A DNA stretch of 64,000 nt from Mojavia pulchra JT2-VF2. GTDB taxonomy: Bacteria; Cyanobacteriota; Cyanobacteriia; Cyanobacteriales; Nostocaceae. The notes under the pieces were generated by a model, which made no database searches, was not told the DNA's origin, and was given only the letters and a program-made list of their open reading frames with translations. Where the stretch lies: positions 186,001 to 250,000 of the forward strand of contig JAHHHN010000001.1 of NCBI GenBank assembly GCA_019359325.1, given 5' to 3'. Shown one piece after another: positions 1 to 64,000 of this stretch. Both the position numbers and the translations under genes were made by a program. Position 1 is the first letter of the stretch; every line of letters begins with the position of its first letter.

Positions 1-941
1 ATTACACGATTCTGGGAGTTGATAAAAAGGCCACGCCAGAAGAAATCAAACGGGCATACCGCAAACTTGCCCGTAAGTATCATCCTGATTTAAATCCTGG
101 AGATCAACAGGCAGAAGCACGTTTTAAAGAAATTAATGAAGCCAACGAGGTACTGTCTGACCCAGAAAAGCGGCAGAAGTATGATCAGTTTGGACAATAT
201 TGGAATCAGGTAAATCAGGGTGGCGCACCTCCACCTAGAGGCGCAGGTGTTGGAGTTGGAGGAGTTGATTTTGACCAATACACTGACTTTGACTCATTCA
301 TCAATGACTTGCTTGGTCGCTTTGGTGGCGCAGATGGAAGTGGGCGCAGAACTTACACCTATCGCACGTCTACAGGACAACCGAGTGGATTTACCAGTCC
401 GCCTCCTGCTGATACAGAAGCTGCGATCGCCCTGACATTTCCAGAAGCGTTTCATGGTACACAAAAACGGCTGCAACTGGATGATGAAACAATTAATGTT
501 CGGATTCCACCAGGTGCTAGACCAGGAAGCCGAGTTCGGATTAAAGGAAAAGGTCGTCCTAGCCCATTTTCCCAACAACGCGGAGACTTGTACTTAACAA
601 TTGAAGTTCTACCGCATCCATTCTTTCAGTTTGAAGGCGATAACATTACTTGTGAAGTGCCAATTCGCCCAGATGAAGCCGTATTGGGCGCTCAAATCGA
701 CGTACCTACTCCTGATGGCAACATTACCATGAAAGTGCCGCCAGGAGTGCGTTCTGGGCAATCCCTCAGATTACGCGGCAAAGGCTGGAAACTGCCCCAG
801 GATAAACGAACTGACCTGATAGTGAAACTCCAGATTGTGCCCCCCAAGGATCTCAGCCCCATTGAACGCGAAGCTTACGAAACCATCCAGGCACACAGCA
901 ACTTTAACCCGCGCACTCAATTGCAGGAGGTAAAATTATGA
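1..941 (+). CDS. DnaJ/CbpA-type J-domain co-chaperone (5' partial)
   Basis: Type B Hsp40 that would deliver clients to DnaK and stimulate its ATPase. The reading frame is open from base 3; the start codon lies outside the window. The J-domain HPD triad is encoded at 81-89, preceded by a basic helix (RKLARKYHPD). A Gly-rich linker follows (about 225-345), then two client-binding beta domains with no CxxCxGxG zinc finger, which makes it CbpA-like rather than true DnaJ. Its stop overlaps the start of the next gene (ATGA at 938-941), implying translational coupling with a CbpM-like modulator. An internal ATG at 309 would remove the J-domain and is not the start. Confidence 0.93.
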   Translation, partial: YTILGVDKKATPEEIKRAYRKLARKYHPDLNPGDQQAEARFKEINEANEVLSDPEKRQKYDQFGQYWNQVNQGGAPPPRGAGVGVGGVDFDQYTDFDSFINDLLGRFGGADGSGRRTYTYRTSTGQPSGFTSPPPADTEAAIALTFPEAFHGTQKRLQLDDETINVRIPPGARPGSRVRIKGKGRPSPFSQQRGDLYLTIEVLPHPFFQFEGDNITCEVPIRPDEAVLGAQIDVPTPDGNITMKVPPGVRSGQSLRLRGKGWKLPQDKRTDLIVKLQIVPPKDLSPIEREAYETIQAHSNFNPRTQLQEVKL

Positions 942-1252
942 CTCAGTTTAGCCTCTCCCAGACAGTTGTTTCTCAAGAGGGAGAACCACTTTATTCCTAT
1001 GAATATGCAGCAATGGTGACAGAAACATCCACAGTAGTGGTGGAACGCTTTGCCCAGTTGGGATTAATTGAACCCATTGGAGAAATGCTGCACCAGCGCG
1101 ACATTACACGTATTGCTCAAATTTTACGTTTGCGTCACGATCTAGGATTAAATTTAGTAGGAGCCGCAATGGTTTTAGATATGGCTCAGGAGATCGCGCA
1201 GTTACGTGCCCAAATTAAGGCATATCAGTCAATGAAAGATGAGAACACTTAG
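938..1252 (+). CDS. CbpM-like chaperone modulator (MerR-type fold)
   Basis: Small protein of 104 residues, overlapping the upstream J-domain gene by four bases. The order of features (a hydrophobic strand with FAQLGLIEP, then a helix-rich region with RIAQILRLRHDLGLNLVGA and a C-terminal coiled segment) matches the CbpM/MerR-like family. In E. coli, CbpM binds the CbpA J-domain and inhibits it; the same role here is inferred from the family and the gene pairing. No membrane segment or signal peptide. It ends 46 bp before a convergent gene. Confidence 0.8.
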   Translation: MTQFSLSQTVVSQEGEPLYSYEYAAMVTETSTVVVERFAQLGLIEPIGEMLHQRDITRIAQILRLRHDLGLNLVGAAMVLDMAQEIAQLRAQIKAYQSMKDENT

Positions 1253-1298
1253 CTACCAGGATAATTGCCCATTTTCACCAAAATGAGATGGTGAGATG

Positions 1299-2651
1299 TC
1301 ACTTTTTCACTAAAATATATGCTTTAGCATAATCAGGCATTTTGCTGACCTGCTGCCCAAAAGCTTTTTGATTTTGAAAAATTCCTGCCAAAAAATCAAG
1401 TTGATAAAGGTTAGGTAGAAATGCTCCGCCTGTATCAGCAATAATGCCCATTTGCAGCCGTTTACGTCCACCTTGATTATGCTCAAGGACAATCACTTTA
1501 CCTAAGCCAATATTTAAAACATCTCCAGCAAAAGTTACTCCTGGTTTGATAGAAATTTTTGCATCTATCTTGTATCCATAACCTTTGATGGCATCAACTT
1601 TTCTAAAATACCAGTAACGCTTTTGGGCTGTTGCTTTTAATCCCCGAACATAGGGTATTCCATTATTTCTGTCTACATTAAAAACTCCTTGGGAACCATC
1701 TGTAAAATTAACTATTATTGTTCCCTGCATGAGTGCTTCTTCTAACCCATTTCGGGTTAAATATGCAAGAGGTTCAACTTTACCAAATTCTTTACCGCCT
1801 GGCTCATAAATCCCTGATAAAACATCCTGCTTTGTATACTTAGTGTAAAATTTATTCTCTAAATTATCTTTTAAGCTATAAATTGGCGTGTTAAAAGTAG
1901 AGGTTTTTTTCCGTGAACCTGGATGAATGAAAACAGCGTATTTTGTTATTCTTAACTGTTCTTGCTTGGTGTTTGTTGGGTTATATGCAGACCATTTAAT
2001 TACTCTAAAATTAGCATTAATAAAATTAGGATCTTGTAAACGAGTAGTTCGATTATTGGCAATATCCTCCTTTAAAACAGCAATCATGAAATCTAAAGTT
2101 TTGGTAACATCGTCTACGGTAACTCCTTGAGTACCAAGTATCCCTGTACGTAAAATATCGGGGTCTTGGGAAGCGTAGTCTTGAAAATATTTTCTAGTAT
2201 TGATAAAAACAGTAAGTAAATCTGCTTGATTGAAATTAACTTTTGTAGTTGGCAGTTTAACTGGAGTAAAAACATTATTACTATTAACGCTAAACTTATA
2301 GGTTTTTAGTTCATCAATAACTTTATAACTCGTAGAGGCTAATGTTAGATTATGCCCAGGTGGATGAAAATTTTGCCTGTCAAATCTTTGTTTAACATCA
2401 AAAAGATTTTGCAAACTTGTGGAAACTATATGAGCAGACTTAATTAATGTCAGGGGTGATGGTGACTGGGGTAGGTTTTGTTCCTGTTGATTAAAAGATA
2501 TATTTTGCGTAGTTTGATGCGTAGTTTGGGATTGTTGATGTAGCTGTTTATTCTTTGAAACATTATCTAAACGGATATAAGCGAAACCGCTCATTAATAA
2601 AGTAGCAAATCCTACTGCGAATCGAAATTTTTGGTTAAATATTATACTCAT
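1299..2651 (-). CDS. MltA-like lytic murein transglycosylase
   Basis: Probably cleaves peptidoglycan glycan strands to 1,6-anhydro-muropeptides in the periplasm. An N-terminal hydrophobic stretch (about residues 10-27, FAVGFATLLMSGFAYI) acts as signal or anchor, followed by a Gln/Ser-rich linker. The C-terminal half resembles the MltA double-psi barrel and 3D domain: FYTKYTKQDVLSGIYEPGG, the PLAYLTRNGLEEAL segment, then IADTGGAF with LDFLAG, where the Asp residues correspond to the catalytic 3D-type motif. 450 residues, longer than E. coli MltA because of a poorly conserved N-terminal half. No Lys-rich or SH3 targeting domain. The family call rests on the C-terminal motifs. Confidence 0.7.
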   Translation of the reverse strand: MSIIFNQKFRFAVGFATLLMSGFAYIRLDNVSKNKQLHQQSQTTHQTTQNISFNQQEQNLPQSPSPLTLIKSAHIVSTSLQNLFDVKQRFDRQNFHPPGHNLTLASTSYKVIDELKTYKFSVNSNNVFTPVKLPTTKVNFNQADLLTVFINTRKYFQDYASQDPDILRTGILGTQGVTVDDVTKTLDFMIAVLKEDIANNRTTRLQDPNFINANFRVIKWSAYNPTNTKQEQLRITKYAVFIHPGSRKKTSTFNTPIYSLKDNLENKFYTKYTKQDVLSGIYEPGGKEFGKVEPLAYLTRNGLEEALMQGTIIVNFTDGSQGVFNVDRNNGIPYVRGLKATAQKRYWYFRKVDAIKGYGYKIDAKISIKPGVTFAGDVLNIGLGKVIVLEHNQGGRKRLQMGIIADTGGAFLPNLYQLDFLAGIFQNQKAFGQQVSKMPDYAKAYILVKK

Positions 2652-2973
2652 AAATTAAAAAAGAATTTTTAATACTTAGTATTTAAAAATCAACAATAGA
2701 ATTGATGGTACTCAGTGCTGGTGAAATAAAACTAAAGAAAGTACTTAAATATAATATAATTATAGGTTCCAAAAGTTACTATATTTTTGCAAAAATCAGG
2801 TACGTGCTAATGAGTTTGTGTTCTGTGGATAATTAAGACACAAAAAAGTTAATAAGGATATTTTACCAAGCGATATCCAAAAGTTTACTACAAGGCTAAT
2901 TTATAAAAAAGCCAGAAAATCAGGTCTCTGGCTTAATAGCTAGAGACAAAAGAGTAATTACACAGGTAAAAAC
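2652..2973. other. AT-rich intergenic stretch
   Basis: About 320 bp between two minus-strand genes. It is AT-rich, has no reading frame with a credible start and no obvious terminator hairpin. It should hold the promoter of the MltA-like gene near 2655-2760, but no clear sigma-70 hexamers can be fixed by eye. Confidence 0.4.
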
Positions 2974-3504
2974 CTAAATTCTTCCTACTAACGAGTTTGC
3001 ACTCCCAGCCTGGATTTCATAATAAAGCAGCGGGCGTTCGCTGACGATTGCCCTCCGACATCGAGACATATTTAAAGCTTCAAGTACTCGAATCGAAGCT
3101 TTGTTAGGCTCGTTAACATCTGCGACCACTCTTGCCAATCCAAGCACATCAAATACATAACGAAGTACAGACAATGCAGCTTCCGTAGCATAGCCGCGTC
3201 CCCAAAGTTGAGGTCGTGTGCCAAAAATAAGACTTGGTGATTCCTGTGAGGAATGAAGCAGACCTGCAAACCCCGCTATCTGATCAGTATGATGTTCAAA
3301 AAAGAGCCAAAGCCCATAGCCATAATTTGTGAAACTCTCCAGGCTGGCTTCGATAAATGATTGCGCCTCCTCTAGGGAGATTTGACGATCATCAAAGAGA
3401 AATCGTCGTATGTCAGCCTCAGTCCATAGCTGGTGTAAGGAGTCGAGATCGTCAATCTGGCATGGACGCAGGCTCAAACGTTGGGTATGTAACAAATGCG
3501 TCAT
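2974..3504 (-). CDS. GNAT-family N-acetyltransferase (RimJ/RimL-like)
   Basis: Predicted acetyl-CoA-dependent N-acyltransferase of 176 residues. The acetyl-CoA loop is seen as QLWGRGYATEAA (motif A, R/Q-x-x-G-x-G/A) and motif B as NEPNKASIRVLEALNM, the usual RimJ/L pattern ending in a small-residue turn. I chose the start at 3504 (MTHLLHTQRLSLRP) because the TxRLxLRP strand normally lies close to the N terminus; 11 more codons up to 3537 are open but add no conserved residues. The substrate (ribosomal protein, antibiotic or small molecule) cannot be told from sequence. It stands alone beside an accessory island. Confidence 0.85.
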   Translation of the reverse strand: MTHLLHTQRLSLRPCQIDDLDSLHQLWTEADIRRFLFDDRQISLEEAQSFIEASLESFTNYGYGLWLFFEHHTDQIAGFAGLLHSSQESPSLIFGTRPQLWGRGYATEAALSVLRYVFDVLGLARVVADVNEPNKASIRVLEALNMSRCRRAIVSERPLLYYEIQAGSANSLVGRI

Positions 3505-3669
3505 TGTGAGATGCCTTATCTTACGATGTCTAAACACAGAACTAATTTAGCACTGAGTACAGCCCACTAGAAATTAGGTGCAGAATTCGCTTTTTGGATG
3601 AATTGTGTCCAGGGTTATCACTATTGCTGTTCTCCCTTTGACTACCTCAACAGTAGAGTCTAGCCATCA

Positions 3670-3693
3670 GCCAAAATCAATCCATGCGATCGC
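3670..3693 (+). repeat. Left copy of 24-bp direct repeat flanking an accessory module
   Basis: GCCAAAATCAATCCATGCGA followed by TCGC. The same 24 bp recur at 5631-5654 with a single C/T difference. The last 8-10 bases are a HIP1-type octamer and carry little information, but the preceding 14-16 do. The two copies enclose a methyltransferase gene and an unrecognised gene. Confidence 0.75.
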
Positions 3694-3784
3694 TCTCACA
3701 CCAAACTCGCACAAATAGCCTCCGGGTTGCGTTCCAGGGAATCAGCATGATGGCTGCTACGCCAGACAAGTATAAAATTTGCTT

Positions 3785-4504
3785 TTACGCTGCGCCACGT
3801 TCATCAGCATCAGGTGTAGCGAATGCTTCGACGCGGGACACGATAATAAGTGATAGAGGATGCTGCGTTATTGGATCAAGTGGTTCGATGCATTGGCATA
3901 CCTGAAGCCTTGCTTGGTTACAGACCGTCAGCCATGAATTCAGTGTCCGAAAATACCAGGGCATCGGCTCCCACGTATCATTGCCAAAATTCATGAAGCT
4001 TTCGGTTCGCCATCCATCTGTGTACGCTTGATCGCCACACGCACTCCATGGGTGAACTGTCTGCACAACCAGGTGTCCATTAGAGGATAAGACTGTACCG
4101 AGGACAGCCAACAGTGGCACAATGGTTTCGCCCAACAGTGAGAAATTACACACAACAAGATCATACGGCCCATCTAACTGGCTTGGCTCCTTAATAATCG
4201 CCTCATACGTAAGGGTGCAAAACCTGCCACTTCCTGCCGCTTGAGCGTGTTGAACTAAGGCAGGGCTTCCATCCACCCCGAAGGTTTCGATGCCTTGTGC
4301 AACTAATGCGCGTGTCAGCCAACCTTCGCCACAGCCAACATCTAACACACGGCGAGGTCGCAGTGCCATCAAAACTTCCAAGATGGCAGCATCAGTTGCA
4401 ACACGACGGCTGGGTATGAGTCCATCACGGACTGCCTTCGTCCATGCGTTGGCGTTCTTATTCCAACTTGAATGCAAGCGGTGTTCCAAATCTGCTTGGG
4501 GCAT
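3785..4504 (-). CDS. Class I SAM-dependent methyltransferase
   Basis: 239 residues with the standard Rossmann methyltransferase signature: motif I VLDVGCGEGWL (about residues 52-62), motif II acidic strand end GVDGSP, and the post-III segment DLVVCNFSLLG. The long C-terminal part contains Trp/Tyr-rich segments that could form the substrate lid. Small-molecule or ubiquinone-type O/C-methyltransferases share this layout; the substrate is unknown. By eye the gene is richer in G+C than its neighbours, which with the flanking direct repeats suggests acquisition. The gene downstream on the same strand is unrelated. The start ATG at 4504 is the first in a segment leading into the helix before motif I. 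Confidence 0.85.
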   Translation of the reverse strand: MPQADLEHRLHSSWNKNANAWTKAVRDGLIPSRRVATDAAILEVLMALRPRRVLDVGCGEGWLTRALVAQGIETFGVDGSPALVQHAQAAGSGRFCTLTYEAIIKEPSQLDGPYDLVVCNFSLLGETIVPLLAVLGTVLSSNGHLVVQTVHPWSACGDQAYTDGWRTESFMNFGNDTWEPMPWYFRTLNSWLTVCNQARLQVCQCIEPLDPITQHPLSLIIVSRVEAFATPDADERGAA

Positions 4505-4549
4505 GAAAGCTTCCTCCGAGTTGTATAAATTATATCTGCGGGATGATTT

Positions 4550-4745
4550 ATCTCACGCAGAGGAGCCACTGCGTCGGGCGGCTTTGCCGACTCCCTCATT
4601 GGCGTCGCGCAGAGAGTATAAAGAGTTTTAGATTTCAATACATAAAATTTCATCCCTTGATTGAGCAACACCAAGAAAACTTATTCCCTTCGCGCACTTT
4701 GCGACAGCAGTGGCTCATGGGGGAAACCCCCAAGACCGCGCTGTC
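4550..4745. repeat. Interspersed palindromic repeats
   Basis: The spacer between the methyltransferase and the next gene contains fragments of the hairpin repeats scattered in this genome: CTCACGCAGAGG followed by a GGCGGCTTTGCCGACTCCC palindrome, and a second segment with GGGGGAAACCCCC. Related pieces occur near 29955, 33110 and 38953. No coding sequence is credible here. Confidence 0.55.
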
Positions 4746-4772
4746 TCGTCTTTGCGGTTCGTTAATTCATCC

Positions 4773-5606
4773 CTATTTTATGCAACCCCGTTGGATGGCT
4801 TCACAATAGCGATCATTATATGGGAACAAATCATCATGAGGTTTATCGACTGTAATAAAACACCGATGCTTGACTAACTCAATTCGCTCTTGAAATTCTA
4901 GATCATCACTTTCAGCCTTCTCACACTGTCCTAGACTTAAATCATTTTTGCCGTCAACGTTGTAGTAAATAACGTCATCAATTTTATGATCTCGTCGAAA
5001 ACTCGTTCGCCACTGAGAATTGCTTCCCCAACCATATGAGAGGTCTTGGCATCGTCGGTTTTTTCTACTGTAAGTCCAGTACAATGTTGATTCCTCTGCA
5101 ATTAATTTTTTGATGTTCGCTATACCTCCAGTTACACAAGTACCAGCGCGAGAGAACATCATATTTCCAATCATGAGACAATCCCACAACGTACTGGCAA
5201 CAGTAATCTCTGTGTGTTGCTGCTCATCTTGAATAACCTTAACTATTTCGTGATAAAACGGCGAAAACTCTGTAGGTGTCACTACCTTAAAACCAAGCGA
5301 TCGCATAAAGTTAAGGTAATTTCTGCTTGTGATTTCTGCTCCTGAAGTATCAATTTCAGTATCCCCACAACGAAGGCGTAAAAGTAACAAATCGTTTACA
5401 CGGGACAGCGCGTATAACTGCCACAAATCTTCAATTGATGCCTCTGGTATCGGAGAACCGCGTCTTATAGAAAAATTGCTCAACCAAGCTTTGATTGACA
5501 TTGCATTCGCAGACCACGGATGCAATATATCTGAATAAAGATTAGTTCCTTGATAGCTAAGAATCGAATCAAATAGTTCACGATACGGTACTTGACAGAT
5601 GTGCAT
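4773..5606 (-). CDS. Unrecognised conserved-looking protein, 277 residues
   Basis: I do not recognise a named domain. The protein is soluble, with no signal peptide or membrane helix. Striking segments are LYWTYSRKNRRCQDLSYGWG (about residues 179-198), then GSNSQWRTSFRRD, YYNVDGK, and near the C terminus ELVKHRCFITVDKPHDDLFP. The density of Trp, Tyr, Cys, Asp and His in these segments looks like a conserved catalytic or binding core, not low-complexity filler. The ATG at 5606 is followed by a plausible globular N terminus. It shares strand and flanking direct repeats with the SAM methyltransferase at 3785-4504, so the two may have moved together. A function is not proposed. Confidence 0.7.
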   Translation of the reverse strand: MHICQVPYRELFDSILSYQGTNLYSDILHPWSANAMSIKAWLSNFSIRRGSPIPEASIEDLWQLYALSRVNDLLLLRLRCGDTEIDTSGAEITSRNYLNFMRSLGFKVVTPTEFSPFYHEIVKVIQDEQQHTEITVASTLWDCLMIGNMMFSRAGTCVTGGIANIKKLIAEESTLYWTYSRKNRRCQDLSYGWGSNSQWRTSFRRDHKIDDVIYYNVDGKNDLSLGQCEKAESDDLEFQERIELVKHRCFITVDKPHDDLFPYNDRYCEAIQRGCIK

Positions 5607-5630
5607 TGCTTATAGAAACAGCCTGCAATG

Positions 5631-5654
5631 GCCAAAATCAATTCATGCGATCGC
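5631..5654 (+). repeat. Right copy of 24-bp direct repeat
   Basis: Matches 3670-3693 at 23 of 24 positions in the same orientation, 1,961 bp away. It lies 25 bp upstream of the start of the unrecognised gene at 4773-5606. HIP1-type bases form its 3' end. Confidence 0.75.
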
Positions 5655-5689
5655 ATGATCGCACTATGGAAGATAATTTGTAATAAGTT

Positions 5690-5860
5690 TTACTTATTTT
5701 TTTGAGCAGCTAGTTTCTGCTCTTGCTCATCACACCAAGCTGCAATTAACTCTTTAGCAATGCTGCTCATATCCGTTTCTGATTGGACGCACAAGGACTT
5801 GAAACGGATCTTTAATTCTTTGCCAATTATTAGTTTGACTGTATCTTCGGGTTTTGCCAT
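5690..5860 (-). CDS. Small ribbon-helix-helix-like protein
   Basis: 56-residue frame starting MAKPEDTVKLIIGKELKIRF and ending AAQKNK. A short beta strand (VKLIIG) is followed by two amphipathic helices separated by a turn (SETDMSSIAKELI), the CopG/ParG-like ribbon-helix-helix layout typical of small cyanobacterial DNA-binding proteins and antitoxins. No toxin partner is adjacent; the next gene is the GHKL ATPase, 319 bp downstream of nothing shared, so linkage is only positional. It could be an orphan antitoxin or a transcription regulator. Confidence 0.7.
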   Translation of the reverse strand: MAKPEDTVKLIIGKELKIRFKSLCVQSETDMSSIAKELIAAWCDEQEQKLAAQKNK

Positions 5861-6008
5861 CCCATAATTCTGGCATGGCGTAGGAGGAACATTATCACTA
5901 TTCCCCTACTTGGTTTTGTTAAGTATAATAACAGACGGAGTGGATACTTTTTGCTAGCAGTGTATTACCCTCACCAGAACTCAGAAGCTACTTTCGTAGA
6001 GTATCAGC

Positions 6009-7811
6009 TTAGATGACATCCTTCACTTTCCCCATTAAAGAATCTGTGAATTTACCCCAATCGCTTCGCAGTTCTGAAAAATGCTCACGGGGATTTTCAT
6101 CCATTGACTCAGCCTTGCCATAAGCAATGATGAGTAGTGTTAGGGCTTCTATTGATCGTCTAGCCGCCTTTGCAGCTTCATCGCTAGATATGCTTTCAGG
6201 AGGTGCAGTCGCAATACTCCGAAGTGGTTCCCACATCTCCCGATAGAATCGATGTCGTGTATTAATACGAATAATCACTTGACCATCAATATGCTGAGTA
6301 TCAATTAATAAATTTCCTGGAAAGTCAACAGACTCCACGATAAATGGCAAATCCTTGATAGACTCGCAATATAGCTGCCGTTCTTTTTGCTTCTCTTCAT
6401 CTTTACCTGGCAAAGCATCTCTAGCCAAATCTTCAATAATTCTTTCCTTTTGTTTTGGGTCGATTAAAACCTTTACCCGGCTTTTAGGCATTGTCCTATT
6501 TGCTTCTTTAGCAGCCTCAAGTAGGGGATAATGTTCACCCTGATGATCATTCGATTTTCGTGAAACTTCACCCCACACTTCATTAATACAGTTGAGTGCT
6601 TCTGGAATATATCTAGAGAAGAGGTCACGAAGCTGTCCTTTTAAGTCATCGTATGGCTCTACACCCCTCTTGACATTTCTGACTCCAAAGTAAGCATCAA
6701 GCTCCGGCTGAAATGAAACTTCAATACCAATAAATCGGTGAGGGGAAGCAACTCTTTCACCGAAGATTCTAGGTAATGTAGTATAGTTAATTTCGCGGTT
6801 CAACCGAACAAAACTAATTGCCCCTTGATTTTCTTCAAGACGTAAATTCCTAGTAAGCTCATCTTTCTTATTTGTTGCGTATTTTTTGCGAATTACTTCG
6901 CTGGGGTAAACTGTAATTGTGACCTTGTAAGAAGACTGTCCAATCTCAATGACTTCTCTTGCAATTCTCTTGGCAGGAAAATGTGTTTTAGTTGCTTCAG
7001 GTAGTGGAAACTCCGGCTTTTTACGAGTTTTTTCAAAAGATTCTCTTAGAGGAGAATAGTATTCGTAAAGAACTTTATCACCCCATGTCCCCTCCATACG
7101 CATCAGAGGATCGTGTGGCAACAAATTTGTACCATCAACACAAATTTTAATACCATCATCTAAAAAGTAGCGAAACATGCGGGATAACTCATACTTGATT
7201 TCGGCTTTTAGTGCCCTTGCATCAGGAGCTTTTTTTCCTTCTTCTAAGCGATCTACTTTAGACCAAAGTACAATTGTTCCGCTATCTTGGGGAATAAATG
7301 ACAGAATATTCTTTGGTAATGGTTCAACATTGGGGGGAGCAATGCCAACAGTTTCACCTTTCTGTTCTTCTTCTAATGCTTCTTCCAAGTCAAAATAGGC
7401 ATGAGACCAAGGTTCATCCTTATTTGTGCGGCTCCAAACATCAATGCGCTGACCGTAGTTAAGTGCTGCAAGTTTTGCTCCTACGCCATACTTACCAATT
7501 GTGTCAGTTTGCATGTATCGAGTGGAAAAACCTACTTGAAGATAGCGTTGTAAGATGTCCAGTTCCATCCCATCACCATCATCAATCATAGTAATGCAGT
7601 GAATATGTCTCTTCCCAGACCTAGCCTGAGACTCTTCAAAATGCAGAGTAATATTATTTGCATTAGCTTCTAAGCTATTGTCGATGACTTCACCAAGAGC
7701 AGCAGGTAAACTATAACCAGAGTCGCGTAGAGACTGTAAAGCGTGTCCTGTTAGGACAATGGGGAGTTTTTCAGTCGATACTAATTTTGTAGAAGTTGCT
7801 TGGCGTACCAT
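6009..7811 (-). CDS. MORC-like GHKL (HSP90/MutL-type) ATPase
   Basis: 600 residues with an N-terminal GHKL ATP-binding domain: N box LGEVIDNSLEA (about 39-49), G1 box MIDDGDGM, and G2 box DTIGKYGVGAKLAALNYG. These are the Bergerat-fold residues that bind Mg-ATP. The region after it (about 200-420) resembles the S5-like transducer of MutL/MORC proteins, and the C-terminal 180 residues are helical without a known domain. Prokaryotic MORC-type ATPases are known from restriction and phage-defence settings (Iyer and Aravind's analysis of MutL/MORC homologs). No nuclease or methyltransferase is fused or directly adjacent. The HTH protein at 7893-8375 lies 81 bp upstream on the same strand and may be co-transcribed. 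Confidence 0.8.
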   Translation of the reverse strand: MVRQATSTKLVSTEKLPIVLTGHALQSLRDSGYSLPAALGEVIDNSLEANANNITLHFEESQARSGKRHIHCITMIDDGDGMELDILQRYLQVGFSTRYMQTDTIGKYGVGAKLAALNYGQRIDVWSRTNKDEPWSHAYFDLEEALEEEQKGETVGIAPPNVEPLPKNILSFIPQDSGTIVLWSKVDRLEEGKKAPDARALKAEIKYELSRMFRYFLDDGIKICVDGTNLLPHDPLMRMEGTWGDKVLYEYYSPLRESFEKTRKKPEFPLPEATKTHFPAKRIAREVIEIGQSSYKVTITVYPSEVIRKKYATNKKDELTRNLRLEENQGAISFVRLNREINYTTLPRIFGERVASPHRFIGIEVSFQPELDAYFGVRNVKRGVEPYDDLKGQLRDLFSRYIPEALNCINEVWGEVSRKSNDHQGEHYPLLEAAKEANRTMPKSRVKVLIDPKQKERIIEDLARDALPGKDEEKQKERQLYCESIKDLPFIVESVDFPGNLLIDTQHIDGQVIIRINTRHRFYREMWEPLRSIATAPPESISSDEAAKAARRSIEALTLLIIAYGKAESMDENPREHFSELRSDWGKFTDSLMGKVKDVI

Positions 7812-7892
7812 AGGTTTGTTGTAATTTACTCAAAGTAATTAAGCAGCGCGTTTTCGTAACAACGGTTTGAAGGTAAATGTCCTTATGAGATA

Positions 7893-8375
7893 TCAAGCAG
7901 GCTCCTGAGAGTCTAAGTATATCTGCACAATTTGGCGTACTTTTTGACGTAACCTATTGGCAGTGCGTTGCGAGACACCACAGGCTAATGCTGTAGCAGC
8001 AACACTCTTGCCGTTAATCATGTCCTCGAAGCATTTGCTCATATTCTTGCCAGATGCAGCAATCACCATGCTTAGTTGTGCCTCTAGATCGGAAGAAGCA
8101 TAGAGTTTTACTTCTTCGTTCCAAGTGGGTGTAAGTAAAGCTACTTTCCGGCATAGCCGACGCTGCCGAATCTTTGTCCTTTGAATGCTGAACTTTGCAT
8201 TCCTTATGATGTCGTAGCGAAAAAACTTTAAGTTTTCTTCCTGGCTTTTAGAATTAATGGCGAGTGAAACTGCGTGTTCAAGAATCTCCGCTTCAGGTGA
8301 ACCAGGGTTTAGCGTCTTAAGACGCTGCTGCATTTCAAGCACAGCACGCCAGCGAGTGTTGAGCGCTCTTGTCAT
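7893..8375 (-). CDS. HTH protein, sigma-like or transposon-regulator type
   Basis: 160 residues, strongly basic in the middle (IQRTKIRQRRLCRKVALL). The C terminus has a helix-turn-helix like the region-4/LuxR type: SVAATALACGVSQRTANRLR, where ACGVSQRTANRLRQKV is the recognition segment. There is no clear sigma region 2, so calling it an ECF sigma factor would overreach. It precedes the MORC-like ATPase gene on the same strand and may control it. Start ATG at 8375. Acquired-gene context on both sides. Confidence 0.6.
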   Translation of the reverse strand: MTRALNTRWRAVLEMQQRLKTLNPGSPEAEILEHAVSLAINSKSQEENLKFFRYDIIRNAKFSIQRTKIRQRRLCRKVALLTPTWNEEVKLYASSDLEAQLSMVIAASGKNMSKCFEDMINGKSVAATALACGVSQRTANRLRQKVRQIVQIYLDSQEPA

Positions 8376-8739
8376 AATATTTGTATGCTTTCCGTACTCA
8401 GCCGCCTCTATACCGAGTGCAGCTTTGTGTGTTCATCTTATACGGCACCATAATGTAGCGCAATATGCCAAAATTCCTGCATTCCTGACTAAAAGCCCTT
8501 TTAAATGCCAACAATGTGCCGTGGCTAATGGCTAAGGACGTTAAAGCAATAATTTATACTCATATTTTTAACCATAGTCGTCGTGGTGTTTGCAGTAATC
8601 AGAATCAACAAACTAATCAACTAAAAATTAGCTATCTTGCCATCAGCCTGTTCATCAAGGCTGTTATTGCTAGCTCATAGACCTAATCATGGCAGGCGCG
8701 ATCGCACTCTAAAGTATTTCTGTAATATTGTTGTTTGTA
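8376..8739. other. Intergenic stretch with a flanking repeat
   Basis: About 360 bp between the HTH gene and the MazF-like gene. It contains the left 42-bp repeat at 8664-8705. A 51-codon plus-strand frame near 8527 has no supporting features. Nothing else recognised. Confidence 0.4.
8664..8705 (+). repeat. Left 42-bp imperfect direct repeat of the MazEF cassette
   Basis: Begins TTATTGCTAGCTCATAGACC and ends GGCAGGCGCGATCGC. Aligns without gaps to 9271-9312 at 34 of 42 positions. The final eight bases are a HIP1 octamer. The copies lie just outside both ends of the toxin-antitoxin genes. Confidence 0.7.
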
Positions 8740-9069
8740 TCACAACCCTAACCAACTTCGTAGGGATTGCTCTAACTGCTCGGCATCAATATCAGCCAAT
8801 TTACCAATCGTCACTACGACCAAACTCTCATGCACAGTATACAGTCCTCGCTTGACTGCTGTAGCCACATTTAGTCCTGCTACTTTCCATTCAGATAAAA
8901 CAAACTCACCATTAAGTAACGATGTGGTTTTGCTTGTTAACGGCGTGATCATGATGTCTTGCGATGGGTGTGACGCACTTACGACAACTGCGGGTCTTAC
9001 TTTTGAACGGGACAAGTCTGAAAAGGGGTATTGAACTAAGATAATGTCATTTTTGGAGTAGCTGGGCAT
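8740..9069 (-). CDS. mazF: MazF/PemK-family toxin (mRNA interferase)
   Basis: 109 residues. Recognisable PemK/MazF core: GDI-like opening KNDIILVQYPFSDL, then KVRPAVVVSASHPSQDIMI and PLTSKT, all features of the SH3-like barrel whose conserved Arg and Ser/Thr form the RNase site. I start at 9069 (MPSYSKND) because a GAGG lies about ten bases upstream and the protein then begins as MazF proteins do; more upstream ATGs (to 9147) run deep into the antitoxin gene. It overlaps the antitoxin frame by 23 bp. Predicted to cleave mRNA when unbound by its antitoxin. Confidence 0.85.
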   Translation of the reverse strand: MPSYSKNDIILVQYPFSDLSRSKVRPAVVVSASHPSQDIMITPLTSKTTSLLNGEFVLSEWKVAGLNVATAVKRGLYTVHESLVVVTIGKLADIDAEQLEQSLRSWLGL

Positions 9070-9250
9070 AGACATCATCCTCAGTGTTGTCCCAAACCGC
9101 ATCAAGAGATGATTGACTTGCTTGCAGCCAAAACTCGGCTTCATCATCAGGAAGCAGTGTTACTAATACTCTTGTGCCTTCAGGTAGCTCTACTGACTCC
9201 AGCAGTTCTATTTTTCCTTGTCGAACAGTAGCCCAAAGTGTTTTTAGCAT
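9047..9250 (-). CDS. Antitoxin of the MazF-like toxin
   Basis: 67 residues: an N-terminal beta-rich segment (MLKTLWATVRQGKIELLE, VELPEGTRVLVTLLP) like an AbrB/MazE-type swapped-hairpin DNA-binding domain, followed by an acidic C-terminal tail (DAVWDNTEDDVYAQLLQK) suited to wrapping the toxin. Immediately upstream of and overlapping mazF, the usual antitoxin-first order. It should repress its own promoter, which must lie between 9250 and the flanking repeat at 9271-9312 or within that repeat. Confidence 0.8.
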   Translation of the reverse strand: MLKTLWATVRQGKIELLESVELPEGTRVLVTLLPDDEAEFWLQASQSSLDAVWDNTEDDVYAQLLQK

Positions 9251-9270
9251 ATTTCTTGTTGACGATCTTG

Positions 9271-9312
9271 TTATAGCTAGTTCATAAATCCAATTACGAC
9301 AGGCGCGATCGC
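9271..9312 (+). repeat. Right 42-bp imperfect direct repeat of the MazEF cassette
   Basis: Begins TTATAGCTAGTTCATAAATC and ends GACAGGCGCGATCGC. Matches 8664-8705 at 34 of 42 positions. It is 21 bp upstream of the antitoxin start, so it may also overlap the cassette promoter or operator. Confidence 0.7.
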
Positions 9313-9330
9313 TGCAATTTCATCGCTTTG

Positions 9331-9549
9331 CTAGATGTTGCTCACCCACTCTAACGACGGCTTGCGCTGCGATTTTACACAATCCTGTAAGTAAAGATTG
9401 ATCAGGCTCTGATAGGAAATGCCGGTTTCTTCAGCTAGGGCTTTGAAATAATCAACGACATCCTCCTCAAGCCGAATTGTCACCTGCTTCTTCAGCTTCT
9501 TAATGTATGGATTTTTAACAGACTGGGAGAAATCGTACTCTTCTTTCAT
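9331..9549 (-). CDS. brnA: BrnA-type antitoxin
   Basis: 72 residues ending in a ribbon-helix-helix DNA-binding domain: strand KKQVTIRLEEDVVDYFKALA, then helices around ETGISYQSLINLYLQDCV. This matches BrnA/CopG-type antitoxins, which neutralise BrnT and repress the operon. Its ATG overlaps the stop of the upstream toxin frame (ATGA, 9546-9549), so it normally depends on coupled translation. The toxin gene is interrupted early, so this antitoxin is now effectively solitary. Confidence 0.85.
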   Translation of the reverse strand: MKEEYDFSQSVKNPYIKKLKKQVTIRLEEDVVDYFKALAEETGISYQSLINLYLQDCVKSQRKPSLEWVSNI

Positions 9550-9839
9550 AAGGAAAAACTTTGATATTGCTGACGCTCTTTTTTAGTAGCTTTTCGAGCC
9601 GAGATGATGCGGATAGCTTCCTCACTTTCCTGATACAGATGGCACACCAATAGTAAACGCAGTGAATCACTCATACCCAAAAGTATGTAGCGATCCTCTT
9701 CCATAGAATGCTCAGGGTCATAGAGCAAGCGGGCATTTTCATCATAAAAGGCACTTTCTGCCTCCTCGAACGATACACCATGCTTTTGCTCATTAGATCT
9801 AGCCTTGCGTTCATCTCACTCGAATATCAATTGACTCAT
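9546..9839 (-). pseudogene. brnT: BrnT toxin gene with an early stop codon
   Basis: Read from ATG at 9839, the frame gives MSQLIFE, a TGA at 9816-9818, then a complete BrnT body: DERKARSNEQKHGVSFEEA, AFYDENARLLYDPEHS, RYILLGMSDSLRLLLVCH and IRIISARKATKKERQQY. In BrnT proteins the residue after the F-E pair is a conserved Trp (FEWDE), so TGG to TGA is the simplest reading. Apart from that codon all 98 codons are open and the family length is normal. A fragment could restart at the TTG at 9728 but would lack the N-terminal strands. Likely a recent inactivation. Confidence 0.85.
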
Positions 9840-10029
9840 AATTACACTGTATTTACAATGTATATGATCAGCAAGTTAAGTGGGCTAGGAAATAGAAGTT
9901 TCTCAATACCCACTCCAAGCTCAACTTTAATCTGTGAGTAAGCAAGTCTCTGGAGATGCTTATGGTAGACGCGATCGCTCTCTAGATAATTTAAACTCAA
10001 GGTGAGACCGATCATTTGCAGCTTGTGTT

Positions 10030-10464
10030 ATGTCATCAACTTTAGATTCTTTACCACCTGCTCTTGCTAAAATTGTCCAGCGCTTCCAAAGGGCTTCTGA
10101 GCCTAAGCGACGCTACGAACAACTCATCTGGTACGCTCAGAAGCTGAAAGAATTTCCAGAAGCTAACAAGATACCAGAAAATAAAGTTCCGGGTTGCGTT
10201 TCTCAGGTTTATGTGACAGCAACGCTCGATGATGATCATGTTGTGTATCAAGGCGATTCTGATTCCCAATTAACCAAGGGTTTATTAGCACTGTTGGTTG
10301 AAGGGTTAAATGGGTTAACTCCCACAGAAATTGTCCAACTGACACCAGATTTTATTCAGGAAACTGGTTTAAACGTCAGCCTGACTCCTTCCCGCGCCAA
10401 TGGCTTTTATAACATTTTTAAAACCATGCAAAAAAAGGCGTTGGAATGTAAGTTAGAACAATAG
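10030..10464 (+). CDS. sufE: SufE-family cysteine desulfurase activator
   Basis: 144 residues of the SufE fold. SufE accepts persulfide sulfur from SufS and passes it to the SufBCD scaffold for iron-sulfur cluster assembly. The acceptor Cys is in the loop NKVPGCVSQVYV, and the typical LPPALAKIVQRFQ opening and NGFYNIFKTMQKKAL C-terminal helix are present. It stands apart from a suf operon, as is common in cyanobacteria. The next gene (alpha/beta hydrolase) starts 23 bp downstream on the same strand, so the two may be co-transcribed. Confidence 0.93.
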   Translation: MSSTLDSLPPALAKIVQRFQRASEPKRRYEQLIWYAQKLKEFPEANKIPENKVPGCVSQVYVTATLDDDHVVYQGDSDSQLTKGLLALLVEGLNGLTPTEIVQLTPDFIQETGLNVSLTPSRANGFYNIFKTMQKKALECKLEQ

Positions 10465-10487
10465 TAATGAGTATTGAGTAAAAACTC

Positions 10488-11399
10488 ATGTCTACCAATT
10501 TGTTATCAACTAATGATGCTGTTGGATTTGGTGGAGTAGTTCAAGAATTTCTCTGGAATTGGGAAAATCAATCATTGCGAGTGGTTTACGAAACCCTTGG
10601 CCAAGGTTCACCACTATTGCTACTACCATCTTTCAGCAGCGTTTCTACACGCGAAGAAATGGGTGAACTTGCTAGATTACTAGCCCCGCATTTTCAAGTT
10701 GTAGCTGTAGATTGGCCGGGTTTTGGTGAATCTTCTCGACTCAGTTTAGATTACCGTCCAGAGTTATATCAGCAATTCCTAGAAGATTTCGTCAAATCTG
10801 TCTTTAATACAGCAATTACTGTCTTAGCCGCTGGTCATGCTGCTAGTTATGTGTTGAAGTTAGCTGTAAAACAGCCTGCTGCTTTTGCAAAAATTGTCTT
10901 AGTGGCTCCCACTTGGCGCGGCCCTTTGCCCACAATGGGGGCAAATCCCCAAGTAGCGGGTATGGTCAGAGGATTGGTGCGATCGCCTATTGTTGGTCAA
11001 ATTCTCTACAAGCTCAACACTCTGCCATCTTTCTTAACTTTTATGTACCGCCGCCACGTTTTTGTAGACGCGGCTAGATTGACACCCAGTTTCATCGAGA
11101 AGAAGTGGCAAACAACTCAAAAACCAGGAGCGCGATATGCTTCGGCTGCCTTTGTGACTGGTAATATCGATGCTGTACACGAGCAATCTGACTTTCTAGC
11201 ATTAGTGCAATCGCTTTCTGTGCCATTGATGATAGTAATTGCAGAATCTTGTCCGCCCAAATCAAAAGCAGAAATGCAGGCTATGGCGGCCTTACCAGGA
11301 GTAAGCAGCGTTGTGCTTCCTGGTTCTTTGGGACTGCATGAGGAATATCCAGCCGCCGTTTTAGAAGCCGTGCTGCCTTTTTTAAAGGCGCTATCATAG
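10488..11399 (+). CDS. Alpha/beta-fold hydrolase
   Basis: 303 residues with the alpha/beta hydrolase layout: oxyanion strand region GSPLLLLPSFSSVSTREE, VVAVDWPGFGESSR, and a nucleophile-elbow position where GHAASYVLK stands in place of the classical G-x-S-x-G (A for S by my alignment). A C-terminal His is seen in LGLHEEYPA. The missing nucleophilic Ser suggests a non-hydrolytic or altered chemistry, unless my alignment of the elbow is off by a turn. No signal peptide. Probably in an operon with sufE 23 bp upstream. A Zur-box-like site begins 3 bp after its stop. Confidence 0.8.
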   Translation: MSTNLLSTNDAVGFGGVVQEFLWNWENQSLRVVYETLGQGSPLLLLPSFSSVSTREEMGELARLLAPHFQVVAVDWPGFGESSRLSLDYRPELYQQFLEDFVKSVFNTAITVLAAGHAASYVLKLAVKQPAAFAKIVLVAPTWRGPLPTMGANPQVAGMVRGLVRSPIVGQILYKLNTLPSFLTFMYRRHVFVDAARLTPSFIEKKWQTTQKPGARYASAAFVTGNIDAVHEQSDFLALVQSLSVPLMIVIAESCPPKSKAEMQAMAALPGVSSVVLPGSLGLHEEYPAAVLEAVLPFLKALS

Positions 11400-11402
11400 G
11401 CA

Positions 11403-11415
11403 GATAATGATTATC
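11403..11415. promoter_or_regulatory. Zur-box-like palindrome upstream of the COG0523 GTPase
   Basis: GATAATGATTATC, a perfect 6-1-6 palindrome, 20 bases before the ATG at 11436. The identical 13-mer lies upstream of the ZnuA-type gene (14735-14747). It fits the TGATAATnATTATCA consensus reported for Zur in Anabaena. A Fur box would look similar; the two downstream genes favour Zur. Confidence 0.75.
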
Positions 11416-11435
11416 ACTACAGTTGCTTTGAGATT

Positions 11436-12407
11436 ATGATCTCTGCGGAAACCTCGAATTCTGTACCTGTAACCGTTCTGACTGGCTATCTCGGTGCAGG
11501 TAAGACGACCTTATTAAATCACATCCTCACCTACGAACACGGCAAAAAAGTTGCTGTCATCGTTAATGAATTTGGGGAAGTGGGCATTGATAATCAACTG
11601 GTTATTGATGCAGATGAAGAAATTTTTGAGATGAATAATGGCTGTATCTGTTGTACAGTACGCGGTGACTTGATTCGCATCATCGGCAACTTGATGAAGC
11701 GCCGCGATAAGTTTGATCATCTAGTGATTGAAACTACTGGTTTAGCTGACCCTGCGCCAGTGATTCAAACATTCTTTGTCGATGAAGATATGCAAAACCA
11801 ACTGTCGTTAGATGCAGTGGTAACAGTTGTAGATGCCAAGCATATCTGGCAGCATTGGGAGGCGGATGAAGCCCAAGAACAGATTGCTTTTGCCGATGTA
11901 ATTTTATTAAATAAAACTGATTTAGTAGCACCAGATGTATTAGAAGAATTAGAAAAGCGGATTCGGGGGATGAATGCTTTAGCGAAAATCTACCGTACCC
12001 GCAACTCAGAATTATCAATGGATGCGCTGTTGGGTGTGCAAGCCTTTGACCTAAATCGCGCTTTGGAAATTGACCCAAATTTCTTAGGTGAAGATGCCCA
12101 CGTACATGATGAAACTGTCTATTCTGTAGCTTTGGTAGAAAAAGGTGCAATTGATGGACAAAAATTAAACAATTGGATGACTGAGTTACTACGTACCCAA
12201 GGGCCAGATATTTTCCGAATGAAAGGCATTTTGAATATTGCTGGGGAAGATAATCGTTTTGTATTCCAAGGTGTGCATATGATATTTGATGGCAGACCCG
12301 ATCGCCCCTGGAAACCCAACGAAACCCGTAAAAACGAACTAGTCTTCATCGGTCGCAATCTGAATGAAGCCAAACTTAAACAAGATTTTCTCGCCTGTCT
12401 AGTTTAA
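11436..12407 (+). CDS. CobW-family (COG0523) GTPase, putative zinc metallochaperone
   Basis: 323-residue G3E-family P-loop GTPase. Walker A is LTGYLGAGKTTLLNH; the metal-binding GCICC (CxCC) motif lies in NNGCICCTVRGDL; Walker B/switch is ETTGLADPAP; the base-specificity motif is LLNKTDL. The C-terminal CobW domain ends near GRNLNEAKLK. COG0523 proteins under Zur control (ZagA/YciC type) deliver Zn to target enzymes in zinc shortage. The Zur-like box just upstream supports that reading over a cobalamin role. A WD40 gene follows 182 bp downstream in the same direction. Confidence 0.9.
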   Translation: MISAETSNSVPVTVLTGYLGAGKTTLLNHILTYEHGKKVAVIVNEFGEVGIDNQLVIDADEEIFEMNNGCICCTVRGDLIRIIGNLMKRRDKFDHLVIETTGLADPAPVIQTFFVDEDMQNQLSLDAVVTVVDAKHIWQHWEADEAQEQIAFADVILLNKTDLVAPDVLEELEKRIRGMNALAKIYRTRNSELSMDALLGVQAFDLNRALEIDPNFLGEDAHVHDETVYSVALVEKGAIDGQKLNNWMTELLRTQGPDIFRMKGILNIAGEDNRFVFQGVHMIFDGRPDRPWKPNETRKNELVFIGRNLNEAKLKQDFLACLV

Positions 12408-12489
12408 ATGTGATTGGGCATTGGATAAAGAAGACAAGGAGCATGGGGGATGGGGGGACAAGAAGCAAGAGTTAATCATGGTTCTTTCC

Positions 12490-12521
12490 CCTTGTCACCT
12501 TGTCTCCTTGTCACCTTGTCT
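12490..12521 (+). repeat. Short tandem repeat, (CCTTGTCW)x4
   Basis: Four perfect 8-bp units alternating CCTTGTCA and CCTTGTCT in the spacer before the WD40 gene. Such short tandemly repeated repetitive sequences are typical of heterocystous cyanobacteria. Confidence 0.85.
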
Positions 12522-12589
12522 CCCCTGCTAATATCTCCCTGCACAAGCTGCTTTTTCCTAGTCCCCAGCCCCTCTTCACCCATATAACT

Positions 12590-13627
12590 ATGAGTTCTAT
12601 AACCAGCCAATCCAAGATATTTGAAGAACACTTTTCAGTGTTGCTTGCAGATTATGTAACTGCGATCGCTTGGTCGCCTGATGGTACAACCCTAGCAGCA
12701 ACTTCCGCCGCCGGGGAAGTAGTGCTGTGGAATAATGACGACTTAGCAATTTTGCAGACTGGTAATGGTAAATCAGTTGATTGCATCGCTTATTCCCCGG
12801 ATGGGAAATTTTTAGCGATTGGGGGACAGGATGGACAGGTAAAAATTTGGCGCGAAACTGAATTAATTGCCACTTTGGAAAATGCCCCTGCATGGGTTGA
12901 CAAGCTAGCTTGGAGTCACACCAGTAACCAACTGGCTTTTAGCTTGGGGCGTTATGTCCAAGTTTGGGATGCTGATACTAACGAGATTGCCATCACGTTG
13001 AATTTTGACAACTCATCTGTATTAGGTATTGATTGGCGCAGGGATGGACAGTACTTAGCTATAAGCGGTTATCAAGGAGTCAAGATTTGGCACACTCAAG
13101 ACTGGGATGATGAACCATACATCCTATCTATGCCTAGTGTTAGTGTCGCTATGGCTTGGTCGCCTGATGGTAAATTCCTGGCTTCTGGCAACATGGATCG
13201 CAGCGTTACCGTTTTGGAGTGGGAAAACCCCGACCCTTGGGTAATGCGTGGCTTTCCTGGTAAGATTCGTCACTTAGCATGGTCAGAAGCTACTACCCAA
13301 TTGGGTGCGCCGCTTTTGGCATCCTCTAGCGTTGAAGGCATTGTAGTTTGGCAAAAGTTGGAGGATGATTCTTTGGGTTGGGAAGCGCGAGTATTAACTA
13401 ATCATGTTGGTGTGATATCTGCGATCGCCTTTGCACCCCAAAGTTTTCTACTCGCTTCTGCTGCTGCTGATGGCTGGCTATGCTTATGGGACGAGGCACA
13501 GGAAGTTAGTCAAATTCTCACAGGTGTATCAGCAGGAGTTTCGTGTTTAGCTTGGCATCCCCAAAGTCAACTACTTGCCGCAGGTGGCGAACAAGGAGAA
13601 TTGCTCGTTTGGTCAAAGGTTTCTTGA
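12590..13627 (+). CDS. WD40-repeat protein
   Basis: 345 residues forming about seven WD40 blades, a beta-propeller used as a protein-interaction platform. Repeated units are visible: AIAWSPDGTTLAATSAAG with VVLWNND, CIAYSPDGKFLAIGGQDG with VKIWRE, and AMAWSPDGKFLASGNMD, ending ELLVWSK. I start at 12590 (MSSITSQSK); upstream codons to 12500 translate the short tandem repeat. No signal peptide or enzymatic domain. It follows the COG0523 GTPase on the same strand and might share the Zur-controlled transcript, but the 182-bp spacer with repeats makes this uncertain. The partner is unknown. Confidence 0.88.
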   Translation: MSSITSQSKIFEEHFSVLLADYVTAIAWSPDGTTLAATSAAGEVVLWNNDDLAILQTGNGKSVDCIAYSPDGKFLAIGGQDGQVKIWRETELIATLENAPAWVDKLAWSHTSNQLAFSLGRYVQVWDADTNEIAITLNFDNSSVLGIDWRRDGQYLAISGYQGVKIWHTQDWDDEPYILSMPSVSVAMAWSPDGKFLASGNMDRSVTVLEWENPDPWVMRGFPGKIRHLAWSEATTQLGAPLLASSSVEGIVVWQKLEDDSLGWEARVLTNHVGVISAIAFAPQSFLLASAAADGWLCLWDEAQEVSQILTGVSAGVSCLAWHPQSQLLAAGGEQGELLVWSKVS

Positions 13628-13888
13628 GATCAATGATTGAAACATCAGGTTATATGTGAATATACTTTTTTAATTGAAGTAATTACATATAAGCCTTTCC
13701 ATAAATAGCCACTACTTTCGTTTTAAAGTTGCTTTTTATGCAATATCTACTTACGTAGCTAGATTCAAATCTGTAACCCAATCTGGGCACTAATTAAAAA
13801 TTTAACAGTCTTTAGCCTCAGTAATCGCTGTTGAACGTAGCCAATTTATTGGCTATGCTGTATCAGCAGCAGTCTGTATGTATGAATT

Positions 13889-14161
13889 ATGAACATAGCC
13901 AAACTGATTTTGCTTGCTTGTCCTCTACTTCTGACATCTGTGTTGCTGATAGCTAATCCAGCACAGGCATCTGGGATGAAATCTGCATCGGCTACACAAT
14001 TTATGAATGTAGCATCTGTATTACCAATTCCCGATTTAGTAACCCCCCAGGTGGCTCCACAATCCAATCCGATTATTGATCAAGTTGGTTGCAATTGCGC
14101 TAACTGTGTTCAGTCTAAATTTCAGATGTTGCAAGGTAAGCTACCATCTGTCGGTTTTTAA
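13889..14161 (+). CDS. Small secreted protein with C-terminal Cys motif
   Basis: 90 residues. A clear signal peptide (LILLACPLLLTSVLLIA, cleavage likely after PAQA) leads to a short mature part of about 63 residues. Near the C terminus is VGCNCANCVQSKFQML, with three Cys in a CxCxxC arrangement that could hold a metal or disulfide. I do not recognise a named family. It lies between the WD40 gene and the ZnuA-type gene on the same strand, so a role in periplasmic metal handling is conceivable but only inferred from position. Confidence 0.6.
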   Translation: MNIAKLILLACPLLLTSVLLIANPAQASGMKSASATQFMNVASVLPIPDLVTPQVAPQSNPIIDQVGCNCANCVQSKFQMLQGKLPSVGF

Positions 14162-14772
14162 TAAAGTTGAAATTATTAGTTATCAGGGCACAGCAATGAA
14201 TGTTGTGCTTTTATTATTTCAAAGTGTTACGAACGCTTCAAATATTAAATATTTTAGATTCCGCAAAATATTGTTGTTAATGATATGCCATTTCTAGCCT
14301 AGTTAATATATCTTGGGTAAGACGAAACAGCAGCGCCTATAGAAAAATCCGCAAACAACTCACCAGAAGCTAATCTCCGGGCATCCACACGTCATTTAGC
14401 TGCCGCTACAATTTTTTAAGATTTATGACTAGCTCCGCGCCACCACCCCGTATTAGTAATCAGCGCTATCATCACCATATTCCACACCTTAAGTTAATTA
14501 TCTTTATCAATTTGCGGCTTGATGCAGACACATAAGGAAAGTGGGGTAATTAACGCTTTAGCAACTTAGTAAAACAAGCGTACTAAATACAGCTTACTGG
14601 CTACGAACCCTTGCATTGCTTTCTAGATCGTACTCTTGCCAGTAATCCTAGGATTAGTTACTCTAACATCTGCCAGCTTATAAGGCGTTAACAGATCAGT
14701 TTTGAACTTCTAAGATTTCACTGATTAACTAAATGATAATGATTATCTTTATTATAAAATCAGTCGGAGTGA
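14162..14772. other. 611-bp intergenic region upstream of znuA
   Basis: No credible gene. It holds the Zur-box-like palindrome at its right end (14735-14747). The remainder has many stops in all frames and no strong hairpin followed by a T run. Confidence 0.5.
14735..14747. promoter_or_regulatory. Zur-box-like palindrome upstream of the ZnuA-type gene
   Basis: GATAATGATTATC, identical to 11403-11415, set in an AT-rich context (TTTATTATAAAATC just downstream could hold a -10 element). It ends 25 bp before the first ATG of the lipoprotein gene, where a bound repressor would block transcription. Confidence 0.75.
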
Positions 14773-15765
14773 ATGATGCTAAAAAAATTATCAACAATTA
14801 ATTCTTTACGTGCTGCTTTTGTTGCCCTGGCTATTGGATTGGTTGGCTGTGGAAACCAAGCTACAAGCACCTCATTAACTCAAACTGCTAGAGTTAACGA
14901 GAATTTGCCTCAAGTTGTAGCAACGACAAGTGTGTTGTGTGACTTAACTCAACAGGTTGCTAAAAATACTATTAACCTTACCTGCTTGATTCCCCCTGGT
15001 ACAGACCCTCACATTTACCAGCCAAAGCCTGAAGATCGCCAAGCTCTTGAACAAGCTAATCTCATTCTCTACAATGGCTATAACTTAGAGCCTAGGTTAA
15101 TTCAAATCATTAAAGCAATTAAAAGTCCTGCGCCTAAAATTGCTGTTGGGCAACTTGCGGTTCCAAAACCACAGAAGTTTCGGGAAGACGGCAACATAGT
15201 AACTGACCCTCATATTTGGCATGATGCGAAGAATGCTATCAGAATGGTGGAGGTAATTAATAGCAACCTGGGAAAATTAGAACCTAACAATGTAAAAACT
15301 TATAGCAGCAACACGAAAAAAATCACTAACGAACTCACTCAAATAGATCGCTGGATAAAATTAAGAATTGCTAGTATTCCTACCAATCACCGCAGATTAG
15401 TTACAAACCACAATGCACTCGGTTATTATGCTAAAGCTTACGGTCTTTCTTTAGCTGGTGCTTTAGAAGGACTAAGCACTAAGGCGAATCCGACAACCGC
15501 ACAAGTGAAGAATTTGGCTAAAAATGTTCAACGGGCTAAGGTAACGAAAATTTTTTCCGAGACGTCAATGAACTCTAAGTTGATTAAGTCTGTAGGCGCA
15601 GAGGCGAAAGTGAGAGTTTCAGCAAGAAAACTTTATACCGATGGGATAGGAGAAGTAGGAAGTGAAGGGGAAAACTATCAAAGAATGATGGTTGCCAATA
15701 CGCGCACAATTGTAGAAGGGTTAGGAGGGACGTACCTAATATTTGAACCGAAAGCTTCCCAATAG
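14773..15765 (+). CDS. znuA: ZnuA-type metal ABC transporter substrate-binding lipoprotein
   Basis: 330 residues of the cluster A-I (ZnuA/TroA/MntC) metal-binding protein family. The N terminus has a lipobox (AIGLVGCGN), so it is anchored outside the cytoplasmic membrane. Metal ligands are seen in GTDPHIYQPKPED, in VTDPHIWHDAKNA and in HRRLVTNHNALGYY. The His-rich loop usual in high-affinity ZnuA is absent, so manganese specificity cannot be excluded from the protein alone; the Zur-like box argues for zinc. No permease or ATPase gene is adjacent. Starts at 14773 and 14776 are both possible; GGAG spacing favours the second ATG. Confidence 0.85.
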   Translation: MMLKKLSTINSLRAAFVALAIGLVGCGNQATSTSLTQTARVNENLPQVVATTSVLCDLTQQVAKNTINLTCLIPPGTDPHIYQPKPEDRQALEQANLILYNGYNLEPRLIQIIKAIKSPAPKIAVGQLAVPKPQKFREDGNIVTDPHIWHDAKNAIRMVEVINSNLGKLEPNNVKTYSSNTKKITNELTQIDRWIKLRIASIPTNHRRLVTNHNALGYYAKAYGLSLAGALEGLSTKANPTTAQVKNLAKNVQRAKVTKIFSETSMNSKLIKSVGAEAKVRVSARKLYTDGIGEVGSEGENYQRMMVANTRTIVEGLGGTYLIFEPKASQ

Positions 15766-15848
15766 TCTCAGCAGGAAAATAGAGGCGATCGCCTACAATC
15801 AAAAGATAATTCAACAGCGATCGCTTTGTTACATTATTGAACCTGGCT

Positions 15849-16346
15849 TCACCATCCCCAAGTACCGGGAGAACCTTTGAATGGCCCAACTATATCACTG
15901 GTGATCCAGCCACCGTAAAAGTTACCTGGTTGCGGTTGCACTTTTTCGCCATCGACATAGCAAGCATCCATAATATGGGCGTAAAAAGCTATATGGTCTT
16001 TTAAAGATGCAAAGTTAGAGGTGGGATTAGGGTAAAACCAACCAGCATTTTCTACTTCTTTATCGCCGACACGAAGAGTATAATAACCTGCACGTCCTTT
16101 CCACTCGCAAAAGCTAGATTGTGGTGTCAAAAACAAGTATTCCATTTTGATATCAGCGGGTGGAATATAGTAAACAGGTGGGTGGCTAGTTTCTAAAACA
16201 CGCTTGGCATTGTGAGTATCTACAATTTTTACCTCATTGAATATTATCTCAATATGTTTATTTGTTTCCTCAAGGCGCGGAGGGCGTGGATAATCCCAAA
16301 CTGATTCCTGTCCAGGAGAGGGTTCGATGCGTTGAGGGTAAACCAT
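15849..16346 (-). CDS. DUF427 protein
   Basis: 165 residues, cytosolic. The DUF427 beta-rich core is clear: RVLETSHPPVYYIP, then SFCEWKGRAGYYTL and NAGWFYPNP, followed by DHIAFYAHIMDACYVDGE. Family members are small beta proteins of unknown biochemical role found widely in cyanobacteria and actinobacteria. The gene is convergent with znuA (83 bp apart, spacer holding two HIP1 sites). Nothing unusual in length. Confidence 0.85.
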   Translation of the reverse strand: MVYPQRIEPSPGQESVWDYPRPPRLEETNKHIEIIFNEVKIVDTHNAKRVLETSHPPVYYIPPADIKMEYLFLTPQSSFCEWKGRAGYYTLRVGDKEVENAGWFYPNPTSNFASLKDHIAFYAHIMDACYVDGEKVQPQPGNFYGGWITSDIVGPFKGSPGTWGW

Positions 16347-16607
16347 AGTTACAATTCAAAATTCAAACTTCAAAAATTTCTTGAGACGGATATAATATTA
16401 AGTCTTAAATAAAAAGTTCTTTTAAGCTAATTTATCAGAAATAATATTGTTTGTTATTTACAACATTATCATAGATAAGCTGTTGTACACTTTTGATGCA
16501 CAACAGCGCCAGAGCAATAAAAAGAAAGGAGAATTGAGGATGAATTTAACAAGTTATCTTGTTTGTTCATAAACTCATTAATTCAAACCCATCTACAGAT
16601 ATATTGC

Positions 16608-18191
16608 TTAACGGACTTGTTTAAGGCTTTCAACTTGCTTGGTAAATAACTCGGTGAACAGACTTATCACTGACCTTTCTTCACGAACTTTAATATTGGC
16701 GCTGATCGACATCCCCGACTGCAACGAGATTTTTTTATCTTTTATCGGTAGGTACTGTTGATTCAATTTAACTTGCGCTGGAAAGCGATAAAACTGATGT
16801 GTTTGATCAGGGGGTAAAGCATCAGAACCGATTTCGGTAAGTTCTCCTTTGATATCACCAAACTCGCTGAAAGGAAAAGAATCAATCCTGACATCAACCT
16901 TCATACCTTTGCGGACGAAACCGATATCTTTGTTAGTAATAAAAACCTCAGCGATGAATTTATCATTAGGAACAATTTGTAGAAGTTTTTGGGTGGGATT
17001 AGCCACATAACCGGGATTTTTCGCTTGTAAATCAAAAACGGTTCCTGCAACTGGAGCGCGAAGTTCTTGATATTTAACATTCATCTGAGTTTGCGAAATT
17101 TTGCTATTGACATCTGCCAAACGCTGTTCGTTCTCTAGTAAAATTTTCGTGAATTGACTATCAATGTCAGCAATTCGTTGTTTTGTTTCAGATATTTTTT
17201 CTAAAATGCCTTTATCTGAAACAGCTACAGTATTGGTTAATTGCTGTCGTCCTCTTTCAATATCGAACTGGAGACGTTTTTCTTCTTCAGATAATTGGGC
17301 TACTTCTGCGCTGAGGTTTTGTACTTGTTGTTGCTGGTTGAGATACTGAAGCTGAGAAATGCCCCCTTCTTCTGCTAATATCTTGATTTTATCTAAAATT
17401 TTCTGCTGGATAGCTAAACTTGCTTGAGTATCCTGCCTTTTGACTTGAGTTTGAACAAGTTGTTTTTTAATTTTTTCTACTTCTAACTGCGCCGCAGCAG
17501 AGCGGGAATCTAATTCTCTTTTAGCAACTGCTATACGTTGGCGCTCATCACTTCCCAGTCCCGTTTCTGTGCCAAAATTTTTTAATTGAGTCCGCAACAA
17601 TTCATTTTCTGCAACTAACGCCGCCCGACTTTTTAATAGAAAAGCAGCTTCTTGTGGTAAGTTACCGCGCAAAAACTCAAGCTCAGATGCTGTTGCGGAA
17701 CTTGCACCCATCAATCGGCGATAAAGTTGATTCTCTTGAATGATTGCAGCACGAATCTTGTTTAAAGAATTTAATTCTGCACGGGTGGCGACGGAATCAA
17801 AAGTCAGTAGTAAATCTCCAGGTTTTACCGCTTGCCCATCTTTAACATACACTGCTTTTACCACCCCAGTCACAGGAGCTTGAACTTCTTTAACTGTTCC
17901 TTCCGGCTTTAATTGTCCTGCTGCTGGGACTACTTGCTCGATTTTGGCAAAATAAGCCCAAGCAATGCCAAAACAGGCTAATCCCATTAGGGATAGCATG
18001 ATTGTGCGTGACCAAACTGGAGATTGGCGGAGTACAACAGATTGCTCGAAGTTAACCTCTTTGTAGTTTCTTAAAGGCTCTTTAGGAGTTTTTGCTGGAG
18101 TTGTCAGTACCCGTGAATCTGATTCTCCTGCATGATTATGCTTACCGTTAGTATTACTTCCGTTGAGGTTATTTCCATTTAGTTGAGTCAT
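16608..18191 (-). CDS. HlyD-family membrane fusion protein of a type I secretion system
   Basis: 527 residues. Cytosolic Asn/Gly-rich N terminus, one membrane helix (SLMGLACFGIAWAYFAK, about 67-83), a lipoyl-like half motif (GVVKAVYVKDGQAVKPGDLL), a long coiled coil (about residues 130-370) and the second half motif with ELRAPVAGTVFDLQ, then the beta-barrel domain. This is the adaptor linking an inner-membrane ABC exporter to a TolC-like channel. It lies 81 bp downstream of the ABC exporter gene on the same strand, clearly its partner. The spacer holds an inverted TAACTGATAACTGAT repeat. Confidence 0.92.
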   Translation of the reverse strand: MTQLNGNNLNGSNTNGKHNHAGESDSRVLTTPAKTPKEPLRNYKEVNFEQSVVLRQSPVWSRTIMLSLMGLACFGIAWAYFAKIEQVVPAAGQLKPEGTVKEVQAPVTGVVKAVYVKDGQAVKPGDLLLTFDSVATRAELNSLNKIRAAIIQENQLYRRLMGASSATASELEFLRGNLPQEAAFLLKSRAALVAENELLRTQLKNFGTETGLGSDERQRIAVAKRELDSRSAAAQLEVEKIKKQLVQTQVKRQDTQASLAIQQKILDKIKILAEEGGISQLQYLNQQQQVQNLSAEVAQLSEEEKRLQFDIERGRQQLTNTVAVSDKGILEKISETKQRIADIDSQFTKILLENEQRLADVNSKISQTQMNVKYQELRAPVAGTVFDLQAKNPGYVANPTQKLLQIVPNDKFIAEVFITNKDIGFVRKGMKVDVRIDSFPFSEFGDIKGELTEIGSDALPPDQTHQFYRFPAQVKLNQQYLPIKDKKISLQSGMSISANIKVREERSVISLFTELFTKQVESLKQVR

Positions 18192-18272
18192 AAGAATTTT
18201 AGTTTTTAGATTGGTAATTGTTATTGAGTTATCAGTTATTAACTTGTGTGTTGATAACTGATAACTGATTAA

Positions 18273-21200
18273 TTACAAGTTTACTTCTTGCTGCTGATAA
18301 AGGTAGTAATAATGACCTTTAGCCGCCATTAACTCTTGATGGGTTCCTTGTTCTGTAATTCTGCCGTTATCCATAACGACAATTGTGTCTGCATGACTAA
18401 CTGTACTGAGGCGGTGGGTAATAAAAAATACTGTGCTACCTTGGAATCCGCGAGCCAAATTGAGACAAACTTGCCGCTCTGTAGGATAATCGAGAGCGCT
18501 AGTTGCTTCGTCTAAAACTAATAATTTTGGTCGTTGTAAAACAGAACGGGCGATCGCAATTCTTTGTCTTTGTCCACCAGAAAGTGCTGCACCCCGTTCG
18601 CCGACGCGCGTATTGTAACCGTTAGGCAGGCTCATGATAAATTCGTGGGCGACTGCAATGCGAGCTGCTTCGATAATTTCTTCGGTTGAGGCTTCAGGAT
18701 TAGTCAGAGCAATATTTTCCTGAACCGAGCCATCAAATAACAACGGATCTTGTGGAACTACACCCATCTGTCGCCGTAGTGAATAAAGTTCCACTTTGGA
18801 AATATCGTAACCATCAACTAAAATTCTGCCGGACTCTGTTTCGTAAAGCCTGAGCAGTAATTTCATCATCGTACTTTTGCCAGACCCGCTTTGTCCGACA
18901 ATACCAATAAATTTACCAGCAGCCACCTCAAGATTGACATTAGAAAGTTGCAGGGGGCCACTTGCTGCAAATCGGAAGGAAACATTTTCATATTTCACTG
19001 CACCGACAATTGCAGGTAAAGGAATGTTTTGACGGTTGCTTTCTGCTTCTTCTGGTGTATCGACAATATCGCTTAAACGCTCTAGAGATAAGGCTGTTTC
19101 TTGGAAGCTCTGCCAGAGTTGAGCTAAACGTAATATGGGGCTGGTAACGTAACCTGAGATAATTCTAAAAGCGATTAATTCACCTAAGGTTAATTCATTT
19201 TGGAGTACTAAATAAGCTCCTACCCACAACACTAGTAAGCTACTGAGCTTGTTAAGAAAGTTGCTAGTAGAATTGGCTAGGGTGGAAGTCACAACTGTTT
19301 TAAAACCAGCTGCTACATAACGCGCATAACGCTCTTGCCAGGAAAAGCGCGATCGCAATTCGATATTTTGCGCTTTCACCGTTTGAATCCCGGACATCAC
19401 CTCAACTAAATAAGATTGAGTTTCGGCGTTACGTTCGGCTTTGCTGCGTAACTGTCTACTAACAGTCGGAGAGGCAATTAAAGTAATGAGGATAAAGACT
19501 GGAATCGTTCCTAAGCCAACCAGGGTGAGTTGCCAACTGTAAAACAGCATGACAATGATATAAACCACCGAAAATACTGCATCTAATCCCACTGTTAAAG
19601 CAGTACCAGTGAGAAACTGACGGATATTTTCTAATTCGTTGATGCGAGTTGACAATTCGCCTACCGGTCGGCGTTCAAAATAGCGTAGTGGTAGACGTAG
19701 TAAGTGGTCGATAATTTCCGACCCCAAACTCATATCAATCCGGTTGGTAGTATCGACAAATAAGTAAGTTCGTAATGTGGTAAGTATTGCTTCAAATATG
19801 CCAACCACTAATAGCAATACTCCTAAAACATTTAGGGTGCTAATACTATTTTGAACGATCACTTTGTCGATAATTAGCTGAATCACCAGTGGATTAGCTA
19901 ACGCTGCCAATTGCACAAAAAAGGAAGCGATAAAGACTTCGATCAATACCCGACGGTGACGTGACAAATAAGGAACAAACCATCGCAACCCAAAGCGCTC
20001 TTGGGGTGTTTCTTTGGTGGGAGCGAGCATTAGCACTCTCACCTGAGGTGGCATATTGGTTTCATCAACGTCTAATCGAGCCACCAATTCAGCAGGTTTG
20101 CAGCGTACAATTCCTTGAGCAGGTACACCAACAACTACAGCATTTGCATCTGCTTGATATAAAACAGCAAAATTCTCGCCATAACGAATCAATGCTGGTG
20201 TAGGAATCCGTGTTATCGAGGTGGCGGGTATATCTACCAGATGAGCCTTGAGTCCGATTAACTCTGATAGGTAGGCACAAAGTTGAAATGATAGAGTACC
20301 TTGGCGTTTCATTTGCTCTGTTAAGATGCGGCGCACCACTTCCCGGCGAAACGGGATTTGCAAGTGCTTCGAGAGCATTTGAAAACAGGCAAAGGTTGAA
20401 TTTAATTCCCCAGTACCGCGAAAGAACGGGTATTTTATGTGTTTTGGTTGACCTTTTTGTGCGCCTGCTGCTGATTGTGGAACTTCTTCTTCAGGTGCAT
20501 AGGGAATATCGAGCTCGTCTGTGGTGTTGGACTGGCTGTCGGTTGTTACCTGAAGCTGTACCTGATGAGTGTCGAGGAATAACAAGTCTGAGGGGGATAA
20601 GCCAATTAGACGTGCAGAATTTGGCCCTTGAACTTCAATTGTTTCGCCATCACTCACTTCTAAGCGCGAACCAGGAGAGAAACTCCTGACTGTACCGCCA
20701 CTGACAAACCAGATGCGATCGCTATCTAATTGATGAGCCGGGAATCTTCCTGGTAAAAGGTAATTTATCTTCGCCTGTGGTAAAGCTTTTTCTGCCAGTT
20801 CTTTGAGATTAGCGCTAGCTAAAGCGTGCTGCTCTAGTTGTAAACCTAAGACATCAAATACTTCGATCACATGAGCGCGGTTCTTGCGGATATTGGCAAA
20901 AGCTGGAAATGAAGAAAGCAGACGTAAATATTCAACCGCACTTAAGGTTAAACATACCAGTTCGGTGGAAGCGATCGCTGTCTCACAAGCAACCTGGCGT
21001 AAAAAACCAATTTCGCCAAGGATTTCTCCAGGTTGCAACAACTTTAGAGTTATTGGCATTTGCGTCTGGGGGTCATATCCCAACAGGCGCGCTTGTCCCT
21101 CATAAATTATTGTTATTCGTTCGGGAATGAGTTCTTTACCGACGATTTTTTGACCTATGCGGTAGCGCCATGCTTGCAGTTGTTGTGAGATCTGAGCATT

Positions 21201-21275
21201 CTCTTCTGTAGGTAATAGGTCAAACCCTTCCAGGGTGCTAAGAAATTCTTGAAAGGCGTTCTTAATATAAGTCAT
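18273..21275 (-). CDS. ABC exporter with cNMP-binding-like and degenerate C39-like domains
   Basis: 1000 residues. Order: a cyclic-nucleotide-binding-like beta roll (about 20-140, with GEILGEIGFLRQ but no Arg in the phosphate cassette), a second short beta-roll-like stretch, a C39-like domain (about 285-400), six membrane helices (about 430-710), and the ATPase (Walker A GIVGQSGSGKST, signature LSGGQRQR, Walker B LLVLDEATSALD, H-loop ITHRLST). In the C39 segment the catalytic Cys position reads Ser (NSTFACFQML), the His position Asn (GENFAVLY) and the Asp-Pro becomes Val-Pro, so it should bind rather than cut its substrate. The architecture recalls HetC of Anabaena; I do not claim orthology. 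Confidence 0.9.
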   Translation of the reverse strand: MTYIKNAFQEFLSTLEGFDLLPTEENAQISQQLQAWRYRIGQKIVGKELIPERITIIYEGQARLLGYDPQTQMPITLKLLQPGEILGEIGFLRQVACETAIASTELVCLTLSAVEYLRLLSSFPAFANIRKNRAHVIEVFDVLGLQLEQHALASANLKELAEKALPQAKINYLLPGRFPAHQLDSDRIWFVSGGTVRSFSPGSRLEVSDGETIEVQGPNSARLIGLSPSDLLFLDTHQVQLQVTTDSQSNTTDELDIPYAPEEEVPQSAAGAQKGQPKHIKYPFFRGTGELNSTFACFQMLSKHLQIPFRREVVRRILTEQMKRQGTLSFQLCAYLSELIGLKAHLVDIPATSITRIPTPALIRYGENFAVLYQADANAVVVGVPAQGIVRCKPAELVARLDVDETNMPPQVRVLMLAPTKETPQERFGLRWFVPYLSRHRRVLIEVFIASFFVQLAALANPLVIQLIIDKVIVQNSISTLNVLGVLLLVVGIFEAILTTLRTYLFVDTTNRIDMSLGSEIIDHLLRLPLRYFERRPVGELSTRINELENIRQFLTGTALTVGLDAVFSVVYIIVMLFYSWQLTLVGLGTIPVFILITLIASPTVSRQLRSKAERNAETQSYLVEVMSGIQTVKAQNIELRSRFSWQERYARYVAAGFKTVVTSTLANSTSNFLNKLSSLLVLWVGAYLVLQNELTLGELIAFRIISGYVTSPILRLAQLWQSFQETALSLERLSDIVDTPEEAESNRQNIPLPAIVGAVKYENVSFRFAASGPLQLSNVNLEVAAGKFIGIVGQSGSGKSTMMKLLLRLYETESGRILVDGYDISKVELYSLRRQMGVVPQDPLLFDGSVQENIALTNPEASTEEIIEAARIAVAHEFIMSLPNGYNTRVGERGAALSGGQRQRIAIARSVLQRPKLLVLDEATSALDYPTERQVCLNLARGFQGSTVFFITHRLSTVSHADTIVVMDNGRITEQGTHQELMAAKGHYYYLYQQQEVNL

Positions 21276-21784
21276 GCCTAGTTCATGTAATTAGTTTAAA
21301 TATTATGTCTGGGTAGTTGGTAATTACCAAGTAGTAATTGGCTACTGTGCCATGAGAGGCTTTTCCATGACCTATTACCCATTATCAGGCTTAAAAGTTA
21401 CTTTGATTGCGAAGTTTTACTTAAAAAAAGTTATCTTTTAATTGACTAATTTGCCAACTCTGCTCAACTATTTGTGCTGTAGCCAACTATTAAAATGTTC
21501 ATTAAGGAGTGGCAAAACCTCTGCGGCGGCAAGTTTGCGTTCGCCTAATTGTACAAATGCAGTCATATAATGTGTGATCTAAGTTACCGCTGTAATCAGT
21601 TGTGTTAAAAAACGAGAATAGCGGTAAAAGGTTTAGAAAAAGTTTTGAGTCGGTTAAAATTGCACTCATTACATCCTCATAAGTAATATGGGATACCAAA
21701 TATACTTTCAATATGAGTACCCATATACCCATATCACTTATGATAAGCGCTCGCCTATTGCTAACTTTCAATAACACACTTTTC
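21276..21784. other. 509-bp intergenic region
   Basis: Upstream of the exporter gene. Contains a short repeat (TAGTTGGTAATTACCAAGTAGT near 21310). The 100-codon minus-strand frame here overlaps the next gene and shows no conserved features. The exporter promoter should lie here. Confidence 0.4.
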
Positions 21785-22525
21785 TTACCTAACAGGGAAG
21801 ACACTATCTCCCTGTTGCCAAAACCGCTTTTTCACAATTTCTCGAAATTCTTCTATATCTGTTAAACAATTTGCGAGCAACTTTTTCAATTGCTGCACTC
21901 GCTCGCTAACTCCATAACTAGAGACTTCATAATTAAAGCTGCCGGAGAATAATAAAGCTGGCAGTGGTACTTTATCAGCTTGTTGAAATTCAACTGAACT
22001 TAAATTTAGAACTAATGGACAGCGTTCTAATTGATACAAAAAGTTAACAGCTGCCTGTACGGGAGCTAAACCCAAGCTAGACCAAGGCCCAGGCGATAAT
22101 AATCTACCGACAATAAACTCTTGCCCTATATCTCGCCCATTGGGAAAAACCATAATAATTTTAGGATTCATACTAAATCCTTGGTAGTCAGCATAGGGTA
22201 ACTTATCAATAAAATTATTTGCTAAATTTAGTATCTGTGGTTGATTTGCATTTTCAGGAGAAACTGTTTCTCTGAAAGATACGCTACGACCTTGAGCAAT
22301 CAGACTGACTCCATTTTTAAAGACTATTTGAGCCATATTAGAATTGACAATTGGCTGTTGCTGTAATTCCCAATCTAATGGAAATATCCCGCTCATTTTG
22401 AGAAAATCTGGTTGGATAATTGTGGGATTAATTTGGTTGCCAACCAGCACTATAGACAATTCTTCAAAACTTCTAGTTTCTGTTACAGGCTCAGAATTTA
22501 ATTTGGGGTCGAAATTTATCTGCAT
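21785..22525 (-). CDS. Unrecognised protein upstream of the secretion genes
   Basis: 246 residues, no signal peptide or membrane helix. Mixed alpha/beta composition with hydrophobic strands (ELSIVLVGNQINP, PKIIMVFPNGRD) and a C-terminal helical segment with many charged residues (RVQQLKKLLANC, DIEEFREIVKKRFW). I recognise no domain. It lies on the same strand as, and upstream of, the ABC exporter and HlyD genes, 509 bp apart, so it could be a regulator, chaperone or accessory protein for that secretion system, or simply unrelated. Confidence 0.65.
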   Translation of the reverse strand: MQINFDPKLNSEPVTETRSFEELSIVLVGNQINPTIIQPDFLKMSGIFPLDWELQQQPIVNSNMAQIVFKNGVSLIAQGRSVSFRETVSPENANQPQILNLANNFIDKLPYADYQGFSMNPKIIMVFPNGRDIGQEFIVGRLLSPGPWSSLGLAPVQAAVNFLYQLERCPLVLNLSSVEFQQADKVPLPALLFSGSFNYEVSSYGVSERVQQLKKLLANCLTDIEEFREIVKKRFWQQGDSVFPVR

Positions 22526-23324
22526 ATTTCTTATTGCTAAATCCAGTAAGTAATTTTAGTAGGTAACTTAATCAAAAACTAGGCAAGTAGACGTAATTAA
22601 ACGTAAAATCCTAACCTTTGAAAAGCGCTCTGAATGGGTGTTCCCCGGTCTGCAACGGCATTTGCTCTACTTAGTGAGCCACTTCGACGAGCGGGTTTCC
22701 ACGCCAGTCCACACAACGAGAAAAGCACCGTAAGCGGCTGGCTAAACTTGTGCAAAGTGACGTAAAATTCCAAGGCTGTAATGTATATTCTGGCATCTGC
22801 TATCTGTGTCTTACTTATCATCAATCATTCTACCCAAATAAAAAAATTATGTTGAAGATTTGTATTAGTACATCCACAACAATAAATAAGTATAGATTCA
22901 TACAATTAAAATAGCTTCTACTGAATAAAAAACATAAGAGCTAGCATGAGTTTGCTAAGGAACTGTGGTTATAAAATTTTCGTAGAAGCTTAGATATTGA
23001 TTTATACTTAAATACCACTTATTACGTATAACAAGCTTGGAAGAGTAAGATACCAGATAATTGCTAAAGTTTATATATTTTAATGTTAAATATACGGAAT
23101 CCAGAATTACCTTTATCTCTACTTTAAAATACATCCTCACAGTAAATATACTTTTTGATTCAACGGGTAGAATATATTAGTATCATTATTTACCACTAAC
23201 AAGTATTGTTCACTAATCCATAGCCGTTATATGCCAAAGATGAAAAGTTGCAAACCTCAGTCGCTATAAAAGTTATCAATACCGAATATCCGTAATTTCG
23301 CGATCTAATTTTATTTTTTATTAA
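22526..23324. other. AT-rich region with an interspersed repeat
   Basis: About 800 bp without a credible gene. At 22612-22740 is a GC-richer interspersed element translating to a characteristic but meaningless WKPARRSGSLS string in one frame, bracketed by ACGTAAAATCC and ACGTAAAATTCC. The remainder (22830-23320) is very AT-rich and shows no recognisable remnant of the 5' part of the kinase pseudogene that follows. Confidence 0.5.
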
Positions 23325-23915
23325 AAAATCATTAATTCCATGAAGGTGGAAGCTAACCGAATACGGTAAATTGTTCTTGGCTTACGGAACTTCTCCCGCC
23401 TTGATGAAGCTGATATGAAGCCAGTAGATATCCATGAAGGTATTGAAAGTACTTTAATGCTGTTGCAGCAACGTTTTATAGCAAATTCAGCGTATCCAGA
23501 AATTACCATTAATAAAGAGTATGCTCAACTGCCTTTAGTTACCTGCTATGCTTCGCAATTGAATCAGGTATTTATGAATATTCTCAATAATGCTATTGAT
23601 GCAGTACACAAGCATAATCAGAAGCGATCGCTCGCAGAAATTGAAAAAAATCCCAGTAAAATTACAATTTGTACCCAACTTCTGAAAAATAATTGGGTAA
23701 GAATTTCTATTCAAGACAATGGTACTGGGATACCCCATGAAATTAAGGAACGCATCTTTGATCGATTTTTCACTACTAAACCTGTCGGTGAAGGTACTGT
23801 TTTAGGATTATCGATTAGCTATCAAATTTTTGTAGATAAGCACAGAGGCATACTCAAGTATATTTCTGAAGTGGGGAAAGGTACACAATTCTGGATAGAT
23901 ATTCCCATGAGCTAA
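23325..23915 (+). pseudogene. 3' remnant of a sensor histidine kinase
   Basis: The frame reads IINSMKVEANRIR, a TAA at 23367-23369, then IVLGLRNFSRLDEADMKP and onward without interruption to 23915. That is the second half of a HisKA dimerisation helix followed by a full HATPase domain: N box NQVFMNILNNAIDA, G1 DNGTGIP, F box IFDRFFTTKP and G2 region GEGTVLGLSISY. The stop replaces what is normally Glu (RIREIVLSLRNFSR in relatives). The phospho-accepting His and all sensor domains are gone; another in-frame stop lies at 23322. The G2 box is also weakened (TVLGLS in place of T-G-L-G-L). A separate protein from 23415 is possible but unlikely to be useful. Confidence 0.8.
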
Positions 23916-23986
23916 GAGCTTACAATTCCTACCAAGTTGATGTGGCAGCTGTAGGATAGAGATCCAGTATCAACTTATGATTTTCT

Positions 23987-25063
23987 ATGTCTGCTACACC
24001 TATTTTGTCTTCGGTTGACTCTCCTATCTCAGGAAAATTACAATTAGCAATTCCTCCCCTATTAGGTGCTTCGGTTGCCGAGTTAACAGCTTGGGTGCAG
24101 CAACATGGGCAGCCTGCTTACAGAGGAAAGCAACTGCATGATTGGATATATCACAAAGGAGTGCGATCGCTAGCTGATATCTCTGTATTTTCAAAACAAT
24201 GGCGTGCTGAAGTCGCAAACATTCCCATCGGACGCTCAACTATACACCATCGTTCTGTTGCACCGGATGGTACGGTAAAGTATCTGTTACAACTTGCAGA
24301 TAGGCAAATTATTGAAGCTGTTGGTATCCCCAGCGACAAGCGTTTAACAGTATGCGTCTCAACTCAGGTGGGTTGTCCAATGGCGTGTGATTTCTGCGCC
24401 ACTGGTAAAGGTGGCTACAAGCGCAACCTGGGAAGGCATGAAATTGTTGATCAGGTGCTGACTGTGCAAGAAGATTTTCAGCAACGAGTTAGCCATGTGG
24501 TTTTCATGGGCATGGGCGAGCCATTATTAAATACTGAGAATGTATTAGCAGCACTGAGATCCCTCAATCAAGATGTCGGTATTGGACAGCGATCGCTTAC
24601 TGTTTCAACTGTTGGGATTCGCGATCGCATCCGTCAGCTAGCACAACACCATTTACAAATCACTCTCGCAGTTAGTCTTCATGCGCCTAACCAAGCACTA
24701 AGAGAACAACTCATCCCTAGCGCTCGCCCTTATCCCTTAGAAGAATTGCTGGCTGAATGCCGAGAATATGTGGAAATAACTGGCCGCCGCGTCACTTTTG
24801 AATATGTACTTCTGGCTGGTGTCAACGATTTGCCACAACACGCACTCGAATTGGCAAAATGCCTGCGCGGTTTCCAAAGTCATGTCAACTTAATTCCCTA
24901 CAATCCCATCCAAGAAGTGGACTATAAACGCCCCAATAGCGATCGCATTCAAGCTTTTGTTAAAGTGCTGAAGCAACAACAAATTGCTGTTAGCGTCCGC
25001 TATTCTCGTGGTTTAGAAGCTGATGCTGCTTGTGGGCAACTCAGAGCAAATAAAAAATCCTGA
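23987..25063 (+). CDS. rlmN: 23S rRNA (adenine-2503-C2) methyltransferase RlmN
   Basis: 358-residue radical SAM enzyme that methylates A2503 of 23S rRNA, and in E. coli also A37 of some tRNAs. The cluster-binding motif is [14 protein letters not shown] (CxxxCxxC), the glycine-rich SAM motif is [11 protein letters not shown], and the mechanistic C-terminal Cys is present in [11 protein letters not shown]. Length and domain order (N-terminal HhH-like region, TIM barrel) are normal. Start at ATG 23987, MSATPIL. The gene is followed by an inverted short repeat and a convergent zinc-ribbon gene. Confidence 0.96.
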
Positions 25064-25169
25064 GTACTGAGTAACGAGTGCTGAGTGAATAATTCATTAC
25101 TATATTTACTCACAACTGCGAAGTTAATACTCACAAATCAACATTCCCAACTCAGCACTCAGCACTCAC
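25064..25169. repeat. Inverted CTGAGTG-type short repeats between convergent genes
   Basis: Left arm with TGAGTACTGAGTAACGAGTG and right arm with CAACTCAGCACTCAGCACTC can pair into a long imperfect hairpin. The heptamer-like CTGAGTG unit is the same that occurs inside the M16 peptidase gene. It may serve as a transcription end for both genes. Confidence 0.6.
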
Positions 25170-25349
25170 TTATTGGTTTACATAAATACCTGGGGCATAA
25201 GCTTCAATTACTCTACCAGTGCGAGTACAAGTGATCATTAAATAGTCACAACTTGGGCATTGTGTCCGAGTTAATTGGCTATCAGAAATATAGTGACGTT
25301 CAGCCTTACTACCACAATTAGGGCAGCAAATTTTTTGTACTATCTGCAT
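25170..25349 (-). CDS. Small zinc-ribbon protein
   Basis: 59 residues, MQIVQKICCPNCGSKAERHY at the start and a second Cys pair in TRTQCPSCDYLMITC, so a CPxC...CPxC zinc ribbon of rubredoxin-like size. Small proteins of this kind are common in cyanobacteria, with no established function. Both Cys pairs and the regular spacing, plus a stop placed just before the repeat, make it a likely real gene despite its size. Confidence 0.7.
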   Translation of the reverse strand: MQIVQKICCPNCGSKAERHYISDSQLTRTQCPSCDYLMITCTRTGRVIEAYAPGIYVNQ

Positions 25350-25772
25350 TTTAAAATCCCTGGTTTTAATAACTTCTGGTAAAAAAGAGCATCAATTAAA
25401 CCAATAAATTTCTGGTTTAATTTTACTTAATGAAGATTTGTATCACTTAGCTGCTCGTTTGAAATAAAATTTCAGCCTGAAAAAAATTTGGTATTTGTAT
25501 CTATTATTCTAATGTGTCTATGATTTGACCATCCCGCTTTAGATATATAAATTCATTTTTGAAATATTGCTGCTTAGATATTCACTGATCCCCAATGCTA
25601 ATGCCTAGATATTAACTTGTTTATAGTGATCTCAAGTAATTAAGGCTATATTAATAGCAAAAAGTGAAAACCTGAAAAATACTGTATATTTAGTCACAAT
25701 TCTTCCGTTTTAAGTTTTAATTAAGATTTTTCGAGTTGATATGGGGATGAAATTTTGGTAAAAAAATTAATT

Positions 25773-25900
25773 AAAATTTCCAATGAACGAGACTAGCTGC
25801 ACAAGCTATGTCTGCTAATCTATCTGGTGGAACAATTTAACTAAATTTTCCTATGCTAGGGAATAGCTGTATTGGCTATGTCTGCTAATCCAGTTGTTGG
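25773..25900 (+). repeat. Two tandem ~60-bp repeats, each with an 11-codon frame
   Basis: Units at about 25773-25830 and 25841-25900, 70 bp apart, share TTTCC-ATG, TAGCTG and GCTATGTCTGCTAATC. Each contains an ATG-to-TAA frame of 11 codons at 25783-25818 (MNETSCTSYVC) and 25853-25888 (MLGNSCIGYVC). Ser-Cys, Tyr-Val-Cys and the stop are kept in both. There is no clear ribosome binding site, so translation is unproven. Confidence 0.5.
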
Positions 25901-25910
25901 TAATGGGTCA

Positions 25911-26030
25911 TATAGCAATCCGATTTGATTCCTGAATCGCTTGTAGAGATACGGAACAGGGAATAGGGAATAGGGAAGAAGGAATAAAGGTGTACCTAGC
26001 TTCGCAAAAATCAAATAGGAGTCCTGTATC
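25911..26030. mobile_element. MITE-like element with imperfect terminal inverted repeats
   Basis: Left end TATAGCAATCCGATTTGATT; right end AATCAAATAGGAGTCCTGTA, which is its imperfect reverse complement (ATTTGATT and flanking bases). The inside has GGGAATAGGGAATAGGGAAG. A half-similar left end (TATAGCAATCCGGTTTAATT) occurs near 28443. No transposase. Confidence 0.5.
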
Positions 26031-26234
26031 ATGTCCCGTGAAAGACTTATCATTGGGATTAACGCAAAGACACGGAAACGCGGGGACTCAGAGAGCTTTT
26101 ATCACAAGCAATTAGACAGACTTGATATCATGGGTAATCAATAATTAATTTTCACAATTATTAATTGCCCATAAATTATTTTCTCGCTTATGTTGTGGTT
26201 CCCTTAGCATCAGGCTTATTTACATCTGTTAGCT

Positions 26235-28112
26235 TTAAGAAGGATGAAAATAATCGTAAATTTCTTGAGCTAAACGTGGCCCAATGCCGGGAACCTCAGC
26301 AAGCTGTGTGGGTGTCGCTTGCCGAATATAATCAACAGAACGGAAATGCCCTAAAAGCACCTTTTGCCGATGGTGTCCCAAACCAGGAATTTCATCTAAG
26401 CGCGATCGCTTTAACTTGTCACTGCGCTGCTGACGATGGAAACTCACAGCAAATCGGTGCGCTTCATCTCGTAATCGTCGTAATAACTGCACTCCTGGTT
26501 GTTCTGCATCGGTTTCTAAAGGTTGGGATTCTCCTGGCAGAAAAATCTCCTCTTGTCGCTTGGCAAGACTAATAACTCGCAAGTCTTCTAATAAATTCAT
26601 CTCTTGCAAGACAGCCACAACCGATGATAACTGACCTTTACCACCATCGATCATAATTAAATCAGGCCAGTCAGGATTGCCAACCCGTGACAAATTTGGA
26701 TCTTCAGCATACTTACGGAAGCGACGCTGAATTACTTCAGCAAGACTGGCAAAATCATCTGAATGTCCTGTTGTGACTGTAGGATTTTTAATTTTGTAGT
26801 GGCGATAGTGTTGCTTGGCAGGTAACCCGTCGATAAATACTACTTGAGAAGCGACTGCGTTTGACCCCTGAATGTGAGAAATGTCATAACCTTCAATGCG
26901 GTGGGGTAAGTCAACTAAATCCAGAATAGTTGCTAAATCTTGCGTTGCTTGGTGGTTGCGATCGCCCAATTTCTGCATTCTTTGCAATTCATACAGGGCA
27001 TTGCGCTCTACCATCTCAATTAATTCTGCCTTAGTTTGCCGCTGGGGAGCCAAAATAGTGACTTTTCTACCTTTGCGTTGAGTTAAGATATCTGCCAATA
27101 TCTCTCCATCTGGCAGTTCATGCTGCACCAAAATTTCTGCGGGAATTTCTACCGAATCAGCAGTTTGGTAATGTTCTTCTAAAACCCGTTGTAAGATAGC
27201 ACCCGATTCGGCGTGTGCATCTGCTACAAATGCCAAGCGTCCTACCAATTGACCAGCCCGGATTTGGAATAACTGAATGCAGGCGTGTTGTTCATCAGTT
27301 GCGAGTGCGATCGCATCCCGTGAAACTGTATCATCCGGTAGGGAAACTTTTTGATCCGCAGTCAGCGACTTTAAACCACTAATTTGATCGCGAATCCGCG
27401 CTGCTGATTCAAAGTTCAGCCCCTCAGCGGCTTTTTGCATCTGTTGAGTCAATATATCAATCAGTTCCTGAGTCCGACCTTGGAATACCATCGCCACCTT
27501 TTGCACAGTTTTGCGATATTCTTCTGGTGGAACCATCTGTTGACATACGCCTGGGCAGCGTCCTAAATCATAGTTCAAGCAAGGGCGGTCTTTAAAAAGT
27601 GGTTGCGGTCTTTGTCGCAGTGGAAAGATGCGCTTACACAGGTGTAATATCCCTCTTAATAAACCCGCATCTGTATAAGGCCCGTAGAATTTATCTTTTT
27701 CTTTACCTAATTGACGTTTACGGGTAATAAAAATTCGAGGATAGTCTTCTGACCAAGTGATGCAGACATAAGGATATTTTTTATCGTCTTTGAGCAGCAC
27801 ATTAAAATATGGCTGGTGCTGCTTAATCAAGTTGGCTTCTAAAGCCAAAGCTTCAGCTTCAGTATCGGTGACAATGAATTCAATTTCTGCCACCTGCTTA
27901 ACCATTGTGGCAATGCGTTCACTTTTGTTGTAGGCATCACGGAAATAAGAACGGACACGCGATCGCAACTTCCGTGATTTCCCTATATAGATGATATGGT
28001 CGCCCCCGTCCCGCATGAAATAAACACCTGGTTCTGGTGGAATTTCGGCTAGACGGCTTTCTAGGCGTTCTGGATCTTTAACCAGTGTTTGAGCAGTTTT
28101 TGTCACTACCAA
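26235..28112 (-). CDS. uvrC: Excinuclease ABC subunit C
   Basis: 625 residues, normal length. UvrC makes both incisions around DNA lesions bound by UvrAB. The N-terminal GIY-YIG nuclease is seen in [20 protein letters not shown]; a Cys-containing stretch ([13 protein letters not shown]) follows; the UvrB-interacting helix pair is near [17 protein letters not shown]; the RNase H-like 3' incision domain includes [16 protein letters not shown] and [11 protein letters not shown]; two C-terminal helix-hairpin-helix motifs are in [13 protein letters not shown] and [13 protein letters not shown]. The start ATG at 28112 ([10 protein letters not shown]) is slightly upstream of the conserved core. Single gene. 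Confidence 0.97.
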
Positions 28113-28625
28113 AATCAGATAATTTATTACTCCACCTATCTCTATTGTAAAGAAAATAAATTCTTTGTGTTAATTTCAAAAGCTTTGTATCAAGTCAATA
28201 TTAAGTACAGACTGAGGGCTATTGCATCGTTACATTAATCCATAGCTAACCTTAATAAGATGATGTTTAGTTCGCATTACCAATAATTCATATAATTTTT
28301 ATAAAGCTAATAGCGCATTTTACGTAAATTTCCAAGTTGTGATGCAATAAATTGTTCTTTAACGCTGGAATACAACGTTTCTACTTATTTATTCACTGTG
28401 AAATCAAATTATAAATAAGCCAAATAAATAAAATATAAAATCTATAGCAATCCGGTTTAATTTTTGAAAAAATCGCCTACTTTTGAAGCTTAAGTGTAGG
28501 GTGGGTAATTCCCAGCGCTAGACGCTACAAGCTGGGTGTTTATGATTAATATTTATAAATTATGAAATATTAATTGAGACAAGCTTAGGAATATAGATGA
28601 CTTTGAAACCAATTACCGTGAGGTA
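28113..28625. other. 513-bp intergenic region
   Basis: AT-rich spacer upstream of uvrC. Near 28443 it has TATAGCAATCCGGTTTAATT, resembling one end of the MITE-like element at 25911. No gene recognised apart from the small frame starting at 28626. Confidence 0.4.
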
Positions 28626-28766
28626 ATGGTTGAAACATTGAACGAACTACAAATTACAACTTTACTGGTAGCAGAAACTCAACTTCAAGTTTATCAACTT
28701 AGTCGTTATGTAGCAATTTTTTGTAAGGCTGTTGAAAAATTAATCATCAAGCAGAAAATTGAGTAG
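28626..28766 (+). CDS. Possible 46-residue protein
   Basis: ATG at 28626 with GAGG five bases upstream, then an uninterrupted frame to TAG: MVETLNELQITTLLVAETQL, continuing with a helical Leu/Val/Tyr-rich part and ending KLIIKQKIE. It would be a small amphipathic helical protein. It converges on the response regulator gene at 28791. No family recognised; could be chance. Confidence 0.35.
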   Translation: MVETLNELQITTLLVAETQLQVYQLSRYVAIFCKAVEKLIIKQKIE

Positions 28767-28790
28767 CGAATAAAGAAAAAAGTACGAAGC

Positions 28791-29213
28791 TTATATGTGT
28801 TCAACAGCTAACTTCTCTTCGATTGCAAGCATCAAATCTTTGAGATTGATAGGTTTAACAAAGTAGCGACAAGCTCCTAATTTCATAGCTCGTTCTTGAT
28901 CTACTTTAAAAGCAAATGCGGAAACTACAATGATGGGTATCTTTGATAAGTCTGGTTTTTGCTGGATTTGTTCTAGCAGTGAATAACCATCAATGTCTGG
29001 TAATTTTAAATCAAGTAATATTAACTCCGGATGAAATTTTTCTACAGTCGAGAACAAAGCAGAACCTACTGACAAGCTGTAAACATCGTAGCCACAGTAA
29101 CTTAGATAGTCACTCAGCAGCATTCTATTAACATCATTGTCTTCAATTAGCAAAATGCGTCTAATTGGGCGCGAATATAATCGCTGTTTTATAGAAAGTA
29201 ATTGTGCCGTCAT
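28791..29213 (-). CDS. Single-domain response regulator (CheY-like)
   Basis: 140 residues, a receiver domain alone. Acidic pocket ILLIEDNDVNRMLLSDY, phospho-acceptor Asp in ELILLDLKLPDIDGY, the Ser switch in PIIVVSAFAF and the Lys in RYFVKPINLKDLM are all present, so it should be competent. No output domain, so it likely signals by protein contact or works in a phosphorelay. No kinase gene is adjacent on the same strand; the kinase remnant at 23.3-23.9 kb is broken and too far to be a partner by position. Confidence 0.93.
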   Translation of the reverse strand: MTAQLLSIKQRLYSRPIRRILLIEDNDVNRMLLSDYLSYCGYDVYSLSVGSALFSTVEKFHPELILLDLKLPDIDGYSLLEQIQQKPDLSKIPIIVVSAFAFKVDQERAMKLGACRYFVKPINLKDLMLAIEEKLAVEHI

Positions 29214-29886
29214 TGTTAGCTATGCTCTCAGTTCAAAATTCATAAATTATTGTCAAAAACTTAAACAAAAATCCATAGAAAGCGTTTGAAATAATAGCAA
29301 ATTCGCTCATCCAATGCAGCTACAAGTCTAATTAATTGAGTCTGCCTGCTTTTCCATGCTTCATCATAGTATGATCCTAAAGGCTATATCTAAAAAAAGT
29401 TAATATTTTCTTTAGCTCAATTTTGATGAAGTTGTGGTACTAAATAATTGGCTTATTTTAGAAGTTGCTGGTTACTGCGATCAGCAATGTGGGAACTTCT
29501 TTGCTTAATAGTTGTGCCGAGAACACAATTAATATCTGGTATTGGGCAGAAAGTATCCATATAAAAAGCATATAACTGCTCTTTTGCTTGATTATGACAT
29601 TTAAAGTACAAATTAAAATCAAGTTTAAGAAACTGAGATATCAATTAGGTAAGCCGCCTGTAGATTTTTAATAAAAAAATGACAAATACTGAAATATTTT
29701 TAAATAAATTTACTTAAGTATATTACAGTAGCATAAAAAACTATGTATAAGTTGAAGATTATTGGTTCTGGAACGCTACTGTTATCCGTTGAGGTCGTTA
29801 ATAGGTAATAAGTGATGGGTAATTAGCTCTTTTGCAAATTACCCATCACTACTTAAAAAAGTGATTACCCGTAATTAATATAATTA
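29214..29886. other. 673-bp intergenic region
   Basis: No credible gene. An inverted repeat with GTAATAAGTGATGGGTAATT and AATTACCCATCACTACTT lies at about 29808-29855. A 63-codon minus-strand frame near 29550 has no supporting features. The response regulator promoter should lie near 29220-29300. Confidence 0.4.
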
Positions 29887-30042
29887 GGACTTACGCACTT
29901 AAGTCTGAAACCCTGATCCCCCCTAACCCCCCTTAAAAAAGGGGGAACGTCTAAAGCCACGCCACTGAGGGAGTCGGGGAACCCACAAGGGCGCAGGGCT
30001 GCCCCTTTTTAAGGGAGTTGGGGGATCTGAGTGCGTAAGTTC
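29887..30042. mobile_element. MITE-like element, GACTTACGCA ends
   Basis: 156 bp. Left end GGACTTACGCACTT, right end AGTGCGTAAGTTC, inverted to each other. Long inner arms also pair: CCCTGATCCCCCCTAACCC on the left and AGTTGGGGGATCTG on the right, with runs of C, A and G. A palindromic GC-rich segment (CCACGCCACTGAGGGAGTCG) lies in the middle. The GACTTACGCA termini are familiar from miniature elements of Nostocales genomes. No coding capacity. Confidence 0.75.
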
Positions 30043-30244
30043 TGATAATTTATACTGTTACAAATTTCTAAGATTGTAGGTACAAATTATGCTTTCAAAA
30101 TTTGTGTTGATAGTTTTAGTTCTATGAAGGTAGAGTGCTAAAAGCTACCCACCTTCAAATGTACTTTTGAACACAAATTAGTTTTAGTCTCTTGTCAGCA
30201 GTGAGTGTTGAGTCTCACATAAAAGCTAGCTATAGCAATCAGTC

Positions 30245-31480
30245 CTACAGGAACTCAGCAATTCTCTCTACAGCCGTTTCTAACAAAGGCGGCTCATGCA
30301 CCAAAGCAAAGCGAACATAACCCTCGCCTGATTTCCCAAAGCCAGCACCAGGGGAAGCAGCTACTCCTGTTTTTTCTACTAGCTGAGTACAAAAGTCTAT
30401 AGAATTTTGGCTCCAAGCTGAGGGTAACTGTGCCCAGATATACATTGTGCCCTGGGGAGTGGGAACGTGCCAGCCAATGCGGTGTAAAGCACTAATAAAA
30501 GCATCACGACGTTGGCGAAAGGTACTAACAGCTGCTTCTACTCCAGCTTGGGGACCTGTCAAGGCAGCGATCGCACCATTTAAAATACCCCGATACTGAT
30601 TAAAATCAACGGCTGCTTTTACCTGACGTAAGGCGCGAATCAAATCAGCATTGCCGATGGCATAACCAATGCGGAAGCCACCCATATTGTATGACTTGGA
30701 AAGGGTGAAGAATTCAATTGAAATGCTTTTATCTGGGTCAGCTTGTAGGATTGAGGGGACTAGTGATTGGGGATTGGCGATTGGGGATTGGGTATTGGAA
30801 GAAATCTTTCCTAGCCCCCAATCTCCCGGTTCCTCAAATACCAAATCTACGTAAGGGAAATCGTGAACCAGAACAATATTGTGTTGCTGACAAAAGGCGA
30901 CTGCTTCTTTGAAAAAAGACAAAGGAGCGATCGCGGCGGTGGGATTGTGAGGATAGCTTAAAACCATCATCCGCGATTGTGCTAAGACAGGAGTGGGAAT
31001 ATCACTCAATACTGGTAAAAAATTATTTTCTGCCTTTAACTGCATAGGATAGATTTGACCACTAGCTAAATACACTCCCCCAGCATGGGAAGGGTAGCCT
31101 GGATCGAGCAATAGAGCAAAATCTCCAGGATTGAGTAGTGCTAAAGGCAAATGGGCAGTCCCTTCCTGCGAACCAATCAAAGGCAGTACTTCGGTTTCTG
31201 GATCAATTTTGATACCAAATTTCTTTTCGTACCAGTTAGCCGCAGCTTGGCGAAATCCTTGAGTACCATGAAACAGCAAATAACCGTGGGTAGCGTGATC
31301 GTGAAGGGACTGGGCGATCGCCTCAATTACATGAGCTTCAGCTGGTAAATCAGAAGATCCTAGCGACAGATCAATTAACTGCCTGCCAGCAGCCAAGGCA
31401 GTAGCCTTGGCTCTATCCATATCTGCAAATACATTAGATTGCAGGGGTTGTAAACGCTTTGCAAACTGTATGTTAGTCAT
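30245..31480 (-). CDS. Class I/II PLP aminotransferase (LL-DAP/AspAT-like)
   Basis: 411 residues, fold-type I. The PLP-binding Lys is in TLSKSYNMGGFRIGYAIG; substrate and cofactor residues are in LSYPHNPTAA and VHDFPYVDLVF, and the C-terminal Arg is in GYVRFALVH. It resembles proteins annotated as LL-diaminopimelate or aspartate/methionine aminotransferases; the substrate cannot be fixed. Between FEEPGDWGLG and ILQADP there is an added stretch, SSNTQSPIANPQSLV, encoded by the GGGGATTGG-type short repeat at about 30758-30800. It keeps the frame and probably forms a surface loop. Gene stands alone. Confidence 0.88.
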   Translation of the reverse strand: MTNIQFAKRLQPLQSNVFADMDRAKATALAAGRQLIDLSLGSSDLPAEAHVIEAIAQSLHDHATHGYLLFHGTQGFRQAAANWYEKKFGIKIDPETEVLPLIGSQEGTAHLPLALLNPGDFALLLDPGYPSHAGGVYLASGQIYPMQLKAENNFLPVLSDIPTPVLAQSRMMVLSYPHNPTAAIAPLSFFKEAVAFCQQHNIVLVHDFPYVDLVFEEPGDWGLGKISSNTQSPIANPQSLVPSILQADPDKSISIEFFTLSKSYNMGGFRIGYAIGNADLIRALRQVKAAVDFNQYRGILNGAIAALTGPQAGVEAAVSTFRQRRDAFISALHRIGWHVPTPQGTMYIWAQLPSAWSQNSIDFCTQLVEKTGVAASPGAGFGKSGEGYVRFALVHEPPLLETAVERIAEFL

Positions 31481-31553
31481 TTATCGATTGTTAGTGGTTA
31501 GTAGCCAGTTGTCAGTTGTTTTTTGCTGCTGACTACTGACGACTGACCACTGC

Positions 31554-31889
31554 CTAATTATTATTTAAGTGTGTATCTAAGATACTCATTAATTTGTCTT
31601 TACTAATGACTCCCTCAGTCGATATCAACAATTGTTCACCTTTAACTAGCCTGAGAGCCGGCACACCTTCCACCTGGTACTTTTTAACAGTAAGTGGATT
31701 GGGATCGACTTCCATTTTAACGACTTTGAGGCGATCGCTGTACGTAGTGGCAGCAAAGTTAATTAGTGGTGACATTAATTGACAAGGCCCACACCAGGAA
31801 GCCCAAAAGTAAACCAATACTGGCAGATCGGCTGTTAAAACTTCGGTTTCAAACTCAGCATCAGTTATGGTGATTACACCTTTACTCAT
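31554..31889 (-). CDS. Thioredoxin-family protein
   Basis: 111 residues from the ATG at 31889 (MSKGVITITDAEFE). Active site FWASWCGPCQLM and the cis-Pro turn EGVPALRLV (VPA, where most thioredoxins have VPT). One domain, no signal peptide, so a cytosolic thiol-disulfide reductase. Four more codons upstream (from 31901) are open but add nothing. The cis-Pro neighbour Ala for Thr may shift partner specificity toward atypical plant/cyanobacterial thioredoxins. Confidence 0.9.
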   Translation of the reverse strand: MSKGVITITDAEFETEVLTADLPVLVYFWASWCGPCQLMSPLINFAATTYSDRLKVVKMEVDPNPLTVKKYQVEGVPALRLVKGEQLLISTEGVISKDKLMSILDTHLNNN

Positions 31890-32024
31890 TGCAGTCTCCA
31901 TCAGGTGGCATCGATCAAAGTTGGCACACAGAATACTCTATCCCAATCTGAGTGCTGAGTGCTGTGAATGCAAAATCCCACAACCAAAGGGCGTGGGACT
32001 AGCTCAAATAATTTATCTAAAATA

Positions 32025-32798
32025 TTACATCTGATCCAATTGTTTGCGTAGAGAATCCAACTCAGCGTCAACTACTTCGTTAGATTTAGGAGCGGTAGTT
32101 TGCTGTTGCGGTGGCAGTTGAGGTTGATTGGGCGGACTGGCGGGTGCAAGCGAAGCTTTCAAAGCTGCCAATTCATCATCAACATCGCTACCAGATTCCA
32201 AACGTGCAAATTGTGATTCTAAATCGGCACCTGCCAAGTCTCCTGCTGACTGAGCGCGGGCTTCCTGCATTAAGACTTTTTCTTCCATCCGCTCGAAAGC
32301 AGACATAGCGCTACTGGTATTCATACCACTTACCATGTTTTGGAGTTGCTCTTGGGCTTTGGCAGTAGTGATCCGAGCTTTGAGCATTTCTTTCTTGGTT
32401 TTGGCTTCAGAAATCTTGCTTTCCAGCTGGATTAAGTTGCGCTTGAGAGTTTCAACTTGAACGCTTTGCTGATCTAGGCTGGCTTTAAGTGCAGAACTAG
32501 TATCGTTGTAAGTCTTTTTACGTTCCAGAGCTTGCCGTGCTAGGTTTTCATCACCTTTTTGTAGCGCTAGTTGAGCATTGCGTTGCCACTTATTAATTTC
32601 ATTTTGGGCATCATTGTACTGTTTCTCAGTGCGCTTTTGAGCAGCGATCGCTTGGGCAACTCCCTGACGCAGCTGTACTAAGTCCTCCTGCATCTCCAGG
32701 ATGGCTTGTTCCAGCATTTTTTCAGGATCTTCAGCTTTATTTACTAAGTCGTTGAGGTTAGCACCGACTACCCGCTTAATACGATCAAATAATCCCAT
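32025..32798 (-). CDS. vipp1: VIPP1 (IM30), PspA-family membrane protein
   Basis: 257 residues of the ESCRT-III-like PspA/VIPP1 superfamily, needed for thylakoid biogenesis and membrane repair. The N-terminal amphipathic helix MGLFDRIKRVVGANLNDLV binds membranes, followed by the long helical hairpin. It carries the VIPP1-specific extension: a Pro/Gln-rich linker (PNQPQLPPQQQTTAP) and a C-terminal helix ending ELDSLRKQLDQM. A second family member without this tail lies upstream at 33247-33936. Start ATG 32798 follows an AAGG-containing stretch. Confidence 0.94.
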   Translation of the reverse strand: MGLFDRIKRVVGANLNDLVNKAEDPEKMLEQAILEMQEDLVQLRQGVAQAIAAQKRTEKQYNDAQNEINKWQRNAQLALQKGDENLARQALERKKTYNDTSSALKASLDQQSVQVETLKRNLIQLESKISEAKTKKEMLKARITTAKAQEQLQNMVSGMNTSSAMSAFERMEEKVLMQEARAQSAGDLAGADLESQFARLESGSDVDDELAALKASLAPASPPNQPQLPPQQQTTAPKSNEVVDAELDSLRKQLDQM

Positions 32799-33246
32799 AA
32801 CTTTGGTTTTCCTTGTGTAGTTTCCGCAATTTGTTGGACAGTTAACGTTTTTACTGTTTAATAGCAGCTACTTATTCCAATGTAATCTTTTCGGCTGATA
32901 ACAGTACCCCCCAACACCTCTTAATTGTTAAGATATACCCCCGCCTCGGTAATTGCCCAATCATTAAAGCTCTTGAATAAACTGAGTGCCCAGTTGTGAG
33001 TGCTGAGTGAATAAACTAATGAATCTTTTGGTTAGCACTCGTTACTGGGTATTCAATACTGTCTTAGCACCCGGTATATACCCTTGGAGGTAAACCAACG
33101 CCACTTGCTCCACTTGGGGAGCCACCCCCGTGGGCGGGTTCCCCGACTTGAGGGGAGTGGCGTGAAACCCCTGCGTACCCGTCAGTGGCTCCTCCTGGCA
33201 ACTTCTCTTCTTGTGGACGGTCTTTTAACTTAGAACTCAGCACTTT
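32799..33246. repeat. 448-bp spacer with hairpin repeats
   Basis: Between the two PspA-family genes. It contains CTGAGTG short repeats (about 32990-33060) and a large palindromic element around 33085-33210, with ACGCCACT/AGTGGCGT arms and an inner GGGGAGCC/GGTTCCCC pair. No gene. The vipp1 promoter should lie near 32810-32900, so the two paralogs are probably transcribed separately. Confidence 0.5.
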
Positions 33247-33936
33247 TCATTGCTGTTGTGGTGGTGTGTTACTGGTATCATCTAAAACCTGCACTTTCAT
33301 TGCTGCCAATTCAGCATTAATATCATTAGTAGCTTCTAACGAAGCAAATTGTTTTTGCAGGTCGTCGCCACCAAGTTGAGCGATCGCTTCTGATTTTGCT
33401 TCTATCTGTAAAACTTTTTCTTCCATGCGCTCAAAGGCGTTCAGACTGCTTGTAGAAGAAACTCCACTCAGCATTTCCTGAAGTTTAAAAGATGCTTCAG
33501 CCGAACGAGCGCGAGCAATGTACATATCTTTTTTAGTTTTTGCCTCGGAAATTTTTAACTCCAGTCCCCGCATATCTTGTTTTAGTTTAACCACCACATC
33601 ATTTTGCTCCGATTTTTGGTTAGAGAGCGCTGTGGCGGTTTCTTGGTAAGCTCGGCGTTTGGTGAGAGCTTCCCTTGCTAGCGTTTCGTTGCCTTGTTGC
33701 AGTGCTAGTTGAGCGCGGCGATACCATTCTTGTGCTGTAGACTCGGCACTTACTGCCTGCCTTTCGGTACGTTTTTGAATAGCGATCGCTTGTGCTACTC
33801 CACGTCGCAATTGCACGAGATTTTCTTGCATCTCTAAGACAGTTTTCTCAAGAACCTTTTCTGGATCTTCCGCACTGCCGATCAAACTATTAAGGTTAGC
33901 GCGAAACAAGCGCAGGATACGCTTCATCACTTCCAT
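33247..33936 (-). CDS. pspA: PspA-family protein without the VIPP1 tail
   Basis: 229 residues. Aligns with the neighbour from the first residue (MEVMKRILRLFRANLNSLIG against MGLFDRIKRVVGANLNDLV) and through the hairpin (EDPEKVLEKTVLEMQENLVQ). It ends soon after the helical core (VLDDTSNTPPQQQ) and lacks the C-terminal helix, so it is a PspA rather than VIPP1. Expected role: membrane-stress protection. The start at 33936 has GGAG seven bases upstream. A tandem PspA/VIPP1 arrangement suggests duplication followed by division of labour. Confidence 0.9.
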   Translation of the reverse strand: MEVMKRILRLFRANLNSLIGSAEDPEKVLEKTVLEMQENLVQLRRGVAQAIAIQKRTERQAVSAESTAQEWYRRAQLALQQGNETLAREALTKRRAYQETATALSNQKSEQNDVVVKLKQDMRGLELKISEAKTKKDMYIARARSAEASFKLQEMLSGVSSTSSLNAFERMEEKVLQIEAKSEAIAQLGGDDLQKQFASLEATNDINAELAAMKVQVLDDTSNTPPQQQ

Positions 33937-34020
33937 GTCGGCTCTCCATTCAGTTTTTGCCAGTCACTTGGCAGGGGCTAATTATCATGTTTTTCTCATT
34001 ATCGCCTAGATTTTTGCCAC

Positions 34021-35304
34021 TTATGGCTGCTGAATCCGTGCTTTAATTCCTTTTGCCTCTAGCAGTTGTATATGCTTTTGGACTTCCTGTTGGGTTTTAA
34101 AAGCACCAAGAAAAATCAGTTTGTTGTCGAGTGATAAATAAGCATCTGGAATTATTTCTCGTACCAAGGTGTAAGCGCGATCGCCTTGATTATCTGTTAC
34201 TACATGATAAAAGCCATCTGCTGACGGTTTGATTTCTGGATTTGGCAGGGTTTGGTCGGCAGGTGGAGAATTTTGTGCGGTTTGGTCAGTTGAGGCTATG
34301 GGTGAATTGATTGGTACAGGCAATTCACCTGTTGGATTGGCAGGTTGTTGGGAGGGCAATTGTATGGGTGGTGTCTCTACCGGAGTAACTGTTGGTGCAG
34401 GGGCTAGGCTGGGTAATGGTGTGGGGGTTGTTTGGTCTTTGGGTTTTAAGCCCACAACATCAATTGGATCTTTAACTTCTGGAAACTCTTTGGCGGCTAA
34501 ATTAGGATACTTGGGTATGGGAGTGAGTTCTACCTCTGGCTTAGGTTGGGGAATACTCTCAACTTTGGCAGTATTTTCCTTAGAAGGAGACGAATTGCTG
34601 TTAAACAATTTGCTTATATTGATCTGTGTCAAGCTTTTAGGGTTGAACACTATAAAGCCTAAGGTCAGGCTTGCTACTAATAGCAGTAGCATAGAACCAA
34701 TACCCAAAGGTGATAATAAACCGTCGTTAGAATTGCTGGGCTTTTTCGTTTGTGATTGTTCGTCTGTTAAACTTCGCAGCAGAGCTTCACTAGATTCTAA
34801 GTAGTCATCTGGCGCTTTAGGGGTTTCATCCGGGTGTAAAAGATTTTCACTCTTATTAGCTTGAACTCCTGCCCGGACTATGCTGCTGCCAGAATTTATC
34901 CGGGGCGGAGGTGGGGGTGGTGGAGTTTGTGTTTTGGGAACTTCCGGGATGGAGGGTAGATCAAAATTATCCAGATCCTCAGTCTTTGCTGTAGCTGCTA
35001 CTGGTTCTCTCTGAGGAGTATCGGGTGCAGAAGCAGGCGGTGTGTTAACTTTAATTTCTGTTACTGATTGCTGAGGTTGGTCTAATGTCGTACTAACAGA
35101 GACCGACTGCTGGGATGGACTACTAATGTAATTTCCCATGCGGGGTTGATTCGGTATCCTCGTGCCAGTTCGCGTGCGTCGATATCGAGCTAACTCTTGA
35201 TCTAACTGTACTTCTAAACTCGCCAGTGCTGCTGCTAGTGCTGGCTTCAACCCAGGTGTTTTAGACGCTTGAGTGCCGGAATCTATTAAGGGGTTTTGAC
35301 TCAT
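34021..35304 (-). CDS. Single-pass membrane protein with SPOR-like C terminus
   Basis: 427 residues. The N-terminal 190 are Pro/Thr/Ser-rich with a coiled start (LAAALASLEVQLDQELARY). One membrane helix lies at about 204-222 (GIGSMLLLLVASLTLGFIVF), followed by a Pro-rich outside region and a compact C-terminal domain (DGFYHVVTDNQGDRAYTLV, then LIFLGAFKTQQEVQKHIQ). That end has the size and pattern of a SPOR-like peptidoglycan-binding domain (Gly-Ala-Phe plus Lys-x-x-Glu spacing). A role at the cell wall or division site is inferred. The next gene upstream (35430) is divergent. Confidence 0.7.
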   Translation of the reverse strand: MSQNPLIDSGTQASKTPGLKPALAAALASLEVQLDQELARYRRTRTGTRIPNQPRMGNYISSPSQQSVSVSTTLDQPQQSVTEIKVNTPPASAPDTPQREPVAATAKTEDLDNFDLPSIPEVPKTQTPPPPPPPRINSGSSIVRAGVQANKSENLLHPDETPKAPDDYLESSEALLRSLTDEQSQTKKPSNSNDGLLSPLGIGSMLLLLVASLTLGFIVFNPKSLTQINISKLFNSNSSPSKENTAKVESIPQPKPEVELTPIPKYPNLAAKEFPEVKDPIDVVGLKPKDQTTPTPLPSLAPAPTVTPVETPPIQLPSQQPANPTGELPVPINSPIASTDQTAQNSPPADQTLPNPEIKPSADGFYHVVTDNQGDRAYTLVREIIPDAYLSLDNKLIFLGAFKTQQEVQKHIQLLEAKGIKARIQQP

Positions 35305-35429
35305 TGCCTCTGTGCCTCAAACATGGACGGCTGGATTCAACTTTCAGATACATTTGTGCCAATACTAGCGAAAATTATCTAATAGATAGACCCTATAACC
35401 AAGCTCAATTTTGACGCTTTTTTAGCAAG

Positions 35430-35993
35430 ATGTCGTTTAAATCAGTTAATGATATTTTAGGTGTTCTGGAAAAGCAGGCTAAATGGCAGGAACAACCTTT
35501 TCAGTGCTTGCTTCAATGTTGGGCGGAAGTTGTCGGAGTCGTAGTTGCAGCACATACTCGACCATTGTCAATTCAGCGCGATGTTTTAAGAGTAGCTACT
35601 TCTAGCGCGGCTTGGGCACAAAATCTGACTTTTAAACGTCAAACATTGATTTTGAAGTTAAATGAAAAGCTACCCACACCTTTAGGAGATATTCGCTTTT
35701 CTACCGCTGGTTGGCAGTCTCCACCAGAGGAGCGAAAGCAGCAACCATCAATTTTGCCGCATGAGCATCCCAGTTACCTTGGTGATGCGAGTAGCTCTCC
35801 CCAAAATGTTACGCCACCTGAGATGAATGCAAAGGCTGCTTTTGGGCGTTGGGCTAAGGCCAAACAAGTGCGATCGCATGGTTTACCTCTTTGCCCTCAG
35901 TGTGAATCTCCCACCCCACCAGGTGAACTCCAGCGTTGGCGTGTCTGTTCTTTCTGTGCTGCTAAGGAGTTATCAAGCAGTTTTCAACGCTAA
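35430..35993 (+). CDS. DciA-like DUF721 protein with C-terminal zinc ribbon
   Basis: 187 residues. The N-terminal half is a DUF721 domain (GVLEKQAKWQEQPF, WAEVVGVVVAAHTRPLSIQR, LRVATSSAAWAQNLTFKRQ), the family of DciA, the replicative helicase loader of bacteria without DnaC/DnaI. The C-terminal part has two Cys pairs, LCPQCESPTPPGELQRWR and VCSFCAAK, which should form a zinc ribbon. A role in DnaB loading is inferred from the domain. It is divergent from the SPOR-like gene. Codon use is like neighbouring genes. Confidence 0.8.
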   Translation: MSFKSVNDILGVLEKQAKWQEQPFQCLLQCWAEVVGVVVAAHTRPLSIQRDVLRVATSSAAWAQNLTFKRQTLILKLNEKLPTPLGDIRFSTAGWQSPPEERKQQPSILPHEHPSYLGDASSSPQNVTPPEMNAKAAFGRWAKAKQVRSHGLPLCPQCESPTPPGELQRWRVCSFCAAKELSSSFQR

Positions 35994-36617
35994 CAAGATC
36001 TATTGTTGACCTTCAAACACAGTTTAGGTAGCGCATGATGATTTTTGAACCAAAAAAATTTGGTAACAATTTATTGCACTTGACTGCATTTATTACGAAA
36101 TTTGCACAATTATTATTGTTTTTAATTATAGGAACAGTGTTTTACTATCAAAGACTGTTTACCTAAAATTCGTCTTGGTCAGTTTGCTCCCAAGACAAAG
36201 CCTGGAAATTTCTGATGTTTTGCTGTAATTCATTACTCTATCTTTGGGAGTAAATCTAAAACTGTTATGAAGCATCTAGAAAAGTTTTATTTGGAATTTA
36301 TAAATTACCTATAAATTTGGCAGATAAATCAGCCTTGGAATATACGTCTTAAGGATTAATTTAAAAGCGCCGTTAAATCTAAATACTTCCTTTTAGCCTT
36401 GATCCCCAATTAGTTTTAATCAGAAATTAATATGTAGTCACTTTAGGAAACATTGAAATATATAACACAAATCTAAAAACATCATAAAATTCATTTTTTG
36501 ATCGGGATCGCTAGAACCTATACAAAATAATGAGTTCTGGCTTTACTCCGTATTTATATCTAGAAGGAAAATATAAAGACATAAATCAGCCCTAACCGGC
36601 ATTCAAGATGAACCCAA
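35994..36617. other. 624-bp intergenic region
   Basis: AT-rich, no credible gene on either strand and no strong terminator. A few short hairpins only. Confidence 0.4.
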
Positions 36618-36929
36618 ATGAAACCTAATAAATTTTTGACATCTGCCTGTCGATATTGCCGTCATTACAAACCAGAGGGCCGCCGTGGCGGAATGTGCCA
36701 ACAGTTAGGAGCGCCAGTACAAGCCACTTGGAAAGCTTGTTCTTTAGCACTTCCACCTTTTGCACCTTCTTGGGAAACTTTGGAAGATGCTTGGAGTTTG
36801 CCAGATGCAAAGCCAGTTTTAGTTTCTTCTCCAACTATTGCTCCAGATTTAGAAACTACTGTTGCTCCTGTTGAAAAAACACCTGCCTGCAATCTTGAAC
36901 AGGCAAAAGCTGAGACCATACTAATTTAA
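36618..36929 (+). CDS. Conserved-looking Cys-rich small protein
   Basis: 103 residues. N-terminal half has four Cys in CRYCRHYKPEGRRGGMCQQL and a further Cys in VQATWKACSLALPPF, suggesting a metal site. The C-terminal half is Pro/Val/Thr-rich and probably disordered. I recall similar proteins in cyanobacteria but no function. It is followed by a shared terminator and a convergent menB. The initiation codon at 36618 lacks an obvious Shine-Dalgarno sequence, common in cyanobacteria. Confidence 0.7.
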   Translation: MKPNKFLTSACRYCRHYKPEGRRGGMCQQLGAPVQATWKACSLALPPFAPSWETLEDAWSLPDAKPVLVSSPTIAPDLETTVAPVEKTPACNLEQAKAETILI

Positions 36930-37113
36930 CCATCCATATATTACCTGACTGATAGCAATTTTGGATTTTAAATTTTAAATTAGGACTGCTCATAGTTAGA
37001 ATGTTTCGCTTATTTGAAACAGAACTATCTATGCCAACTTGGTGTGAGTTTGTAGTCTGCTTTAAATTAAGATTTGCCTTTAAAATTTCCGGTGCTGTAA
37101 AAGTTAAATTTTA

Positions 37114-37145
37114 AAAAATCGCACCTATATTAAGGTGCGATTTTT
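37114..37145. terminator. Bidirectional intrinsic terminator
   Basis: Perfect 13-bp stem: AAAAATCGCACCT and AGGTGCGATTTTT around a 6-base loop. A runs on one side and T runs on the other let it end transcription of both the Cys-rich gene (plus strand) and menB (minus strand). Confidence 0.9.
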
Positions 37146-37151
37146 GCAATT

Positions 37152-37985
37152 TTAAGGTAGCCAAGGAAAAGTACGAAAATTTGGGGGGCGCTTTTCTAAA
37201 AATGCTTGCTTGCCCTCAGCTCCCTCTTCGGTCATGTAATACAGTAGGGTGGCGTTACCAGCGAGTTCTTGTAAACCAGCTTGTCCATCACAATCAGCGT
37301 TAAATGCTGCTTTGAGACAGCGAATTGCGATCGGGCTTTTTTCTAAAATCTCTTGCGCCCATTGAATACCTTCAGGTTCTAGTTGTTCTACTGGCACAAC
37401 GGTATTAACTAAACCCATTTCTAGGGCTTGTTGGGCATTATATTGACGGCAGAGAAACCAAATTTCTCGCGCCTTTTTTTGCCCAACGATACGGGCGAGG
37501 TAACTAGCCCCAAAACCACCGTCGAAACTGCCAACTTTCGGGCCAGTCTGTCCGAAAATTGCGTTATCGGCGGCGATGGTGAGGTCACAAATTAAGTGCA
37601 GGACATGACCGCCACCGATCGCATATCCTGCTACTAGGGCAATTACCACTTTTGGCATCGAACGAATCAGCCGTTGTAAGTCCAGGACGTTGAGGCGGGG
37701 GATACCCTCATCGTCAACATAACCAGCCTGTCCCCGTACACTTTGATCGCCACCAGAACAAAAGGCGTATTTGCCATCAGTGTGCGGCCCTGCACCTGTA
37801 AATAGGACAACGCCAATATTAATATCTTCGCGGGCATCACAAAAAGCATCGTAGAGTTCAAAGATGGTTTTGGGGCGGAAAGCATTGCGTTTGTGCGGGC
37901 GGTTGATGGTGATTTTAGCGATACCGTCGGTTTTGTGATACAGAATATCTTCGTAAGTTTTGACAGTTTGCCAGTTGATTTGCAT
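37152..37985 (-). CDS. menB: 1,4-dihydroxy-2-naphthoyl-CoA synthase
   Basis: 277 residues of the crotonase fold. MenB closes the naphthoate ring from o-succinylbenzoyl-CoA in phylloquinone (vitamin K1) synthesis, which in cyanobacteria supplies the photosystem I quinone. Diagnostic pieces: [13 protein letters not shown], the long [18 protein letters not shown] loop, the oxyanion-hole region [14 protein letters not shown] and [19 protein letters not shown], ending NFRTFPWLP. Length and ends are normal. It stands alone, away from other men genes. The terminator at 37114-37145 lies six bases after its stop. Confidence 0.97.
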
Positions 37986-38125
37986 TGGTATGGAGTCCGC
38001 TGTTGTGCTTGAGAATTTTATCGCGGACGAAGGGACAAGCGATACCTGCGGTGGGCTACGCCTACGCTAAAATTAGTCTCTCCAGCCTTTACAATCAGGG
38101 CTGGTAATTGAATCGCTATAGAAAA

Positions 38126-38950
38126 ATGCGACGCGACTCCATCTTTTACAAATTGTTCAAGCAATTTCCGGGTTTGCTGTTTGAATTGGTATCACCACCC
38201 CCAGATGCAGCAGACTACCAGTTTGAATCGGTCGAGGTGAAAGAAACAGTGTTCCGGATAGATGGAGTGTTTTTACCCCCCGCTAATGCTTCCTTCAAAA
38301 TAGTCTTTTTTGCCGAGGTGCAATTTCAGAAAGATGAAGACTTGTATCACCGCTTCTTCAGCGAGTTGTTTTTATTTCTCTATCGCCACTCAATTCGTTA
38401 CGATGACTGGTTTGGGGTGATAATTTTTCCTTCTCGCAGTCTTGAACCTACGAATTCCACAATTCACCGTGCTTTATTGGAGAGTGGTCAAGTCCGGCGA
38501 GTCTATTTGGATGAGTTGGGAGATTTACGACAACAACCTTTGGCAATAGGGTTAATGTTGCTGACGAATATTACCTCTGAAACAGAAACCTTGGAAGCAG
38601 GGCGGTTTTTGCTGGAAGAAGCAAAGGCTAAATCAGAACAAGCGATAATAGATTTAATAACAACGATTATGGTCTACAAGTTTTCTACCCTGAGTCGAGA
38701 GGAAATTGAAGCGATGCTGGAACTAAATTTGGAGGAAGAACCACGGGCTATTCGGGAAGCCAAGGAAGAAGGAGAAAGAAATATCATTCTACGACTACTA
38801 GACCGCCAGGTGGGTGTGATTCCTAATAAGCTTATATCTCAGATTCAAGAGTTATCGGTAGAACAGTTGGAAGCTTTAGCTGATGCTTTGTTGGATTTTT
38901 CTACTCTTGCGGATTTGGAAGGGTGGTTACAAGGTCAACCAAGAGGGTAA
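38126..38950 (+). CDS. Rpn/PD-(D/E)XK-like protein with DUF4351 tail
   Basis: About 274 residues from ATG 38126 (MRRDSIFYKLFKQFPGLLFE). The N-terminal region (FRIDGVFLPP, IVFFAEVQFQKDEDLYHRFF) carries a D-x(n)-E-x-Q pattern like the PD-(D/E)XK nuclease core of the DUF2887/Rpn family; the C terminus (VIPNKLISQIQELSVEQLEA and DFSTLADLEGWL) is a DUF4351 domain. These proteins are numerous in filamentous cyanobacteria; some relatives promote recombination. A TTG start at 38108 is also possible. It lies at the edge of an accessory patch followed by a broken helicase. Confidence 0.85.
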   Translation: MRRDSIFYKLFKQFPGLLFELVSPPPDAADYQFESVEVKETVFRIDGVFLPPANASFKIVFFAEVQFQKDEDLYHRFFSELFLFLYRHSIRYDDWFGVIIFPSRSLEPTNSTIHRALLESGQVRRVYLDELGDLRQQPLAIGLMLLTNITSETETLEAGRFLLEEAKAKSEQAIIDLITTIMVYKFSTLSREEIEAMLELNLEEEPRAIREAKEEGERNIILRLLDRQVGVIPNKLISQIQELSVEQLEALADALLDFSTLADLEGWLQGQPRG

Positions 38951-39003
38951 ATCTCACGCAGAGGCGCGGAGAACAAGGGCAATCACACTCCGGTAAAATT
39001 ATC

Positions 39004-39120
39004 ATGGCTACAAATAAAGATTCTCGCAGTGAAGAAGCATTTGCAGCTTTGATGAATGTGAAGCTGCAAGACACGCGGGTGTATCAAGAAGATGTTCCCT
39101 TTGCTTTGAAGACAGCATAG
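39004..39120 (+). pseudogene. Possible fragment of a second Rpn-like protein
   Basis: 38-codon frame MATNKDSRSEEAFAALMNVK, continuing LQDTRVYQEDVPFALKTA and then stop. The QDTRVYQE string resembles the linker before the tail of Rpn-like proteins. It begins 53 bp after the DUF4351 gene and runs into the broken 3' end of the helicase gene on the other strand. Best read as a remnant left at a rearrangement junction near 39107-39125; the match is from memory only. Confidence 0.4.
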
Positions 39121-41111
39121 AAGTGTGCTTTTCAAAAAGTTTAACTAGTTTATTGACTTTTGAATTTTCGCGTGCAGGTGAGATTTTTCTTACTAGCTGT
39201 GCTATTTGTGTGTATATTTTAATTTCTTCATCACAAACTTTTTGATATTCTGCTAAATGTGTTAGCCAGGATGGGAGCAAATCATCAGAAAGCTTATTGT
39301 TAGGAAGTTTCCTTTTATAGGTTTCTAATTTTTCAATAATGTTTCCAGAGTGTGTTTTAGAAGTTGTAAATTTGAATTCATTTAGAACTACTTTTGTTCC
39401 TTCTATAAGTTCTATTAAAGCTACTCTCGAAGACCTCAATGTTGCTTGTACAGCAAATATTGCTAGCGTATTTGCTGTATTTAACCTCATCTTAATATAA
39501 GCTTCCTCTCCAATTTCAAAATAATAGTCAGTCTTTTCTAATTTTTGTAGATATACAATTCCCTTTAACTGTTTAGCGAGATTATTAATTTCTAAAGCTA
39601 TTAATTTGTCCTTTGTTGTTTCTTTAGTACCATAAGTGTGACTCTCAGTTTTGGGATATCGACATAATCTTCCAAATTTATCTTTATACTTCTCTGGTTC
39701 TTGTTCAATTAAATTTTTAAATTGTTTTTTAGTTCTACGGACAATAAATTTTTTAATATAATTTCTTAAATTCTCTGTTTCTTTAGCATTCTTCAATAAT
39801 CCACCTTTTTTCAGTCTTTTTAACTGATTTAATTCATCATCATCTAGGTTATCGACATCAAGCATTTCTATCAAGCGTAATAAATCTCTGACTTGCTTGC
39901 TAATAGGTGTGGCAGTGGAAAGAATAATATAGTCAGCTTTATGCTTTGAAATATTATCACTTCGCTGAGATTTTGAATTTAAATAATTATGAGCTTCATC
40001 TATAGTTAAGATATTAGCTATTTGAATTTTTTTTCAAAATATTTCTATGTCTACATTTATGAGAATGGCTTAATAATCCCATTGAAACCTGTGAACTCTG
40101 AGCAAAGCCAATATCAACAGATTCTTGATGCCAATTGTTTTGTACTATTGGCGGACATATTGTCAATATATATGATTTATTGATTCTGTCAGATTCCCAC
40201 AACCAGTAGAATAGTAATAATTGAAGTGTGCTGATGAGCTTAGTCTTACCAGAACCAGTCGGATCGGCAATCAAGACACAACCTTGAGTTTGTAATATAT
40301 ATAATGCTTGTCCTAAACCATATCTCTGTGCAGGCCACAAGCTAATATTATTTAATTTTTCATATAGTTGAGGAAATTCTTTGAACCAATTGCATTCTAG
40401 GATTTCTGCAATCGCTCTCGCCAAAGCTTCTTCCCAAGATGTTATTGACATTAGTTTTTCTAATAAATCTATGATTTCATCTTTGTAATCTTGCCCCAAT
40501 TTATAATAATTTTCTGCAATCTGCTCCATTCCTTCGTACTGTTGTTTTTCAAAAAGTATAATAGAATTCTTATGAACCCTGGCATTAGCTTCTAACTGTT
40601 GAGATAAACCATTTTTGCTAAAGTTAGAGGAACCTGAAATGGCATGACTTTCGCCAATATAAAGTTTTGCATGAAAATTATCCGAAATTTTAAAATGGAG
40701 TTTACCAGTTCTAATATACTCAATAGTTTTAATAATGTTTCCGCCCTTCAATAAGGAATATCCACGCTCTAACCAGTAGTCTTTTATTTCTTTTTGTAAA
40801 TCAACTCTTTTCCAAAACTTTCTGGGGCGGCTATCAGGCTCCGAACCAAGAAGAATACGGACGGAATTAATTGTGGATATATCAACATCAGCATTAAAAA
40901 TATCTATGATATTTCCCAGCGAGCTAAATCCTGTGTTTATTAAATAATTTTCACTTGAATTAATATCTTTAATTACTTCTTGCTTAACATTTCTCTTTTC
41001 ACTAGGAAGATTGAGAGGAAATAATGCATTAGGAGGCCATTTCATGTTAGAGTTTTCGTTATCTAAATTAGACAGTGGTTCAGATTCATTACCTTTTGAT
41101 TTTTTAGCCAT
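39008..41111 (-). pseudogene. PLD-nuclease/SNF2-type helicase gene, frameshifted and 3' truncated
   Basis: From ATG 41111: a PLD-like domain with a single HKD motif (FHAKLYIGESHAISGSSNF), then helicase motif I (IADPTGSGKTKLIS). The frame ends at 40014. The neighbouring frame carries the rest: IQIANILTIDEAHNYL (motif II), YIILSTATPISKQVRDLL (motif III) and FIVRRTKKQF. The frames meet at a run of eight A (T8 at 40027-40034); seven would join them as RHRNILKK-IQIANILT. After LVKLFEKHT the homology stops at about 39121, so the second RecA domain (motifs V, VI) is missing. Likely once a defence-type helicase; now probably inactive. Confidence 0.8.
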
Positions 41112-41501
41112 TTTTATTTACTATTAATATCTGTGACAAAATGACAGGTCAATGGAGTAGCGCCAAGCCCAGAAATCAATTTATATTAATTATGAATCTT
41201 GGCTCTCCGCTCCTTGAATACTTTCAAAATCAGTAAACAAAATACTGATTTGGTACAATAGTACTACAAAAGTGGTATCATACAAAAAATTAAAAATTAG
41301 TCACTCGCACATAAGATTAGTGTGAGTGACCATCGCACTGTCTAAAATTCTAATTTTTTAGAATGTTATGCTAGGTTCGTACTCTACATATTGCTGGGCA
41401 TTAACACCAGGATTCCACTACAGGCAATTGCTTTTCTAGATGCTTGTGTTTTATTGTGGAAGAGCGATTCGGGCTATTAGCACTTTGTAAAAAGGTGAAC
41501 T
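41112..41501. other. 390-bp intergenic region
   Basis: Upstream of the helicase pseudogene. An imperfect inverted repeat (TTAGTCACTCGCACATAAG with AGTGTGAGTGACCATCGC) lies at about 41297-41336. No gene seen. Confidence 0.4.
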
Positions 41502-42365
41502 TCAACGCAAAATTTGATCAATCATCCGGTTTGCTTGGGAACCATAACCGCCGCCAAATAAATTGAAGTGATTCAAAATGTGATACAGGTTGTAGAGCGT
41601 TTTTCTCTGCTCATAACCTGCATCTAAAGGAAAGACTTCGTTATAACCTTTATAAAAAACGGTTGGGAAACCGCCAAATAATTCTGTCATGGCGATATCA
41701 ACTTCGCGATCGCCAAAATAAGTTGCAGGATCGAAAATCACCGGTTCTCCTGACACAGTACACCCAGCATTCCCTCCCCACAAATCGCCGTGTACTAAGG
41801 AAGGTTGCACCTGATGATCTGCCAATAATTCTGGGATAGCTGCTAGCAACTTGTCTTGCTTGGGAAAAGTACTTCCTCGCCGCCTAGCTAACTGAAATTG
41901 ATAACCCAGGCGATGTTTAACATAAAATTCTACCCAGTTTGCTGTCCAAGTGTTGATTTGCGGCGTAGAACCAATAGTATTGTTGATTTTCCAACCAAAA
42001 CCTTGTGCGCTAGTTGCTTGATGCATCGCCGCCAACTTACACCCCATCTCTTCCCAAGATTTGCTATTCCCTCCTCCCATTTCCAGCCACTCCAATACGA
42101 TGTAGCTAGAATTACCAGCCGTACCCCAGCACAGAGGTTTGGGAACACGAATACTAGCTGTTGTCAGCATTTCCTCTAACCCCAGCGCCTCAGCCTCAAA
42201 CATGGCTACTTGCGATGCTTGATTCAGCTTGACGAAGTAGGTGCATTGATTATCAGAGACAGCATAACCCTGATTGATGCACCCACCACTCACTGATCGC
42301 TTTTGCTGACTCTGAAATTTTTCGCCAGTCACCCGGCTAATATGGGCATCTATTTCAGTCCACAT
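41502..42365 (-). CDS. Fructosamine-3-kinase-family protein
   Basis: 287 residues, protein-kinase-like fold (FN3K family). Catalytic loop SLVHGDLWGGNAGCT and metal-binding segment VIFDPATYFGDREVDIAMT are intact, with the N-lobe Lys region in CTYFVKLNQ. Family members phosphorylate ketosamines on glycated proteins, leading to deglycation; some small-molecule kinases share the fold. It begins 42 bp downstream of the M16 peptidase gene and is probably co-transcribed with it. Full length. Confidence 0.92.
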   Translation of the reverse strand: MWTEIDAHISRVTGEKFQSQQKRSVSGGCINQGYAVSDNQCTYFVKLNQASQVAMFEAEALGLEEMLTTASIRVPKPLCWGTAGNSSYIVLEWLEMGGGNSKSWEEMGCKLAAMHQATSAQGFGWKINNTIGSTPQINTWTANWVEFYVKHRLGYQFQLARRRGSTFPKQDKLLAAIPELLADHQVQPSLVHGDLWGGNAGCTVSGEPVIFDPATYFGDREVDIAMTELFGGFPTVFYKGYNEVFPLDAGYEQRKTLYNLYHILNHFNLFGGGYGSQANRMIDQILR

Positions 42366-42407
42366 CTGATTCAGGATAAAGGATGAAGTATGAAGAAAGT
42401 TTATTCT

Positions 42408-43700
42408 TCATAATTTATCACTTGGTTTAATGGCAACTACACCATAAGCATCGGGAGAAAGATACTGTTGTGCTGCTTGCATTAAGTCAGTTGCATCCTG
42501 TGCTTGAATACGAGCAGGGTAGTTAAACGCTGGTTCTAAATCTCCTAGCATTGACTGATAATAACCATACAAACCAGCGCGATCGCTTGGTGATTCATTA
42601 GCAAAAATGAATCTGTTAGCTACTCTTCGCCGCACACGGGCAATTTCTGATTCTTTCACCATCTCTATTTGTAGCGTGCGGATGTGTTGGGCGATCGCCT
42701 CCTCCACAACCTGTACATTTTCCACTGCACACTTAGCCGATATATAAAACGTCCCTTGTAGCTGATTAGTCATATTGCTCACAGAAATTGAATGTACCAA
42801 TTCCCGTTCTTCCTTCAAATCTCTTACCAACCTTGATGTTCGTCCATGTCCTAAAATGGCTGCCAAAACATCCAATGCGTAAGTTTGCTCAATCTCGCTC
42901 AACCCTGGAACCCGCCAAACCATTATCAGCCTTGCTTGCTGGAGATTTTCGTCGATAAATTCCTGACGAACAATTGCTGTAAATGCTGGTTCAGGGCTTA
43001 GTGTGGAGTTCTGAGCTGTGAGTTCTGAGTGCTGAGTGTTTTTAGTTTGTATTAAGCCCTGAGTAATAATTTCAATTAATTCTTCTGTAGGTAAATTACC
43101 TACAGCTACAGCAGTAATTGTGTGTGGCTGATACAAAGTCGTGTGGAAGTTCCGCATCTGCTGGGGTTGGAGTTGAGAAATCACTGATTCTGGCCCCAAT
43201 ACCGGACGGCGATAGGGTAAATAATTAAATGCCATCTCCATCGCCCGACGATAAGTTCGACGCTGCGGATTATCTTCAGAACGCCTAATTTCTTCCAGAA
43301 CTACCAATCGTTCGCGTTCAAACGCATCATCAGAAATACTTGCATTAAATACTACATCCATTTGCAGTGGTGCAAGTTCTGCAAAATCCTTGGGAGCAGT
43401 AGTTATATAATAATGAGTATAGTCTTGGCTAGTAGCGGCATTAGTAACAGCACCCCGCTCTTCAATTCGACGTTCAAATTCGCCACTAGCTAGTCGCTCT
43501 GTTCCCTTAAAAATCATATGCTCTAAAAAGTGAGCCATGCCATTGATGGTATCCGATTCTACTGCTGAACCAACCTTAATCCACAGACTCAGGTTAACAG
43601 CGTCAATCGGCATTTGCTCTACTACTATTGTCAATCCGTTAGGTAACCGGTGTAGCTTTGGAGCATTAAGACGAGGAAATTTTACCAGCGTTGAGGTCAT
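42408..43700 (-). CDS. M16-family zinc metallopeptidase
   Basis: 430 residues. The inverted zinc motif HxxEH is in GMAHFLEHMIFKGT, and the third ligand region follows in ERLVVLEEIRRSED. This is the active-subunit type of M16B peptidases that degrade peptides (relatives of mitochondrial and chloroplast processing proteins). An unusual stretch, TQHSELTAQNSTLSPEP, near residue 230 is encoded by the CTGAGTG-type repeat at about 42995-43050 and looks like an in-frame insertion. Only one M16 gene is present, whereas many cyanobacteria have an adjacent pair. Downstream fructosamine-kinase gene is 42 bp away. Confidence 0.92.
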   Translation of the reverse strand: MTSTLVKFPRLNAPKLHRLPNGLTIVVEQMPIDAVNLSLWIKVGSAVESDTINGMAHFLEHMIFKGTERLASGEFERRIEERGAVTNAATSQDYTHYYITTAPKDFAELAPLQMDVVFNASISDDAFERERLVVLEEIRRSEDNPQRRTYRRAMEMAFNYLPYRRPVLGPESVISQLQPQQMRNFHTTLYQPHTITAVAVGNLPTEELIEIITQGLIQTKNTQHSELTAQNSTLSPEPAFTAIVRQEFIDENLQQARLIMVWRVPGLSEIEQTYALDVLAAILGHGRTSRLVRDLKEERELVHSISVSNMTNQLQGTFYISAKCAVENVQVVEEAIAQHIRTLQIEMVKESEIARVRRRVANRFIFANESPSDRAGLYGYYQSMLGDLEPAFNYPARIQAQDATDLMQAAQQYLSPDAYGVVAIKPSDKL

Positions 43701-43939
43701 TGGTCGTTTTGAGTGGTGAGGTGAAAAGCTTGCTTACTCCTTTATCTTATCTACGACTGAAAACAAGTAACGTGATTACTTCAAGCCTGGAGATTTATTT
43801 ACTTAATAGAGAAAAACAATGTAGTTTTTTATACAATCATTTTTTGTGGGAGAATGAACTCTTTGAGGATGAATTATTCAGTTCAATAGAGTTGTAAAAT
43901 TATAAATAGTAATATTAAGAATTATAAATATAAATATCA

Positions 43940-45457
43940 ATGTCTAAGTTCTCACTTGACAACAAGAAATCCCGTGTAGTTGTCATTGGTGCGGGAATCG
44001 GTGGGTTGACTGCTGGGGCGTTATTAGCTCATAGAGGTTACAGTGTTTTAATTCTGGATCAAGCCCTCGTGCCTGGAGGTTGTGCTTCCACCTTTAAACG
44101 TAAAGGATTTACCTTTGATGTGGGAGCGACTCAAGTTGCAGGGTTAGAACCAGGTGGAATACACCATCGTATATTTTCAGAACTAGAAATTGACATTCCA
44201 GAAGCAACACCTTGTGATCCTGCTTGTGCTGTTTATCTCCCTGGTGAATTGACCCCAATTAATGTCTGGCGTGATCCAGAGAAATGGCAACAAGAACGTC
44301 AACGCCAGTTTCCCGGTAGCGAACCATTCTGGCAATTGATGGCAACTTTGTTTCAGGCGAGTTGGGAATTTCAAGGACGCGATCCGGTATTACCCCCACG
44401 CAATTTGTGGGATTTGTGGCAGCTAACTCAGGCAGTACGTCCTAGTACATTAATTACCGTACCTTTTACCTTGTTTACGGTGGGTGATGCTTTAAGGTTA
44501 TATGGGCTAGAAAACGATCGCCGTCTGTGGACTTTTTTAGATTTACAACTCAAGCTGTATTCCCAAGTCAATGCCGAAAAAACAGCTTTATTGTATGCAG
44601 CAACCGCGTTAAGTGTATCTCAGTTACCCCAAGGTTTATTTCACCTCCAGGGTAGTATGCAGGTACTAAGCGATCGCCTTGTACAATCCTTAAAAAGAGA
44701 TGGCGGCCAGCTGTTAATGCGCCACACTGTAGAAAAAATCAACATAGAAAATGGCCAAGCCACGTCTGTGGTGATTCGCAATCAGCAAACCGATGAGGTC
44801 TGGACAGAAGCCGCCGATCACGTAGTTGCTAATGTTACTGTACAAAATTTAGTCCAACTATTAGGTGAACAGGCTCCATCTGGATATAAAAAGCGAGTGG
44901 AAAAACTACCACCAGCATCTGGCGCGTTTGTAGTGTATTTAGGTGTAGATGCCAGTGCCATTCCCCCTGGCTGTCCTCCCCACCTACAATTTATGTACGA
45001 TGCCAATGGCCCAATTGGAGAGAATAATTCTTTATTTGTATCTGTGAGCCATTCTGGTGATGGTCGCGCACCAACTGGCAAAGCAACAATCATTGCTTCT
45101 TCATTTGTAGACCCGGTAAGGTGGTGGCGTACTCAGAATTATGAAGAACTGAAACATCAGTATACAGAACAGGCGATCACCCGTCTGTCCCAATTCTTTT
45201 ATTTGAAACCAGAAACTATCCTCCATCAAGAAGCAGCAACGCCCCGCACCTTTGGCCATTACACCGCACGCGAACTTGGTATAGTCGGTGGCATTGGTCA
45301 GCGGATACCTACATTTGGCCCTTTTGGTTTTGCCAACCGTACCCCAATTAACCATTTGTGGTTAGTCGGTGACTCCACCCACCCAGGTGAAGGCACTGCT
45401 GGGGTGAGTTACTCAGCACTAACTGTAGTTAGACAAATAGCAGCCTTAAATAAATAA
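43940..45457 (+). CDS. crtD: C-3',4' carotenoid desaturase (CrtD-type)
   Basis: 505 residues, FAD-dependent CrtI/CrtO-like oxidoreductase. Dinucleotide fold VVIGAGIGGLTAGALLA, substrate-side PGGCASTFKRKGFTFDVGAT, and C-terminal FAD site NHLWLVGDSTHPGEGTAGVS. The overall layout matches the cyanobacterial CrtD desaturase that helps make myxol-type glycosides; CrtH/CrtISO-like isomerases are close relatives and cannot be excluded. Start ATG 43940. A hairpin at 45463-45482 lies between it and a convergent gene. Confidence 0.85.
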   Translation: MSKFSLDNKKSRVVVIGAGIGGLTAGALLAHRGYSVLILDQALVPGGCASTFKRKGFTFDVGATQVAGLEPGGIHHRIFSELEIDIPEATPCDPACAVYLPGELTPINVWRDPEKWQQERQRQFPGSEPFWQLMATLFQASWEFQGRDPVLPPRNLWDLWQLTQAVRPSTLITVPFTLFTVGDALRLYGLENDRRLWTFLDLQLKLYSQVNAEKTALLYAATALSVSQLPQGLFHLQGSMQVLSDRLVQSLKRDGGQLLMRHTVEKINIENGQATSVVIRNQQTDEVWTEAADHVVANVTVQNLVQLLGEQAPSGYKKRVEKLPPASGAFVVYLGVDASAIPPGCPPHLQFMYDANGPIGENNSLFVSVSHSGDGRAPTGKATIIASSFVDPVRWWRTQNYEELKHQYTEQAITRLSQFFYLKPETILHQEAATPRTFGHYTARELGIVGGIGQRIPTFGPFGFANRTPINHLWLVGDSTHPGEGTAGVSYSALTVVRQIAALNK

Positions 45458-45462
45458 AGTAA

Positions 45463-45482
45463 GGGTACAGCTAGCTGTGCCC
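45463..45482. terminator. Hairpin between convergent genes
   Basis: GGGTACAGCTAGCTGTGCCC, an almost perfect palindrome six bases after crtD. No T run follows on the plus strand, so it may be a repeat-type hairpin (compare 63550-63571) that ends transcription inefficiently. Confidence 0.5.
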
Positions 45483-45517
45483 CTACCTAAGCAATTTTGA
45501 TTTTTACCAACAGAAAA

Positions 45518-47575
45518 TCATTGCCCAGTAATAGTCGGTAATGGCTCAAATGGTTGAGGCTCAGGAGCAGGCGCAGGATTGAGAAATTGCTGCCAAGTCC
45601 GAATTTGTTCTTGTGCCGCACGGTAAGCAGCACTACCTCTAGGAACTAACTTGGCAGTTTCAATGCCTCTATAAATATCCGACAGACCCTGAGAACGTGC
45701 TATCTCCAACAATTGTTGACTCCATTGATCAATAGCTACATTAGCATCCATACGTAAGATGTTACGCGCAGGCACACGCTCCGCTAGTCGCATTGCTTCA
45801 GTCAAAGCTTCTGGCGTGCCAATAAGTGCTGTTTCTCGTGCTTTCTGCCAGGTTTCGCGCGCCCGGATTTGTCCTTGCCAGTCATTTATAGCCGCTTGTG
45901 CTTCACCAGCAAGTGCCCGCCCTGATGATGAAATTTGTTGGGCTACACTAATAGCAGCAGGGAGGTTGCCAGTTTGAGCTAGGTCTCGTGCCTGATCCAA
46001 GTAGGGTTGGTCTTGAATTCGCTGAATTTTTGCCGTCCAAGTCCGAATTTTTCTTCGTGCTTCTGGATACAATGCACGACCATTACGAATTTGTCCAGCT
46101 TCCGCGATCGCCGCTTGCAAAGAGCTAACATCTTCTAACAGTGCTATCTGTTCGGCTCGCTCTAAGAAAGGTCGGTCTTGAATCGTCTCAACTTCGGCTT
46201 GCCAGCGTCCCAACTCCTGCCTAGCTTCTGTGGCTCTGGGGTTGCTACTAGGGATGAGCTGCACTTGAGCGATCGCTGCTGTTAAATCATTAACAGTTCC
46301 TTGGCTAGCCAGTATCCGGGCTTTTTCTAAGCGAGCAACATCTTCAATTTCTAGCTGCCAACGGGCAATTAGTTGTTGTGCTTTGTTATACACTGGTCTA
46401 GAAGAATCTATTTGTTGTGCCTGGGAGATTGCTGTCTCCAAACCGGAAACAGTACCTATCCATGCACTTCTTTGTGCCTCGGCCAAACTGATAAAGTCTT
46501 CGATTTGGGTTTGTAGCCCAGTGTTGTCAGGAATCTGTCTGACAATATCTAGTGCTGTATCAGCATCCCGCTTATCTAGCTTTGTCTGTGCTAACTCCAG
46601 CATTTTGCGTCCAAATGCAGGAATTGACTCTTGAGCTTTTTGATATACGTAACTACTCTGCCCAATCGACTCGGCTAGCTTGATAGCTTGCAGTAGATTA
46701 TCTACCACGCCACTTTTAGCTAAAGTCTCGGCTTTTGCTAACTTCTCTCCATCTTCCCGCGCTGTAGCAATGAGGCGATTCAATTCATCGTACTTAGTAC
46801 TCGCCCAATATTTATTGTCTACACGCAGCAATTTGGCAGATAGCATAAACGCCGATTGCCAATGTCTTTGCCGCAGTTCGTCTTCCGCTTGCTGGTAAAT
46901 TTCTTCTCCCTTCGACCAGATCGACTGCCATTTGTTAATTTGCTCTTCTACTGTTTGATAAGCAGGGAGATCATCAGGTATCTTACGAGCAGTAGCGATC
47001 GCCTCGTCTAAGTTCCCTGTTTGAAAACTTTGATCAGCCAGTTGCAAAATATCCCGCGACCATCGTTCTAAAAAACGATCAGCTTCTCCACGCAGTGGGT
47101 GATTTTGTGGCAGCTGCTTCACTAGCCCAATAGCTTGCAGTAAGTCATTTACCGTTTGTTTAGAAGCTGCCAACTGAGCACAGTGTAGCCGCACAGACTC
47201 ACTAGCTAATGGCCAAAAAATTGTTGGGCAGTTAGGTGCAGCTGGCAACTTTAGTAGCATTGACATTGCCAGGAATCCTATACCGCCAGGAATCAACGTC
47301 AATAATACTAACCACAACACCCAGTTTTGCATCCAGCGTGGCAATTTACTGGAAATCTTATTGGGTGAAACAGTTTGTCCTGTTTGATTATTAAAAGGCA
47401 GTCCTTCGGAGTTGTTCTGTGTTTGCTGCTTCACTGACTTAGAGTTAGAACCAGTAGCTGGAATACCAAATAAGCGATTTTTCCCGAATTTTTGTGTTCG
47501 GGGTAGTTTTGTCATTTTATCTGGATCTCTAGCCTTGGCTTGGGACCAACTATCTGGAATATCCCGCTCGGTCAT
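45518..47575 (-). CDS. Large membrane-anchored helical-repeat protein
   Basis: 685 residues. A basic cytosolic N terminus (about 80 residues), one membrane helix (WVLWLVLLTLIPGGIGFLAM, about 85-108), then a long outside or soluble part made of repeated helical units of about 75 residues: for example ARILASQGTVNDLTAAIAQV with a following ARQELGRWQAEVE, and similar copies with LAQTGNLPAAISVAQQI. It has a Pro-rich tail. Such proteins occur across cyanobacteria, usually annotated loosely as chromosome-segregation ATPases, but no P loop is present, so that name is not supported. Function unknown. Confidence 0.75.
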   Translation of the reverse strand: MTERDIPDSWSQAKARDPDKMTKLPRTQKFGKNRLFGIPATGSNSKSVKQQTQNNSEGLPFNNQTGQTVSPNKISSKLPRWMQNWVLWLVLLTLIPGGIGFLAMSMLLKLPAAPNCPTIFWPLASESVRLHCAQLAASKQTVNDLLQAIGLVKQLPQNHPLRGEADRFLERWSRDILQLADQSFQTGNLDEAIATARKIPDDLPAYQTVEEQINKWQSIWSKGEEIYQQAEDELRQRHWQSAFMLSAKLLRVDNKYWASTKYDELNRLIATAREDGEKLAKAETLAKSGVVDNLLQAIKLAESIGQSSYVYQKAQESIPAFGRKMLELAQTKLDKRDADTALDIVRQIPDNTGLQTQIEDFISLAEAQRSAWIGTVSGLETAISQAQQIDSSRPVYNKAQQLIARWQLEIEDVARLEKARILASQGTVNDLTAAIAQVQLIPSSNPRATEARQELGRWQAEVETIQDRPFLERAEQIALLEDVSSLQAAIAEAGQIRNGRALYPEARRKIRTWTAKIQRIQDQPYLDQARDLAQTGNLPAAISVAQQISSSGRALAGEAQAAINDWQGQIRARETWQKARETALIGTPEALTEAMRLAERVPARNILRMDANVAIDQWSQQLLEIARSQGLSDIYRGIETAKLVPRGSAAYRAAQEQIRTWQQFLNPAPAPEPQPFEPLPTITGQ

Positions 47576-47728
47576 CTCTCACACCAAAATAATTGAATAG
47601 CGATCTGTTTTAGATCGATAATTCCATCGTTGCCATAGTAACTTTCTCATCATTAAAAAGCTACCCGTTTTATTATCTATCTCCACAGATACCATTAACA
47701 ATCTCAAAAATTAGTGTTAGTTTATACC

Positions 47729-48634
47729 TTATCCCGAAACTGAGGATTCTGCCTGCAAATCGACAATTAGCTGAGCTAGTTGCTCACTACTAGCTTGATA
47801 AACTCGGCCACAAAAGTCGCAGGTTGCTTCAGCACCATCATCTTTAACAATCATATCTTGCAGTTCGGCTTCTCCCAAAATCTTTAATGCCCCCAGCACG
47901 CGGTCAAACGAGCAACCACAGTGAAAGCGTAGCATTTGGCTTTCAGGAAATATTGCCAGCCCCATATCTCCCAGCAGATCATTAAATATTTCTGTTAAAG
48001 TCTTGCCTGCTTGCAACAATGGTGTAAATCCCGATAAAGCAGCCACCCGTGATTCTAAGGTTGCTACTAAAGCTTCGTCTCTGGCAGCTTTAGGCAACAC
48101 TTGTACTAATAACCCGCCAGCGGCTGTGACTCCACTTGCTCCAACGAACACGCCTAGAACCAGAGCCGAAGGTGTTTGTTCAGAGTTCACCAAGTAATGA
48201 GCCACATCATCGCCAATTTCACCAGAAACGAGTTCCACCGTACTAGAGTAAGGATAACCGTAACCAATATCTCGGACAACGTAGAGGTAGCCGCTACCAA
48301 CTGCACCACCAACGTCCAGCTTACCTTTAGCATTTGGAGGCAATTCTACAGATGGGTTTGCTACATAGCCGCGGACTGTTCCATCTAGCCCTGCATCTAC
48401 CAAGATACCGCCCAAAGGTCCATCACCCTTTACCCGGACGTTGACCCTAGATCCAGATCGCTTCATACTAGAAGCCATCAACAAACCTGCTGCCATAGTC
48501 CGACCCAGTGCAGCTGTTGCCACATAGGATAGCTTGTGGCGTTGCCGTGCTTCTTCTGTTAGGCGTGTAGTTATAACACCTACTGCTCGAATTCCACCCT
48601 CGGCTGCGGTGGCCCGAATTAACTGATCCGCCAT
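47729..48634 (-). CDS. hslO: Redox-regulated chaperone Hsp33
   Basis: 301 residues. Hsp33 is activated by oxidation and unfolding of its zinc-binding C terminus. The four Cys are present as CGCSFDRV and CDFCGRVY (CxC...CxxC), with a normal-length N-terminal core (RVNVRVKGDGPLGGILVDAG and AAGGLLVQVLPKA). Start ATG 48634, MADQLIRATA. Fits oxidative stress defence in a photosynthetic cell. Single gene, divergent from the next. Confidence 0.96.
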   Translation of the reverse strand: MADQLIRATAAEGGIRAVGVITTRLTEEARQRHKLSYVATAALGRTMAAGLLMASSMKRSGSRVNVRVKGDGPLGGILVDAGLDGTVRGYVANPSVELPPNAKGKLDVGGAVGSGYLYVVRDIGYGYPYSSTVELVSGEIGDDVAHYLVNSEQTPSALVLGVFVGASGVTAAGGLLVQVLPKAARDEALVATLESRVAALSGFTPLLQAGKTLTEIFNDLLGDMGLAIFPESQMLRFHCGCSFDRVLGALKILGEAELQDMIVKDDGAEATCDFCGRVYQASSEQLAQLIVDLQAESSVSG

Positions 48635-48787
48635 GAAAACCTTACATTTCTTAACAACTTCACTTTCTCTATTCTAAGTTCTCAATTGGTAGAAAAGTGA
48701 CGTAGTAATAACCAGTATTGTATTTGCAATATTTGGCAATACAATTCATCAAGTGCAATGTCTGACCTCTAAAACCATCCTCGAAAA

Positions 48788-49174
48788 ATGCTGGGTAATT
48801 TTCAACAAAGCCAACTGCGGATAGAACTCGAATCCTCAGCAAGTGTCATTCACGACAGTCTGCTGCGTCCAGTGCAATTAGAAAAATGGCTTTTAGGGCA
48901 ACGCTTTGCTCCAGGAATGCCAGAACAACTACATCAAGGATTTGTATTTACTACTTGGACTGGGCTAATCCCGATTCATCATCAAGTGAACGTAGCAAAA
49001 TCCGACTGCTTACGCTTGCTACTAAGTGGAGGTATTGATGGGTTTCACGAATGGTACTGGGGAGAAGGTTGGGTACAGTCCCGCCTAGAAGGAGTGTCGA
49101 TTCTACCCATCAATTTGGGGCAAACTCTAAATTTGTTGAGTTTGCGTCAATTTTTGACGACTCAAAGGTCTTAA
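48788..49174 (+). CDS. Small protein, possibly SRPBCC-like
   Basis: 128 residues, no signal or membrane helix. The pattern RIELESSASVIHDSLLRPVQLEKW followed by beta-rich segments and the closing helix (GQTLNLLSLRQFLTTQ) resembles the START/SRPBCC helix-grip fold that binds hydrophobic ligands, but I am not certain. Trp/Tyr-rich GFHEWYWGEGWVQ is distinctive. Divergent from hslO, 153 bp apart. It is followed by a 296-bp spacer with no feature recognised. Confidence 0.6.
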   Translation: MLGNFQQSQLRIELESSASVIHDSLLRPVQLEKWLLGQRFAPGMPEQLHQGFVFTTWTGLIPIHHQVNVAKSDCLRLLLSGGIDGFHEWYWGEGWVQSRLEGVSILPINLGQTLNLLSLRQFLTTQRS

Positions 49175-49470
49175 ATCTACTGGGCAAGAAGGGGGACAAA
49201 ATATCATTCAAAAAACACTTTTAATATAATTGTCTCCCAATGTCCTTCTTATACCAATTTTCTCAATTACAGCTATAAATATTCTCTTCTACTTCCTTTG
49301 AAGTGCAAATACCTACGCCACCAGCCGCTGCACTTCTCGGCCTTGCCTATTTGTAACAACCTTAAACTATAAAAATATCGGTCAGTTCAAAACAATCTTT
49401 TGTTTTATTTCATTTATTTTCCCCAGGCTACTTTTAATGTCGTTATAAACATTGCCAAGCCTGCTGATTC

Positions 49471-49896
49471 TTACTTTGGCTTCACCACCAACACTGAACA
49501 ATTCGCTTCTTCCACCACTTGGCTACTAACAGAACCCTGAACAATTCGTGTCATACCAGTTAACCCACGACTGCCAATTACGATCAAGTCAGCGTTGTAG
49601 ATATTAGCCAGACGAATAATCTCGTCAGCAGGATCGCCGGTAACCAGTTCTAATTGACTTTTTACTGACAAATTTTCTTGGTAGGATTGCAGCTGTTTTT
49701 CAAGTTGGAAATAAGAAAATGTTGGTGACTCTGGCTGAGGACGATCAGCGGGTAGTTCCATCTCTGACTCTGGCGTAGGAAACACATGGCAGAGAATTAT
49801 TTTGCTGTCTTGTGACAGCACCAACTCGTCTAAAGTTTGAATTACTTTTTCTGCAATTTCCGAACCATCCAAAGCTACCAAAACATTTGTCAGCAC
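49471..49896 (-). CDS. Universal stress protein (UspA-like)
   Basis: 141 residues. Starts MLTNVLVALDGSEIAEKVI with the Asp that contacts adenine, and has the ATP-binding pattern G-x2-G-x9-G-S in IGSRGLTGMTRIVQGSVSSQ. It is therefore likely of the ATP-binding subclass. Residues 50-75 form an acidic, Pro-rich insertion (PTPESEMELPADRPQPES). Single domain, cytosolic. No linked gene explains its stimulus. Confidence 0.94.
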   Translation of the reverse strand: MLTNVLVALDGSEIAEKVIQTLDELVLSQDSKIILCHVFPTPESEMELPADRPQPESPTFSYFQLEKQLQSYQENLSVKSQLELVTGDPADEIIRLANIYNADLIVIGSRGLTGMTRIVQGSVSSQVVEEANCSVLVVKPK

Positions 49897-50070
49897 GCTT
49901 TTGTCTCCTAAAGAGTAGACCCCTTAAATAAATACCTGGTGAAGGTTATTAGCAGCTACACCAACAATTTCCCTGTGTGAACCGAGTGTATATTGTATAT
50001 TCCAAACTTTTAGTTTGAAGTGAATGAGTAACTTTAGCTAAAAGTATACGGAAAAATTAACCATTCTAAA

Positions 50071-51372
50071 TCACTCTTCCTGCTGAATTCGACGTCGTAC
50101 TGAATCGGCATGGGAGGGTAGATCCTCTGCTGTTGCTAGCACGTCAATTGCACCTGCTACCTTTTGCAGTGCGGTTTGTGAGTATTGGATAATACTGGAG
50201 TGCTTGAGGAAAGTTTCAACGCCCAATGCTGAAGTATAGCGGGCAGCACCAGAAGTGGGCAGAGTGTGATTAGGCCCTGCTAAATACTGTCCTACTGCTT
50301 CTGGTGTAGAGTTACCTAAAAAGATCGCTCCAGCATGGCGAATCTCTGACAGTAATGCCCAAGGGTCTTTAATTTCTAATTTTAGGTGTTCGGGGGCAAA
50401 TTCATTTGATAGTTCTGCTGCTGCTTCCAAAGATTCCACAATCACAATCAAGCCATAGTGGGCGATCGCTTTTTCTGTGTCTATCCGTCGTGGGTGATCT
50501 ACCAATTGTCTTTCTACGGCTACTTGTGCGTTTTTTGCTACGGCAGCATCCGTAGTCAACAAAATAGCTGCCGCCATTGGATCGTGTTCAGCTTGTGCCA
50601 ACAAGTCAGCGGCAATATGCACGGGATTTGCAGTTTCATCAGCAATAATTAGCATTTCACCAGAGCCTGCCAAAGAATCAATGCCCACAGTGCCGTAGAC
50701 TAATTTTTTAGCCAAGGTGACATAAATGTTGCCAGGGCCAGTAATTATATTTACTTTCGGAATTGTTTCAGTACCGTAAGCTAAAGCGGCGATCGCTTGC
50801 GCTCCTCCGACGCGATAAATTTCTTGTACATTTGCTTCTTGAGCGGCTACCAACACAGCAGGATGAATTGCTTTTCCTACTCCAGGAGGTGTCACCATCA
50901 CTACGCGAGGTACACCAGCTATCTTTGCCGGAATCGCATTCATTAATACCGTACTGGGATAGGCGGCGCGACCACCAGGTACATATAAGCCTGCTCGGTC
51001 AACGGGAGTGTAACGTTTGCCCAGCACTATATCATCATCGCCAAAGTGTACCCAGCTTTTCGGCACTCGCTGACGGTGAAAAGCTTCAATTTGTTGGCAA
51101 GCTAGCCGAATTGCCTGGAGCAACTCCTTCGACACCTGTTGGTAAGCTGCATCCAGTTCAGAGCCTGTGACACGAAGTTCCTCTGGTCTGAGAGTTTGGT
51201 TGTCAAATTCGGCTGTGTAATGCAATACAGCTTTGTTGCCTTGGCGCTTCACTGCTTGCAACACTTCTCGCACCGTTGCTTCTTTGTGAAGCACCTGTTC
51301 GTCATGGGTGCGATCGCAGATACGTTGTAGTTCTGCTCTGACGTCTGCCTGCTGAGTAATGATTCGCAGCAT
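50071..51372 (-). CDS. hisD: Histidinol dehydrogenase
   Basis: 433 residues. Catalyses the last two steps of histidine synthesis, histidinol to histidine, using NAD and zinc. Zinc ligands fit LLAQAEHDPMAA (Gln, His) and AGPNHTLPTSGAAR (His), with GAIFLGNSTPEAVGQYL near the active site; the general base pair is in the NEFAPEHLKLEI segment. Length is normal. Start ATG 51372. Alone in the window, as his genes are scattered in cyanobacteria. It is divergent from rpsT across a 704-bp spacer. Confidence 0.96.
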   Translation of the reverse strand: MLRIITQQADVRAELQRICDRTHDEQVLHKEATVREVLQAVKRQGNKAVLHYTAEFDNQTLRPEELRVTGSELDAAYQQVSKELLQAIRLACQQIEAFHRQRVPKSWVHFGDDDIVLGKRYTPVDRAGLYVPGGRAAYPSTVLMNAIPAKIAGVPRVVMVTPPGVGKAIHPAVLVAAQEANVQEIYRVGGAQAIAALAYGTETIPKVNIITGPGNIYVTLAKKLVYGTVGIDSLAGSGEMLIIADETANPVHIAADLLAQAEHDPMAAAILLTTDAAVAKNAQVAVERQLVDHPRRIDTEKAIAHYGLIVIVESLEAAAELSNEFAPEHLKLEIKDPWALLSEIRHAGAIFLGNSTPEAVGQYLAGPNHTLPTSGAARYTSALGVETFLKHSSIIQYSQTALQKVAGAIDVLATAEDLPSHADSVRRRIQQEE

Positions 51373-52076
51373 GGAGTAAGGACAATGCCAAAATTAGAAT
51401 ATTCCCGCCTGAGAATCAGTCTTGCTCTTTACCAAAAGAGGTGCTGAGCTTCAGTCTAATTCTCTTTTCTAGCTTAACCTGGATTTTTTTGATACTCCCA
51501 AGGTTCTACCACATGGGTTGCTTTAAAAGGCAACTTAACTGCTCAGTCCGATAAGCCTCGGCTGGCTTTCGATAAAGCTAGAAGTTCCAATTCCTGCTAA
51601 CCTTTCAATCCCCCATCAAGTTCATACCAGGATCTATATGGTGTGTTTACACATCCAGTCACCCTGGAGCGAGAATGGGTTGACATTTGAGTATATTTTC
51701 TAGTTATTTGCTTTTAATGGCTAGAATGTGTATAGATACGAAATTTAGAGTTTTTACACATTCAAAACCTGAACTTCAGCTACTTACAGTTACTTCTTGG
51801 TTTAGAGAAGGGCTGCATTAGCACTCACATCGCTGGCTCAACTAGTAATGAGCTAGGGTTATTATTTAGTTAGATTAACTTATATTAACGCATTTCCCAG
51901 GCTGACGGTACATCAAGTGTGTGAATGCCAGTTAGTTTTTCTGCCGATACTCAAAACAGGTGTTGAAAAAACTTCAAAGCGAGATTTTTTCGCAAATCCT
52001 AACATTGGCAATATGGATGCTATATTAGTAAGTCTAGTAGTGTGTGTACATATTAATAGTCTTTTTGGAACTGACT
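51373..52076. other. 704-bp spacer between hisD and rpsT
   Basis: Divergent spacer. No credible gene. TTGACA occurs near 51679 with a TATATT-like stretch some 10 bases on, too close for a standard promoter. The rpsT leader could be long. Confidence 0.4.
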
Positions 52077-52373
52077 GTGGCGAATACAAAGTCTGCTCTC
52101 AAGCGCGCCGAAATCGCAGAACGTAATCGACTGCGTAATAAAGCATACAAATCAGCAGTAAAAACGCTGATGAAGAAGTACCTGAATGCGGTAGAAGTCT
52201 ATGCAGCTAATCCTACCCCAGAATCAAATCAAGAAGTACAAGCTCGATTATCTGAGGCTTACAGCAAAATCGACAAAGCTGTTAAACGGGGTGTTCTTCA
52301 CCCCAACAATGGGGCGAGGAAAAAGTCAAAATTGGCTCAGAGACTCAAACCACTAGTACAAACAGCACAGTAG
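52077..52373 (+). CDS. rpsT: Ribosomal protein S20
   Basis: 98 residues, typical bS20: [20 protein letters not shown] at the start, then [20 protein letters not shown] and [20 protein letters not shown] place the start at GTG 52077, since S20 proteins begin (M)ANxKSA; further upstream codons are not conserved. Binds 16S rRNA early in small-subunit assembly. It heads the rpsT-tatD-rpoB-rpoC1-rpoC2 cluster known in cyanobacteria. Confidence 0.96.
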
Positions 52374-52423
52374 CCATTAATCATTAGTCTTTAGCTTGAG
52401 CCTAAGGACTAATAACTAATGGC
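52373..52423. repeat. Long hairpin between rpsT and tatD
   Basis: Outer arms GCCATTA/TAATGGC (52373-52379, 52417-52423) and inner arms ATTAGTCTTTAG/CTAAGGACTAAT (52383-52394, 52402-52413, with one wobble pair). No T run. It may attenuate or stabilise the rpsT mRNA. Confidence 0.7.
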
Positions 52424-52449
52424 TCTTGACTAAAGTCATTTGACATAAG

Positions 52450-53235
52450 ATGCAGCTAATTGACACCCACGTTCATATTAACTTTGACGTTTTCCAGCAG
52501 GATTTAGCATCAGTGCGATCGCGATGGCAAGAAGCAGGCGTAGTGCATTTAGTACATTCCTGCGTTGAACCATCAGAATTTTCCAGTATCCAAGCCATAG
52601 CACACCAATTTCCCGAACTCAGCTTTGCAGTGGGATTGCATCCTTTAGATGCCCATCAATGGAATAGCGATACAGGTGATAAAATTTTATCCCTGGCTCG
52701 TTCTGACTCGAAAGTAGTAGCAATGGGAGAAATGGGGCTGGACTTGTACAAAGCCGATAACTATGAGCAGCAGCGCATGGTGTTTGAGGCGCAATTGGCA
52801 ATTGCATCTGAACTCAACTTACCCGTGATTATACATTGTCGTGATGCAGCACCACAGGTAAGAGAAGTATTGCAAGATTGGCAGGATAACAAAGGAAAGA
52901 AAGTGCGGGGTGTAATGCATTGTTGGGGCGGAACACCAGAGGAAGCCCAATGGTTTATCGACTTGGGCTTCTACATTAGCTTTAGTGGGACAGTAACATT
53001 CAAAAACGCTAAGCTTATACAATCTTCGGCTGTGATGGTGAGGAGCGATCGCTTGCTAATTGAAACAGACTGCCCTTTTCTAGCCCCAGTGCCCAAACGA
53101 GGCGTAGGCAGGAATGAACCTGCCTACGTCCTTTATGTAGCAGAGCAATTAGCCAAATTGCGTGGAGAAACGGTAGAAACTATTGCTGCTCAAACTACCC
53201 AAAATGCTTGTGAATTATTTGGTCTAATAATATAA
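52450..53235 (+). CDS. tatD: TatD-family metal-dependent DNase
   Basis: 261 residues, amidohydrolase TIM barrel. Metal ligands are in DTHVHINFD (HxH), [26 protein letters not shown] and [11 protein letters not shown]. TatD proteins are 3'-5' exonucleases involved in DNA repair or degradation. Next to rpsT (76 bp upstream) and upstream of rpoB, its usual place in cyanobacteria. Full length with a normal start ATG. Confidence 0.95.
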
Positions 53236-54034
53236 AGCGTAGCTGTAGTTGCATCAGTTGTGGTAAAAAAATAAAACACTAGGAGGACGAAAATATGCTA
53301 AAATTATTTCCTCCAAAACACTTTGCTTGCGCCATAATGATAAAGGAAGGATCTTAGAACTTCTAAGCTTGATTATGTATTGTTATTGACTTGAGCGTGC
53401 CGATTGGAGATTTGCGATTTTTGATGTGGGATGAAATTCTTCAATCCAAAACTATACGACCATCCTCCTATCTCTACAAGCGGATGCCCTAAGTACACGA
53501 CTAAGCCTAACAATATAGGTTGAGCTAGACACTTTGAGAAAATCGTCTTTTCCGTATTTAACCTATAGAAAATTGTTAAACGTAATTGCCTTGTGAGTAC
53601 CACCCAGCAAAATAAAGCCATACTGATTCAGAGTTGGTTAGACAACACTCATTTGTTTAGTCTTAGGATATTACCGTGAGTAAAAATACAGAGGGGTACT
53701 GAAGATACAACAGTATAAAGCTGCGTAGGCTAATTAACGCGCTTTTGGAGGGGACGTGAGGAAAGCCAAATCAATTCAAGACTATCTTAACCATCTGCTT
53801 TTGAAGAATCAACACAGTAGCTGGTTTTTGATAATCATTGCCCTCTCATCAGGGGCGCTTACCCCCTTGTCAAAATAGCACTTTCCAGCTTTAATTTCTG
53901 CGTTTGCCCGCACCTCTAGATAGAAGGTGGTGTTAGGAGAAGTTCCCAAACAGCTAAGGACACTGGCTGGCGGTGGGAAACGTAAAAAAGGAGTGTCCAA
54001 GGGTAAGTTTAACCAGGTTGACAAAGGTAGAGGC
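53236..54034. other. 799-bp region upstream of rpoB
   Basis: No gene supported. Near 53235-53355 it contains AGGAGGACG stretches and short repeats; 53745-53800 is purine-rich. The rpoB promoter and a long leader should be here. An 82-codon minus-strand frame (53373-53621) has no recognisable features. Confidence 0.45.
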
Positions 54035-57000
54035 ATGACTAACGAAACATATATGGAACCCGCCTTTCTGTTGCCCGACTTGATTGAAATCCAGCGTTCC
54101 AGCTTCCGTTGGTTTTTAGAAGAAGGGCTAATAGAAGAACTCAACTCCTTTAGTCCGATCACAGACTACACTGGCAAACTAGAACTGCACTTTTTAGGGC
54201 ATAACTACAAACTCAAAGAGCCAAAGTACAGCGTCGAAGAAGCCAAACGGCGGGATAGCACTTATGCAGTGCAAATGTATGTCCCCACGCGCTTGCTCAA
54301 CAAAGAAACAGGGGACATTAAAGAACAAGAAGTATTTATCGGCGATCTACCTTTAATGACCGATCGCGGCACGTTTATTATTAACGGAGCCGAGCGAGTA
54401 ATCGTCAACCAAATTGTGCGATCACCTGGGGTTTACTACAAATCAGAAATCGACAAAAACGGACGGCGTACTTATTCGGCCAGCTTAATTCCCAACCGGG
54501 GGGCATGGCTGAAATTTGAAACAGACCGTAACGATTTGGTGTGGGTACGAATTGATAAAACCCGGAAACTTTCAGCGCAAGTACTCCTGAAGGCTCTAGG
54601 TTTATCAGACAACGAAATCTTCGATGCCTTACGCCACCCCGAATATTTCCAAAAAACCATCGAGAAAGAAGGGCAATTTTCTGAAGAAGAAGCCTTGATG
54701 GAGTTGTATCGCAAACTGCGTCCAGGTGAACCCCCAACAGTATTAGGTGGGCAACAGCTGTTAGATTCCCGTTTCTTCGATCCCAAACGTTACGATTTGG
54801 GTCGTGTAGGACGGTATAAGCTCAACAAAAAATTACGGCTGTCTGTCCCCGATACCATGCGCGTACTGACTCCTGGGGACATCTTGGCAGCAGTCGACTA
54901 CCTAATTAACTTGGAATATGACATCGGTAATATTGACGATATTGACCACTTGGGGAATCGCCGAGTGCGAAGTGTTGGTGAACTGTTGCAAAACCAAGTA
55001 CGGGTAGGCTTAAACCGCCTAGAGAGAATAATTCGGGAACGGATGACCGTATCCGACGCGGAAGTTCTTACCCCAGCTTCCTTAGTCAACCCCAAACCGT
55101 TAGTAGCGGCGATTAAAGAATTTTTTGGCTCCAGCCAATTAAGTCAGTTCATGGATCAAACTAATCCCTTAGCAGAACTGACTCACAAACGCCGCCTTTC
55201 TGCCCTTGGCCCTGGTGGACTAACTAGAGAACGGGCTGGCTTTGCTGTACGGGATATTCACCCCAGCCACTACGGACGGATTTGCCCGATTGAAACCCCA
55301 GAAGGCCCCAACGCTGGTTTGATTGGCTCTTTGGCAACCCATGCCAGAGTTAACCAATACGGCTTTTTGGAAACACCTTTTAGACCAGTGGAAAACGGGC
55401 GGGTGCGATTTGATGTACCGCCGGTTTACATGACAGCCGACGAAGAAGACGACTTGCGTACTGCTACTGGAGATGTGCCTGTAGATGAAAATGGCTACAT
55501 TAAAGGTCCACAAGTGCCAGTGCGTTATCGACAAGATTGGGCTACCACCACACCAGAGCAAGTAGACTACGTAGCAGTATCTCCTGTACAGATTGTATCT
55601 GTAGCTACGAGTATGATTCCTTTCCTGGAGCATGACGACGCTAACCGGGCACTGATGGGTTCCAATATGCAACGGCAGGCAGTACCCCTGCTCAAACCAG
55701 AGCGTCCTTTAGTGGGAACCGGCTTAGAAGCCCAAGGAGCAAGGGACTCCGGGATGGTAATCGTATCCCGCACCGATGGCGATGTGGTTTATGTCGATGC
55801 TACAGAAATACGTGTACGAGTAAAGAACTCAAATTCAGAAATTAAGTACGCTCTTTCCAAGTATCAGCGCTCTAACCAAGACACCTGCCTCAACCAAAAA
55901 CCCCTCGTACGTACAGGCGAGCGTGTTGTTGCCGGTCAGGTGTTAGCTGATGGCTCCTCCACAGAAGGCGGAGAATTAGCCTTGGGTCAAAATATCGTCG
56001 TCGCTTATATGCCTTGGGAAGGCTACAACTACGAAGACGCGATTTTGATTTCCGAAAGATTAGTGCAGGATGATGTTTACACCTCAATTCACATTGAGAA
56101 ATATGAAATTGAGGCTAGACAAACGAAACTGGGCCCAGAAGAAATCACTAGAGAAATTCCCAACGTTGGGGAAGATGCCTTACGTCAGTTAGATGAGCAG
56201 GGAATAATTCGCATTGGGGCATGGGTAGAAGCTGGAGATATCTTAGTAGGAAAAGTTACACCTAAAGGTGAATCTGACCAACCCCCAGAAGAAAAACTGC
56301 TGCGGGCGATTTTCGGCGAAAAAGCACGGGATGTACGGGATAACTCCCTGCGAGTGCCTAACGGCGAAAAAGGGCGTGTTGTTGACGTGCGTCTGTTTAC
56401 TCGTGAGCAAGGGGATGAACTGCCACCAGGAGCCAACATGGTAGTCCGGGTGTATGTAGCGCAAAAGCGGAAAATTCAAGTAGGCGACAAAATGGCAGGA
56501 CGGCACGGCAACAAGGGAATTATTTCCCGAATATTGCCGCTGGAAGATATGCCTTACTTACCTGATGGTTCACCAGTAGATATCGTCCTCAACCCCTTGG
56601 GTGTACCTAGCCGGATGAATGTTGGGCAAGTGTTTGAGTGTCTTCTAGGATGGGCTGGCCAAAATCTAGGCGTGCGGTTTAAGATCACTCCCTTTGATGA
56701 AATGTATGGGGAAGAGTCTTCCCGCCGGATTGTCCATGGCAAATTGCAAGAAGCACGGGATGAAACCGGCAGGAATTGGGTATATAACCCTGATGAACCA
56801 GGTAAAATCATGGTGTTTGATGGTCGTACAGGCGAACCATTTGACCGACCTGTAACTGTGGGCGTAGCTTACATGTTGAAGCTAGTACATTTGGTTGATG
56901 ACAAAATCCACGCCCGGTCTACAGGGCCCTACTCCCTCGTTACTCAGCAACCCTTGGGTGGTAAAGCCCAGCAAGGTGGTCAGCGCTTCGGGGAAATGGA

Positions 57001-57334
57001 AGTGTGGGCATTGGAAGCTTTTGGTGCAGCTTACACCTTACAGGAATTGCTGACGGTCAAATCAGACGATATGCAAGGTCGCAACGAAGCACTTAATGCC
57101 ATTGTCAAAGGCAAAGCAATTCCCAGGCCGGGAACGCCAGAGTCCTTTAAGGTATTGATGCGAGAGCTGCAATCATTAGGTTTAGATATTGCCGTCCACA
57201 AGGTAGAAACCCAGGCAGATGGTAGTTCCCTAGATGTAGAAGTCGATTTGATGGCAGACCAATCAGCCCGTCGCACACCACCTCGACCAACTTATGAATC
57301 TCTCTCCCGTGAGTCACTGGAAGAAGACGAATAA
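54035..57334 (+). CDS. rpoB: RNA polymerase beta subunit
   Basis: 1099 residues from ATG 54035 ([16 protein letters not shown]), preceded by AGAGG; the codons back to 53927 do not belong. Landmarks: rifampicin-pocket region [20 protein letters not shown] and [20 protein letters not shown], the [19 protein letters not shown] active-site stretch, and the C-terminal anchor [20 protein letters not shown]. The rifampicin region keeps wild-type-like bacterial residues as far as can be judged. First gene of the rpoB-rpoC1-rpoC2 cluster. Confidence 0.98.
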
Positions 57335-57482
57335 GGATTAGGGAATAGGGCATGGGGAACAGGGCAAAGGAATTAATCTTAATGCCCTATGGTCAATGCC
57401 CAATGCTTTATTCCCAATCCCCAGTTTCAACCTTAAAACTAAATATACTCAAAACTCATAACTCAGAACTCAGCACTTAAGT
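57335..57482. repeat. Repeat-filled spacer between rpoB and rpoC1
   Basis: Holds GATTAGGGAATAGGGCATGG and its partial complement (ATTCCCAATCCCC) as an imperfect hairpin, plus CTCAGAACTCAGCACTTA short repeats. These interrupt an otherwise conserved operon without separating the genes. Confidence 0.6.
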
Positions 57483-59360
57483 ATGAGACCTGCCCAAACT
57501 AATCAGTTTGACTACGTTAAAATCGGTTTAGCATCACCAGAACGCATTCGGCAGTGGGGTGAGCGAACCTTACCTAATGGCCAAGTAGTCGGTGAAGTCA
57601 CCAAGCCCGAAACCATCAATTACCGAACTCTGAAGCCGGAAATGGACGGCTTATTCTGCGAACGCATCTTTGGCCCCGCTAAAGATTGGGAATGCCATTG
57701 CGGTAAATATAAAAGAGTGCGTCACAGAGGCATAGTCTGCGAACGTTGTGGCGTAGAAGTCACCGAATCACGGGTGCGGCGTCACCGCATGGGATATATT
57801 AAACTCGCTGCTCCTGTAGCACACGTTTGGTATCTCAAAGGCATCCCTAGCTATATTTCCATTCTGCTAGATATGCCCTTGCGGGATGTGGAACAAATAG
57901 TTTATTTCAACTCTTATGTTGTTCTTAGCCCTGGTAATGCCGAAACCTTAACCTACAAACAGCTACTTAGTGAAGACCAGTGGTTGGAAATTGAAGACCA
58001 AATTTATAGTGAAGATTCCCAGCTACAAGGTGTAGAAGTAGGTATTGGTGCTGAGGCACTGCTGCACTTGCTCGCCGATATTAATTTAGAACAAGAAGCC
58101 GAGAACTTGCGAGAAGAAATCGGCAATGCCAAAGGACAAAAACGGGCAAAGTTAATTAAACGTCTGCGGGTGATTGACAACTTTATCGCCACTGGTTCTA
58201 AACCAGAGTGGATGGTAATGGCGGTCATACCCGTGATTCCCCCTGACTTACGCCCAATGGTGCAGCTTGATGGCGGTCGGTTTGCTACAAGCGATTTGAA
58301 TGATTTGTATCGACGGGTTATTAATCGTAATAATCGTCTGGCACGCCTGCAAGAAATTTTGGCACCAGAAATTATTGTGCGTAACGAAAAGCGTATGTTG
58401 CAAGAAGCAGTAGACGCTTTGATTGACAACGGTCGTCGGGGACGCACGGTAGTAGGGGCAAATAACCGTCCCTTAAAATCTTTGTCCGACATTATTGAGG
58501 GTAAGCAAGGTCGTTTCCGGCAAAACTTGTTAGGTAAACGAGTTGACTACTCTGGACGTTCCGTAATTGTAGTGGGGCCAAAATTAAATATCCACCAGTG
58601 CGGTTTGCCCAGGGAAATGGCAATTGAGCTATTTCAACCCTTTGTGATCAATCGCTTGATTCGCAGCGGTATGGTAAACAACATCAAAGCTGCAAAAAAA
58701 CTCATATCTCGAAATGATCCCAGCGTCTGGGATGTATTAGAAGAAGTGATTGAAGGACACCCAGTGTTACTCAACCGAGCACCAACGCTGCACCGTTTGG
58801 GTATTCAAGCCTTTGAGCCAATTTTGGTAGAAGGTCGAGCCATTCAACTGCATCCCCTAGTTTGCCCAGCATTTAACGCTGACTTTGACGGCGATCAAAT
58901 GGCGGTACACGTTCCCCTGTCCTTAGAAAGTCAGGCAGAAGCGCGGTTGTTGATGCTAGCTTCTAACAATATATTGTCACCAGCTACGGGTAGACCAATT
59001 ATCACACCCAGTCAAGATATGGTGTTGGGGGCATATTACTTAACTGCTGAAAATCCCGATGCCAAAAAAGGTGCAGGACGCTACTTTGCTTCTTTGGATG
59101 ACGTAATTATGGCTTTCCAGCAAGAGCAAATTGACTTGCACGCCTATATCTATGTGCGGTTTGACGGTGAAGTAGAATCCGATCAACCAGATACAGAACC
59201 GCTGGAAGTAACAGAAAACAGCGACGGTACGCGGACTGTACTCTATAAATTCCGCCGAGTCAGAGAAGACGCCAAGGGGAATTTGCTGTCTCAGTATGTC
59301 CGCACCACACCAGGTCGTGTTATTTACAACAAGGCAATTCAGGAAGCGCTGGCAAGCTAA
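57483..59360 (+). CDS. rpoC1: RNA polymerase gamma subunit (N-terminal part of beta')
   Basis: 625 residues, the cyanobacterial and plastid form of the split beta' subunit. Zinc-binding N terminus [20 protein letters not shown], the catalytic Mg triad [12 protein letters not shown], and the clamp segment [19 protein letters not shown]. It ends at IQEALAS before rpoC2 begins 18 bp later. Its presence is a phylum marker. Full length. Confidence 0.98.
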
Positions 59361-59378
59361 CTTGGGGATGAATGACTA

Positions 59379-62300
59379 ATGACTAACGAAAACAACATTT
59401 TTCGCAATCGCGTAGTCGATAAAGGTCAACTAAGAAATTTAATTTCTTGGGCCTTTACACATTACGGCACGGCACGTACTGCTGTTATGGCGGACAAGTT
59501 GAAAGACTTGGGATTTCGCTACGCTACAAAAGCTGGGGTTTCCATCAGTGTAGATGATTTGATGGTGCCGCCTTCTAAGCGCGCGCTCCTAGAAGCAGCA
59601 GAAGAGGAAATTCGGGCTACAGAAGCTCGTTACCAACGGGGAGAAATCACCGAAGTAGAACGCTTTCAAAAGGTGATTGATACCTGGAATGGTACCAGTG
59701 AAGCGCTCAAAGACGAGGTAGTCGTCCACTTTAAAAAGACCAATCCCCTCAACTCCGTGTACATGATGGCATTTTCCGGAGCTAGGGGTAACATTTCCCA
59801 AGTGCGCCAGTTGGTGGGTATGCGGGGATTAATGGCAGATCCCCAAGGGGAAATTATTGACTTACCCATCAAAACCAACTTCCGCGAGGGGCTTACCGTA
59901 ACAGAATATATTATTTCGTCTTACGGTGCTAGAAAAGGATTAGTAGATACTGCTTTGCGGACTGCTGACTCTGGTTATCTTACCCGTCGGTTGGTGGACG
60001 TATCCCAGGATGTGATTATTCGGGAATTTGATTGCGGTACTACCAGAGGCATTCCCTTGCGGGCGATGACAGAAGGCGGCAAAACTAAAATTCGTCTATC
60101 TACACGCTTACTGGGGCGGGTAGTGGGTGCAGATGTATTACACCCAACTACAAAAGAAGTAATAGCGCCACGCAATACTCCAATTTCCGATGAATTAGCT
60201 GCAAAAATTGAAAAAGCAGGGGTAAGCGAAATTGTAGTGCGATCGCCTTTGACTTGTGAAGCAGCTCGTTCTGTATGCCAACACTGCTACGGCTGGAGTT
60301 TGGCCCACGCTAAAATGGTGGATTTGGGAGAAGCCGTCGGAATTATTGCTGCCCAAAGTATTGGTGAACCCGGAACTCAGCTAACCATGCGGACATTCCA
60401 CACAGGTGGTGTGTTTACCGGGGAAGTAGCGCAACAAGTGCGTTCCAAAATGGATGGTATTATCCGTCTGCCACGGAAATTGCGGACAAGACCATATCGT
60501 ACCCGCCACGGGGAAGATGCTTTGTTTGTTGAAGCTAACGGTATCATCCATTTGGAGCCGAAGAAAGAAGGAGGCGAAACCCCAGATAGCCAAGATATTC
60601 ATGTTACTCAAGGTTCCACACTATATATAGTTGATGGCCAGCAAGTAAAACAGGGTCAATTGCTAGCAGAAGTTGCCCTTGGTGGACGTACAACTCGTGC
60701 CAATACCGAAAAAGCTGTCAAAGATGTTGCCTCTGACTTAGCAGGAGAGGTGAAGTTTGCAGAAGTAGTACCAGAACAAAAGACAGACCGCCAAGGTAAT
60801 ACCACAACCACCGCAGCAAGGGGTGGCTTGATTTGGATTTTGTCCGGGGAAGTATATAACTTGCCTCCAGGGGCAGAATTGGTAGTCAACAATGGTGATG
60901 CGATCGCCTCCAATGGAGTTTTAGCAGAAACCAAATTAACTACCTTGCATGGTGGTGCAGTCCGCTTGCCAGAAGCTACTCCCGGTAAGAGTACCAGGGA
61001 AATAGAAATCATTACTGCTTCTGTCGTCCTAGACCAAGCCACTGTGACTGTCCAAAGCTCCCAAGGTCGCAACAACTACTTAGTCTCCACTGGCAACAAC
61101 CAAGTATTTAACCTCAGAGCTACGCCAGGCACAAAAGTACAAAATGGTCAAGTGGTAGCTGAATTAATTGATGACCGCTATCGCACTACCACTGGGGGAT
61201 TTTTAAAATTCGCAGGCGTAGAAGTTCAGAAAAAAGGTAAAGCCAAGCTAGGCTACGAAGTTGTACAGGGAGGCTCCCTACTGTGGATTCCTGAAGAAAG
61301 CCACGAAGTCAATAAAGATATATCCTTGCTGTTGGTCGAAGATGGACAGTTTGTCGAAGCTGGCACTGAGGTAGTTAAGGATATCTTCTGCCAAAACAGT
61401 GGTGTGGTCGAAGTCACCCAGAAAAACGACATCCTGCGAGAAGTGGTGATTAAACCAGGTGAACTGCTGATGGTAGATGATCCAGAAGCAGTCATGGGAC
61501 GAGATGACACCTTTGTCTACCCAGGCGAAGAATTCCAAGGTACAGTCGCCACAGAATTGCGATATATTCAGTATGTGGAATCGCCAGAAGGGCCAGCCTT
61601 GTTAAGTCGTCCAGTAGTGGAGTTTGCTGTACCTAACAATCCAGATGTGCCATCTACTACATCTGTAAGCCAGCAAACAGGGCGTTCCATTCAGTTGCGG
61701 GCCGTACAACGCTTACCTTATAAAGATTCTGAGCGTGTAAAATCCGTTGAAGGCGTAGAACTGCTACGAACCCAACTCGTATTGGAAATTGAGCAGGAAG
61801 GTGAACAAGACCACAACGCTTCTCCTTTAGCAGCCGATATTGAATTAGTACCAGATACTGAAGATCCAGATGTTCAGCGTTTACAGCTTGTTATTTTGGA
61901 GTCCTTGGTAATTCGTCGGGACATTGCTGCTGATGCTACCCAAGGCAGTACCCAGACAACTCTGGAAGTACAGGATGGGCAAACCATCGCCCCAGGTTCT
62001 GTTGTCGCCCGTACCCAAATCTTGTGTAAAGAAGGGGGTATTGTACGAGGTGTACAAAAGGGTACTGAAGCTGTGCGTCGCTGTCTAGTATTGCGCCACA
62101 GTGACATGATTACCATGAATACTACCGCTCAACCAAAGGTGAAGGCGGGTGATTTAGTAGTAGAAGGAACAGAATTAGCTCCTGGAGTCTTTTCTGAAGA
62201 ATCCGGGCAGGTAGTAGATGTTAAAAATGCCGCTGCTGGTTCTGCTACGGGTGAATCAGCTCTCACTACTCAACAATACTCTGTGACTCTCCGCGTTGGG

Positions 62301-63434
62301 CGTCCTTATCGAGTCAGTCCCGGTGCTGTATTGCAGATAGAAGATGGGGATTTGGTACAGCGCGGTGATAACTTGGTGTTGCTGGTGTTTGAACGTGCCA
62401 AAACTGGGGACATCATTCAAGGTTTGCCCCGGATTGAAGAACTACTAGAAGCCCGCAAACCCAAAGAAGCATGTATACTATGCCGTCGCGCTGGTGAAGT
62501 CAAGGTAGTTTACGGCGATGGTGATGAAGCGATCGCAATCAAAGTAGTAGAACCGAACGGAGTAGTCACAGACTATCCCCTTGGCCCCGGACAAAATTTA
62601 GTGGTGACAGATGGCTCTCATGTGTTAGCAGGGCAACCCTTAAGCGATGGGCCTTCCAATCCCCATGAAATTTTGGAAATCTTCTTTAGCTTAGGTTCTG
62701 AGGACGGAGTTTATGCTTGTGCTAGCCATGCCTTGCAAAAAGTACAAACATTCCTCGTGAACGAAGTGCAATTAGTGTATCAGTCTCAAGGGATTGATAT
62801 TGCCGATAAGCACATTGAAGTGATTGTTCGCCAAATGACCAATAAAGTACGGATAGATGATGGTGGCGACACTACCATGCTCCCCGGCGAATTGGTTGAA
62901 TTGCGTCAAGTCGAACAGGTAAATGAGGCAATGGCAATTACTGGCGGTGCTAGGGCACAGTATACCCCCGTGCTGTTGGGGATTACCAAAGCATCGTTGA
63001 ACACCGACAGCTTTATTTCCGCTGCTTCCTTCCAAGAAACAACTAGGGTACTAACAGAAGCCGCTATTGAAGGCAAATCTGATTGGCTACGGGGATTAAA
63101 AGAAAACGTGATTATCGGGCGGCTAATTCCTGCTGGAACTGGCTATAACGCCTATGAAGAAGCGGGAACCATTGATGACTATGCTGCACTTGAGAGTACC
63201 ACCGTCTTAGATGAAGTTGATGATCCGTTGGATATGGTGCTAGATGACCGCACAGCTCGCACCTATAATTTAGACTCTCCTTCCCTTGTGGAACCTGGAT
63301 TCGGCACCAGACGTGCAGAACGGTCAATTTTAGATGACGAGGATGAGTTAATTGCGGATGAAGTTACTGACCTTGTAGAAGAAGATGAAGAGGACGACTA
63401 CGAGGAAGATGACGAAGACGATTACGACGAATAA
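59379..63434 (+). CDS. rpoC2: RNA polymerase beta' subunit (C-terminal part)
   Basis: 1351 residues. Zinc site [17 protein letters not shown], trigger-loop region [19 protein letters not shown], followed by the very large SI3 insertion typical of cyanobacteria (about residues 345-985, with repeated barrel-like sandwich units such as [16 protein letters not shown]) and the C-terminal closing region [20 protein letters not shown]. The protein ends in an extremely acidic tail ([20 protein letters not shown]). Starts 18 bp after rpoC1 and ends before a strong terminator. Confidence 0.98.
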
Positions 63435-63455
63435 CTCATTTTAAAAAAGTAAAGT

Positions 63456-63489
63456 AAAGGCAAAAGAACATATTCTTTTGCCTTTTTCT
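63456..63489 (+). terminator. Intrinsic terminator of the rpo cluster
   Basis: 13-bp stem AAAGGCAAAAGAA/TTCTTTTGCCTTT around the loop CATA, followed by a T-rich tail (TTCTTTT). Located 22 bp after the rpoC2 stop. Confidence 0.88.
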
Positions 63490-63507
63490 TTTAGTTTTGA
63501 ATTTTTG

Positions 63508-63605
63508 TACCAATTCAAATCATGTTTGCGACACATAAATCATTTGTAAGGGCACAACGGTCGTTGTGCCCCTACCCATCTGTCGCATTCTTTTTCAAAT
63601 TGGTA
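63508..63605. mobile_element. MITE-like hairpin element at the end of a gene
   Basis: Ends TACCAATTCAAATCATGTTT (left) and AATGCGAC-type right end reading CAAATTGGTA, imperfectly inverted; TGCGAC occurs inside both ends. Centre is a perfect GGGCACAACG/CGTTGTGCCC stem (63550-63571). About 98 bp with no coding capacity. Its right end contains the stop of the minus-strand CBM2 gene. Confidence 0.6.
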
Positions 63606-64000
63606 TTACTTCTATCTGACTCACCGGATAATCTGAACCAAGTTTATTGGCACAAAAGCCAATATCCCGCGATTGATTTGGCTCAATGACTCGTCCCCAG
63701 TCTAAGGGAGTCACAATATATTTAGTTACCCCTTGTTGCTTAAAATTAGCATTCCAAGAGTTATTAATTCTAGCCTGATTCATTCTAAATCTCAGTTGCC
63801 AATTGCTAACTTTGGTATTAGTCTGATTTGTGATTTTTAAGTTGTAGCAAACTCCCGTTTCCCAATTGGAATAAATGTCAGTAGTAACTTTAAGCTGGAC
63901 TGGAGAAGGAGTTGGGCGGCTGGGGGGATTTGGAGGTGTGCGAATATTGCTATCTTTCCCAATTTCTCCATCGTTGTTGCTACCTTCTATAGATGGGAGT
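63595..64000 (-). CDS. Secreted protein with C-terminal CBM2 domain (partial)
   Basis: The last 134 codons of a gene that continues past the window edge. A Pro-rich linker (TPPNPPSRPTPSPVQ) joins an unseen N-terminal part to a roughly 95-residue domain: VTTDIYSNWETGVCYNLKIT, NQTNTKVSNWQLRF, NNSWNANFKQQ, TPLDWGRVIEPNQSRDIGF. The Trp spacing and the N/C Cys pair are those of CBM2 cellulose/chitin-binding modules. The missing part may be a glycoside hydrolase. The final codons (VIPI and TGA) fall inside the MITE-like repeat, so the natural C terminus was probably replaced. Confidence 0.8.
   Translation of the reverse strand, partial: LPSIEGSNNDGEIGKDSNIRTPPNPPSRPTPSPVQLKVTTDIYSNWETGVCYNLKITNQTNTKVSNWQLRFRMNQARINNSWNANFKQQGVTKYIVTPLDWGRVIEPNQSRDIGFCANKLGSDYPVSQIEVIPI

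Follow-up and report, generated by a model that had tools for sequence, protein, structure and literature searches.

Dpd and DISARM proteins are encoded as separate genes in multi-gene systems. The same arrangement, PLD nucleases as separate genes in multi-gene systems, is described in one account (PMC12458937). SauUSI is a type IV restriction enzyme in which a PLD nuclease, an SF2 ATPase and a C-terminal region are found in one polypeptide, and the motif reported for its nuclease is H(X)K(X)4E (PMC7913695). We analyzed a 64 kb stretch of DNA (the window, bases 186001-250000 of contig 3) from the draft genome of Mojavia pulchra JT2-VF2 (8.19 Mb, 85 contigs), in which a PLD-SNF2 helicase gene is found in two pieces. 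Neither this gene nor its place on the side of type I-D CRISPR loci is described in the literature searched, a set with partial journal coverage (PMC12839542, PMC10212523, PMC10952713, PMC12458937, PMC11090510, PMC7913695). We estimate at about 90% the probability that the locus is a pseudogene of one PLD-SNF2 gene of 1081-1083 aa, broken by a lineage-specific frameshift in an A tract and by a rearrangement that removed the 3' 39% of the gene together with the adjoining CRISPR-Cas genes. The homology, the frame break, the absent 3' part, both rearrangement joints and the gene neighborhoods were computed directly. In other respects it is an ordinary pseudogene.

The 5' piece (piece A, 40014-41111, minus strand) encodes 365 aa with a PLD domain and SNF2 motif I. 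The PLD motif, HxK with a downstream GSxN, is present as HAKLYIGE...GSSN at residues 147-163 (HAK at 147 and GSSN at 160); the domain scores 25.9 bits against PF13091, slightly below the cut-off of 27. Motif I (GSGKT) is located at residue 286, and residues 1-361 show 95% identity to both Nostoc sp. NMS9 and Nostoc sp. WHI. The second frame opens just past the stop at the A tract and runs to 39008 on the minus strand. Its helicase portion (piece B, 39121-40024, minus strand) carries SNF2 motifs II (DEAH) and III (TATP) and reaches approximately residue 662 of the 1081-residue relatives. The initial annotation, made from the DNA sequence of the window, had described two adjacent frames with motif I in one and motifs II-III in the other, and this description is correct. 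It had also extended the gene to 39008, but helicase homology ends at 39121-39124 and the bases 39008-39120 belong to the neighbor. The homolog in NMS9 has all five motifs, at residues 286 (I), 371 (II), 399 (III), 725 (V) and 749 (VI). A complete SF2 motor in one frame is absent from the window, and any product made here would contain the PLD domain and motif I at most, without a complete ATPase. Neither piece contains a stop besides the frameshift, so the lesions must be young or, for the tract, perhaps an error.

A run of eight T (A8 on the coding minus strand) occupies exactly 40027-40034. It is the sole A/T run of at least 8 in the 64 kb, whereas 60 Markov-1 simulations gave a mean of 11.5; the window thus has fewer such runs than expected by chance, with no general excess. 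Within 39121-41111, one run of this length is close to chance (1.4 in 500 simulations). The window was aligned at the DNA level with the relatives WHI, NMS9 and Komarekiella atlantica (loci L003, L004 and L005). At the position of the tract the relatives read AAAGAGA (WHI), AAAGAAA (NMS9) and AAAGAGA (Komarekiella); the homopolymer is absent in all three and each has an interrupting G. Since all three relatives keep the G and are one base shorter, the G has been lost and the tract lengthened by one base in this lineage. Over ~1990 aligned bases the window and NMS9 show 96% identity, and the only length difference is the one extra tract base. Measured against the homologs, the frame break is real, as had been proposed when the A8 tract was first noticed. 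The tract length rests on one assembly, and a sequencing error at this place would not explain the 3' loss.

Homologs were looked for in two sets of genomes. A scan of GTDB species genomes with six peptide patterns, a method that finds close relatives only, gave three loci. Nostoc sp. NMS9 has a single unsplit gene (1081 aa) beside the gene for FN3K (fructosamine kinase), and Komarekiella atlantica also has an unsplit gene beside FN3K; its listed length is 1083 aa, or 1081 aa when counted from the second ATG. Only the 5' part (581 aa) was found in Nostoc sp. WHI, ending near a contig end. Piece B has matches at E <=1e-54 in 5 of the 217 genomes of the family (this genome, NMS9, Komarekiella, WHI and G014, the last with 41% identity); the next best match has an E value of 2e-8 and six genomes are without any match. 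A sample of the phylum (386 genomes, E 1e-40) added two further homologs, in G327 and G255, and this sample undercounts: NMS9, Komarekiella, WHI and G014 are missing from its positives. The distant homologs in G014 (1082 aa) and G327 (1097 aa, one frame) are single genes too. The G255 copy (L077:6766-10464, contig C162) has an in-frame TGA between the PLD part and the motor, where NMS9 has the invariant W226. It is otherwise colinear, matching G014 at 37% of 879 positions, with the motor part still alongside. The contig has 68-71% G+C in a genome rated 7% contaminated and is probably a contaminant; the TGA could mean that this is a third broken copy or that the genetic code differs. An intact homolog encoding the two parts in separate genes would have spoken for two genes. 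None was found among these copies, and the two-gene interpretation was rejected: the sole homolog with a stop between the PLD part and the motor (G255) is cut elsewhere.

In the WHI copy the interruption falls after residue 565 (L003:9691-10084 and the end of L041). An identical 36-base terminal sequence is present, inverted, at both WHI contig ends, and TTTAA is found on either side of the insertion. The inserted end matches eight plasmid records, three of them at >=80% of its length, and an ISH3-family transposase is annotated in two of those three. An ISH3-like element has broken the WHI copy independently, and at the FN3K site two of the four copies found are broken, by different means. 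A plasmid or phage origin of the helicase gene was considered and rejected: the 25 plasmid records matched all fell short of 80% query coverage, with identities below 60% at the best place of each, and the search of phages with the same query gave no match. The G+C content of the helicase gene stretch is 28-34%, against mostly 40-49% in the flanking genes, as would be expected for an acquired gene.

The helicase homology stops at 39121-39124 (breakpoint at 39120-39125), near residue 662 of 1081, and the gene has lost its 3' 39%, which includes the C-terminal region as well as motifs V and VI. When the full-length protein was searched against the whole genome, the 3' part was not found, and a second or relocated 3' half in the same genome was rejected on this result. 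Besides the two window pieces, the query matched contig C2 (E 2e-8, 28% identity) and contig C39 (E 2e-4, 33%, query residues 627-762); these two matches appear to be general helicase similarity. The 3' loss had been taken as an argument for decay, and with motifs V and VI not found in the genome that argument holds. The adjacent gene had been called an Rpn-like fragment, but it is full length (38108-38950, plus strand): DUF2887 is matched over 1-200 of 200 and DUF4351 over 2-59 of 59 positions. Immediately next to the helicase lies a degenerate repeat of the tail of this Rpn-family gene (39005-39120, plus strand), which matches the repeats of relatives to ~39077. Degenerate copies of the tail follow the Rpn gene in several relatives as well (window 38950-39077; L046, L047 and L056), as if the 3' end of the gene had been duplicated repeatedly. 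An enoyl-CoA-hydratase-family gene (37152-37985, minus strand), which we take to be menB, adjoins the Rpn gene here and also in G018 and G137 (NMS9).

Two joints were located in the genome. At joint 1, blastn similarity to the menB-Rpn region of G018 and NMS9 continues until ~39077, and the helicase is found from 39121-39124 onward. In G018 and NMS9, menD sits 1.6 and 2.5 kb beyond the Rpn gene; in the window, menB-Rpn and the tail repeats pass directly into the helicase at 39121, and the menD gene of this genome is located on contig C14. Joint 2, on C14, has the order far flank of the Komarekiella CRISPR locus, 2OG-Fe(II) oxygenase gene, menD. The oxygenase homolog of Komarekiella is found inside the type I-D locus between csc1 and cas6, and the interval from there to the helicase breakpoint contains Csc1, Csc2, Cas10d/Csc3, a small gene, Cas3', a WCX/WYL-type regulator and the 3' part of the helicase. 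Also absent at the C14 joint are Cas6, Cas4 and Cas1, which in Komarekiella lie across the oxygenase gene from this interval. Both joints, on C14 and at position 39121, therefore combine the same two ancestral places, and the 3' end of the helicase appears to be a rearrangement breakpoint. One event for the two joints, as well as the order of the two lesions and their recency, is what we infer from these comparisons. The evidence for both joints comes from a draft of 85 contigs, and the parental arrangement of C14 is deduced from Komarekiella alone, the NMS9 flank being different beyond its cas remnant. The 2OG-Fe(II) oxygenase gene is also found between csc1 and cas6 in WHI and beside cas6 in the NMS9 remnant (L038:5827-6447, L066:2789-3409 and L036:7674-8294 for the oxygenase genes).

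FN3K (41502-42365, minus strand) flanks the helicase in the close relatives. In Komarekiella, NMS9 (with a cas remnant) and WHI (across two contigs), the helicase has FN3K on one side and the regulator/cas side on the other. A type I-D locus (Cas10d/Csc3, Csc2, Csc1, Cas3', Cas6, Cas4 and Cas1) adjoins the gene in Komarekiella and the interrupted gene in WHI, and a remnant adjoins it in NMS9. Among the matches listed, FN3K and Csc3 lie no more than 20 kb apart in 22 of the 102 genomes compared, in 11 genera; the count omits at least two more genomes (G023 and G069), and in neither are the two genes near each other. Only Komarekiella among those 22 also belongs to the five genomes with the helicase. 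In 11 genera of the family, FN3K recurs 4-9 kb from the type I-D Csc3. The FN3K side may well be a long-standing location of type I-D CRISPR in the family, and this site has apparently been emptied in the genome studied here. The I-D locus is gone from the FN3K site, and a type I-D locus with a CRISPR array is found on contig C29, with FN3K on another contig. The C29 locus (L062:7214-9468 and on) is 92% identical to that of Komarekiella from csc1 through cas10d, and no helicase remnant is found beside it. Its array has 33 repeat copies found. A CRISPR remnant in the window was rejected: the region 38900-41600 contains no direct repeats of at least 22. No cas gene was recognized by eye from product names among the listed ORFs around the G014 and G327 copies, and the gene therefore looks like a CRISPR neighbor, not a Cas component. 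Association with I-D loci at independent sites was not seen; the three adjacent cases share one FN3K-side site.

Put together, the PLD-SNF2 gene, which in close relatives has FN3K on one side and a type I-D CRISPR-Cas locus on the other, carries two lesions in this genome. One is the one-base length change in the A tract in this lineage. The other is most probably a chromosomal rearrangement: it fused the menB-Rpn region with the middle of the helicase, deleted the 3' 39% of the gene along with the CRISPR-Cas genes next to it, and produced the counterpart joint on C14, like a reciprocal exchange with the middle lost. If so, the locus illustrates a route of defence-locus loss, in which one rearrangement appears to remove half of a helicase gene and a CRISPR-Cas locus and to leave two matching scars.

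The possibility that slippage in the A tract toggles a functional PLD-helicase, making it a phase-variable defence gene, was raised in the initial annotation. It is a tempting one: the only long A/T run in the window falls exactly on the frame break and the relatives are one base shorter there. However, such runs are below chance in the window (1 vs 11.5 simulated), the tract is not conserved, with a G within it in 3/3 close relatives, and the gene of WHI carries an insertion element. Tract slippage cannot restore the helicase because the 3' 39% is not found in the genome, and motifs V and VI are absent in whichever frame is read. Phase variation is thus extremely improbable and the question is settled as gene decay. 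A different objection is that the frame break could be a sequencing or assembly error, the 3' truncation alone being real. Homopolymers are error-prone on some sequencing platforms. The rest of the frame is without any other break and constraint is visible in the window-specific changes, both of which would suit an error; as assembled, though, the change goes beyond length, the interrupting G of the relatives being missing as well. We consider an error at the tract unlikely, while giving it some weight.

An error at the other lesion, that is, a misassembly at 39121 with the intact gene and its CRISPR locus simply unassembled, would be conceivable for a draft in 85 contigs. Against it, the genome is rated 100% complete, the 3' helicase piece was not found anywhere in it, and the counterpart joint exists independently on C14. 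The interval 38940-39140 has no other match in the genome except one 24-bp stretch; joint 1 is therefore not in a genome repeat, which speaks against a repeat-driven misassembly. We regard such a misassembly as very improbable. The 5' piece might instead be kept as a small stand-alone PLD protein of 365 aa. Substitutions unique to the window are nonsynonymous in 17 of 38 cases, compared with 76% expected without constraint (p = 2.6e-5). The constraint signal is carried by piece A (9/24 nonsynonymous and 15/24 synonymous, p = 4e-5), while piece B alone gave 8/14 nonsynonymous (p = 0.10). The G255 copy, in which the TGA likewise separates the PLD part from the motor, could be read in the same direction. 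But the motor part of G255 persists alongside on a probable contaminant contig, PLD and motor are in one frame in the close relatives, the acidic residue of HxK(x)4D/E is variable in the family (E, K or D), and the constraint on piece A may predate a recent break. Changes unique to NMS9 are nonsynonymous in 11 of 22 cases and those on the Komarekiella side in 84 of 148, and relaxation on the window branch is no greater than in these intact relatives. The break is recent; constraint after the break cannot be claimed. Retention of a stand-alone PLD protein is improbable, and we retain the interpretation of a recently broken pseudogene of a single PLD-SNF2 gene.

The intact NMS9 protein shows SNF2-rel_dom and Helicase_C above the Pfam cut-offs and PLDc_2 at 26.9 bits, slightly below 27. 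HxK and GSSN are invariant across three homologs, whereas at the acidic position NMS9 has E, Komarekiella K and G014 D. The C-terminal ~300 residues contain no named domain, and past residue 770 no Pfam family scored above cut-off. The predicted structure of the intact protein had a mean pLDDT of 32.7 (five-row alignment) and was unusable. Matches among solved structures comprised 16 distinct sequences, only helicase parts of SNF2/Rad54, CHD1L, SMARCA-type and eIF4A proteins. The layout had been called typical of defence helicases. The PLD plus SNF2 layout stands; that it is typical of defence is at most suggested, since no defence-family model in PADLOC or NCBIfam fits the whole protein. A role in defence is indicated, among the evidence collected, only by the CRISPR neighborhood in the close relatives.

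The PADLOC family PLD_Helicase (PDLC02193) shares with this protein its name and the general idea of a PLD-helicase. Scores of 27-29 bits were obtained, with a best stretch of 48 (NMS9) or 73 (G014) residues, and membership failed, the best stretch being limited to the second RecA domain. The PLD part is weakly similar to DpdK and DrmC and the motor part to DpdE and DrmD (PADLOC, NCBIfam); piece B scores 25.5 bits against DpdE, for which the NCBIfam cut-off is 500. A Dpd or DISARM component was rejected, as no family-level match to DpdE, DpdK, DrmC or DrmD was obtained; the matches are partial and far below family level, and both parts are in one gene here. Among the characterized enzymes found, the layout is closest to SauUSI: both have a PLD nuclease and an SF2 motor in one chain, and HAKLYIGE has the same motif form as the SauUSI nuclease. 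The protein studied here is unlike SauUSI in having a motor of the SNF2 family (PF00176), a length of 1081 aa and an E that is not conserved in the family; within its last 300 residues no target-recognition domain was identified. SauUSI is absent from the solved-structure matches, and the likeness is one of layout and motif description. By this analogy the intact protein is a putative ATP-driven DNA nuclease. It is possible, and we propose it tentatively, that the parent was an undescribed stand-alone SauUSI-like anti-phage protein, acquired beside the type I-D CRISPR locus in some Nostocaceae and lost repeatedly, in this genome along with that locus.
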